This document shows, piece after piece, positions 1 to 31,779 of a stretch of DNA of 31,779 nucleotides. The notes beneath the pieces are model-generated. The model ran no database searches. It had not been told where the DNA came from and was given only the letters and a program-made list of their open reading frames with translations. Source of the DNA: a virus. A program made the position numbers and the translations under genes. Every line of letters begins with the position of its first letter. Position 1 is the stretch's first letter. The DNA is taken from the IMG/VR virus record IMGVR_UViG_3300032288_001369, positions 1-31,779 of that record. One strand, written 5' to 3'.

Positions 1-123
1 CATGTGCTTGAGAGTATTACCGAGCGCGACTTAACGAAGTGGGACATGATACTTGCAAAACCTGCGTGGGAAGTATTCACGCACATGCAGTACATGAAGG
101 ACTATTCCGCAGAACAAAAAAGA
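1..123. repeat. Terminal direct repeat, left copy
   Basis: These 123 bases are identical to the last 123 bases of the window (31657-31779). A reading frame of the tail assembly chaperone passes through the seam without interruption. The simplest reading is a circular or circularly permuted genome whose assembly overlaps itself, leaving 31,656 unique bases. A genuine short terminal repeat of a linear virion genome cannot be excluded from sequence alone. Confidence 0.95.
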
Positions 124-153
124 ATATTTGAACTTTCAAAGCATGGTCACTAA
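1..153 (+). CDS. C-terminal (T-like) part of tail assembly chaperone, continued across the seam
   Basis: Bases 1-150 encode 50 residues in an open frame with a TAA at 151-153, beginning mid-frame because the contig is cut here. On the circle the frame extends upstream to 31624, in the -1 frame relative to the stop of the 195-residue gene at 31043-31630. The joined extension is about 61 residues (it starts GLNPLSNYGWL) and has no convincing start codon of its own. In siphophages the gene before the tail genes commonly makes a short chaperone and a longer frameshifted form (G and GT of lambda); this arrangement fits. The adhesin gene overlaps its end at 143. Function is inferred from layout. 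Confidence 0.6.
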   Translation, partial: HVLESITERDLTKWDMILAKPAWEVFTHMQYMKDYSAEQKRIFELSKHGH

Positions 154-3097
154 CATAAGCTATAACGTAATGATTGACCGCCTGCGAGCTTTCGCGGATG
201 GGCATTATTTGATTAAGAAATTCTCACATGGTCAAATTGACTTGCGCTATCTTGAGAAGGATGCGGATTACTATCCGTGGATGCACGTCATACCCGGCAC
301 GATAACACCGCAAGATGGTTTGCGTGAGTATTCTTTTGACATCACGTTTAGCGACCTGACACGCGACAAAGAACACGAAGCCGAATACATACGCGAAGCC
401 ATAAGCGACTGCACAAGATTAGCAGAGGATTTGCTCGCTGAAATTAAGAATGGCAATACCTTATTTGACCCACTTGTTCAGAGTGTGGATGGGTCAACCA
501 TCACTCCGTTCATTCATGAAGATACACATACGCTAACTGGTGTGACTCTCTCGCTTTCCATTCGCGTGCCGTGGAACTGGTCTGCATGTGACATTCCTGC
601 GGACTATGCACCGGGCGGTTCGGGTTCGGGTGGAAGTGGTGAGGGTGGATGTTGTGTCACGCTTCAGGTGGAAGGGACTGACAACGTGGACCAAACCTTG
701 CTCAATCTTGTGGCAGGCACGAACATGACGATTACTGACAACGGAGATGGGTCGGTTACATTTGATTCAACCGGGGGCGGTGGTGGTGGTGGTGAATTAG
801 TTGCTCTTGAATGGTCAGCGGATCATTTGAGCGCAACTGGGAATGAATATGAAATCGGTGATTTTGTTTGGTACAATGGGGATGTTTATGAGTGCATTGC
901 TACTAATGACTCCATCATACCAACGAACACAACGTATTGGGCGTTAGTAGGTGCAGGCAATCGTTTACGTGAATCGCCAACGGATTGGAATTCGACAAGT
1001 GGAGACAATCAAATCTTGAATAAACCAACATTTGCAACGGTTGCGACTACTGGCGATTACAATGATTTATTGAATCTACCATCCATACCGAGTGGCACAG
1101 TCACTTCGGTTTCGGCAAGCGTTCCAAATCCCACTAACCCAGCGTTCAGCGTTAACGTGCCAAACTCAACCACTACTCCGAGTGTTGACATTACTGCGAA
1201 TGGGGTGGTTAGTCAGTACGTCCGAGGCGATGGCAGTCTTGCAAACTTTCCTTTGGGTGGCGGTGGCGGTGCATCGGTCAATTACTATCTGAATGGCTCA
1301 ATCAGTCAGGGTACAATAAGTGGCAATACTTACTTTCAAATGAGTCGCGTGCCAGTCCTTGGGGGCGGTACAACCTTCACTCGCACGAATGCTCAAGGCA
1401 ATGGATATATCGCGCAATTCATTACCGATGCAGGAGACCCGAATCTTTTAGCAATCCCGTCAGGGAACTGGAACTTTGAAACATACTTCAACGCATCGAC
1501 TGGCGGTGGCAATCCGAGTTTTTATATTGAGTTGTACAAGTACGATGGCTCAACCTTTACTCTTATATCTTCAGGTTCTACAAATCCTGAATTGATTACA
1601 GGCGGAGCGGTTGTTGATTTATATGTGAGTGCGCTTGCAGTACCGTCAACAACTTTGCTTGCAACTGATAGACTTGCGGTGCGAATTTTTGTAACGACAT
1701 CGGGTCGCAATATTACCCTGCACACTGAAGATAACAATCTTTGTCAAATAATAACCACGTTCACGACTGGGTTAAATGCTTTGAATGGTTTAACGGCTCA
1801 AGTGCAAAATTTCGCAACCGGAACGGCAGGGACGGATTTCGGGATAACTTCAACCGGAAGCACTCACACATTCGATATACCAACGGCAAGCGCAAGCAAT
1901 CGCGGTTTAATCACACCGAGTGATTATACTGCATTCAGTTCAAACATTTCGCAGCAACGTCTTCAGATATTCGGAGACGCTTCATTCAATAGTGGAACAG
2001 TCACAATCAATGCGCCAATAGTTCTCGCTGAAGATAGATATTATTACAACTTGACTCTCGTGAGTGGTGGTTCGATTGACTTGAATGGGTGGCGGTTATT
2101 TGTGCAAAATACTTTGGACTTAACCAACGCAGGGACGAATGCCATCCACAATAACGGAACGACTGGTGCAGTAGGTGTTGGTTTCAATGGTGGGACGAAT
2201 GGTGGAACTGGGAATGGCGGTCGAACCGGGAAAGGAAAAACCGTTTACGGTGGTTTGCAGAATGGAGCATCAGGAACAACTGGTGAATATTTGGGCGGTA
2301 ATGGTGGGGCAGGCGGTACGGCTGGGGGTAATGGAGTAGCAGGAATCGCTCCCACTGCTGCGACATCGACTGCATTGAGAATTGGTGGTGCAGGTGGTGC
2401 AGGTGGTAAGGGTGGTAATGCTGCTTTCACCGGTGGCAATGGTGGTGCAGCGCAAACAAATGCGTCTTCAGTTGCTTTGACTGCTGCCACATCAGTAATC
2501 CGCATACCACAAGTCTATGCACTTTACACAATTCAGGCATTAAGTACACCACCCACAGTTGTAACGAATCAAATACATGGTGGGTTGAATGGTGGTGGTG
2601 GCGGTGGTGGTTCATCTTCAGCCACAAATTCCGGTATTCAAGGTGGATGCGGTGGTGGTGGGGGTGGAAATACTTTCGTCTTTGCGTATTCAGTTACTGT
2701 TGCAGGCACAACAAGTGCAAGTGCTATTGCATCGAATGGGGGCAATGGTGGAACTGGTGCAAATAGCGCAAACAATAACACCGGAGCAGGCGGTGGTGGT
2801 GGAGCTGGTGGCGGTGGGTATGTAGTTTTAATCTGCAATTCAATAAGCACTAACGGAGTCACATTCATTTCTGCGAATGGTGGAACCGGTGGAACTGGGG
2901 GCAATGCACTTGGAACCGGAATCGGTGGGAATGGTGGATTTGGTGGCAATGGTGGACGAATCACAGTCATCAGAATTAAAGACCAAACCGTTACGCAAGT
3001 GGATGGAACTGGTGGAAGCGTAAGCACACCGACAACACCGACAACAATAACTGGTAGTGCTGGTTCATCCGGAGCTACTGCAACTTATACATCATAG
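143..3097 (+). CDS. Large glycine-rich tail fibre/adhesin with tail-terminator-like N-terminus
   Basis: 984 residues from ATG 143; an in-frame TTG at 128 is an alternative start. Residues 1 to about 155 form a compact non-repetitive domain that resembles Bacteroidetes phage tail terminator or completion proteins and ends in a C-x-I-P segment. Glycine/serine linkers follow. Residues about 220-270 (YEIGDFVWYNGDVYECI) look like a carbohydrate-binding CBM5/12 fold. Residues 275-360 carry fibre motifs such as NQILNKPTF and TTGDYNDLLNLP. From about 670 to the end the protein is extremely rich in GGNGG, GGTGG and GGGGG runs interrupted by short hydrophobic strands, like the polyglycine-helix adhesin tips of T4-like phages. 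It probably binds the host surface. Family assignment of each part is inference. Confidence 0.7.
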   Translation: MVTNISYNVMIDRLRAFADGHYLIKKFSHGQIDLRYLEKDADYYPWMHVIPGTITPQDGLREYSFDITFSDLTRDKEHEAEYIREAISDCTRLAEDLLAEIKNGNTLFDPLVQSVDGSTITPFIHEDTHTLTGVTLSLSIRVPWNWSACDIPADYAPGGSGSGGSGEGGCCVTLQVEGTDNVDQTLLNLVAGTNMTITDNGDGSVTFDSTGGGGGGGELVALEWSADHLSATGNEYEIGDFVWYNGDVYECIATNDSIIPTNTTYWALVGAGNRLRESPTDWNSTSGDNQILNKPTFATVATTGDYNDLLNLPSIPSGTVTSVSASVPNPTNPAFSVNVPNSTTTPSVDITANGVVSQYVRGDGSLANFPLGGGGGASVNYYLNGSISQGTISGNTYFQMSRVPVLGGGTTFTRTNAQGNGYIAQFITDAGDPNLLAIPSGNWNFETYFNASTGGGNPSFYIELYKYDGSTFTLISSGSTNPELITGGAVVDLYVSALAVPSTTLLATDRLAVRIFVTTSGRNITLHTEDNNLCQIITTFTTGLNALNGLTAQVQNFATGTAGTDFGITSTGSTHTFDIPTASASNRGLITPSDYTAFSSNISQQRLQIFGDASFNSGTVTINAPIVLAEDRYYYNLTLVSGGSIDLNGWRLFVQNTLDLTNAGTNAIHNNGTTGAVGVGFNGGTNGGTGNGGRTGKGKTVYGGLQNGASGTTGEYLGGNGGAGGTAGGNGVAGIAPTAATSTALRIGGAGGAGGKGGNAAFTGGNGGAAQTNASSVALTAATSVIRIPQVYALYTIQALSTPPTVVTNQIHGGLNGGGGGGGSSSATNSGIQGGCGGGGGGNTFVFAYSVTVAGTTSASAIASNGGNGGTGANSANNNTGAGGGGGAGGGGYVVLICNSISTNGVTFISANGGTGGTGGNALGTGIGGNGGFGGNGGRITVIRIKDQTVTQVDGTGGSVSTPTTPTTITGSAGSSGATATYTS

Positions 3098-3100
3098 ACT

Positions 3101-3238
3101 ATGAAAGCAAAATTGATATGTGTTAATTGTGGCACGCAAGTAGGGACAATAGATGCACCTGAAATTCAGGAGGGTATTGAATACGGAATCTTGTGTGCTT
3201 GTGGCGGTGAAATAAAACGAGTTTTGGTCGATGAATAA
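3101..3238 (+). CDS. Small zinc-ribbon-like protein (45 aa)
   Basis: ATG 3101 lies 3 bases after the adhesin stop, and the TAA at 3236-3238 overlaps the ATG of the next gene (3231) by 8 bases, typical of tightly packed phage operons. The 45-residue product starts MKAKLICVNCGTQVG and has paired cysteines C-x2-C near residues 7-10 and C-x-C near 32-34, consistent with a small zinc ribbon. The partner and role are unknown; it may be a Com-like translational regulator or only a small structural protein. Confidence 0.6.
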   Translation: MKAKLICVNCGTQVGTIDAPEIQEGIEYGILCACGGEIKRVLVDE

Positions 3239-3779
3239 GCAACTCAAAGACTTACTCAACATATTTGGCAAGGACGTTGTTGACCGTGCAAAGAGTAATC
3301 TGAAGGTAACGCAGCGCATTAAATATCCGAATGGTAAAAGCTACAATCGGAATCGGTATGCGAGTGGTAGGTTATACAACTCGTTAACTTTCAAATCAAG
3401 TGTAGCAGGGGGCAAGCCGTTTATAAAGTTCACCACAAAAAGCGAGGAAACCCAGCAATACGCTGACATCGTTGAATTCGGACGTAGGGCAGGCGCGAAA
3501 CCACCACCGATTGACCCGATAATTGAATGGATGAAACTTCGCAAGATACGTTTGCGCAACTCAAAGAATGAGTTCATAAAATATAGTGACGAAGCGCAGC
3601 GCAATGCAGCGAAACGAATCGCGTATGCAATAGGTCGCAACGGCACACCGGGAATACTTTACTACACAACTGCGATAGAAGAAATACTTGATGAACGCTC
3701 ACCTGCATTTTTTCAATACTTGAATGAAGCAATTTCATTCGAATTAGATTTAGACGGACGTAATAAAAACAATCAATAA
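3231..3779 (+). CDS. Neck/tail-completion protein, HK97 gp10-like
   Basis: 182 residues. The central segment YADIVEFGRRAGAKPPP, followed by a helix (IEWMKLRKIR) and a C-terminal helical region, is characteristic of HK97-gp10/phage Mu gpJ-type proteins that sit at the head-tail interface. Its stop overlaps the next ATG by one base (3779), so it is probably translationally coupled to the tail genes. The usual partners of gp10-like proteins (connector, portal) lie about 12 kb away on this genome. Recognition is by motif and length only. Confidence 0.65.
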   Translation: MNKQLKDLLNIFGKDVVDRAKSNLKVTQRIKYPNGKSYNRNRYASGRLYNSLTFKSSVAGGKPFIKFTTKSEETQQYADIVEFGRRAGAKPPPIDPIIEWMKLRKIRLRNSKNEFIKYSDEAQRNAAKRIAYAIGRNGTPGILYYTTAIEEILDERSPAFFQYLNEAISFELDLDGRNKNNQ

Positions 3780-5143
3780 TGGCACTCACACAAGTAGATA
3801 AACCATATAGCTATACACGAAAGGGGCAACGCTTATACATCGTTTATACTTCCAATAATAGCGCATACACCGGATTCAAATTCGGCTTTGAATTAACCGA
3901 GCTTGCAACCGGGAAAACATATCAGGTATTCATTTCACCAGACCTTCAAGGTCGTGGTGTTTTCGACATGTCACCGCTTGTAAACTTGCGCCATCAGGAA
4001 GAACCGATTCCGGGGTTTGAGATTCATGCAGACACATGCTATGAAGTTGACGGCAACGGATTCAAGACGTATGACATTGAGATTACCGAGTGGTGGATTG
4101 ACAATGATGTATTCACGCGAAACACTTCAGAGGGTAGCGCAACGGACACAATCACAAATATGGTTGTGACGAACTCATACTTTCAGCCATACCAAGGATA
4201 TAAACCTGATACGATTAGCTTGCCAAACTCATGCAATTATTCTTGGGAAGTGCCTATGAATTTCATTTGGACAACCGACCTTGACACAACTGGATGGTAT
4301 GCGTATTCAGACCGCTTGACTACAACGAGCAGATGGAACAATAGTGCCAATATTCCATTCACAAATCCGCTTCCGTTTTTGATTTATATAGCTTGTCGGT
4401 GGGATGATCTCGGATGCTTGACATTCAGCACATCAACTGCACTCACCGGGAATGAATTAGATCGTGTGGAGTTCTACTTTTATACAAGTGCGAATGTGCT
4501 AATTAGTTCACCGCAAGTTTTGTTGAATGCAGACGAACCGCTTGTACATGTCGCAGCGTATCCGGGAAGCATCACAGTTCCTGCGAACTGCGATTATTAT
4601 TTGGTAGTTCCAAGAAATTCATCTGATGATCGTGCAGGCGCGGTGTACGTTTTCTACAATGAGCAAACGATGGGTAATTGGAATCAGAACTGCAATTACA
4701 CTCCGGTACGATTGGCATGGGTGAACAGTCGCGGTGGGTGGGATTATTGGAACTTTCAATTAAAGAGTGAGCGCACGACACAAATTGAGCGCAAGCAATA
4801 CAACTCGGTGCTCAAGACTGATTTCGATTATGGTTTTGCAGGCGGTGACCAACCTTTTTATGCAGGCACTCGGATGTTGACTGATAGGTCAAATCTGAAC
4901 ACGACATCTTTGCTTGTGACCAGCGACTGGTTAAGTGAGGGTGAGTTCACTTTCCTGCGTTCACTACTTACATCGAATCAAGTTCAGATAATTGAGAACC
5001 AAGACTACGAGAACACCGGATGTTATCGCGTGACTCCGGTAAGCATTGAGCAGACTTCTTTTGTTGAGAAGAAAAGCAACGAGGGTAAGCTCCATAATCT
5101 TACATTGAACTTGAAATTTTCACAACCTTATTGGGGACTATAA
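3779..5143 (+). CDS. Tail structural protein, possibly distal-tail (Dit)-like
   Basis: 454 residues, beginning MALTQVDKPYSYTRKGQRLY. It is rich in beta-prone sequence, aromatic residues and Asn/Thr, with no signal peptide or catalytic motif. The last 80 residues (SDWLSEGEFTFLRSLL and later KLHNLTLNLKFSQPYWG) look like the closing strands of a baseplate protein. The stop TAA shares one base with the ATG of the 1082-residue tail protein that follows, which suggests that the two products work together at the tail tip. A distal-tail role is inferred from position next to the putative hub and not from a recognised motif. Confidence 0.45.
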   Translation: MALTQVDKPYSYTRKGQRLYIVYTSNNSAYTGFKFGFELTELATGKTYQVFISPDLQGRGVFDMSPLVNLRHQEEPIPGFEIHADTCYEVDGNGFKTYDIEITEWWIDNDVFTRNTSEGSATDTITNMVVTNSYFQPYQGYKPDTISLPNSCNYSWEVPMNFIWTTDLDTTGWYAYSDRLTTTSRWNNSANIPFTNPLPFLIYIACRWDDLGCLTFSTSTALTGNELDRVEFYFYTSANVLISSPQVLLNADEPLVHVAAYPGSITVPANCDYYLVVPRNSSDDRAGAVYVFYNEQTMGNWNQNCNYTPVRLAWVNSRGGWDYWNFQLKSERTTQIERKQYNSVLKTDFDYGFAGGDQPFYAGTRMLTDRSNLNTTSLLVTSDWLSEGEFTFLRSLLTSNQVQIIENQDYENTGCYRVTPVSIEQTSFVEKKSNEGKLHNLTLNLKFSQPYWGL

Positions 5144-8100
5144 TGCAGAACGAAGTACAACTAATAGTTAGGTCAGGCGTGATTTCGCCTACAATGACAT
5201 TCACTGACATATATACTCAAGCAGGCAGTCCTTCGGATTATTTTGAATCAGGTGCATTGCCATTAGCTGTAAATTATCCGAATGGCAGCAAGGTTGAGTT
5301 CTATAATAATAAGAATGCAAGTGTTGAGTTTACCACGTATGTAGTAAGTACGGACGATATCAACGGACGGGTGTACATCAATCCACCATTTGTACTGGCA
5401 CCGGACCAAAATGATGGCATCGACATTTATGTCTACGCATTCATTGGAACAAATACTTTCCTTGACCTATACCCGAACGAATCCATCTCGCTTTCCTATC
5501 AGTTCACGGACTTAAATAACTTTACGCAGATAGGCACATTCTCGCGTGACTTCAGGATTCCTGCAACGAAGCGAAATGTCGAAGCACTTGGACCGCTTTA
5601 CGATTACAACTTTGTTGACGATGTTCTTTCCTTCAGTCGCAAGTATGAAGCGGAGTTGAGGGTTGACACTATACCAATCAGTCGCGGTTACTTGCGCATA
5701 ATGGCAGCATACAAGCAGCAGGATTACTTGAGTGATTTTCAAGTGGCATTCTATTCACAAGCACCGAACTTCGTCAAAGAGATAGGTGAAAAGAAGCTCG
5801 CGGATATTACCGACCTGACAACAAAGAATGAGAACGTGGTGCTACCGAATGTAACGGTGCAAAACAGTTTCAGGATATGGGGATTGATTGACCGAGCGAC
5901 TGGTGGTTTAGCGTTTAGCCAACAAGGTGAAATCAACACACGCAAAATCAATGACATTGCAGGCATTCCACTTTATGCAGGGGATTTGACTCCATGCGTT
6001 CGGGCAGATTATTTGCTTACGGAAATATTCAAGGATGCTGGATATGAACTCGATGCCAGCAATCTATTGACCATCATACAAGATTACTATGTTCCGTGGT
6101 GCAATACTGAACGCTTAATCTTTGCCCAAAGTGAGCAAGATTATGCGCTACGTGTGAGAAATAATAATGTGTTGAGTGTCACCGGAATTGCAAACTACAC
6201 GACGTTCCCTTTTGACGTTGAGAATTTTGATTCGGTTAATGCGTTTGACCCATCAACTCAAATCTATACTGCACAAAGTCCTGCATACTATCAATTCAGA
6301 ATAAGGACAACCGTTAGTAGTGTGTTCAATATGTACGTCGCATTTCGCGCACGCATCACCGATTTATCTTCATTCACTACTGATGTAGTCATCGGTTCAT
6401 TTTATTCAGGTGATGGTACATACAATTTGGTTTCTTCACCTTTTTTCATGGCTCCGGGTTATACAATGGAAGTTCAATACTTGCATTACCCGGTAAGTTT
6501 TGGTGGGTCAGGCACATCAACTTTAACCTTCGATGCGGACCAAACTTTTTTGGAACTTCAAGCAATCACGTTATTGTCAAATGCTGATATTGTTTATCAG
6601 TTCAATGCACCGGATGTAAAGCAAATTGATTACGTTTCTGACATCATCAAGATGCACAATCTTGCCATTGTGCCTGACTTGAATATTGAAAACAAGCTGA
6701 AGTTAGAACCGATGCAGACCTTTATTGGTAGCGGTGCGACACTTGACTGGACAAAGAAACTTGATATTTCAAAAGATATTGTCATCAAAGGGACTGATGA
6801 CCTGCGCAAAACAAAATTGACGTTCACTTATTCCGCAGGACAAGACACTTACTCAAAATTGTTTGTTGACCAAGGCAGGATATACGGAGACTACCAACCT
6901 GAACCATACACAACTACAGTCACTCAAATACCCAGTTCGTTTGCGACTGGTGAAACATCGGTGAAGCTCGTTGCTCAATCCACTCCTGCCACACAAGTCA
7001 ATGGCACGAATGTTATATGTCCACGTTTTTGGACTCAAAGCGGTAGCGAACCACCAAAGTTCGCAGCACCAGGACTGCGCTTTTTGTATTATAGCGAGAA
7101 TGCAGACATTTACATTTATGATGAGGTGAGTGGCTTCGGTGTGACTCAATCTGTACCAACGCTCACGCACTATTCAAACACAAGCGGATTCAATCCTGAC
7201 TACAACCATGAGGATTTGAACTGGGCACCGGAAACACCTTTGCACGATTACACTGCGAATCCGTTTGACAACTTGTTTACACTTTACTGGCGCGATTATT
7301 TGGACACGATTTATTCGGATGATGCGCGAGTTCTTGAAGCGAATTTCGCGCTTGACAACACCGACATCCTATCTCTGAACTTTGGAGATTTTGTGTTTGT
7401 GAAAGATGCTTACTGGCGAGTGCTTGAGTTGAGTGATTACAAGATGGGTCAATTTGAAAGTACGAGAGTGAAATTGCTGAAGATGAATCCGGGACAAGCT
7501 GCACCACCACGATGCGACTTGAAACCTGACTCGGTGAATCCTGATGGCTCGGTGAACTTTTTGAATTTGGCAGGCAATCCGGTGAGTGCTTCAGAGACAT
7601 GTTGCCGAGCGTTCAACTATACATGGAGTCAAAACACGAATCTTTGTTTCGCACGTCCAAGCGATAGACCTTCAGTAGGTAAACCCAACAATGACATAAC
7701 TGGTCGCGGTGAAATAGCAGGAATAAACACGATTTCTGCCGGGTCGGATAACATCAATACAACGGTTGCTTTGGATGCTGGCAGTACATCATTCTCAATC
7801 TATGCAGGCAATCAAATAAAAAACACCGGAGAAAACAATAACACCATCGCGGTCGGTGATGTGATAGAACTTAAGGGAGATCATCGTGGCGCAGCGATGT
7901 TCGGAAAAGCCGTTGAGAAATACGTTCCGGGTTTTGCCGTTGGTGGCGGTTATCCGCTTGATGACACTACTTACAAAAGTGGAGCGCAGCAGGCAGGATT
8001 GACAATTCTATCCGGGCAAGCAAGTTTGGTCGCAAGTCCTGCGGCTATTCCGTTAACTCTTGAGGGTATTGCAGCGAAGTATGTGGAACTGGAGAACGAC

Positions 8101-8391
8101 ACACTTTGGTTCTGCGAAATCAGCGTGATACTTACAAATGCGGTATATGCGAACCACTATGCGAAAGCAACTTGCAATATTTGGAAGAATGCTTTGGGTG
8201 TTGCGAATGTGGGCGGTATGGCAACGCAATTTGAAGCAGGGAATTTGGGTGTGGGCGGTGCGTTAACTGTGACTTGTGATGTCGCAACGAACCCAGCACA
8301 ACACCGATTCGGTTTGCAGTTTGCGTGGGTGGGCGGACCTATACCCGGAGTGAGAGCAGCGGTACAAATTAAATACACACAACTACGATGA
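5143..8391 (+). CDS. Large tail-tip/hub protein
   Basis: 1082 residues from ATG 5143, chosen over an in-frame TTG at 5131 because the ATG overlaps the preceding stop by one base. Residues about 90-330 and 490-590 (for example DYVSDIIKMHNLAIVPDLN and IVIKGTDDLRKTKLTFTY) resemble the hub-like body of tail-associated proteins. A cysteine-containing segment near 790-840 separates it from a C-terminal region (about 850-1082) of alternating strands and small residues that may be a fibre-attachment or receptor-binding head. No peptidase motif is seen. It sits between the 454-residue tail protein and the tape measure. The hub role is inferred from size and position. Confidence 0.5.
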   Translation: MQNEVQLIVRSGVISPTMTFTDIYTQAGSPSDYFESGALPLAVNYPNGSKVEFYNNKNASVEFTTYVVSTDDINGRVYINPPFVLAPDQNDGIDIYVYAFIGTNTFLDLYPNESISLSYQFTDLNNFTQIGTFSRDFRIPATKRNVEALGPLYDYNFVDDVLSFSRKYEAELRVDTIPISRGYLRIMAAYKQQDYLSDFQVAFYSQAPNFVKEIGEKKLADITDLTTKNENVVLPNVTVQNSFRIWGLIDRATGGLAFSQQGEINTRKINDIAGIPLYAGDLTPCVRADYLLTEIFKDAGYELDASNLLTIIQDYYVPWCNTERLIFAQSEQDYALRVRNNNVLSVTGIANYTTFPFDVENFDSVNAFDPSTQIYTAQSPAYYQFRIRTTVSSVFNMYVAFRARITDLSSFTTDVVIGSFYSGDGTYNLVSSPFFMAPGYTMEVQYLHYPVSFGGSGTSTLTFDADQTFLELQAITLLSNADIVYQFNAPDVKQIDYVSDIIKMHNLAIVPDLNIENKLKLEPMQTFIGSGATLDWTKKLDISKDIVIKGTDDLRKTKLTFTYSAGQDTYSKLFVDQGRIYGDYQPEPYTTTVTQIPSSFATGETSVKLVAQSTPATQVNGTNVICPRFWTQSGSEPPKFAAPGLRFLYYSENADIYIYDEVSGFGVTQSVPTLTHYSNTSGFNPDYNHEDLNWAPETPLHDYTANPFDNLFTLYWRDYLDTIYSDDARVLEANFALDNTDILSLNFGDFVFVKDAYWRVLELSDYKMGQFESTRVKLLKMNPGQAAPPRCDLKPDSVNPDGSVNFLNLAGNPVSASETCCRAFNYTWSQNTNLCFARPSDRPSVGKPNNDITGRGEIAGINTISAGSDNINTTVALDAGSTSFSIYAGNQIKNTGENNNTIAVGDVIELKGDHRGAAMFGKAVEKYVPGFAVGGGYPLDDTTYKSGAQQAGLTILSGQASLVASPAAIPLTLEGIAAKYVELENDTLWFCEISVILTNAVYANHYAKATCNIWKNALGVANVGGMATQFEAGNLGVGGALTVTCDVATNPAQHRFGLQFAWVGGPIPGVRAAVQIKYTQLR

Positions 8392-8561
8392 GAAACGACA
8401 CAGGACTTACAATGGCACTATTGAAGGCAGGGATGAAGTCTCGCGCTAAAAGTTATTCTATCAGCAGACGAAGGAAAATCGCAAAGACTTCCGTTATCTA
8501 TTTAGTACATGGTACATCATGGCTACTTGTTTTGTTTGGACTCTATAAAATGATTTGGTAA
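8388..8561 (+). CDS. Small membrane protein (57 aa) between hub and tape measure
   Basis: ATG 8388 overlaps the hub stop (ATGA), and the TAA at 8559-8561 overlaps the tape-measure ATG by one base, so coupling is tight on both sides. The product begins MRNDTGLTMALLKAG. It has a strongly basic middle (SRRRKIAK) followed by one hydrophobic segment (about residues 36-57, with SWLLVLFGLYKMIW at the end), predicting a single membrane helix with a cytoplasmic basic N-terminus. It could be a small holin-like or membrane-acting protein. Nothing identifies the family. Confidence 0.6.
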   Translation: MRNDTGLTMALLKAGMKSRAKSYSISRRRKIAKTSVIYLVHGTSWLLVLFGLYKMIW

Positions 8562-10465
8562 TGGCTGATAAGAATTATGTTGTTTCGTTAACGGTTGACG
8601 ATTCGGGCGCGGTTGCTGCGGTGAATCAGATGACTACTGCGCTTGACAATGCGGATACAAGCACGAAATCACTCAAGGCGCAGTTGCGTGAAATGCAATC
8701 ACAACTTGCATCACTTGACCCGAACACCGATGAGTTCAGAAAATTATCAGTTGCAGCAGGTCAAGTCAAAGACCAAATAAAAGATGCAAGCGAGGCGATT
8801 AGTGCGCAAGCGGGTCCAGCGTTTGAGACGTTAGGCAATAACGCATCGTTACTCAAACAGCGTTTATTCTCTTTGGATTTTGAGGGTGTTGGTCAATCGG
8901 TGAAAGCACTTGCAGGAAACATCAATAACCTGAAGTTCGGTGAAGCATCAAAAGGTCTTGGTTCTTTGACAAGCGGTTTCGGTGCGCTGGGTAAAGCATT
9001 ATTGACAAATCCTATCTTTTTGATTGGTGGTGTCATTGCTTTGGTAGTGATGAACATCGAAAGTTTAATCAATCGCGTGCCGTTTTTAAGTGCAGCGTTT
9101 GAAGTTGTTGGCGATGTTGTTGGTTCAGTTGTGCAAGGATTCAAGGACTTGACTGATTGGATAGGAATCACCGAGAATGCTGCGGTGGATGCTGCAAATG
9201 CGAGCATTGACTTACAAGACGAGACGATAAAAAATATTGACCGCAATGCTAAACGTCAGATAGCACTTGCACGGCAGAATGGTCAGGATGCAAATCAAGT
9301 AGTAATAGATGCGGAAAATCAAAAATTAGCAACGTATCAAAAAACCATTGACGAAATAAATAAACTCAATGGCACGCTAACTGAAGACCAGTTAAAAGCA
9401 AGGCAAGCAGCGAGTGACGCAATCTTTGACATTGAAACTGCACGGATTGAACGTCAAGCGGATATCAATGAAAAGGACATCAGGGAGAAAGAAGCACGTG
9501 AACAAAAGGCAGCGGATGAAGCGAAAAAGCGAGCTGAAGATGCAGCAAAAAAAGCGGAGGAACGCAGGCAAAAAGAAATAGAACAACGTGAGTTTGAAGC
9601 GCAATTCATTGCTGATTTGTATGCAGAGCAAGATGCCGAAATTGAAGCAAATAATAAAGCACTTGCCGACCGTCTTGCTGCGATATGGAAGAACGCAAAT
9701 GATTTAAGCCGTGCTGCACAAATAGCACAAGGAGATGAAATTGAAGCGATACAGTTAGAGATTGAGCAACGTCTGGATGAACAAGGAAAATCCGCGCAGG
9801 AACTTGAATTACAAAGGTCACGCGACAAATACTTTGAACAAAAAACACTACTTGAACAAGCAGGTCAAGACACAACCGCACTGACCGAACTTTACGAATC
9901 AGAGCAAAATACAATCAAAGAAAAATACGCAAAGGAAGAGGAAGCAAGGCAAAGAGAACTAAATAGAAAAAAAGTTCAACTTGCAAGTGATGCCATTGGT
10001 GCATTGTCTGCGTTAGATGCTGCCTTTAGTGCCAACAATAAGAAAGGGGCAAGAGCTGCATTCAATCGTAATAAAGCGTACGGTATTGCGCAGGCAGGTA
10101 TTCAAACTGGGTTAGCCGTTACGGCTGCATTGACCGCAGGAGGTAATCCGATTAAACTTGCAACTGGTACTCAATTTATCGAAGCAGGAATAGCTGCCGC
10201 AACCGGTATTGCACAAATAGCAAAAATCGCATCGACAAAATTCAGCGAGTCGGGTGATTCAGGTGGCGGAGGTGGGGGCGGTGTTCCTTCAGTTGGCGCA
10301 GGCGGTGGGGGTAATGTGGGGACAGTTCCCACATTCAATGCTCTCAATTTAGGTTTATTGCAAAACCGCCCGGAACAAACACCGAAAGCGTATGTACTTG
10401 CGCAAGACGTTAGTAGTGCAGTTGAAGCACGCGACAAAGTCAGAGATTTAGCACGAATAAATTAA
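8561..10465 (+). CDS. Tail tape measure protein
   Basis: 634 residues starting MADKNYVVSLTVDDSG. The N-terminal 100 residues are helical with heptad character. A hydrophobic stretch near 147-165 (NPIFLIGGVIALVVM) is typical of tape measures. A very long charged coiled coil rich in Ala/Glu/Lys (about 215-480) follows, then an Ala/Gly-rich hydrophobic segment (about 500-560) and a Gly-rich linker (about 565-590). At roughly 0.15 nm per residue the tail would be about 95 nm. It lies directly after the tail-tip genes instead of after the chaperone gene, unlike most siphophages. Confidence 0.85.
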   Translation: MADKNYVVSLTVDDSGAVAAVNQMTTALDNADTSTKSLKAQLREMQSQLASLDPNTDEFRKLSVAAGQVKDQIKDASEAISAQAGPAFETLGNNASLLKQRLFSLDFEGVGQSVKALAGNINNLKFGEASKGLGSLTSGFGALGKALLTNPIFLIGGVIALVVMNIESLINRVPFLSAAFEVVGDVVGSVVQGFKDLTDWIGITENAAVDAANASIDLQDETIKNIDRNAKRQIALARQNGQDANQVVIDAENQKLATYQKTIDEINKLNGTLTEDQLKARQAASDAIFDIETARIERQADINEKDIREKEAREQKAADEAKKRAEDAAKKAEERRQKEIEQREFEAQFIADLYAEQDAEIEANNKALADRLAAIWKNANDLSRAAQIAQGDEIEAIQLEIEQRLDEQGKSAQELELQRSRDKYFEQKTLLEQAGQDTTALTELYESEQNTIKEKYAKEEEARQRELNRKKVQLASDAIGALSALDAAFSANNKKGARAAFNRNKAYGIAQAGIQTGLAVTAALTAGGNPIKLATGTQFIEAGIAAATGIAQIAKIASTKFSESGDSGGGGGGGVPSVGAGGGGNVGTVPTFNALNLGLLQNRPEQTPKAYVLAQDVSSAVEARDKVRDLARIN

Positions 10466-10471
10466 AATAAA

Positions 10472-11059
10472 ATGGATAAAAAAAGAATAGTAAAATGTGT
10501 GATTGACGAGAACGGTAAACTCGGAATCACGGCAATGGGACTTGTTGACGTTCCTGCCATCGAAGAAAATTGGGTTGCACTCTCAAGCGAGAAAGTAAAG
10601 TTGTCAAGCGTGGACAAAGAGCGCAGGATGCTATACGGTGCTGCACTCATACCCGAAAAGTTGATTCTTCGCATTGACCAAAACAATGAAGAATACTACA
10701 TGAAGTTCGAAAAGGAAACAATCGAAACACTTGCACACAACTTCTACAAAAAGAACCTACACCATACCACGAACCTTCAGCATCAATATCCAGTGAGCGG
10801 AGTCACGATTGTGGAATCATGGCTCAAGGAAGGTGATAGCGACAAAAGCATTGCACTCGGATTGAGTGATTTACCTGATGGCACATGGTTTATCGGCGCA
10901 AAGGTTGACGATGACAACGTGTGGGAAGAAGTGAAGTCAGGTGCTATTCGTGGATTCAGCATCGAGGGCATGTTCACCGAACAAGTTGTGGAAATGAATC
11001 ACGTCAGTGTTGAATCGTTACTGATAAAAGAGATAGAGCGAGTTCTCGCTACCATATAA
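10472..11059 (+). CDS. Prohead serine protease, XkdF-like
   Basis: 195 residues, near the usual length of XkdF-type prohead proteases. The signature blocks are visible: GLVDVPAIEENW (about 23-34), YGAALIPEKLILR (about 55-67), a histidine at 104 within NLQHQYPVSG, IVESWL (about 113-118), LPDGTWFIGAKV and IRGFSIEGMF. The family cleaves scaffold and capsid precursors during head maturation. It precedes a scaffold-like gene and the major capsid gene, which fits. A hairpin terminator downstream (11109) separates it from the scaffold gene. Confidence 0.8.
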   Translation: MDKKRIVKCVIDENGKLGITAMGLVDVPAIEENWVALSSEKVKLSSVDKERRMLYGAALIPEKLILRIDQNNEEYYMKFEKETIETLAHNFYKKNLHHTTNLQHQYPVSGVTIVESWLKEGDSDKSIALGLSDLPDGTWFIGAKVDDDNVWEEVKSGAIRGFSIEGMFTEQVVEMNHVSVESLLIKEIERVLATI

Positions 11060-11072
11060 ATTCGCACCGCTT

Positions 11073-11098
11073 TTTGTTGTTAATTGTTTGTTGTTAAT
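11073..11098. repeat. Tandem 14-bp repeat upstream of the terminator
   Basis: TTTGTTGTTAATTG is followed immediately by TTTGTTGTTAATGG (13 of 14 matching). It lies in the gap between the protease and scaffold genes, just before the hairpin at 11109. It may be a binding site or may carry the -33-like TTTG of a promoter. Its function is unknown. Confidence 0.6.
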
Positions 11099-11108
11099 GG
11101 TTACTGGG

Positions 11109-11136
11109 AAAACCCTCACAACGGTGGGGGTTTTTT
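11109..11136 (+). terminator. Intrinsic terminator between protease and scaffold genes
   Basis: AAAACCCTCAC pairs with GTGGGGGTTTT (11 bp with one G-T wobble) around a 4-base loop, and a T run follows. This is a textbook factor-independent terminator on the + strand. It means the reading frame extending upstream of 11210 through this hairpin is not the real N-terminus of the scaffold gene. Confidence 0.8.
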
Positions 11137-11209
11137 CATTTTCAACTTTTTTTCAACCGCAGTGGGCAAAATCGGAGTTCTTCCGTTATACCCAAAAGAA
11201 CTTATACAA

Positions 11210-11806
11210 ATGAAATTGAAAGATCAATTACTGGGCATCTTCCAAAAGTTTGGAATTGACCCGAATGCACACGGTGTAAAGTTCGAATCAGAGGTGAAAC
11301 TTGAAGCCGAAGCACGTCTTGCAGATGGCAACATGATTTACACAAGTGCCGATGTATTCGGTGTTGGTTCGGATTGCTACATGAAGGACGCAGAAGGAAA
11401 TGTATTTCCGGTTGGAGCTGGTGAATATCCGCTCGAAGATGGAAAGATTCTTACCGTTGGTGAGGATGGCAAAATTACTGAAGTAGAGGAGATGGAAGTT
11501 GAAAGTGAAATGAGCAGCGATGACATCATTGCTACAATCAATTCGCTATCACAAAAAATCTCTGACCTTCAGAGCGCACTCGATTCAAAGAACGCTGAAC
11601 TTTCTGCGGTGAGCGAAGAACTTGCAACGGCAAAGACTGAAGCTACAGTAAGTGCAACTGAACTTGCTGCACTTAAGAAAGCTCCAGCAGCTCCATCGGT
11701 AAAAGAAAAGAAAGCAACCTTGTCTGCTTCTGCTCCTGCGAAAGCATGGGGACAAATGACATACCAAGAGCGTGTAATGGCTCAAATTCAAAACATCAAA
11801 AAATAA
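11210..11806 (+). CDS. Scaffold-like capsid assembly protein
   Basis: 198 residues from ATG 11210 (MKLKDQLLGIFQKFG). The frame is open back to 11084, but those codons overlap a terminator and give an unlikely N-terminus. A first part (about 1-85) is beta-rich and acidic. It is followed by a coiled coil of about 60 residues (IIATINSLSQKISDLQSALD, then NAELSAVSEELATAKTEA) and an Ala/Pro/Lys-rich tail ending in a helix. This acidic, coiled-coil composition, and the position between the protease and the major capsid protein, match phage scaffolding proteins, which the protease would remove from the prohead. There is no sequence-level family recognition. Confidence 0.6.
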   Translation: MKLKDQLLGIFQKFGIDPNAHGVKFESEVKLEAEARLADGNMIYTSADVFGVGSDCYMKDAEGNVFPVGAGEYPLEDGKILTVGEDGKITEVEEMEVESEMSSDDIIATINSLSQKISDLQSALDSKNAELSAVSEELATAKTEATVSATELAALKKAPAAPSVKEKKATLSASAPAKAWGQMTYQERVMAQIQNIKK

Positions 11807-11820
11807 TACTATAAAATAAA

Positions 11821-12738
11821 ATGGCTACAACTACTTCTTTAAGTACAACTTACTCGGGTAAGGTTGCAGGTGGATATATCCGCGCTGCATTTATGTCAAA
11901 CGAAACACTCGCAGGAATCACTGTAAAAGAGAATGTTGACTACAAACAAGTCGTAAGACGTTTGGTAGATGACATCACTTTTGCTGATGCTACTTGCGAT
12001 TTTACTCCAACTGGAGAAATCACTTTGGATGAAAGAATCCTTGAGATTAAGAAGCTCCAAATCCACCGTCAAATCTGCAAGGGTGATCTCGGTGCAGAGA
12101 ACGGAAGTTTACTTCAGGACTGGGATGCTCGTGATATCCAAAATGACATTCTGCCTGCTTCATTGACCGATGCTTTGATAGCTACAATCTTGGGCGGTGC
12201 TGGTGCAAAGAACGAAGATTTGATATGGAACGGAGATTCAACTAACGCTGGTGAGTACGATGGATTCGTTACTCTTATGGCTGCTGATGGAACTGTTATC
12301 AAGCCAACTCCTACCACTATCAACTCAAGCAACGTAATTGCTCAAATCGGTGTTTTGGTTGCTGCTTGCCCACAAGGTGTAAAGGGTGCAACTGAAAAGC
12401 CAATCATCTACTTGTCACAAGATATATGGGAAGACTACATGATTGCTAACGCTGGTGCAGGAAACGGATGGTACACTTACGGTGGTCCTGAAATGCCGAA
12501 GTCTTATTTCGGTTATCAGATTCACGTTTGTCCCGGTCTTCCTGCTAATCACATGCTGATGGCACAAAAGTCAAACTTGTGGTTCGGAACTAACCTTCTT
12601 TCTGACTGGAACGAAGTGAAAGTTCTTGACATGACTGACCTTGATGCTTCTGACAATGTGCGTTTCCGCGCTCGTTTCTTCGCTGGTGTTCAGTACGGTT
12701 TCGGTAATGAGATCGTTGCTTACGGAGCAAACTTCTAA
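11821..12738 (+). CDS. Major capsid protein
   Basis: 305 residues (MATTTSLSTTYSGKVAGGY). Length, acidic-neutral composition and segments such as VRRLVDDITFADATCDF, ITLDERILEIKKLQIHRQICK, IYLSQDIWEDYM and FRARFFAGVQYGFGNEIVAYG match HK97-fold coat proteins common in Bacteroidetes phages. The start is preceded by an A-rich leader (ataaaataaaATG) with no Shine-Dalgarno sequence. Codons shift visibly toward GCT, AAC, CTT and CGT compared with neighbouring genes, as expected for very high expression. Hairpins at 11109 and 12753 bracket it together with the scaffold gene. Confidence 0.85.
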   Translation: MATTTSLSTTYSGKVAGGYIRAAFMSNETLAGITVKENVDYKQVVRRLVDDITFADATCDFTPTGEITLDERILEIKKLQIHRQICKGDLGAENGSLLQDWDARDIQNDILPASLTDALIATILGGAGAKNEDLIWNGDSTNAGEYDGFVTLMAADGTVIKPTPTTINSSNVIAQIGVLVAACPQGVKGATEKPIIYLSQDIWEDYMIANAGAGNGWYTYGGPEMPKSYFGYQIHVCPGLPANHMLMAQKSNLWFGTNLLSDWNEVKVLDMTDLDASDNVRFRARFFAGVQYGFGNEIVAYGANF

Positions 12739-12752
12739 TAATCAAAAACAAT

Positions 12753-12776
12753 AGGGCGGTGTAATAGCCGCCCTTT
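12753..12776 (+). terminator. Hairpin terminator after the capsid gene
   Basis: AGGGCGG pairs with CCGCCCT (7 bp, GC-rich) around an 8-base loop, followed by TTTAAT. It lies 15 bases after the capsid stop. The T run is short, so termination may be partial, giving more capsid than downstream transcript. Confidence 0.7.
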
Positions 12777-12790
12777 AATAAAATACAAAT

Positions 12791-13321
12791 ATGAGTTGTA
12801 ACTTATCCACGGGATTCACACTCGGATGCAACGATAGCATCGGGGGTATCAAGAAAATATACATCGGCAAATTCGACCAATTAACCTACACTATCGGTGG
12901 TACTCCGGCTGAAGTTACCGCAGGAAGTGGAACGGTTTATACTTATGAGCCACTTAAAAACTCGGCTTCTGCAACTTTCAATCCGACTGTTTCTTTGGAG
13001 AATGGAACGGTGTTCTATACTCACAGCGTTTCATTGAGTTTGAAGAACATCAATGCGAGTAAGCGTGAAGAACTCGAAGCACTTGCCAAAGCACGTGTAG
13101 GATTGTTTGTTGAATTGAATAGCGGTAAAATACTTGCTTTCGGAACAACTAACGGAATGTACATGACCGCAGGAACTTTCCAGACCGGAGCTGCATTCGG
13201 TGACTTGCAGGGTTATCAGTTGACTTTCACAAGTGATGAGCCAGTTCAACCTTACACGTTGAATGATGCGACCATGACTGCGGCTAATTACACTGTAAGT
13301 CCTACAACCGAAGATCAATAA
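12791..13321 (+). CDS. Major tail tube protein
   Basis: 176 residues (MSCNLSTGFTLGCNDSIGGIKKIYIGKFDQL). The opening C-x(8)-C-x(4)-GGIKKIYI segment, beta-rich body and C-terminal FTSDEPVQPYTLND match the tail-tube family I associate with Bacteroidetes siphophages. The gene sits alone between two hairpin terminators (12753 and 13340) and has an A-rich leader, consistent with a separately controlled, abundant virion component. Family membership is from memory of the pattern, without a search. Confidence 0.7.
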   Translation: MSCNLSTGFTLGCNDSIGGIKKIYIGKFDQLTYTIGGTPAEVTAGSGTVYTYEPLKNSASATFNPTVSLENGTVFYTHSVSLSLKNINASKREELEALAKARVGLFVELNSGKILAFGTTNGMYMTAGTFQTGAAFGDLQGYQLTFTSDEPVQPYTLNDATMTAANYTVSPTTEDQ

Positions 13322-13339
13322 CCACAACTAAATCACATT

Positions 13340-13369
13340 AAAAGGGTGGGCGCACTGCCCACCTTTTTT
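13340..13369 (+). terminator. Strong intrinsic terminator after the tail tube gene
   Basis: AAAAGGGTGGGC pairs with GCCCACCTTTTTT around the 5-base loop GCACT, ending in six T. It is the clearest terminator in the window. The next ATG (13374) begins only 4 bases after the T run, so read-through transcripts would have their ribosome-loading site in the hairpin. Confidence 0.85.
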
Positions 13370-13373
13370 ATAT

Positions 13374-13763
13374 ATGGTCTATCTTAACACAAATACTGCG
13401 AATCAAACCTTGCGACTTTCACTTGATGAAGCAAGGCAATACTATTCAACTGCGTTCACTGATTATTTGTTAATCATTTCGCATGAGGAAAATAGTAATG
13501 TGGGCAATACTATCGCGCAAGTTCCCACCATTGTCAACGAGAATCAGCGTGTAACGACATTGGAAGTTACAACTGTCTCGCTCGAGTTACCGGGTCGCTA
13601 CCGATACGAGGTATATGGTCAAAATTCAAATAGTAATTTAGACCCAACGGATGCGAGTGTAGTGGGAATATGTGAGCGCGGATACTTATATTTGAACGAT
13701 TCAGGCATTTACTTTGAAGTGCCGACAATAACTATACAAGACGATATAATCTACAATGGATAA
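13374..13763 (+). CDS. Virion-associated protein of unknown function (129 aa)
   Basis: 129 residues (MVYLNTNTANQTLRLSLDEA). The body looks like a beta-sandwich and includes ELPGRYRYEVYGQNSNSNLDP, a pattern I associate with small structural proteins of Bacteroidetes phages. The start lies right behind the terminator hairpin, and the stop overlaps the portal ATG by 8 bases (13756-13763). The position between tail tube and portal suggests a structural or assembly role. No domain is recognised. Confidence 0.5.
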   Translation: MVYLNTNTANQTLRLSLDEARQYYSTAFTDYLLIISHEENSNVGNTIAQVPTIVNENQRVTTLEVTTVSLELPGRYRYEVYGQNSNSNLDPTDASVVGICERGYLYLNDSGIYFEVPTITIQDDIIYNG

Positions 13764-15546
13764 CAACATAGTAAACGTCAAGCTGCAAGAATATCAGCCA
13801 GTCAGTTCAGTTGAGAAACTTGATCGTGGTGGCTGGGTGGCATTCGGGGTGAACAATTTGTTCCCACAATACTTGCGCGAATTGAGTGAGTCAAGTCCGG
13901 TGCATGGTTCGTTGTGCATTTCTATCGGTGACATGATTGCCGGGAAAGGAATCACATCGAATCTTGGTCAGGATAGAGTTGAAGCACTTGACGTTTATGG
14001 GCAGTACTACGCAGCATCGCATGACTTCAAAAAGTATGGCGGTTATTTCGTTGAGGTGATTTATTCCAATGATAGAAAGAGCATCGCAAAGCTGCGCCAC
14101 TTACCATTTGAGGAATGTCGCATTGCGGTTGAAGGTGAAGATGAAGTTATTATCGGGATTTATCACAGTGAGGACTGGGCGAATACACGCAAGAAAAAAA
14201 ACAGACCGACATTCATTTCAAAGTTCAACCCAAGCATGGCGGCACAAGAGCCATCGCAAGTGCTTTGGAGATTCACTTACACAAGCGGTCAAATCTACCC
14301 GAATCCTGATTATTGGAGTGCAGTAAATTACATTGAACTTGAACGTCAGATAGGAATATACCACGTGAATAATATACTCAATGGTTTGTTCCCTTCATTC
14401 ATCATTTCGTTCTTCAATGGTCAAATCCCACCGGACCAACAATGGGACATGAAGAATGATTGGGAAAGGTTGCTTACTGGCGCACGTAATGCAGGAAAGT
14501 TTTTGATGACTTTCAATGAGCGCGACACTCCGAAACCTGACATCACTGCGTTCCCTTTGTCGGATGCGGATAAGCAATACACATTCTTAAGCGAAGAATC
14601 TACCAACAAGGTAATGATCGCGCATAGGATTACCACTCCGCTCATCTTTGGTATTCGTACAAACACTGGATTTGGTTCGAATAAAGACGAGATGGCAATC
14701 GGTTTAGAAATCTTCAACAATCAGGTAATTGAACCAGCACAAAGGTTAATTATCCGAGGTTTCACCGAGATTTTATCTTTTGAAATACCGAATATTCAAC
14801 TCACAGTTGTTCCAAACACACCACTTGCATTTCAGCAGGCACAACCAGTTCAACAAAGTGCCGTTTGCGATTGCGACTTAAAAAAAAAAGAATATAAGTT
14901 AGCTGAAGGAAGCGATGACTTGAGTGAAAGCGAAGTTGCTGAAGAACTCATTGCGCTCGGTGAGGATTGGGATGAAGACATGATTCTGATTGACACGTAT
15001 GAAGTTGACTACGATACTGACGATGCAGAAAACCACGACCTTGAAATGATTACTGCTCACGAACTTGCATCCACCGGAACTGCAAACCCAGCGTTCCCAA
15101 GTGAACAAGATGAAGTGATTAAAGGTAAACTATTCATGACACGTTACGTCTATCGTGGGGTCTTGAGTGATAACACACGCGAGTTTTGTAGCAAGATGTT
15201 GAAGGCAGATAAACTATATCGCAAAGAGGATATAATCGCGATGGGTAATAGAGCGGTGAACAAGGCATGGGGACCGAATGGCGCGAACACTTATGACATT
15301 TGGCTTTACAAGGGCGGTGGACATTGCAACCACTTTTGGCAGAAAGCGGTGTTCATGAGTGCGAAAGGTGGCAACATCAATCCACGTGGCAAGGATGCTC
15401 AAAGCATTGCGGTGAAGAAAGCGGAAGGCATGGGTTACAAGGTGCGCAATGAAGCACTTGTTGCTAAACTTCCGACTGACATGGACTATCATGGATTCTT
15501 ACCAACGAATCCGGTATGGGGTGCAAACGGATCAGCATATAAATAA
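13756..15546 (+). CDS. Portal protein fused to a C-terminal head-morphogenesis-like domain
   Basis: 596 residues. Residues 1-375 carry portal features of Bacteroidetes phages: WVAFGVNNLFPQYLRELSES near 27-46, a SPVHGSLCIS block, the GFGSNKDEMAIGLEIFNNQV stretch near 300-320 and a final beta strand. An acidic linker (about 380-450) follows. Residues about 455-596 form a second domain with FCSKMLKADKLYRKEDI and a YKGGGHCNHFWQK motif near 516-528, reminiscent of Mu F-like minor head proteins fused to portals in other phages. A run of ten A (14880-14889) at the junction does not break the frame. The portal is the packaging and ejection channel at one capsid vertex. Confidence 0.75.
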   Translation: MDNNIVNVKLQEYQPVSSVEKLDRGGWVAFGVNNLFPQYLRELSESSPVHGSLCISIGDMIAGKGITSNLGQDRVEALDVYGQYYAASHDFKKYGGYFVEVIYSNDRKSIAKLRHLPFEECRIAVEGEDEVIIGIYHSEDWANTRKKKNRPTFISKFNPSMAAQEPSQVLWRFTYTSGQIYPNPDYWSAVNYIELERQIGIYHVNNILNGLFPSFIISFFNGQIPPDQQWDMKNDWERLLTGARNAGKFLMTFNERDTPKPDITAFPLSDADKQYTFLSEESTNKVMIAHRITTPLIFGIRTNTGFGSNKDEMAIGLEIFNNQVIEPAQRLIIRGFTEILSFEIPNIQLTVVPNTPLAFQQAQPVQQSAVCDCDLKKKEYKLAEGSDDLSESEVAEELIALGEDWDEDMILIDTYEVDYDTDDAENHDLEMITAHELASTGTANPAFPSEQDEVIKGKLFMTRYVYRGVLSDNTREFCSKMLKADKLYRKEDIIAMGNRAVNKAWGPNGANTYDIWLYKGGGHCNHFWQKAVFMSAKGGNINPRGKDAQSIAVKKAEGMGYKVRNEALVAKLPTDMDYHGFLPTNPVWGANGSAYK

Positions 15547-15555
15547 AAATACACT

Positions 15556-16125
15556 ATGGCAGAAGTACTTTTTATATCAGAAAACTACATAAAAAAATAC
15601 ACGCAAGTGAACGGTGCGGTTGACCCGAACCTGCTTTATCCTGCGGTGTATTTGAGTCAAGACAAATATCTTTCACCTTACTTGGGCGATTCACTTTATA
15701 GTGAACTCAAAACGCAAATCGCAAACAATACCCTTGCAGGTGATTACCAAACTTTGGTAGATGACTACTGTCGCAAAGTTGTCCTTTGGTGGACAATGGT
15801 AGAAGCAATCCCATCACTCACCTACAAGATGGACAACGGCACGTTGGTGCAAAGAACTTCGGAAGATGCTTCGCCAATCAGCGACACGGTCATGAAGGAT
15901 GCGATTGAGCGTGCAAAATCAAATGCAGAATACTACACTGGCTTACTCGTTGACTACTTGTGCGCGAATAGTTCGTTGTTTCCTGAATACTCAAATAACG
16001 TCTGGCCACAACGCTCACCCATCGGTGTAAAGAAGTCAAGTTCAAACTATTTATTTAGCAGTGGCAATAGCGCGATGAACACGCGAGGTCCGGTGTTTTC
16101 TAACTTATTGAGCAAACTTCCGTAA
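15556..16125 (+). CDS. Head-tail connector/adaptor protein
   Basis: 189 residues (MAEVLFISENYIKKYTQVNG). It is mostly helical, with YLSQDKYLSPYLGDSLYSEL and CRKVVLWWTMVEAIPSL segments typical of the gp6-like adaptors that bind below the portal in Bacteroidetes phages. It follows the portal by 9 bases with an A-rich leader, supporting the assignment. The C-terminal Ser/Asn-rich tail is probably flexible. Confidence 0.6.
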   Translation: MAEVLFISENYIKKYTQVNGAVDPNLLYPAVYLSQDKYLSPYLGDSLYSELKTQIANNTLAGDYQTLVDDYCRKVVLWWTMVEAIPSLTYKMDNGTLVQRTSEDASPISDTVMKDAIERAKSNAEYYTGLLVDYLCANSSLFPEYSNNVWPQRSPIGVKKSSSNYLFSSGNSAMNTRGPVFSNLLSKLP

Positions 16126-16133
16126 ACACATAC

Positions 16134-16253
16134 ATGAACGAACAACAACTGAAGCAATACAAAAAAGAAACTGAAGCGTTGAGAGCTTACGAGCGTGAGA
16201 TGCTAAAAAAATTACAAAAGAATGAACCTAAACTTCAACCCGTTCGACGCTGA
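16134..16253 (+). CDS. Small charged coiled-coil protein (39 aa)
   Basis: 39 residues (MNEQQLKQYKKETEALRAYE then REMLKKLQKNEP), almost entirely a charged helix. It starts 8 bases after the connector stop and overlaps the next gene by 32 bases. It opens the lysis cassette and might act with the membrane proteins that follow. No family is recognised. Confidence 0.5.
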   Translation: MNEQQLKQYKKETEALRAYEREMLKKLQKNEPKLQPVRR

Positions 16254-16449
16254 TTTCAGTGAGCCGGGTTTCACATTCCTGAAATCCACGTCACTACTCA
16301 TGATAGGCACTTTGCTTGAAGGTTTGCAGGGTACACACTTGCCACCAATCGTGATAGAACTGGCAAAAGTTCTTGCCTATCTTGGTGCATCGGTAGCGTT
16401 TTTTAAGTTTCTTGGAGCGTTCTTTAGCGGAACACCACATGAGAAGTGA
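16222..16449 (+). CDS. Holin-like small membrane protein
   Basis: 75 residues. It has one amphipathic/hydrophobic segment at about 20-36 (LKSTSLLMIGTLLEGL) and a clear membrane helix at about 46-69 (ELAKVLAYLGASVAFFKFLG). The short C-terminus ends THEK-like (GTPHEK). Size, membrane segments and the endolysin three genes downstream suggest a holin. Two further one-helix proteins lie in between, so which one forms the lysis hole is unresolved. Confidence 0.55.
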   Translation: MNLNFNPFDADFSEPGFTFLKSTSLLMIGTLLEGLQGTHLPPIVIELAKVLAYLGASVAFFKFLGAFFSGTPHEK

Positions 16450-16651
16450 TGTTATCACAATAGCGGTTATCGTTGCAGTGTTTTTCCTGCTTGTAATTTA
16501 TTACGACCATGTGCTTGTAAAGCGGATGTTCAATGCAAGTAAGGAGAGAATCAACAAGATGTATGACAGTGCAAAGGCATTTTTGTTCATTCACTTTGTT
16601 GACAACACCACAACCGATTCAGACGATTCAGACATTAACGAAATAAACTAA
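16439..16651 (+). CDS. Single-pass membrane protein of the lysis cassette
   Basis: 70 residues from ATG 16439 (MRSDVITIAVIVAVFFLLVI), overlapping the holin-like gene by 11 bases; an upstream in-frame ATG at 16412 would overlap more. A membrane helix at about 4-22 is followed by a basic helical region and an acidic Asp/Ser-rich C-terminus (TTDSDDSDINEIN). A spanin-like or antiholin role is possible. No lipobox is present. Confidence 0.5.
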   Translation: MRSDVITIAVIVAVFFLLVIYYDHVLVKRMFNASKERINKMYDSAKAFLFIHFVDNTTTDSDDSDINEIN

Positions 16652-16652
16652 C

Positions 16653-16787
16653 ATGGAAGAACTAACTAATCCCGGAAGCGGTGACTTACTTCGCGAACTT
16701 ATTTTGATTGTTGCAGGATTGATCATCCGGGCGATTGAAAAAAGAAGGTTGAAGAAATCTTTGGAGAATGCCCAGTCGCAAGGTTGA
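16653..16787 (+). CDS. Small membrane protein (44 aa) before the endolysin
   Basis: 44 residues (MEELTNPGSGDLLRELILIV). One hydrophobic helix (about 13-26, ending AGLIIRAI) is followed by a basic tail EKRRLKKSLENAQSQG. It starts 1 base after the previous stop and overlaps the endolysin start by 20 bases. It is the third small membrane protein in a row and a holin/antiholin candidate. Confidence 0.5.
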   Translation: MEELTNPGSGDLLRELILIVAGLIIRAIEKRRLKKSLENAQSQG

Positions 16788-17148
16788 GGATCTTGTAAAA
16801 GAGTTGCAGGAAGCGTGGCGAGTGTCACTTGTTGCTTATGCCACAACGTACCCGGACCTTCCGCAACCGTTCATCACTTGCACTTATCGAAGTCCTGAAG
16901 AACAACTGGAGCTGTACGCTCAAGGTCGCACGAAACCGGGCAAGATTGTCACGCAATTAAAGTCAGGCAGCAAGCACAACACGAATCCTTCGCGAGCTTT
17001 TGACATTGCTTTCCAAAAAGATGGTCGGTTGCACTGGGATAAAAAGCATTTCATCAGGTTTGCTGCCATCATTAAGTCCATCAATCCTGCGGTGAAGTGG
17101 GGCGGTGACTGGAAGAAATTCAAAGACTACCCACATTACGAAATATGA
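16768..17148 (+). CDS. Endolysin, M15-type peptidase
   Basis: 126 residues, a single catalytic domain. The zinc-peptidase signature of the M15 (VanY/L-Ala-D-Glu peptidase) family is visible: SGSKHNTNPSRAFDIAF gives His70 and Asp79, and KDYPHYEI gives the final His123; TYRSPEEQLELYAQGRT is the usual upstream block. It should cut peptide cross-bridges of peptidoglycan. There is no signal peptide, so release depends on the holin-like proteins encoded just upstream. Its stop overlaps the phosphoesterase start (ATGA at 17145). Confidence 0.85.
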   Translation: MPSRKVEDLVKELQEAWRVSLVAYATTYPDLPQPFITCTYRSPEEQLELYAQGRTKPGKIVTQLKSGSKHNTNPSRAFDIAFQKDGRLHWDKKHFIRFAAIIKSINPAVKWGGDWKKFKDYPHYEI

Positions 17149-18170
17149 ATAGTAAATACCGGACATACTTTGAGATTGTTCTTAATTCGAACAAGGCTGA
17201 ATCGTATCGCAGTCAACTGATGCGGATACACAACGCAATCAGTCCAGCGAGTTGCACGTTTCGGAGCTTCTACACGAAGTTCAAAATTTACAAGGGGGCG
17301 AAAGCGAAGATGAAGTTCAAAGAACAAACTGCTGCGCCTATACCTTCAAACGCATTTAGTTCAATTTTAAGCACACTTAAACCAGACCCGAATCCGTTGA
17401 GCTTACCTGCATCACGCGAGTCGGTTTATACGGCTTTTAAGTTGCCTAAAACTGCGAATGATATTTTGTTGCTTTCGGATATTCACGTGCCTTACCACAA
17501 CATCGAAGCATTAACCCTCGCTTTGAAGTACGGCATTCAGCACAACGTGAATACAATCATTCTCAATGGTGACTTAATTGACTTCTACGCAATCAGTCGC
17601 TTTGAGAAAGACCCTCGCAAACGTGATTTAGCGCATGAAGTGAATACATGTAGAGAGTTTCTGACGGTCTTGCGCAAGTTGTTTCCTACGCAGGAAATCT
17701 ATTTCAAGTGTGGGAATCACGATGTGCGCTTTGAACACTACATAATGAGGCAGGCACCTGACCTTTTAGGACTGGGTGAATACAATCTCCAGTCACTGCT
17801 TCAACTTGAACAGCATCGAATCACTTTTATTCCTGATAAACAAATCATTCATGCAGGGCAATTAACAATTCTGCATGGGCATGAGTTAGGTAAGTCGGTA
17901 TTCAGTCCGGTAAACGTGGCGCGGTCGCTTTATATGAAAGCAAAGGATAACGCTATTTGCGGTCATCACCATCAGACAAGTGAACACACCGAACCTTCTA
18001 TAAATGGTAAGGTTGTAACGTGTTGGAGTGTTGCCTGTTTGAGCGAGCTTTCACCCGATTACCATCCGGTGGGGAATAAATACACTCATGGTTTTGCTCA
18101 CATCAAGGTGGATGCGAACGGTGACTTTGAAGTAAACAATCTGCGAATCGTCAAAGGCAAGATTCGTTAA
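17145..18170 (+). CDS. Calcineurin-like metallophosphoesterase
   Basis: 341 residues. All metal-binding blocks of the calcineurin-like superfamily are intact: SDIH (about 111-114), NGDLID (141-146), GNHD (190-193), HGHE (244-247) and GHHH (273-276). The first 100 residues are a separate, poorly conserved extension without an obvious motif. The gene is the last of the rightward block, coupled to the endolysin by a 4-base overlap. The substrate cannot be read from the sequence. Such enzymes in phages act on nucleic acids, nucleotides or protein phosphates. Confidence 0.8.
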   Translation: MNSKYRTYFEIVLNSNKAESYRSQLMRIHNAISPASCTFRSFYTKFKIYKGAKAKMKFKEQTAAPIPSNAFSSILSTLKPDPNPLSLPASRESVYTAFKLPKTANDILLLSDIHVPYHNIEALTLALKYGIQHNVNTIILNGDLIDFYAISRFEKDPRKRDLAHEVNTCREFLTVLRKLFPTQEIYFKCGNHDVRFEHYIMRQAPDLLGLGEYNLQSLLQLEQHRITFIPDKQIIHAGQLTILHGHELGKSVFSPVNVARSLYMKAKDNAICGHHHQTSEHTEPSINGKVVTCWSVACLSELSPDYHPVGNKYTHGFAHIKVDANGDFEVNNLRIVKGKIR

Positions 18171-18334
18171 CACGTGCCGAGCAAATACCCTCGATGCCCG
18201 GTGAGTTGGTAGAGTCGGAGTGAGCAATCGACAAACGCTTCCTCATCAAGCATTCCAATCTCATCATTTTTTAGCAGTGCTTTTCTTTGCTTTCGGAGTC
18301 TTGCTATCTCCGCGATTTGTTCCGGGGTGTACAT
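18167..18334 (-). CDS. Unknown small protein (55 aa) overlapping ninG
   Basis: Reads leftward from ATG 18334 (MYTPEQIAEIARLRKQRKAL) to TAA at 18167. Its first 71 bases overlap the 3' end of ninG in another frame. Composition is protein-like: an amphipathic basic helix, then an acidic segment (LDEEAFVDC), then QLTGHRGYLLGTC. Its stop overlaps the convergent phosphoesterase stop (TTAA serves both strands). It is the last gene of the leftward block. No family is recognised. Confidence 0.5.
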   Translation of the reverse strand: MYTPEQIAEIARLRKQRKALLKNDEIGMLDEEAFVDCSLRLYQLTGHRGYLLGTC

Positions 18335-18869
18335 GTTCAATCTTGGTTTTGTAGTGACTAATTAACGCTTGTATTTCGGGTATCGTATAACGCTTCTCAA
18401 TCGTTTTATCAACGTCTAATTGTTCAACCGCTTCAAGACCTATGCGGTTTATTAATCCGTCTCTATACGCAAGCAAATTGCCATGTCTGAACTGGTTGCA
18501 TGTAACACATTGACCATGCACGTTCATTTCATTAAACCGCAGATTCGGAGTTGAACCGACCGAGTAGAAGTGCCCAGCATCAAACTTTCCCTTGAGTGGT
18601 TTGCCACAACTGATGCAAGGTTTGTGCGCATCGCGTGTGCGGATGAACTTATTGAATACTGCCTGAAGTTTTTTCTTCCATTCTGCAAGGGTAATCAGTT
18701 CGGATTTCCTGCGCTTCATTTCGGATTTCTGCGCTTTCTCATTGACTTGCTTTGCATATTCAATGATGCAATCCGGGTTGAGACACGTGGCTTGTAACGA
18801 GCTGAATCGTGGCTTGAATTTCTCTTTACAAATCTTGCATTTTCTCACGTCCACTTGATTTGTTCGCAC
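18264..18869 (-). CDS. ninG: NinG/Rap-like recombination protein
   Basis: 201 residues. The N-terminal zinc pair C-x2-C (11-14) and C-x4-C (29-34), a charged helical spacer, then CISCG (85-89), FDAGHFYS (96-103) and HGQCVTCNQFRHGN (118-131) form the NinG signature. Lambda NinG (Rap) is a structure-specific endonuclease that cuts branched recombination intermediates. A Lys/Ala-rich tail (KTPKAKKSTAKK) ends the protein. It fits functionally with the annealing protein and exonuclease farther upstream in the same block. Confidence 0.85.
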   Translation of the reverse strand: MRTNQVDVRKCKICKEKFKPRFSSLQATCLNPDCIIEYAKQVNEKAQKSEMKRRKSELITLAEWKKKLQAVFNKFIRTRDAHKPCISCGKPLKGKFDAGHFYSVGSTPNLRFNEMNVHGQCVTCNQFRHGNLLAYRDGLINRIGLEAVEQLDVDKTIEKRYTIPEIQALISHYKTKIEHVHPGTNRGDSKTPKAKKSTAKK

Positions 18870-19078
18870 TTCAGATTTGCGAGTATTGTACCCACAATTA
18901 TTTCGCGCTGAACTTCGGTGGCTTCGGTTTTTAATTCTACCGAGTTTTTGTGTTCTCCGTTGATGGAACGGATAAGTTCAAAGTCCCATTGAATGTTTTC
19001 GCTCCCGGCAACACACATTGTAATCGTGCCTGCATGGTATTCAATTCTCTTGTGGGGTTTGGTTTGTACTTGTATCAT
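18845..19078 (-). CDS. Unknown early protein (77 aa)
   Basis: 77 residues (MIQVQTKPHKRIEYHAGTIT). The predicted pattern is beta strands then a helix (TEVQREIIVGTILANLKCEQ). It overlaps ninG by 25 bases and the upstream gene by 38, which is normal in this leftward block. No motif is recognised. Confidence 0.55.
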   Translation of the reverse strand: MIQVQTKPHKRIEYHAGTITMCVAGSENIQWDFELIRSINGEHKNSVELKTEATEVQREIIVGTILANLKCEQIKWT

Positions 19079-19277
19079 TGTCTTGTTGTTTGGTTAATTC
19101 TTTTTTCATGTCTTCTGCGCCTGCTATATACGCATTGATGAAATACTCGCGCTCCATTTGTAACAAATCTATACAGTAATTTGTTACGTCTTGGTAGATG
19201 CTGGCAGCTATTGCCTTGCGGTTTTTGTTTGCCTTACTTGTGTAGTGGGCAATCAGGTTTTCGAGCGGTGTATTCAA
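19041..19277 (-). CDS. Unknown helical early protein (78 aa)
   Basis: 78 residues (MNTPLENLIAHYTSKANKNR). Mostly helical, with an aromatic/acidic segment (LLQMEREYFINAYIAGAEDM) and a hydrophilic Asn/Thr/Gln tail. It shares 4 bases with the preceding gene's stop (19274-19277). No function can be assigned. Confidence 0.55.
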   Translation of the reverse strand: MNTPLENLIAHYTSKANKNRKAIAASIYQDVTNYCIDLLQMEREYFINAYIAGAEDMKKELTKQQDNDTSTNQTPQEN

Positions 19278-19528
19278 TTCAATGATGCTTTAATTGGCAT
19301 GTGTTCACTATTAAGGAAACATGCGGTGAATCTTCCTTTGTCATCTTCAGCAGTTCCGACCTCAACTATCGGTTGGTAGAGCTTCATGCGTTCCTGATTG
19401 ATCACAACATAAACTGGTGTGTCGGGGTGGAATGCTTCAAGCAGGATGATGAGGTCTTCAACTGTCACAATATTAGAACGGCAAATCTCCTGAATCTTCC
19501 TTTCTGAATGCAGGACTTTTTTGCTCAC
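19274..19528 (-). CDS. Unknown early protein (84 aa)
   Basis: 84 residues. It has an N-terminal basic helix, then VEDLIILLEAFHPDTPVYVVINQERMKL-like alternation (quoted in part: VEDLIILLEAFHPDTPVYVV), the helix-turn-strand pattern of many small phage early proteins, and a short beta-rich C-terminus. It overlaps the SSB-tip gene by 56 bases. The start may be internal, but no better ATG is evident. Confidence 0.5.
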   Translation of the reverse strand: MSKKVLHSERKIQEICRSNIVTVEDLIILLEAFHPDTPVYVVINQERMKLYQPIVEVGTAEDDKGRFTACFLNSEHMPIKASLN

Positions 19529-19721
19529 CGGGTTTTTGATATGGTGCTGAAAACTTTATTGAAAGGTATGTTCCCTTCGCACCTTGCTTCACCCATGCAG
19601 CAATTTCTTTTTCCACTCCGTTCACTTTGGCTGATCCTCGGTAGTCGGGTTGCTTGTCTCCATCTTGCTTTTTGTTATTGCGAAATAGATTTCCGCTATT
19701 GTCTTGTAGTTCGTATGACAT
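19473..19721 (-). CDS. Small SSB-like protein with a DLPF tip
   Basis: 82 residues (MSYELQDNSGNLFRNNKKQD). The pattern NSGNLFRN...YRGSAKVNGVEKEIAAW...KGTYLSIKF is shared by small OB-like proteins (DUF736-like) found in phages and plasmids. The last residues, EDSGDLPF, resemble the acidic tip of bacterial single-strand DNA-binding proteins, which recruits repair and replication enzymes. Its neighbours are recombination and replication genes. Single-strand binding is therefore plausible, but it is inferred from the tip and the fold pattern. Confidence 0.6.
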   Translation of the reverse strand: MSYELQDNSGNLFRNNKKQDGDKQPDYRGSAKVNGVEKEIAAWVKQGAKGTYLSIKFSAPYQKPGEQKSPAFRKEDSGDLPF

Positions 19722-19914
19722 AATTCTTTAGGTTTATTAATCTTGTGATGTATGGCTCGCAGCTTGGTAAGTGATGATTGTTTTTTACATGTTCCAAATG
19801 AATCCGCAAACAGTGCGCAACGTCCAACACTTTCACATGTGGAGCGGGCTTGTACACTGTCTGCGGAATATCATGCTTTAGTAATTCTTCAACCTCTGCG
19901 ATAAGTTTTGACAC
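19696..19914 (-). CDS. Unknown early protein (72 aa), probable GTG start
   Basis: The frame is open up to an ATG at 19992, but the first 26 codons there are a shadow of the ribbon-helix-helix gene and read as low-complexity Ser/Pro. A GTG at 19914 gives a sensible start (VSKLIAEVEELLKHD) and a 26-base overlap with that gene. The product is a helical, His-rich protein (VLDVAHCLRIHLEHVKNNHH). No family is recognised. Start choice is inference. Confidence 0.5.
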   Translation of the reverse strand: MSKLIAEVEELLKHDIPQTVYKPAPHVKVLDVAHCLRIHLEHVKNNHHLPSCEPYITRLINLKNYVIRTTRQ

Positions 19915-20053
19915 TTGACTTTGGCTCGGTGAGGATGCGCTCACGGATAAAGTCGGCAACGGTTTGTTTTTGTTTTTTTGCAAGGGATGCAATTTTCTTT
20001 TTGTCGCTGGTGCTTACTCTTGCACTCACGCGAAGGGTTTTTGTTTTACTCAT
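19889..20053 (-). CDS. Ribbon-helix-helix DNA-binding protein (54 aa)
   Basis: 54 residues (MSKTKTLRVSARVSTSDKKK, then IASLAKKQKQTVADFIRERI). A beta strand with alternating residues (KTLRVSARVS) followed by two helices separated by a short turn is the CopG/Arc/MobC-like ribbon-helix-helix pattern. It probably binds DNA as a dimer. It starts inside the end of the gene at 20046-20273. It may regulate the leftward block; candidate sites include the direct repeats at 20678-20735 or the palindrome at 26473. Confidence 0.7.
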   Translation of the reverse strand: MSKTKTLRVSARVSTSDKKKIASLAKKQKQTVADFIRERILTEPKSSVKTYRRG

Positions 20054-20273
20054 TTGTCGTTATGTATAGTTTATTATCTACGTGGTTTAGCAATATGGCT
20101 ACTGACTTTCCGCTTAATTGTTGCAGTCTTCTTATGCGCAATTCAATGGCTTCAATGATTCGTTCGGTTTCATAACTATTTTCGAGAATATCATGAATAA
20201 TAAGGAAAACATCTTCGCCATTATTCTGCCATTTCAATTCTTCGTCATGCAACTCTTTTACGGATTTCTTCAT
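20046..20273 (-). CDS. Unknown helical early protein (75 aa)
   Basis: Taken from ATG 20273 (MKKSVKELHDEELKWQNNGE); an in-frame ATG at 20291 would add 6 residues. The rest is helical with a repeated hydrophobic pattern (IIHDILENSYETERIIEAIE) and ends ITTNE. It overlaps its neighbours by 8 and 29 bases. No motif is recognised. Confidence 0.5.
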   Translation of the reverse strand: MKKSVKELHDEELKWQNNGEDVFLIIHDILENSYETERIIEAIELRIRRLQQLSGKSVAILLNHVDNKLYITTNE

Positions 20274-20406
20274 GGAGTAAATGTAATTCATTTATGACTG
20301 CTTCAACTGCTTCAAACAAAGCATCGCAACGCTCAAGCAATTCTGAATCTGACATGGATGTATAGTTCAGTTCTACGTTGTCGGTTGCATGGCTTGTGTA
20401 ATTCAT
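20245..20406 (-). CDS. Unknown small helical protein (53 aa)
   Basis: Starts at ATG 20406 (MNYTSHATDNVELNYTSMSD). The same frame is open farther upstream, but that part lies under the gene at 20414-20632 and looks non-coding. The second half is a helix (LFEAVEAVINELHLLHEEIR). Low information; kept because spacing and composition fit the neighbouring genes. Confidence 0.4.
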   Translation of the reverse strand: MNYTSHATDNVELNYTSMSDSELLERCDALFEAVEAVINELHLLHEEIRKRVA

Positions 20407-20413
20407 ACCACAA

Positions 20414-20632
20414 TTATAGTAAGTCAATCTTGTATTCCGCGCATAGCTGATACAATTCTTCACGCAATTTTTCCACCACTTCATAAACTTCCGAGGTGTG
20501 GCTTTCATACTTGTAAATGCTTCGCATACGCTGGCTGATTTCATTCAGGACGTGTACGGCATCGCTCCCATGTATCGCCTGCATGAACTCTGGTTGTTCT
20601 TCAGGCAGGTTGAATATCAGTTGTGCTTTCAT
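20414..20632 (-). CDS. Conserved-looking phage protein of unknown function (72 aa)
   Basis: 72 residues. The opening MKAQLIFNLPEEQPEFMQAI is a pattern seen at the start of a widespread small phage family (strand, LPEEQ turn, helix). Three helices follow. It is the first gene after the repeat-bearing gap 20633-20736, so a promoter may lie there. Confidence 0.6.
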   Translation of the reverse strand: MKAQLIFNLPEEQPEFMQAIHGSDAVHVLNEISQRMRSIYKYESHTSEVYEVVEKLREELYQLCAEYKIDLL

Positions 20633-20677
20633 GGTGTTTCTTTTTTTTACTTTTTATAGTATAAAACTGAATTGAAA

Positions 20678-20735
20678 ATCATACCTTATCGGGTATTATT
20701 CGGGTTAGTGAATGACTTATCATACCTTATCGGGT
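20678..20735. repeat. Pair of 17-bp direct repeats in an intergenic gap
   Basis: ATCATACCTTATCGGGT occurs at 20678-20694 and again at 20719-20735, a 41-bp offset (about four helical turns). The gap lies between the genes ending at 20737 and starting at 20632. This helical phasing is typical of operator or initiator sites. An AT-rich stretch nearer the start (20641-20675) could hold a promoter. Confidence 0.7.
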
Positions 20736-20736
20736 G

Positions 20737-21009
20737 TCATTGCTCACCTCCTTTGTATGTTTCGTTGTAGTATTTTTTGCAAAAGGTTTCGGCAACTTCT
20801 CGTTTTTCCAAATAAGCAGCGTCACAAGGAATGTCATTCAATTTGTGAAACATATCCATTTGCGCATCCTTAATTTGACTGCGCTCCATTTGAATCGCTT
20901 GCTGGAATGCTTCGTATGCGTCTTTGCCTTCGGTTGTGAATGAGCCGATGTGACCAGTGTCACCGTAGATTTGTTTGAATAGAAATTCAACTGCCGTTTG
21001 TTTTTTCAT
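20737..21009 (-). CDS. Unknown early protein (90 aa)
   Basis: 90 residues (MKKQTAVEFLFKQIYGDTGH). The QTAVEFL opening, followed by a segment with QAIQMERSQIKDA, is a pattern I associate with small Bacteroidetes phage proteins of unknown role. Highly charged, probably helical and cytoplasmic. It stands slightly apart from its upstream neighbour (51 bases). Confidence 0.6.
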   Translation of the reverse strand: MKKQTAVEFLFKQIYGDTGHIGSFTTEGKDAYEAFQQAIQMERSQIKDAQMDMFHKLNDIPCDAAYLEKREVAETFCKKYYNETYKGGEQ

Positions 21010-21060
21010 TGGTTTGTTTTTTGTTTGTTTCGCTTATCGATGAGTTGTAGGCAATGCGCC

Positions 21061-21321
21061 CTAAGAAAACTCTTTGCCACAAATTTTGCATCGTAACATA
21101 TTTGAACCTATGTACTCCCTTTTGTCTCTCGGATGGGCGCACTGTTCGCTTCGCCCTACAACATCGGCTATACGCAATTTTTTAAAAAGGGCTTCTGCTC
21201 CGTTTAAAAATTGTTCTATTGCATATTCTCCCTCGTAGGCAGCATCATACATACTTTCTGCTTCTTTGCGTAACTCACGCATTATAGCACTTTTATTTAC
21301 CTCTGTCTTTAGCTTTATCAT
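21061..21321 (-). CDS. Unknown protein with C-terminal zinc knuckle (86 aa)
   Basis: 86 residues (MIKLKTEVNKSAIMRELRKE). An N-terminal helical region (about 1-55) precedes a small Cys/His cluster: C-x-H near 61-63 and NMLRCKICGKEF near 74-85, a likely zinc ribbon. It lies just downstream of the methyltransferase cassette in the leftward direction. Confidence 0.55.
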   Translation of the reverse strand: MIKLKTEVNKSAIMRELRKEAESMYDAAYEGEYAIEQFLNGAEALFKKLRIADVVGRSEQCAHPRDKREYIGSNMLRCKICGKEFS

Positions 21322-21359
21322 ATCTAATCTTTTTAAAAAAATTCGTATAGCCGTTTACC

Positions 21360-22297
21360 GTTATAAGCAAGTGCTACATTTCGTTTCCAAAGAGAGTTCC
21401 TGCTTGTAAATATTTTTCTTTTCTTTTTTCTTCCCACGCTTTTTTTATTCGTTCTTCAATAATTTCACAGTATTCAAAAGATATTTCACTGCCTATCCAA
21501 TTACGGTTATTTAAGATGCTCATTTTAGCGGTTGTTCCGCTTCCCATAAAAGGGTCATAAACTAAATCATTTTCATTGCTCCAAGTTATAATTTGGTCTA
21601 AACATAACTGTTCTGGAAACATTGCAGGATGTTCAAATGCTATCTTATCAGCAATATGACCACCAATAGAGTAACTAAATATATTTATTGCTTTCTTTAA
21701 TTCATTTGCTTTTCTAATGTTAGTTTTCATACTGCCATCTTTTTGCCTATATTTTCCGCTTTCAATTTTAACCCTTGCTTTTTCTACCATTATTGGATTA
21801 AATGTTTTTGGCTTACCCTTACTTAATACAAAAATATACTCAAACACATTATCATATCTTTTCGCATTTATTGGTTTGTAGTTTAGTTTGTGATATATAT
21901 TTGTATCAACATTAAATCCAATCTCCTTAAAGTAAATAGATTGCTTGAAAGATGTTAATGTTTCACATCCATCAATTGTAGCATCTCCAACAACCCAAAC
22001 CACAACACCACCTTGTTTTGTTACTCTGAATAATTCTTTGGCAATATCTTCAAATGGAAATGAATACCCCTTGTAATCTCTTAAATTATCGTAAGGTGGA
22101 CTTGTTACCGTTAAATCCACAAAGCAATCAGGCATCTTTGCCATTGTTTCTAAATTGCTTTCATTATAATTCTTATTTATCTCAATCATATTTTTTTAAT
22201 TTTTCAAATTAACATTTGCCATCTCACAAAAAAGAAAAGAAAAAGTGTTCATCTTTCAAATCAAGTTCTGTGCTATAATACCGCACCAGCTTATAAC
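21360..22297. mobile_element. Methyltransferase cassette bounded by inverted repeats
   Basis: GTTATAAGCAAGTGC at 21360-21374 and GCACCAGCTTATAAC at 22283-22297 are inverted copies of one 15-bp sequence (13 of 15 paired, the core 9 exact). They enclose one gene, a DNA methyltransferase, which is visibly AT-richer than its surroundings (a sampled 60-base stretch is 28% GC against about 50% in another early gene). The layout suggests a single-gene cassette inserted as a unit. No transposase or recombinase is encoded in it. Confidence 0.5.
21374..22189 (-). CDS. DNA methyltransferase, amino-methylating (TSPPY type)
   Basis: 271 residues. The catalytic motif IV is TSPPY (29-33), near the N-terminus, and the SAM-binding motif I is DPFMGSGTT (212-220), near the C-terminus. 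This is the beta-type order. TSPPY is commonest in N4-cytosine enzymes but also occurs in N6-adenine enzymes. A target-recognition region lies between (about 75-195). No restriction endonuclease is adjacent, so it is an orphan enzyme, most likely protecting phage DNA against host restriction. AT-rich base composition and flanking repeats suggest recent acquisition. Confidence 0.85.
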   Translation of the reverse strand: MIEINKNYNESNLETMAKMPDCFVDLTVTSPPYDNLRDYKGYSFPFEDIAKELFRVTKQGGVVVWVVGDATIDGCETLTSFKQSIYFKEIGFNVDTNIYHKLNYKPINAKRYDNVFEYIFVLSKGKPKTFNPIMVEKARVKIESGKYRQKDGSMKTNIRKANELKKAINIFSYSIGGHIADKIAFEHPAMFPEQLCLDQIITWSNENDLVYDPFMGSGTTAKMSILNNRNWIGSEISFEYCEIIEERIKKAWEEKRKEKYLQAGTLFGNEM

Positions 22298-22368
22298 AGC
22301 GTGTATAAAAAATGGCGGGTTCAGTTTTATATTCAACATTAATTTTTCAAATCAAGTGTAGTGCTGTA
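22254..22368. repeat. Imperfect 24-bp direct repeats
   Basis: TTTCAAATCAAGTTCTGTGC (22254 onward) recurs as TTTCAAATCAAGTGTAGTGC (22345 onward), 91 bases apart, with similarity continuing a few bases further. They lie in the gene-free stretch upstream of the methyltransferase and are interleaved with the long inverted repeat at 22299-22410. Confidence 0.6.
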
Positions 22369-22420
22369 TTGAAAGTTTCGGTTTCAAATTCCGCCACTTC
22401 TTATACACGCAAAACGTTAT
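22291..22420. repeat. Long inverted repeat, attC-like hairpin or origin-like element
   Basis: GCGTGTATAAAAAATGGCGG (22299-22318) is inverted at 22391-22410 (CCGCCACTTCTTATACACGC), 18 of 20 bases paired across a 72-base loop. Outside the arms, ATAAC (left) and GTTAT (right) continue the symmetry, so the folded single strand begins with AAC and ends with GTT, as integron attC sites do. It directly abuts the stop of the gene at 22417-22605, the usual attC position. The arms also contain TTATACACG, 8 of 9 matches to a DnaA box. No integron integrase is present. Confidence 0.6.
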
Positions 22421-22605
22421 GATTCATTGATTATCTTCTTCAGGTACACCGCAAGGTCAAGTGCTTCTTCGTATGCGTGCTGAAGCCATTCTTTTGTGGT
22501 TAGGTCTTTGCGGTCAACTGTCGTGCCGTACTTACTCAATCCACGTTCCTCACGGACTTTCAGTTCAGCAATGACCAGTTGAAGGATTGTGCTGGGTTGC
22601 TTCAT
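22417..22605 (-). CDS. Small MazG-like protein
   Basis: 62 residues. The block GLSKYGTTVDRKDLTTKEWL followed by QHAYEEALDLAVYLKK matches small MazG-like/nucleotide pyrophosphohydrolase-type phage proteins: the E-E-x-x-D helix is the metal-binding face. At 62 residues it is minimal, a single helical hairpin probably working as a dimer or tetramer. It overlaps the upstream gene by 4 bases. Confidence 0.65.
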   Translation of the reverse strand: MKQPSTILQLVIAELKVREERGLSKYGTTVDRKDLTTKEWLQHAYEEALDLAVYLKKIINES

Positions 22606-23252
22606 ATCTCACCTTGGTTTTTCATTTCTTCACCATACCGAATCATGCGGTAGGTATCAAAGTCCATCTCTTTTCCCTCGTACACTGCGAACCGATTCAT
22701 CCCACGCAGCTTGTCGTATTCTGCTATCACTTGTTTTTCAAATGGTGACAACTTCGACTCATAGCTTTCCGGTTTCTTGCGCTTTGTTTTAGTGGCAAGT
22801 TCGTCAATCAGTTTTTTCATTGCACCGTTAAAGCTCTCGGTACTCATGACCTCTTTGGCTTCTTGTTTATTCCTTTCCATTTGTTCACGTACAATTATTT
22901 CAGTTCTTTCGATATCGTATGCTCTCAACCATTCCATGATCACTGCTCCATCCAGTCGGTTGTATATCTTTCCGTACTTCCCGGACATTGCACCGCGAAA
23001 GCACTTGCGGAAATCATCAGGACTAAAGTAGTAGAAAGTTTCTTCGATTAACTCGGTTGTCATTTCCACTTGGTAGGGTGTCATGATTCGCTCCAAGCTA
23101 AAGTAGGTTTGCAACTGGTCTATTGAATTGGTGAGAATGCGTCTCACTGATTCAACACCTTCATGTTTTTTGATGTAGGCTAAACTCTTACAACTTGAAG
23201 TAGTTGGGATCATTAGCCCTGCGGTACTCGATTTCGCTAACTCGTTGCTCAT
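22602..23252 (-). CDS. Replication-associated protein, possible helicase loader
   Basis: 216 residues (MSNELAKSSTAGLMIPTTSS). It is helical throughout. The segment YYFSPDDFRKCFRGAMSGKY followed by GKIYNRLDGAVIMEWLRAYD is recognisable as a conserved block in Bacteroidetes phage proteins encoded beside replication initiators. A charged linker and a C-terminal KLSPFEKQVIAEYDKLRGMN region follow. Overlap with the initiator gene is 65 bases; ATG 23213 is an alternative start. The loader role is inferred from neighbourhood only; no ATP-binding loop is seen. Confidence 0.45.
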   Translation of the reverse strand: MSNELAKSSTAGLMIPTTSSCKSLAYIKKHEGVESVRRILTNSIDQLQTYFSLERIMTPYQVEMTTELIEETFYYFSPDDFRKCFRGAMSGKYGKIYNRLDGAVIMEWLRAYDIERTEIIVREQMERNKQEAKEVMSTESFNGAMKKLIDELATKTKRKKPESYESKLSPFEKQVIAEYDKLRGMNRFAVYEGKEMDFDTYRMIRYGEEMKNQGEI

Positions 23253-23877
23253 TGTCGTTTGTTTTTGTGGGTTTATTATTATTCATCCAATTTCGTGCAG
23301 TTGCATGCCAGTCCTTCATGGAATTTCTACCGACTTTCCAACCGTTGCTTGTGTAATAGTCAAAAAACTTTTGTGCTTCAAGAACAACCTTTGACTGTTG
23401 CCACTTGTTGCCAGCTTGAAAATTAAGTTCACTCATGTAATTCAAAACATCTATTGGTTCAGGTTTTTTGAACTTTCCACTTTCAACTTTAATTACATTT
23501 CTATTTTCATTTTCATTTTCATTTTCCATATGTTGAACATATGATGAAGATATGTTATTTGGAATATTTGGTTTACAAGTATTGATTTTCTTACGATTGT
23601 TGCGCCTACTCTCCGCATATGCAGCACGCTTTTTTACTTCTTCCAGCAATCTTTCATTCGCAAAGTTGCCATCGTCTTGTAATTTGAACTTGCTTTTGAT
23701 TGCGTTATGAATGTCATGTGATGAACATATCTTAATCATATGTTTTTCACTTAATGTTCCTTTTGATGCCTGATGACATAGGCAGCGGATGTAAGCACCG
23801 ACTTCTTCATTACTGAAGTCATCAGTACCTACGAGGAAATCTTGATAGTAAAATAAAAATGCTGGGTCTTTAGCCAT
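23188..23877 (-). CDS. Replication initiator-like protein (DUF1376/DnaD-like arrangement)
   Basis: 229 residues. The N-terminus (AFLFYYQDFLVGTDDFSNEE, then VGAYIRCLCHQ) is typical of DUF1376-like winged-helix replication proteins of phages. A low-complexity linker NENENENRN (encoded by TTTTCA repeats) separates it from a C-terminal domain with AQKFFDYYTSNGWKVGRNSM, KDWHATARNWM, a block common to phage and plasmid initiators. It probably binds the phage origin and recruits the host helicase. It is preceded by a structured leader with its own tiny ORF. Confidence 0.7.
   Translation of the reverse strand: MAKDPAFLFYYQDFLVGTDDFSNEEVGAYIRCLCHQASKGTLSEKHMIKICSSHDIHNAIKSKFKLQDDGNFANERLLEEVKKRAAYAESRRNNRKKINTCKPNIPNNISSSYVQHMENENENENRNVIKVESGKFKKPEPIDVLNYMSELNFQAGNKWQQSKVVLEAQKFFDYYTSNGWKVGRNSMKDWHATARNWMNNNKPTKTNDNEQRVSEIEYRRANDPNYFKL
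23504..23526. repeat. TTTTCA microsatellite inside the initiator gene
   Basis: TTTTCA is repeated three times plus TTTTC, encoding the NENENENRN linker on the leftward strand. Units are 6 bases, so gain or loss of a unit keeps the frame and only changes linker length. Confidence 0.85.
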
Positions 23878-23878
23878 A

Positions 23879-23968
23879 TCAAATACCCACCATCACATGC
23901 AAAGGCGAACCCTCGACCGACTGGTCTATGGCAATGCAGTGATGATGGGATTTAATTTCTAATTTCAT
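23879..23968 (-). CDS. Putative 29-codon leader ORF upstream of the initiator
   Basis: Starts at ATG 23968 and ends with TGA at 23879, one base before the initiator ATG (23877). The product would be MKLEIKSHHHCIAIDQSVEG followed by SPLHVMVGI. Three consecutive His codons lie in the 5' arm of a long hairpin and the last codons in its 3' arm. It could be a leader peptide coupling translation to the initiator, or a small protein. Coding is not proven. Confidence 0.4.
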   Translation of the reverse strand: MKLEIKSHHHCIAIDQSVEGSPLHVMVGI

Positions 23969-23978
23969 AAGGGTTCGC
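23881..23978 (-). promoter_or_regulatory. Structured leader with hairpin and possible pseudoknot before the initiator
   Basis: On the leftward transcript, CCCATCATCACTGC (23949-23936) pairs with GCATGTGATGGTGGG (23900-23886) with one bulge and one mismatch, and flanking ATTT/AAAT extend it. Inside the loop, GACC and GGTC form a small hairpin. In addition, GCGAACCCT elements are complementary: AGGGTTCGC on the + strand at 23970-23978 is the exact inverse of 23905-23913, so the 5' leader can pair with the loop. The base of the stem is 3 bases from the initiator ATG. This could control translation of the initiator or be part of the origin. Confidence 0.5.
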
Positions 23979-23982
23979 TTGA

Positions 23983-24012
23983 CAAAAATACAATTATCTC
24001 AAAAGCATTAAA
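23983..24012 (-). promoter_or_regulatory. Candidate Bacteroidetes-type promoter for the initiator
   Basis: On the - strand, TATTTTTG (23990-23983) matches the TAnnTTTG -7 consensus exactly, with a weak -33 (TTTA, 24012-24009) 18 bases upstream. The transcript would begin close to the leader segment that can pair with the hairpin loop. The -33 match is poor. Confidence 0.3.
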
Positions 24013-24395
24013 GCCATAGTGACCAAAGTTGTAAACATTGAAATCACTGCGAGATACATCCACACGTTCGGCTCTTTCTCTTTCTTTACAATTTTCTTTA
24101 CAACTGGTTGCGGTAAAGATTGTTTTACTTTCACATCCGCTTGAGCAACCGCAATTTTATTTAATAGGAATTTAGCATCATGTATAGTCGGAGCATCATG
24201 TTTCAGATACACATATTGCCCATCAATTTTCCTTATGTAGTTGTATTGTTTCAATAATGTACCAACATTGTGGTTGATATTGTGATAATCGCAGAAATTA
24301 CGCATGCTTGTAATAACTTGTGACTTGGAATAAAGATGCCACAAGGCATTCAAGTAGCGTTGAGCTGCATCTTTCCTAACTGTTTTTGTTCTCAT
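23994..24395 (-). CDS. Winged-helix-like protein with C-terminal membrane anchor (133 aa)
   Basis: 133 residues (MRTKTVRKDAAQRYLNALWH). Residues about 25-65 (ITSMRNFCDYHNINHNVGTL, then YNYIRKIDGQYVYL) read as a winged-helix fold. A Lys/Val-rich linker (VVKKIVKKEKEP, about 97-109) leads to a terminal hydrophobic helix (VWMYLAVISMFTTLVTMALM, about 110-130). The combination suggests a DNA-binding-like domain tethered to the inner membrane. The function is unknown. Confidence 0.6.
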   Translation of the reverse strand: MRTKTVRKDAAQRYLNALWHLYSKSQVITSMRNFCDYHNINHNVGTLLKQYNYIRKIDGQYVYLKHDAPTIHDAKFLLNKIAVAQADVKVKQSLPQPVVKKIVKKEKEPNVWMYLAVISMFTTLVTMALMLLR

Positions 24396-24403
24396 TGGTT
24401 TGA

Positions 24404-25108
24404 TTATTTAAGGTTAGTGTTTAACATCCATTGATTGAGTATTGAATCTCGGTAGTGCTTTGCTTTCTCCATAATGTCACACGCGAGCTGCATGTCTTCA
24501 GGAACTGCATAACATATTGCCCAGTGCAATCTCCGGTGTTCGGGTTGACGTGGGTCGAAGGAAGCGAATATCCAAGCACCCAGTCCATAGGTGAGCATGT
24601 TCATTTGCACTTGCCAATAGTAGTCGCTATTGATCCGCTTCAAATCTGCTTCGCTTTGGATCTGCCAATGGTGGTAATGGTTTATCGGGTTAAACGGACA
24701 CTTAATCTCAACACCGACTTTCGTTTCATTCAGTTCCATGAACGCATCGGGTGAAGCACCGGAATAGGAATTGAACAACTTGAAACCGGGGCGAAGGTTT
24801 GTTTTTTCATCGGGGCAACCGATTGCCTTCTGAAGTTCCAGCAGGGCGGTTTCTTCCCACTCATTACCGTGGTCAATCGCTGCGCCACTTGCTCCATCCT
24901 GCGCTTGTCCGGTGACAATCTCCATGACTTTGGATAGGATGTAGGTTTCAGCGGTCTTTGACCATTCGCCTAATTCCTTTGCTTTCTTTGTTTTGGGTTG
25001 CACGAATAGGTCTCCGAGTCTTGACCCGGTAAATTTCCCGAGTCGTGCAGTATCCCATGCCGTGTTTTGCTTGACTGATTCAATCAGTTCATTGAAATAA
25101 TTACTCAT
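24404..25108 (-). CDS. YqaJ/lambda-type recombination exonuclease
   Basis: 234 residues, close to lambda Exo (226). Visible motifs are WDTARLGKFTGSRLGDL (about 18-34), HGNEWEETAL with the first acidic residue (about 80-89), SGASPDAF giving the catalytic Asp (121), GVEIKCP giving Glu134 and Lys136 (the E-x-K), and YYWQVQMNM (about 163-171). These define the YqaJ-like viral recombinase family. It degrades one strand from DNA ends so that the annealing protein encoded just upstream can pair homologous strands. It overlaps that gene by 8 bases. Confidence 0.9.
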   Translation of the reverse strand: MSNYFNELIESVKQNTAWDTARLGKFTGSRLGDLFVQPKTKKAKELGEWSKTAETYILSKVMEIVTGQAQDGASGAAIDHGNEWEETALLELQKAIGCPDEKTNLRPGFKLFNSYSGASPDAFMELNETKVGVEIKCPFNPINHYHHWQIQSEADLKRINSDYYWQVQMNMLTYGLGAWIFASFDPRQPEHRRLHWAICYAVPEDMQLACDIMEKAKHYRDSILNQWMLNTNLK

Positions 25109-25748
25109 TGTTTCTTTGGTTTAACAGGGTAAATATATGCTGCTTTTGTGGTTCGGTAATCAAGTCACCAAGTTGCTCAATGCCATTGCGTATTTCAAAC
25201 TCATCCACTCCCAGCTTGATGTCGTTCTCAATCTTTTTCATGGTAGCTTCAGGCAGTTGCAATTTATACGGCTGATACACATCCTGAATTTGGCGGTTCA
25301 AGTCACGTCCGAAAATCTTTCCGAGTGATTGTGCTGCGTTCTTTACGCATTCGCTTTTCAGTTTCCCTGCTGCAAGATCAAGCGCATTTGATTTCTTGTT
25401 GTCCGGATTCAATGCCCAGCGATTCCTCTCAACGCTGGTGAGATTGTCCGGTGCTTTGTCCACCATGATGACAATGGAAGCGGACCCGGTGCGTGTGATG
25501 ACTTCATTCGTGATGGGGTGCATGACTTCGAGTGTAATGCTGCCCATGATTTCATTGCCTATCTGCGACCATTGAAAGTTCTTTGTTGACCAACGACCGA
25601 AATAAAGCTCATCGAGTGTCATCTCAACGTGGCTGATTGTAACTGTGTGCGCGCGTTTGTCAGGTGTTGGCGAAATACTTTCGGGTGAAGGTTCGCGGTT
25701 TAGGTACTTCTGAAATTTTTGGAGTGAGTCCATTAAGTTAGTTTCCAT
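25101..25748 (-). CDS. Single-strand annealing protein, Rad52/Erf-like
   Basis: 215 residues (METNLMDSLQKFQKYLNREP). A beta-rich central region is followed by ALDLAAGKLKSECVKNAAQS with LGKIFGRDLNR, the strongly recognisable helix-turn block of Rad52/Sak- and Erf-type annealing proteins. The C-terminal 50 residues are helical. It pairs single strands exposed by the exonuclease that overlaps its end. Assignment between the Rad52-like and Erf-like families cannot be settled by eye. Confidence 0.7.
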   Translation of the reverse strand: METNLMDSLQKFQKYLNREPSPESISPTPDKRAHTVTISHVEMTLDELYFGRWSTKNFQWSQIGNEIMGSITLEVMHPITNEVITRTGSASIVIMVDKAPDNLTSVERNRWALNPDNKKSNALDLAAGKLKSECVKNAAQSLGKIFGRDLNRQIQDVYQPYKLQLPEATMKKIENDIKLGVDEFEIRNGIEQLGDLITEPQKQHIFTLLNQRNNE

Positions 25749-25917
25749 AACTGTTTAGCTTTTTGGTTAGTGTATCAATGAATAATTGGTAGTTGTGTTC
25801 ACCGAATTCGGCAGCAAGTACGATTGCAACGGCTTGAGCAAATGTCTCAACGTGCATGCTATCCTCTATTTGTTTCATGTGCATGTCAATGTATGCTGCG
25901 AGTTTCTTTTCGTTCAT
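25738..25917 (-). CDS. Unknown small helical protein (59 aa)
   Basis: 59 residues (MNEKKLAAYIDMHMKQIEDS), ending QLFIDTLTKKLNSYGN. The ATG at 25917 overlaps the previous gene by 4 bases, and the stop overlaps the annealing-protein start by 11 bases. It is amphipathic throughout. No family is recognised, but overlaps and composition argue that it is real. Confidence 0.6.
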   Translation of the reverse strand: MNEKKLAAYIDMHMKQIEDSMHVETFAQAVAIVLAAEFGEHNYQLFIDTLTKKLNSYGN

Positions 25918-26093
25918 GACAGTTGTGTTTCAGAGTTAAACATCATCACATCAGTAGCTTCCCTGACCGCTTGCCGTGCGATTAAACGGAGCAAGCGTTC
26001 GAACTCGGGACGTGAGTCCATCGAAAGCACTACATTGGATTGAAGCTTTAAGTAAGCCTGAATCCGGTCATCAGTTCCTTTGAATTGTTTCAT
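25914..26093 (-). CDS. Unknown small early protein (59 aa)
   Basis: 59 residues from ATG 26093 (MKQFKGTDDRIQAYLKLQSN). An in-frame ATG at 26126 would run into the preceding gene. It is helical, with an Arg-rich segment (FERLLRLIARQAVREATDVM). The 4-base overlap with the next gene supports it. No function can be assigned. Confidence 0.55.
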   Translation of the reverse strand: MKQFKGTDDRIQAYLKLQSNVVLSMDSRPEFERLLRLIARQAVREATDVMMFNSETQLS

Positions 26094-26104
26094 GTTATAT
26101 GGTT

Positions 26105-26434
26105 TTATTTTTTGCAATATGGGCACTTGTCGCGGTCAGCCATTACGATGTTGTCATCGATGTCGGAGCAGAGTTCTTTAACTGAAGACTCAAAGTCGGA
26201 CATAAACCTTTGCAGACACTTCTCAACATCGCTGGCGGTACGTGCATCGCGATACTTCAAGGTAGTTTCAACCGCTTCTTTTGCAGCGGCTTTGATGTAC
26301 TTGCGTACGTTGTCAATGTCGGTGGCGAATTGTCTGAACATGTGAGCGGAATCAATCAATGATGCGTTCTCAAGTTGTTCGGGGTTAGAGCAGATGCACT
26401 GCTCATTGTTGTGGGGGGAATGTAAATTTTGCAT
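26105..26434 (-). CDS. First gene of the early operon, unknown (109 aa)
   Basis: 109 residues (MQNLHSPHNNEQCICSNPEQ). A long helical middle (about 30-95) lies between a Cys-x-Cys near 13-15 and CPYCKK at the end, so the two Cys pairs could form one zinc site. It stands directly behind the best promoter in the window (26461-26492) and therefore would be the earliest-transcribed gene of this segment. No family is recognised. Confidence 0.6.
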   Translation of the reverse strand: MQNLHSPHNNEQCICSNPEQLENASLIDSAHMFRQFATDIDNVRKYIKAAAKEAVETTLKYRDARTASDVEKCLQRFMSDFESSVKELCSDIDDNIVMADRDKCPYCKK

Positions 26435-26460
26435 TTTGCTTTTTGTTTTTTGTTACGGCA

Positions 26461-26492
26461 CAAAGATATATTCACAATTTTCTATTGTGCAA
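26461..26492 (-). promoter_or_regulatory. Bacteroidetes-type promoter of the leftward early genes
   Basis: On the - strand, TTG (26492-26490) is followed after 21 bases by TATCTTTG (26468-26461), an exact match to the TAnnTTTG -7 consensus with acceptable spacing. It would drive the genes from 26434 leftward, with a 5' leader of about 20 bases. Confidence 0.6.
26473..26489. promoter_or_regulatory. Palindromic operator inside the early promoter
   Basis: CACAATTTTCTATTGTG is a perfect 6-bp inverted repeat with a 5-base spacer. It fills nearly all of the interval between the -33 and -7 elements, so a bound dimer would block RNA polymerase. The regulator is unknown; the ribbon-helix-helix protein at 19889-20053 is one candidate. 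Confidence 0.55.
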
Positions 26493-26534
26493 GAAAAAAT
26501 CATAAAATATTTTTAGTGCTTGAATATCAGCACT

Positions 26535-27830
26535 TTAGACGTAGGAATATTTTCCGTAATTGGGCACAAGTTCGAAATACATCCGCATCATGATCGCGTC
26601 AGCATAGTCTGGAGATATGCCGTGGAGTGCTTTGATTTCGTCTTTACCGGTGACGGACAACTTTCCATCGGCTTCGGGTCGCTTCCTGCGAATCATGTCA
26701 AGTTCCTTGGTAATGATTTCGCGCTTTGGTATTGGGAAAATCACCTTGCCTTGCTCAATTAACTCTGCGAGCTTGTAGTAGCATTCGGCTTTTTGATTGA
26801 TGTATGTTTCGGGTTTGGTGGCACGCTTCTGATTCTGAAACCCTCGGCACTTGAGATAGTCAACCGCACCGCTGCCCAGTCCATCCTCATCCGCGATCAC
26901 ATTCGATAGCTTCACCGAATACTTACCAATCAATCCTCGCATGTACTGGACCACTTCGTCAATCCGTTTCTTGTGCAGTTCGTGTGTCTCAATTAGCTGA
27001 AGTCCTCTCCACACGCAAATGATGGTCCGGTCTTTTCCGAGTCGCGCAATATCCGCACTGATAAACATTTCTCCGGTTCCAAGTTCTTCGCGAAAGCAAC
27101 GGAGCAAATCATCATACTTAAATAACCAGTCAATGCTTTCATCAAAGTCCCAATCTCCATGAAGTAATCTTTTGCGGTCTGCTTCCGGTAAACTTGCAAG
27201 TGTTTGCAGATAGCTTTCAGGTAGGTGCGGATTGTCACCGGGTAATGCCTGCACGAAAGCATACATAGGTTTCAAACTTTCGGTTCGCCATGGATCATAG
27301 AACTCATTGTAAAGCCATCCTTTGGACGGATTGCATGTAAGTAGTGCTTTCGGTTGCAGATTGAATTCATTTAGCTTAAAACGAACGCGAGAGCGCAGCA
27401 CATCAATGGCTTTCTTTGTGACTTGACTAACCTCGTCCACGTAAAAGTCAGTAAGCTCCAAACCACCGAGCGAATCAAACACCGGGTCCGATGGGTATTG
27501 AAACAAATCTTTCAGAATGATTTCGGATTTGTTGAAGAACGTGATTACATTGGTACTACCATTTAACTCATAGTCACGACCGGTACGAAGGTTCATCATG
27601 CCTGCAACTTCAAAGAATGTCTTGACGGTTGTTTTTTTGAGCGTGTCAAGTTTAGACCTACCAATTAACCCACGCGAGCCAGCGTAATGAAGCCGTCTCA
27701 TGATCTGCCAAGCGCATCCGGTGAATGACTTCGACCCTCCAGCTGCTCCACCATAAAGAACTATTTGTGCAGGGGAGTCAGTTGAAAGAGCTTTGAAGCA
27801 TTCGATTTGTTTTGGCAGGTAGGTAATCAT
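26535..27830 (-). CDS. terL: Terminase large subunit
   Basis: 431 residues. The ATPase part has Walker A GGAAGGSKS (27-35), Walker B with VDE (131-133, in LTDFYVDEVSQ) and the coupling motif TCNPSKG (165-171). The nuclease part has Asp260 in SADIARLGKDRT, Asp314/Asp316 in VIADEDGLGSG and the final acid pair in SPDYADAIMMR (408-411). The enzyme cuts concatemeric DNA and pumps it into the prohead through the portal. It lies in the leftward block, opposite to the other virion genes, overlapping the DnaA-like gene by 4 bases. Confidence 0.95.
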   Translation of the reverse strand: MITYLPKQIECFKALSTDSPAQIVLYGGAAGGSKSFTGCAWQIMRRLHYAGSRGLIGRSKLDTLKKTTVKTFFEVAGMMNLRTGRDYELNGSTNVITFFNKSEIILKDLFQYPSDPVFDSLGGLELTDFYVDEVSQVTKKAIDVLRSRVRFKLNEFNLQPKALLTCNPSKGWLYNEFYDPWRTESLKPMYAFVQALPGDNPHLPESYLQTLASLPEADRKRLLHGDWDFDESIDWLFKYDDLLRCFREELGTGEMFISADIARLGKDRTIICVWRGLQLIETHELHKKRIDEVVQYMRGLIGKYSVKLSNVIADEDGLGSGAVDYLKCRGFQNQKRATKPETYINQKAECYYKLAELIEQGKVIFPIPKREIITKELDMIRRKRPEADGKLSVTGKDEIKALHGISPDYADAIMMRMYFELVPNYGKYSYV

Positions 27831-28435
27831 GCAAGGGCAAGACGGTTGCTTTCTCTCACCGCTATTACTTCAGCGTAACTATCTTCAAGTTTTTGGATTT
27901 GCGTGACTACTGGTTCGAAGCGATTCATGTCAACGCACATTTGCTTAATTGTGTCAAGGTCTTTGCGCAAGACGTGGTCGTAACAATACGAGTTCATAAT
28001 TTTGCGGTATGCGTGAATCATGGTTGAGTGGTCTTTACGTGGTGTGAACTTTGCACCGATTTCAGATAGTGGGCAAAGGTGAGCAATACCCATGAATTGA
28101 GTTCTCATCAGGAAAATCAGAATGGAGCGAGCGTAAACGAAATTCGCGTGCCGTGTGTAGCTGCTCAAGACGTGATTGCATCCAGTGACTGCGCCAACCA
28201 TTGCTTCAAATTCAGGCACTACCTTTTCCACAATGTAATCGTCTCCGATTATTTCTGCTACACGCTGACGCGATTCATTGTAGGACATGATTCGGTGCGC
28301 TTCATTCATAATTGCTTTGTGCAGGAAGTCTCTGACCTCTTGCTTTAACACGAATGCAGCATCACTAACGGTGCGCATTTCACTTGGTGTCAGGGTGATT
28401 AAGGATTTACCCTCGGTGTTGAATACTTTGCTCAT
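27827..28435 (-). CDS. DnaA domain IV-like DNA-binding protein upstream of terL
   Basis: 202 residues. Residues about 100-146 contain YARSILIFLMRTQFMG, LSEIGAKFTPRKDHSTMIHA and YRKIM, matching the C-terminal DNA-binding domain IV of DnaA (the GRDHSTV-type signature that reads the DnaA box). There is no AAA+ ATPase domain. It overlaps the large terminase start by 4 bases, the place where phages usually encode the small terminase subunit. It may recognise the packaging site, the origin, or both. Confidence 0.7.
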   Translation of the reverse strand: MSKVFNTEGKSLITLTPSEMRTVSDAAFVLKQEVRDFLHKAIMNEAHRIMSYNESRQRVAEIIGDDYIVEKVVPEFEAMVGAVTGCNHVLSSYTRHANFVYARSILIFLMRTQFMGIAHLCPLSEIGAKFTPRKDHSTMIHAYRKIMNSYCYDHVLRKDLDTIKQMCVDMNRFEPVVTQIQKLEDSYAEVIAVRESNRLALA

Positions 28436-28465
28436 GATTATTTGTTTTTGTTAATTAAATTTCGC

Positions 28466-28497
28466 GCAAAATAGAAACAAGTTTTGCACACAACAAA
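28466..28497 (-). promoter_or_regulatory. Promoter of the dnaA-like/terL unit with inverted repeat
   Basis: On the - strand TTTG (28497-28494) is followed after 20 bases by TATTTTGC (28473-28466), one mismatch-like shift from TAnnTTTG. GCAAAA (28466-28471) and TTTTGC (28482-28487) form an inverted repeat with a 10-base spacer overlapping the -7, a possible operator shared with the divergent sigma-like gene at 28503. The rightward promoter is not clear. Confidence 0.45.
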
Positions 28498-28502
28498 AAA
28501 AA

Positions 28503-29057
28503 GTGAATGAATGTCTCGAAATCGCGGTCAAAGAAGGACTCCCGATGTGGACGAAATTCGCTTTTACCCTCACAAGAAACCAAACGAACGCGAAGGACTT
28601 GGTCAGCGAAGCACTGGTTAAGATACTTGAGAACCAAAGGGATAAAGCCGAAGAACTCGCTTGCGAAAATCGGTTACTTTCATACGTACACCGGGCAATT
28701 TACCTCATGGCAATCGATGACTCGTCAAGATATGGAATGAAGTACATGCAGTTCGCCCAAAGGTGGAATGAGAATGACGATGCTTTTGAATACGAACCTG
28801 AAAAACCATGGCTGGGTTCTCGACTTGACAATGAACTGCTCGACACATACATTCAAATCATGCCTGAACGCGATGCAATACTTTTGCGTTTATACATGCT
28901 GGATGGCTTCGATTACAAGGACTTGAGCGACAAGACTCACATACCAATAAAAAGACTCTACAAATACATAAGCAACGCACTAAAAAAAATCAGAAACGAT
29001 GTTCACCGTACCACCAGCCATCCGAGACAGTCGAATGAAGACTTGTCAGGAATGTAA
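28503..29057 (+). CDS. Sigma-70 family (ECF-like) sigma factor
   Basis: 184 residues from GTG 28503. Residues about 1-75 resemble sigma region 2 (FAFTLTRNQTNAKDLVSEAL, VKILENQ). Residues about 115-165 resemble region 4 with a helix-turn-helix (IMPERDAILLRLYMLDGFDY, KDLSDKTHIPIKRLYKYIS). The spacing is that of ECF sigma factors. As first gene of the rightward block it is a candidate driver of late transcription. The start is a GTG without a Shine-Dalgarno sequence; the next in-frame ATG would remove part of region 2. Confidence 0.7.
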   Translation: MNECLEIAVKEGLPMWTKFAFTLTRNQTNAKDLVSEALVKILENQRDKAEELACENRLLSYVHRAIYLMAIDDSSRYGMKYMQFAQRWNENDDAFEYEPEKPWLGSRLDNELLDTYIQIMPERDAILLRLYMLDGFDYKDLSDKTHIPIKRLYKYISNALKKIRNDVHRTTSHPRQSNEDLSGM

Positions 29058-29430
29058 GCACTACCGGAAAACCACAATGAGTTGTGGAACTTTGATTGTA
29101 GGCGAAAATGTACCTGAAGAAAACGAGTTCAGCTACCGAAAAAAGAAAGTAAGGTTGTGTGGATGCGTGATGCCAGTTAAAACAAAGCTGATGTTCGCCA
29201 AGTGTCCATTGAATAAATGGGATAGCTTCAGACTTTCCAAAGAAGAAATTGCAGAACTTCGAGAATTTGTGGGCGGTTTGCCGTTATCTACATTGAGCAG
29301 GGAACAAGTGAAAAGATTATACGAGATGAAAAGCAAGTTGACCGGACGGCGCGAGCAACCATCCACATGCGGTTCGTGTGTTGCTTCACTCATAAAGGAA
29401 TTCAAGAAACAATTAGAACTACTTGACTGA
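29035..29430 (+). CDS. Zinc-binding protein of unknown function (131 aa)
   Basis: Taken from ATG 29035 (MKTCQECKHYRKTTMSCGTL), overlapping the sigma gene by 23 bases; an upstream in-frame ATG at 28999 adds 12 poorly matching residues. Cysteines at C-x2-C near 4-7, then near 17, 42-44 and 57 suggest a zinc site. The C-terminal half has a helix-rich domain ending with STCGSCVASLIKEFKKQLEL. A family found near packaging genes in Bacteroidetes phages, from memory. Confidence 0.55.
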   Translation: MKTCQECKHYRKTTMSCGTLIVGENVPEENEFSYRKKKVRLCGCVMPVKTKLMFAKCPLNKWDSFRLSKEEIAELREFVGGLPLSTLSREQVKRLYEMKSKLTGRREQPSTCGSCVASLIKEFKKQLELLD

Positions 29431-29591
29431 TGCCAATACCTACACCAACCAAAGACGAAAAGAAAGATGTGTTCATAGGTCGCTGCATGGCAGATGACGT
29501 TATGATAAAAGAATACACCGAACCAGCACAGCGATATGCGGTTTGCAGTGCGCAACTTAAATCACTCAACACGTCTGAAGGAGAAGAATGA
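29430..29591 (+). CDS. Small conserved protein of head/packaging regions (53 aa)
   Basis: 53 residues (MPIPTPTKDEKKDVFIGRCM, then ADDVMIKEYTEPAQRYAVCS). The pattern MPxP...E...F..RCM.D......Y....QR.AVC is a short motif widely seen near head and protease genes of phages. ATG 29430 overlaps the previous stop by one base, and the stop overlaps the ParB-methyltransferase start (ATGA). Confidence 0.7.
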   Translation: MPIPTPTKDEKKDVFIGRCMADDVMIKEYTEPAQRYAVCSAQLKSLNTSEGEE

Positions 29592-30748
29592 TAACCACAA
29601 TTAAAATATCGGACATCAAACCAAATCCGAATAACCCACGTCAAATCAAAGACGATAAATTCAAAAAGTTAGTGCAGTCGATTAAGGACTTTCCTGAAAT
29701 GCTTTCATTGCGTCCTATCGTAGTGAATGATGAAATGGTTGTTCTCGGTGGCAATATGAGACTAAAAGCTTGCAAGGAAGCAGGATTAAAGGAAGTGCCA
29801 ATAATTAAGGCAAGCGAATTAACTGAAGACCAGCAGCGCGAATTTATTATTAAAGACAATGTTGGTTTCGGTGAGTGGGATTGGGATAGTCTTGCGAATG
29901 AGTGGGATGCTGAACAACTCGGAGAATGGGGTTTGGACTTGCCTGTAAACTTTGGAACTGAACTTGAAGCAGAAGAAGATGATTTTGAAGTTTCTGAAGG
30001 TGGAATTGAAACGGATATTGTTTTAGGGGATTTGTTTGAGATAGGTGAGCATCGTTTGCTTTGTGGGGATAGTACGGATAGCGACCAAGTTGCTAAATTA
30101 ATGAACGGACAAAAAGCGGATATGGTATTTACCGACCCGCCTTACGGAATTTCCTATAAGAGTAACTGGGCATCTAAAGAAAGAGAACGATTTAACGAAA
30201 TTCAAAATGACGATGTAATTTTAGATATATTACCTTCAATTATATTAATATCAAAAAACAACATTCATTGGTATATTTGGACATCGCATCAAGTTTATCC
30301 AATTTGGCGTGAAAAGTTTAATGAATATTATAAAAGCACAATTATTTGGAGTAAAAAATCGGGCGCAATGGGTGACTTGACGGGTGATTATGTTGTAAAT
30401 TACGAGATGTCTTTGTTTTGCCATTATGGAAGAAAAACTTTGAATGGTAAAAGAGAAAGTGCTGTATGGGAGTTGACAAGGGATAGTGGTATTGAGTATG
30501 AACACCCTACACAAAAGCCTATAACATTAGCAGAAAAAGCAATAAATAATTCAAGTAAAGAAAATGATTTAGTTTTTGATTTATTTTTAGGTAGTGGCTC
30601 AACAATGGTAGCAGCACATCAACTTAAACGCAAATGCTACGGCATGGAACTTGACCCGAAGTACTGCCAAGTGATAGTTGATAGGATGCTGAAACTTGAC
30701 CCGACTTTGGAAATCAAACGCAATGGTGTATCAATGACAAAACAGTGA
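29588..30748 (+). CDS. ParB-like/DNA methyltransferase fusion (DPPY type)
   Basis: 386 residues. Residues 1-95 are a ParB/Srx-like domain (DIKPNPNNPRQIKDDKFKKL at about 9-28, LGGNMRLKACKEAG at about 53-66). The methyltransferase starts about 140 with GDLFEIGEHRLLCGDS, motif IV TDPPYG (182-187), HPTQKP (306-311) and motif I LFLGSGST (332-339). DPPY favours N6-adenine methylation. This arrangement is common beside terminase genes in phages. The middle (about 30180-30600) is much poorer in GC than either end, suggesting exchange of the target-recognition region. The likely role is modification of phage DNA against restriction. Confidence 0.85.
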   Translation: MITTIKISDIKPNPNNPRQIKDDKFKKLVQSIKDFPEMLSLRPIVVNDEMVVLGGNMRLKACKEAGLKEVPIIKASELTEDQQREFIIKDNVGFGEWDWDSLANEWDAEQLGEWGLDLPVNFGTELEAEEDDFEVSEGGIETDIVLGDLFEIGEHRLLCGDSTDSDQVAKLMNGQKADMVFTDPPYGISYKSNWASKERERFNEIQNDDVILDILPSIILISKNNIHWYIWTSHQVYPIWREKFNEYYKSTIIWSKKSGAMGDLTGDYVVNYEMSLFCHYGRKTLNGKRESAVWELTRDSGIEYEHPTQKPITLAEKAINNSSKENDLVFDLFLGSGSTMVAAHQLKRKCYGMELDPKYCQVIVDRMLKLDPTLEIKRNGVSMTKQ

Positions 30749-30752
30749 ACTC

Positions 30753-31046
30753 ATGGCAAACGAACAAAACTTAAAACCATTTCAAAAAGGGCAATCAGGC
30801 AACCCGAAAGGCAGACCAAAGAAACCTGACATTGACCAATATTTAATTGACGCATTGAATGATGAAAGGAACGGCATTAAGGCAATCGAAGCTATCATAA
30901 AAACACTCATTGCGAAAGCGGTTAAAGGTGATGTGAGAGCAGCGCAGGAATTACTTGATAGGCTTTACGGTAAGAGTAGTCAACGAATAACTCATGCAGG
31001 CGATACAAATGACCCTGTGGTAATTAACATTCACGGCAATATATGA
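30753..31046 (+). CDS. DUF5681-like protein, possible small terminase
   Basis: 97 residues. The N-terminal LKPFQKGQSGNPKGRPKKPD (about 7-26) is the DUF5681 signature, followed by a helical part (LIAKAVKGDVRAAQELLDRL) and a short C-terminal tail. Members of this family are usually encoded close to terminase genes and are sometimes labelled small terminase. Here terL is on the other strand, 2.9 kb away, and the DnaA-like gene sits directly before it, so either protein could supply the DNA-recognition role. It overlaps the chaperone gene by 4 bases. Confidence 0.65.
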   Translation: MANEQNLKPFQKGQSGNPKGRPKKPDIDQYLIDALNDERNGIKAIEAIIKTLIAKAVKGDVRAAQELLDRLYGKSSQRITHAGDTNDPVVINIHGNI

Positions 31047-31630
31047 AACAATACCACGTTCCGAAATCAGTCGAGGGCATAACCTTGAAGCAATACGTTC
31101 AGTTCTATACTGCGAAGACCGACATTGAAAAGGTAGCAGCAGCAATCGGCAAGCCAGTCAGCGAAGCGGAGAAACTACAAGTGAGTGCGATTCAGACGAT
31201 ACTTGAACTATTCACCGAAGCGTGTCAGACCGGGAGCAGCAGGCATGAACAAACTTTTTTTGATGGGGCGATTCGGCTTGGTTTCATTCCTGACTTGAAC
31301 ATGCTTTCGTTCAAAGAGTATGTCGACATTGACTCCTTCACTACCCTGATCTACAAGCAGCCAGTCGAAGTTGAGAACTACAAATACTTCATTGACTTAT
31401 TCGCGGTTCTATTCCGCCCGGTGAAAGAAGTCTGGGGCAAGCACTACGAACTTGAGCCATACGATAGTGGCAAGGTTGCGCACTACCGAGATTGCATTGA
31501 GCGAATCACGATGGACCGGGTAAACGGTGCTTTGGTTTTTTTTTCGACTATCGCAAACGAACTCATGCAAGATTCGTTGACTTATTTGGAGAATCAAATG
31601 AGGACAGCGATGGAGGAAATTGGGGGTTAA
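31043..31630 (+). CDS. Tail assembly chaperone (short, G-like form)
   Basis: 195 residues (MKQYHVPKSVEGITLKQYVQ), ending with GG before TAA. It is largely helical with LFAVLFRPVKEVWGKHYELE and CIERITMDRVNGALVFF, a pattern I associate with Bacteroidetes phage proteins preceding tail genes. Directly at the stop, a -1 shift opens a further 61 codons across the seam (see 31619-31630). Chaperones of this kind hold the tape measure while tail tube is polymerised. The tape measure here lies 8.5 kb downstream of the seam. Confidence 0.55.
   Translation: MKQYHVPKSVEGITLKQYVQFYTAKTDIEKVAAAIGKPVSEAEKLQVSAIQTILELFTEACQTGSSRHEQTFFDGAIRLGFIPDLNMLSFKEYVDIDSFTTLIYKQPVEVENYKYFIDLFAVLFRPVKEVWGKHYELEPYDSGKVAHYRDCIERITMDRVNGALVFFSTIANELMQDSLTYLENQMRTAMEEIGG
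31619..31630 (+). other. Probable -1 programmed frameshift site
   Basis: The 0-frame codons ATT GGG GGT TAA place a G5 run directly before the stop. A one-base back-shift reads GGG TTA AAT CCG and stays open to position 153 after the seam. The Gly tRNA on GGT can re-pair on GGG while the stop waits in the A site. The heptamer is not the classical X-XXY-YYZ, so the mechanism is an inference from frame continuity. Confidence 0.5.
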
Positions 31631-31779
31631 ATCCGTTATCTAATTACGGGTGGCTTCATGTGCTTGAGAGTATTACCGAGCGCGACTTAACGAAGTGGGA
31701 CATGATACTTGCAAAACCTGCGTGGGAAGTATTCACGCACATGCAGTACATGAAGGACTATTCCGCAGAACAAAAAAGA
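31624..31779 (+). CDS. Frameshifted C-terminal extension of the chaperone (GT-like), cut by window end
   Basis: The -1 frame from 31624 to the window edge, continuing at base 124 and ending at 153 on the circle. It has no convincing independent start, so it is best read as an extension of the 195-residue chaperone to about 256 residues. Positions 31657-31779 duplicate 1-123. Confidence 0.5.
31657..31779. repeat. Terminal direct repeat, right copy
   Basis: Exact second copy of bases 1-123. Joining the two copies restores the 3' part of the tail assembly chaperone, which ends at 153 after the join. No gene should be counted twice because of it. Confidence 0.95.

Follow-up and report, generated by a model that had tools for sequence, protein, structure and literature searches.

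A two-cassette, integrase-less array of probable integron type in a Bacteroidota phage contig, and related phage arrays beside a Xer/IntI-like recombinase

In textbook attC sites of integrons, the R box follows the consensus GTTRRRY and spacers of about 5-6 nt lie on both sides. Vibrio super-integrons contain many near-identical attC repeats which are common to cassettes with unrelated genes, and it is established that phages become mosaics through recombination at linkers. Integrons are described as rare in Bacteroidota in the available text of PMC9024848, and the available part of the IntegronFinder 2.0 paper gives one complete Bacteroidetes integron, in Salinibacter ruber, with only In0 elements before it. 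Integron cassettes with methyltransferases in phages have already been published (Qi 2023, PMC9892861). As far as the available text shows, the phage integron cassettes and CALINs of Qi et al. resemble the locus described here in being one-gene cassette arrays with attC hairpins and N6_N4_Mtase cargo in virulent phages, Polaribacter phage P12002L included, and their carriage is ascribed to host integrons or illegitimate events. Unlike the present data, that text contains no phage-linked non-IntI recombinase, adjoining attI-like site, rule of reversed orientation, or shuffling among near-identical isolates. A literature search which subscription journals and preprints mostly fell outside gave no report of attC arrays associated with a non-IntI recombinase, whether in Bacteroidota or in their phages. 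What looks new in the data below is the putative non-IntI recombinase, the reversal of gene orientation, and shuffling that is exact to the nucleotide.

The window, i.e., the whole stretch of DNA analyzed, is a 31,779-base IMG/VR virus record, in which the genes on the minus strand encode, among others, the large terminase subunit and an exonuclease of YqaJ type. The sequence GTTATAAGCNNGTGC is found at 21360-21374 (+) and 22283-22297 (-), with zero further exact copies in the window. The two arms pair at 13 of 15 positions, are 908 nt apart, and lie directly outside one AT-rich N6_N4 methyltransferase gene, which is the sole gene between them. This is exactly where the original prediction had placed them, and its observation is confirmed, as is its statement that no transposase is present; its interpretation is partly supported. 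Taken alone, the 15-nt repeat is within chance, as the pattern with up to three mismatches gave 6 matches against 7.5 expected in the window and the pair ranked 14th among inverted pairs within 1.7 kb. Its significance derives from the stems and attC-like sites that surround it, which the original prediction did not mention.

Both inverted repeats are core boxes (G^TT and AAC) that belong to a pair of minus-strand attC hairpins of integron type (Table 1), and stems of 20 and 25 nt adjoin the repeats. Folded hairpins of attC type with AAC ... GTT cores are thus found at the cassette joints of the window, and the 13 of 15 paired bases are those between the start and end cores of one and the same cassette. 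On the minus strand, attC-A reads TAAC-GTTTT-GCGTGTATAAGAAGTGGCGG ... CCGCCATTTTTTATACACGC-T-GTTATAAGC and attC-B reads GCTTATAAC-GGTAAA-CGGCTATACG ... CGTATAGCCG-AT-GTTGTAGGGCG. The R' boxes (GTTATAA and GTTGTAG) deviate from the canonical R box, and the spacers are lopsided compared with textbook sites, with 5-6 nt on one side and 1-2 nt on the other. The sites scored 32.4 (attC-A) and 31.0 (attC-B) with our site detector, and the window holds no other site scoring at least 17; across 10 dinucleotide-shuffled versions of the window, all scores stayed below 19, and sites of at least 17 occurred at 0.2 per window. The detector was designed for these sites, so its scores depend on the model, from which the pattern-based and control tests are exempt. 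Folded as single-stranded DNA, attC-A had a z-score of -3.66, and none of 200 shuffles was as stable on either strand. An Rfam scan gave a single match, to an iron response element, which was under the gathering score and far from the array region.

Table 1. Features of the cassette array and its borders in the window (all coordinates refer to the whole stretch)
Feature	Position	Strand	Remarks
62-aa phage gene directly upstream of the array	22417-22605	-	PHROG families of unknown function
Left fixed slot border			Stop TAA of the 62-aa gene is part of the upstream core TAAC; also in L260
attC-A	22289-22419	-	R'' TAAC 22419-22416, spacer GTTTT, L'' 22410-22391 / L' 22318-22299, spacer T, R' GTTATAAGC from 22297
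Mobile unit 1, attC body plus methyltransferase cassette (predicted)	21361-22416	-	Cut points G^TT on the plus strand, deduced from core positions and junctions in relatives
Cassette start (R'), repeat 1	22283-22297	-	GTTATAAGCTGGTGC
Cassette leader (5' scaffold)	22190-22297	-	Conserved; common to cassettes with different genes
N6/N4 DNA methyltransferase, 271 aa	21374-22189	-	PF01555, E 9e-37; PHROG 67
Cassette end (R''), repeat 2	21360-21374	-	GCACTTGCTTATAAC
attC-B	21154-21363	-	R'' TAAC 21363-21360, spacer GGTAAA, L'' 21353-21329 / L' 21189-21165, spacer AT, R' GTTGTAGGGCG from 21162
Mobile unit 2, attC-B body plus small cassette	21045-21360	-	Own core pair GTTGTAGG / CCTACAAC
86-aa ORF of cassette 2	21061-21321	-	No Pfam or PHROG match
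Right fixed slot border	21010-21046	-	AAC/TCATCGATAAGCGAAACAAAC; array of L260 closed by the same TAAC/TCATCAATAAGCGAAACAAAC

The array consists of two cassettes, the N6/N4 DNA methyltransferase cassette with its attC and a small cassette, which a third core, GCCTACAAC, ends. The original prediction of a single gene therefore missed one of the cassettes, for which a separate core pair, GTTGTAGG(G)C/GCCTACAAC, is present, and the interval 21360-22297 proposed as the unit is too small, as the mobile unit includes the attC body. The "terminal inverted repeats" are real, but they represent cassette-specific attC core boxes and not transposon-like ends. The match of the window methyltransferase to PF01555 is well above the cut-off (127.5 bits vs 26.7), and its last ~25 codons are part of a conserved 3' scaffold. 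The 86-aa ORF of the small cassette starts inside the attC-B loop and reads through L' and R'; two ORFs of a related contig, L260 (3615-3824 and 4810-5064), do the same. In some cassettes the site therefore encodes the N-terminus of the protein. With two attC sites and no recombinase gene among the annotated neighbors of the array in this incomplete record, the locus has the composition of a CALIN.

Two further inverted repeats were seen in the window. A perfect 17-nt inverted tract, TTTTTCTTTTCTTTTTT, occupies 21413-21429 and 22228-22244 in the methyltransferase cassette, in each case exactly 53 nt from the nearer cassette end. The other is a 21-nt inverted repeat (95%) at 23536-23556 / 23724-23744, inside a primosomal-protein-like coding region.

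The array occupies a slot between a 62-aa and a 90-aa gene in a minus-strand phage operon, and this slot was compared among relatives after exclusion from the searches of two records (L001 and L002) which are the window itself. In L053, whose terminase is 100% identical at the protein level and whose slot flanks show 95-97% nucleotide identity, the slot is empty, with the 62-aa and 90-aa genes joined directly (GAATCATAAAACAAACCAATG) and ~20 nt of the right border also missing. L260, with flanks 97.6% and 99.3% identical, opens with TCATAAC/GTTTT and closes with TAAC/TCATCAATAAGCGAAACAAAC (slashes mark the junctions) as the window does, and in between carries three other cassettes encoding a 69-aa ORF, a D12-type methyltransferase (PF02086), and an 84-aa ORF. 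This D12 methyltransferase, which differs from that of the window, is flanked by GTTATAAGCTGG and CTTGCTTATAAC, and is also given as lying between GTTATAAGC and GCTTATAAC. Among more distant relatives, L069 has another single-gene cassette, between GTTATCGGC and GCCGATAAC, and L056 has no array in the slot. The slot of L262 contains no attC-like site, and L263 stops short of the slot and is uninformative. Upon cassette exchange between the window slot and L260, the junction lies at the G^TT core, and no target-site duplication was seen at the slot between the window and its relatives. The comparison with relatives that the original prediction had called for thus bears out a captured one-gene cassette, absent from L053, and an exchange slot with two constant borders around three different cassettes in L260 and a third kind of cassette in L069. 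Diverged borders, which it had named as evidence to the contrary, were not what we found, as many contigs have the same conserved 5' leader and 3' end.

An 18-mer from the 5' arm of attC-A was found in 48 IMG/VR stretches. In 32 of them the inverse arm also occurs, no more than 300 nt away and always followed by TGTTA, and the genes on both sides of the 18-mer sites vary from locus to locus. In the GTDB collection it was found in only 5 stretches, near the random expectation by a rough base count, and two of them (L182 and L185) have a detector hairpin at that place. By these counts, this particular site type occurs far more often in virus contigs than among species-representative genomes. The site family is present in dozens of IMG/VR contigs and in isolated phages, where the best matches were 19 records, all of them Flavobacterium phages of the 2020 Baltic "Moomin" set; the site detector also found the same kind of sites in P12002L. 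The present sites would resemble the repeats of the Vibrio super-integron in being common to cassettes with unrelated genes, and unlike them are spread over phage contigs, with the gene orientation reversed. A very short version of the site, a 45-nt hairpin with the same arms (GCGTGTATAAAATCGTTTTAATGTTTTATACACGC), occurs in L153, L161, L163, L173, and L180.

The complementarity of cassette ends was assessed by comparing the start of each cassette with its own end, requiring at least 8 of 9 matching bases, with the other side of its own attC as control. Matching ends were found in 82 of 104 cassettes from IMG/VR loci (control, 10 of 104), in 26 of 35 from recombinase-bearing contigs (control, 4), and in 27 of 33 from chromosomal regions (control, 3).

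A search of 42 records (36 virus records, 3 bacterial genomes, and 3 phage records) with the integron-integrase model gave matches in 11 of the 36 virus records, all in two pieces with model positions ~180-240 unmatched and none above the cut-off; all 14 control genomes match the model too, as Xer proteins do. Nine of the 11 virus records were fetched, G034 and G035 being omitted as the same kind of locus as G033. In all nine contigs, the gene next to the last cassette encodes a Xer/IntI-like tyrosine recombinase in the strand orientation of that cassette, whose own end core lies 36-64 nt before the recombinase start, which in L245 is the start of the model match and not a called start codon. 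The junction is attI-like in eight of the nine, where the core is followed by TA and an A/T run like TATATATA (TAAC-TA-TATATATA). Arrays that end in an att site with an adjoining integrase are thus a feature of the relatives and not of the window.

These phage recombinases have 265-290 aa and share with IntI (TIGR02249) their position next to the array and the conserved R-K-H-R-H-Y residues. Unlike IntI, they score 140-173 bits against the curated cut-off of 265, lack the stretch at ~180-240 of the model, and form a separate clade. The nearest NCBIfam model for all seven recombinases scanned was the XerA-type NF040815 ("site-specific tyrosine recombinase/integron integrase"), which they match over the full length; they differ from it in scoring below its cut-off (165-206 bits vs 220) and in being tied to attC arrays. 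Their PDB neighbors include XerA (5hxy) and a XerC-like protein (4a8e). In a tree of 45 rows, they fall outside the XerC/D rows (100/100) and outside 12 IntI rows (100/100) and are intermixed with chromosomal relatives, the tree being unrooted with many weak inner branches.

In Bacteroidota, the phylum of the L182 metagenome-assembled genome, 175 of 296 genomes match the recombinase profile at 1e-40, weaker Xer matches included. We extended 20 of 30 returned chromosomal recombinase loci, namely best-scoring hits with enough contig, which are no random sample. Sites lie within 6 kb of the recombinase in 15 of these 20 regions, with 56 sites in total, compared with 1 site in 15 control regions from the same genomes. 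Among ORFs of at least 60 aa, phage genes are on the site strand (97:1 in IMG/VR loci and 33:1, 25:0, and 4:0 in further phage sets), while chromosomal genes are on the opposite strand in 30 of 31 cases. The recombinase is at the same side of the array in phages and chromosomes, so that phage genes face the recombinase and chromosomal genes face away from it; the chromosomal loci L302 and L308 are exceptions with the recombinase on the phage-like strand. Six of ten chromosomal cargo proteins scanned had no Pfam match, and the others include a GmrSD restriction endonuclease and an AlbA/Schlafen protein. One chromosomal array of this site family, in L310, contains both a GmrSD-type restriction endonuclease and an AlbA/Schlafen protein (711-2093 and 6356-8098).

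The idea that the phylum lacks IntI proved wrong, as 84 of the 296 genomes have an IntI over the NCBIfam cut-off. At the loci inspected (L341-L352), these common IntI genes mostly have no attC-like sites near them. IntI could be relevant to the window if its cassettes were classical ones from a host integron, mobilized by canonical IntI, which would make the array a plain CALIN. The frequency of IntI in the phylum would fit this, as would the activity of IntI1 on 5 of 6 phage attC sites in the available text of Qi et al. (PMC9892861), one of them from P12002L, which by the detector has sites of this family. We consider it unlikely, since 9 of 12 regions around IntI genes contain no such sites and the other three hold 5 in all, whereas the regions of the Xer-like enzyme are site-rich, and since the recombinases that do adjoin arrays match the IntI model in two pieces, far below its cut-off, and fall outside the IntI clade.

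Cassette shuffling was assessed in the first 10 kb of 15 of the 46 listed Moomin records, some of the 46 being RefSeq duplicates. At a detector score of 13.5, the 15 phages contain 150 cassettes of 27 types, and own ends match in 141 of 150; at a score of 17, they match in only 16 of 28, because missed sites fuse cassettes. Close relatives differ in cassette order and content through single cassettes gained, lost, or reordered, and the break points in near-identical phages are at TAAC/G. For example, the arrays of mumin6-1 and mumin6-4, which belong to one species, differ by one block (1236 vs 730 nt), and mumin6-4 lacks a 429-nt gene present in mumin6-1, while the cassette before type C9 is C2 in some phages and C5 in other ones. 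When an upstream cassette common to several phages has different successors, identity stops 1-6 nt beyond AAC in 32 of 39 comparisons; when the downstream cassette is constant and its predecessors differ, just 3-7 nt before the body are common in 17 of 18. Most of the other eight comparisons involve blocks in which a site was missed or variant sequences of a single cassette. The attC body thus moves together with the gene on its 3' side, which is the behavior predicted for G^TT cleavage on the opposite strand, the same core at which the window slot and L260 diverge.

These junctions also bear on whether the units are morons, i.e., gene-plus-terminator modules whose terminator hairpins serve as linkers for homologous or illegitimate recombination with no dedicated recombinase. 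The hairpins do sit between genes, no recombinase was recognized with the integron-integrase model in P12002L or in the two Moomin genomes searched, and illegitimate or off-target homologous recombination at phage attC is also raised in the available text of Qi et al. (PMC9892861). Morons are nevertheless improbable, as the break points fall within a few nucleotides of AAC though the adjacent attC bodies are otherwise little alike, the two ends of a cassette are complementary to one another, and a recombinase stands at the array end in all nine contigs, next to an attI-like junction that is conserved in eight of them. A non-autonomous transposon or MITE-like element could account for inverted repeats at both ends, the inner 17-nt tract, and the missing transposase, but it is very improbable, as the repeat varies by cassette across the 27 types where a transposon would have an identical one in all copies, the slot shows no target-site duplication, and neighbors abut at shared cores.

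With a probability of about 0.87, we interpret the window feature as part of an integron-type system of Bacteroidota phages, in which it would represent an array of two cassettes without an integrase. The integron-type reading is based on the sites, the self-complementary ends, the slot occupancy, the shuffling with its break points, the adjacency of recombinase and attI-like site, and the gene orientation, all of which are directly observed. The lopsided spacers and the apparent presence of the recombinase in only 11 of 36 virus records weigh against it, as does its absence from P12002L and the two Moomin genomes searched.

According to this integron-type model, each cassette would be one gene plus an attC-like hairpin. 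In the excised circle, the cassette start (GTTANNNGC) and end (GCNNNTAAC) would form the outer arms of one hairpin, which would be why they are reverse complementary. The chemistry suggested by the cores and junctions is that a tyrosine recombinase acting on these sites would join cassettes at the core, with a cut at G^TT (top strand AA^C), whereby single genes would be inserted, deleted, or moved within the fixed slot. Since no recombinase neighbors the window array, the enzyme would have to act there in trans, supplied by the host or a co-infecting phage. Related phages would use their own Xer/IntI-like enzyme, encoded ~50 nt from the last core at the attI-like site. The reversal of phage genes relative to attC, as compared with host chromosomes, puts an attC 5' of each gene and has all of the genes read with the phage operon. 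The likely benefit would be rapid swapping of DNA-modification enzymes (N6/N4 and D12 methyltransferases and Mom) against host restriction.

Phage cargo is dominated by DNA modification. Five of ten phage proteins scanned are N6_N4 methyltransferases, one of them in a fused helicase-methylase; in L244, the proportion is four of five scanned cassette proteins, and each Moomin array has several methyltransferases. Nilsson et al. (PMC7077304), in whose main text "integron" and "cassette" are absent, linked a difference in plating by 3-4 orders of magnitude to one methyltransferase having been lost. The methyltransferase cassette C5 is present in the LMO9 phages mumin9-3, filifjonk9-1, sniff9-1, and snork9-1 and absent from lillamy9-1 and morran9-1 and also from stinky9-1 and hattifnatt9-1, and we infer that C5 is the methyltransferase of Table S13 in that paper (PMC7077304). 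It is plausible that the window methyltransferase protects against restriction, which the published plating data on related cassette-bearing phages fit.

Cassettes with the leader and 3' end of the window cassette carry differing genes, namely the window methyltransferase type, other N6_N4 methyltransferases, Mom, and a class I tRNA synthetase, each of which ends in frame in a common short tail (...EEKRKEKDLQAGTLFGNEM). The gene body is thus replaceable with the ends retained, for which the simplest guess would be that the conserved ends undergo homologous recombination. The idea that cargo is swapped only as whole cassettes was too narrow, as in some cassettes a different gene stands between unchanged ends. 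The shared leader and 3' tail (window 22190-22297 and 21374-21460) around different genes were seen in L050, L169, L020, L046, L178, L182, L193, and L225. A scan with the full leader pattern gave 4 stretches, and one with a shorter 3' pattern gave 45, many without the scaffold.

We lean slightly toward a broader interpretation in which Bacteroidota phages own a distinct integron lineage with a Xer-like non-IntI integrase, its own attI, and reversed cassettes. Their hosts would carry the same attC family in the opposite orientation, restriction genes included, and phage and host would trade genes, modification versus restriction. If so, integron-type arrays of Bacteroidota would accompany an integrase which searches that require IntI would miss. 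Since Flavobacterium phage isolates with such arrays exist together with their living hosts, the recombinase could be tested jointly with host restriction and cassette content. Phages would then possess a dedicated and reversible means of exchanging DNA-modification genes one at a time, like the bacterial cassette exchange for antibiotic resistance.

Follow-up and report, generated by a model that had tools for sequence, protein, structure and literature searches.

A structured leader RNA with a hypervariable complementary pair, a candidate transcription attenuator before phage replication genes

In the repZ leader of the IncB and ColIb-P9 plasmids, a loop pairs with a distant segment to form a pseudoknot beside the rep start, and the leader also contains an ORF whose peptide is required. 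The C4 RNA of phages P1 and P7 (RF01695) represses translation of icd/ant. C4 has been reported from Proteobacteria and phages (PMC2864571). The CI RNA of P4 is a same-strand leader RNA that prematurely terminates transcription of the replication operon (PMC4825925). In pT181, a terminator lies directly before the replication gene and control is exerted by RNA pairing with loop-loop kissing (PMC4878617). The phage leader described here has complementary segments within one same-strand leader transcript, as do P4 CI and C4. Nevertheless, a search of Rfam 15, with its C4, ToxI, AbiF-type and riboswitch families included, at the gathering score gave no matches in the window, by which we mean the whole 31,779-base virus record analysed, and only a tRNA across 18 relative loci; at E-value thresholds, the best sub-threshold match was snoU30 (E 0.36). 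The layout of RNA, terminator and gene resembles that of type III toxin-antitoxin systems and AbiF, an identity that was rejected because the downstream genes encode several unrelated replication proteins and Rfam gives no match.

Leader, promoter and downstream genes

The leader lies on the minus strand, directly upstream of a replication gene. Its features in the window, with the evidence for each in brackets, are as follows.

23983-23990, minus strand: -7 promoter element TATTTTTG, Bacteroidota type TAnnTTTG (sequence; box spacing in relatives)
23978-23878, minus strand: leader RNA region, before the gene at 23877-23188
23970-23978, minus strand: segment A, GCGAACCCT, partner of A', its first base being the predicted +1 (9/9 pairing, 67 leaders)
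23879-23968, minus strand: leader ORF of 29 codons, MKLEIKSHHHCIAIDQSVEGSPLHVMVGI and a stop (sequence; frames differ in relatives)
23935-23953, minus strand: main, terminator-like stem, 5' arm, AAATCCCATCATCACTGCA (helix 2, 99.3% of cells paired)
23915-23926, minus strand: inner hairpin GACC-AGTC-GGTC (helix 3, two-sided changes at 4/4 pairs)
23905-23913, minus strand: segment A', AGGGTTCGC, within the hairpin loop (pairing and covariation)
23881-23901, minus strand: main stem, 3' arm, TGCATGTGATGGTGGGTATTT (covariation alignment)
23878-23885, minus strand: T-rich tail, TATTTGAT, from the stem core to the start codon (weak U-tract; overlaps the AU extension of the stem)
23188-23877, minus strand: primosomal/helicase-loader-like replication protein, 229 aa (PHROG 3992, 9327 and 8489; weak DUF1376)

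The main stem comprises 19 pairs and two single-base bulges and ends 3 bases from the ATG at 23877, and A and A' are exact complements. The leader fold is not a product of chance, since its z-score is -3.5 and none of 200 shuffles equals it. All of the elements that a first-pass annotation had pointed out, namely the stem, the inner hairpin and the 9-nt complementary segment, were located on the minus strand, together with the 29-codon ORF, which contains CAT CAT CAC and has its stop one base 5' of the ATG. Three points go beyond that annotation: A is positioned at the predicted transcription start, the stem is followed by a terminator-like T-rich tail, and A and A' are hypervariable.

In Flavobacterium, the -7 element TAHHTTTG occupies positions -12 to -5 and the start site is found 4-5 nt downstream (PMC6847099). 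The corresponding box lies exactly 4 nt before A in 66 of the 67 leaders aligned below, the remaining leader having no box. Given this spacing and the Flavobacterium consensus, the transcript is predicted to begin at A, which would form its first 9 nt, with an invariant G as +1.

The first-pass annotation called the downstream gene a replication initiator, a designation that is unproven. Primosomal/helicase-loader-like is a better description, considering that the PHROG matches of the protein are to primosomal and DnaD-like loader families and that DUF1376 is matched weakly in 7 of 13 of its relatives. Viral relatives of the protein number 80 or more. Leaders of this kind precede several different proteins. 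The ones that were scanned have a C-terminal region in common, PHROG 15768, which is associated with primosomal/helicase-loader-like proteins; one leader sits before a helicase-methyltransferase. This variety is consistent with control of a replication operon. Unlike N-termini are combined with the common PHROG 15768 region in L181 (8564-9256), L092 (844-1500) and the window (23188-23877), so modules behind the same leader carry swapped N-terminal domains. Elsewhere in the window, a phage sigma-70-like factor (28503-29057, plus strand; Pfam Sigma70_r4_2) is encoded divergently from the terminase side and could direct transcription from a class of promoters, and a protein with a DnaA C-terminal HTH domain (27827-28435, minus strand) adjoins the terminase large subunit.

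Covariation and recurrence of the plan

Obviously related leaders are found with four relatives of the downstream protein (L002, L003, L004 and L006) and in L024. The search pattern AAATCCCAYCRNYACYGCATTGCC, which is confined to the 5' arm and the initial bases of the loop, matched 103 viral stretches; 81 distinct leaders were listed from these matches and the 67 complete ones were aligned. Conservation of the 5' arm in this set is by construction, whereas A, A', the inner hairpin and the 3' arm were unselected. The relatives are metagenomic viral contigs throughout, and their Bacteroidota-type assignment comes from the promoter type.

Segments A and A' are paired at 9/9 positions, in 100% of the cells, in all 67 distinct leaders, despite falling into 13 types, for example GCTACTCAG/CTGGGTAGC, GCGTACCCT/AGGGTACGC, GACTATCCG/CGGATAGTC and GCTCGTTCG/CGGACGAGC. 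Two-sided changes affect six of the nine pairs, and the column pair 12-86 uses UA, GC, CG and AU. In the inner hairpin, 4/4 pairs change on both sides, and 99.3% of the main-stem cells are paired. When the structure is slid by 1-3 columns, pairing drops to 30-53%, and no shuffle reached the observed covariation score. On the gene strand, about 154 cells hold G-U pairs and no more than 9 are unpaired, a pattern that favours function in gene-strand RNA rather than in DNA or on the opposite strand. Both arms are retained and show compensatory changes among the homologues, so the pseudoknot and the structured control leader proposed in the first-pass annotation are strongly supported by covariation. 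We regard the leader structure described here as all but certain, and the leader of the window as one member of a phage RNA family.

The same plan, consisting of a -7 promoter, A, a terminator hairpin with A' in its loop, a T-rich tail and an ATG, was also sought with a detector which, downstream of -7 boxes, looks for A, A' and an enclosing stem. We estimate that the plan recurs in about 15 further families unlike that of the window in sequence, several of them with a pair of kissing 7-nt loops, a count read from the list of hits and not from formal clustering. The A/A' pairs reported by the detector include GTAGAAG/CTTCTAC (L022), GTAGCAG/CTGCTAC (L030), GTCAGAT/ATCTGAC (L028), GTAGCCG/CGGCTAC (L077), GTGGTAG/CTACCAC (L068), GTAGTGAG/CTCACTAC (L026), TGGAACC/GGTTCCA (L065), TGCAACC/GGTTGCA (L245), TGAACCC/GGGTTCA (L311) and GGGAAAC/GTTTCCC (L300). 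In the family of L022, L030, L028 and L057, both A and A' are 7-nt hairpin loops, that is, a kissing arrangement, and two-sided changes occur at 4/7 of the loop-loop pairs, in leaders for which pairing itself was partly selected by the detector. In the second set searched, 85 of 910 sites score at least 27, versus 12 after shuffling, so that chance could account for a minority of the single families with weak scores; 50 of the 54 distinct hits in this set are on the gene strand. Altogether, the architecture occurs in well over 100 viral contigs.

In the large TCGCAGC/GCTGCGA family (L025, L029, L038, L043, L047, L050 and L052), a gene resembling, by eye, an HNH homing endonuclease lies between the leader and the replication gene, and a further CGCAGC copy is found past the T-tract. 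In L368 (2560-2755), a contig binned as Saccharibacteria, apparently the same plan stands behind a TTGACA/TAAGAT promoter, where a 5' hairpin carries GCGAGCC in its loop and a terminator-like hairpin preceding the ATG carries GGCTCGC in its own. This single example, recognized by eye, suggests that the plan reaches beyond Bacteroidota-type promoters.

Attenuation and competing readings

As in an intrinsic attenuator, a G+C-rich hairpin and a T-rich tail lie between the promoter and the gene. Most families have a T-rich stretch after the hairpin and then the start codon, with U7-U9 in several of them, and the 12 nt past the stem contain on average 7.7 T, compared to 3.3 before other start codons. 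The tail of the window family is interrupted (TATTTGAT, TATTTAGTTT) and weaker than those of the other families, so termination there may be partial. A simple terminator scan did not call the hairpin of the window, the loop being too large. Since the promoter is upstream of the hairpin, all transcripts of the gene from that promoter must pass through it. In folds of the growing chain, A:A' and the adjacent inner hairpin are present at lengths of 75-85 nt (-19.8 kcal/mol). The terminator stem does not appear until the chain reaches about 90 nt (-22 to -36 kcal/mol), which leaves A:A' time to form before it. No classical antiterminator sequestering a terminator arm appears in these folds, only A:A'.

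What is observed in the family comprises the structure and its covariation, the spacing from the promoter, the T-rich tail and the position before the gene. With moderate confidence, we interpret the leader as an attenuator that acts in cis on transcription of the phage replication operon and is controlled by A:A', and the data suggest an undescribed RNA switch for starting replication. Transcription would start at A. After a further 65 nt or so, the loop segment A' would exit RNA polymerase and could pair with A while the 3' arm is still to be made, as a pseudoknot in the family of the window and as a loop-loop kiss in others. Synthesis of the 3' arm would then complete the terminator-like hairpin, with the T-rich tail directly before the first gene. 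Pairing of A with A' would set how often polymerase stops, leaving a leader RNA of about 95-100 nt, or reads through into the replication gene. We favour the sign in which A:A' delays the terminator, the hairpin itself being a putative site of termination. Since the hairpin and A:A' can coexist as a pseudoknot or kiss, A:A' is a candidate antiterminator and not a proven one. With lower confidence, A' of a released leader RNA may pair with A on a second transcript of matching type; expression would then respond to the number of genome copies or to co-infection by a relative.

Mean per-site diversity is 0.36 in A and A' and 0.34 in the inner hairpin, against about 0.05 in the stem arms, so that A/A' are seven times more variable than the stem. 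The A type differs in 29 of the 48 leader pairs with at least 95% identity over the next 250 nt, and one of these 29 is 100% identical there. Between the window and L002, the flanks are about 97% identical on both sides and the leader inside is sharply different; in L005, the protein is 98% identical to that of the window, and the leader belongs to another family and is located upstream of inserted genes. Recombination of a 110-nt cassette can produce such turnover of types, and rapid phage recombination could explain part of it without selection. That many discrete types persist, pairing only weakly with one another, suggests selection on specificity, and it is mainly for this apparent selection that we keep a trans-acting role under consideration.

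Under such a role, which we treat as a tentative possibility, the terminated leader would accumulate as a small RNA and its A' (or A) would pair with new transcripts of the same type, shutting off the replication operon as P4 CI RNA does and thereby setting copy number or excluding co-infecting relatives of the same type. The A/A' alleles are hypervariable and mutually discriminating on a constant scaffold; cognate duplexes have energies of -12 to -17 kcal/mol and non-cognate ones are mostly weaker. Several allelic types are found within one metagenome, and the complementary 7-nt loops resemble antisense kissing loops. On the other hand, with A and A' on one RNA, pairing in cis should predominate. 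The orthogonality of the leaders in two-leader genomes was rejected as evidence: the A/A' types do differ in 4/4 such genomes, but chance alone would give this outcome more than half the time. There is also no prophage immunity to explain, since the 24-nt core pattern is absent from 84,980 species genomes. An extension of the trans-acting role, which we offer as a speculation and consider rather doubtful, is RNA-only incompatibility or superinfection control in apparently virulent phages. Released leader RNA would silence replication operons carrying the same allele, and negative frequency-dependent selection would keep more than 12 alleles on one scaffold and swap them between near-identical phages.

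Two leaders with different A/A' types are carried by each of four contigs, namely L120 (7579-7689 and 5205-5315, minus strand), L181 (6073 and 8455), L094/L208 (G007), and L092 and L141 (G005). In L120 and L181, one leader precedes the helicase-methyltransferase and the other the replication gene.

Burial of the 5' terminus by A:A' could instead stabilize the 5' end of the mRNA, or the leader could be a scaffold for a phage or host protein, in both cases without attenuation. Such a function would agree with A starting at the predicted +1, but it leaves unexplained both the hypervariable pair and the presence, in nearly all families, of a terminator-like tail ahead of the ATG, and we consider it improbable.

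The first-pass annotation proposed leader-peptide control: ribosomes reading the short ORF would open the stem, and its translation would be coupled to the replication gene. An ATG right after A does open a short ORF in the 67 aligned leaders, and an elongating ribosome would cover the 5' arm. Neither the peptide nor the frame is conserved, however. A different short peptide from that of the window, mostly of 13 codons, is encoded by 62 of the 67 leaders, commonly MK(N/T)(I/F)xNP(T/I)(T/I)TALP, whose stop codon falls inside the loop or a few codons beyond it and whose codon 5 varies freely between amino acids. Other frames or run-on are seen in the window (29 codons), L002 and L006 (33 codons, in the frame of the window), L024 (shifted) and L165 (shifted). 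The second leader of L181 has a 1-nt deletion that leaves a shifted 4-codon ORF, and in L094 ATA replaces the ATG. Several kissing families with the same plan of A, A' and terminator lack a leader ATG. The conserved peptide and regulatory codon run of an amino-acid attenuator are absent from the leaders; the 29-codon frame and its His run are private to the window. Because frames differ and some families have no ORF, peptide-specific control is unlikely as the shared function, and as the core mechanism we judge it quite improbable. Translation could still modulate the hairpin in some families. In L073 and L074, the whole attenuator upstream of the replication gene lies within the leader ORF, and the two peptides are similar (MSxxIIxKxFxPKGYWRxRPPLFR) despite differing A and A'.

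Finally, a DNA-level element, either an origin hairpin or a protein-binding inverted repeat, is very unlikely: inverted repeats do occur ahead of replication genes, but the frequent gene-strand G-U pairs would be A-C on the other strand, and the repeat varies freely in sequence at a position fixed relative to the -7 box.

Comparison with described RNA regulators

The leader DNA has no match in named phage records. Among cultured Bacteroidota genomes, the downstream gene is present in a few, and the detector finds no leader upstream of it. Our search of the open-access literature turned up no leader that pairs its 5' terminus with the apical loop of its own terminator. RNA-based transcription control in phages of Bacteroidota is little described, and the present architecture is both recurrent and absent from Rfam. 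It is placed where expression of phage replication genes could be decided, and the matched hypervariable pair makes direct testing possible. If pairing acts between molecules, it would provide phages with a sequence-specific, protein-free way to count themselves or exclude kin, and these leaders would form a naturally discriminating set of attenuators ready for use in Bacteroidota.

None of P4 CI, C4 and pT181 is matched in full: the leader matches no Rfam family and lacks a seqC-like site, an antisense promoter does not recur, and the host genomes searched contain no copies of the core. Compared to the IncB and ColIb-P9 leaders, A is at the 5' end here and the ORF is unconserved. The resemblance to pT181 concerns the position of the terminator before the replication gene and the kissing-type RNA pairing. 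pT181, however, uses a separate antisense RNA and an antiterminator that pairs with a terminator arm, whereas only A:A' is found here, and an antisense TAHHTTTG promoter on the opposite strand within 400 nt occurs in only 6 of the 67 leaders. With C4, the leaders share short variable complementary segments in a structured phage RNA transcribed from the strand of its target, although the leader family lacks an Rfam match. In P4, which is a temperate satellite, regulation is exerted by a processed antisense RNA that has two target sites. Here, by contrast, A is at the predicted +1, A' is in the loop of the terminator-like hairpin itself, and neither prophages nor sequence or Rfam similarity were found; the window contains only the two known A/A' copies, with 1-mismatch matches at the chance level, and thus no third site comparable to seqC. 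What the leaders have in common with the CI, seqA and seqC arrangement of P4 is a structured leader before phage replication genes, in which a loop segment is complementary to an upstream segment of the same transcript.
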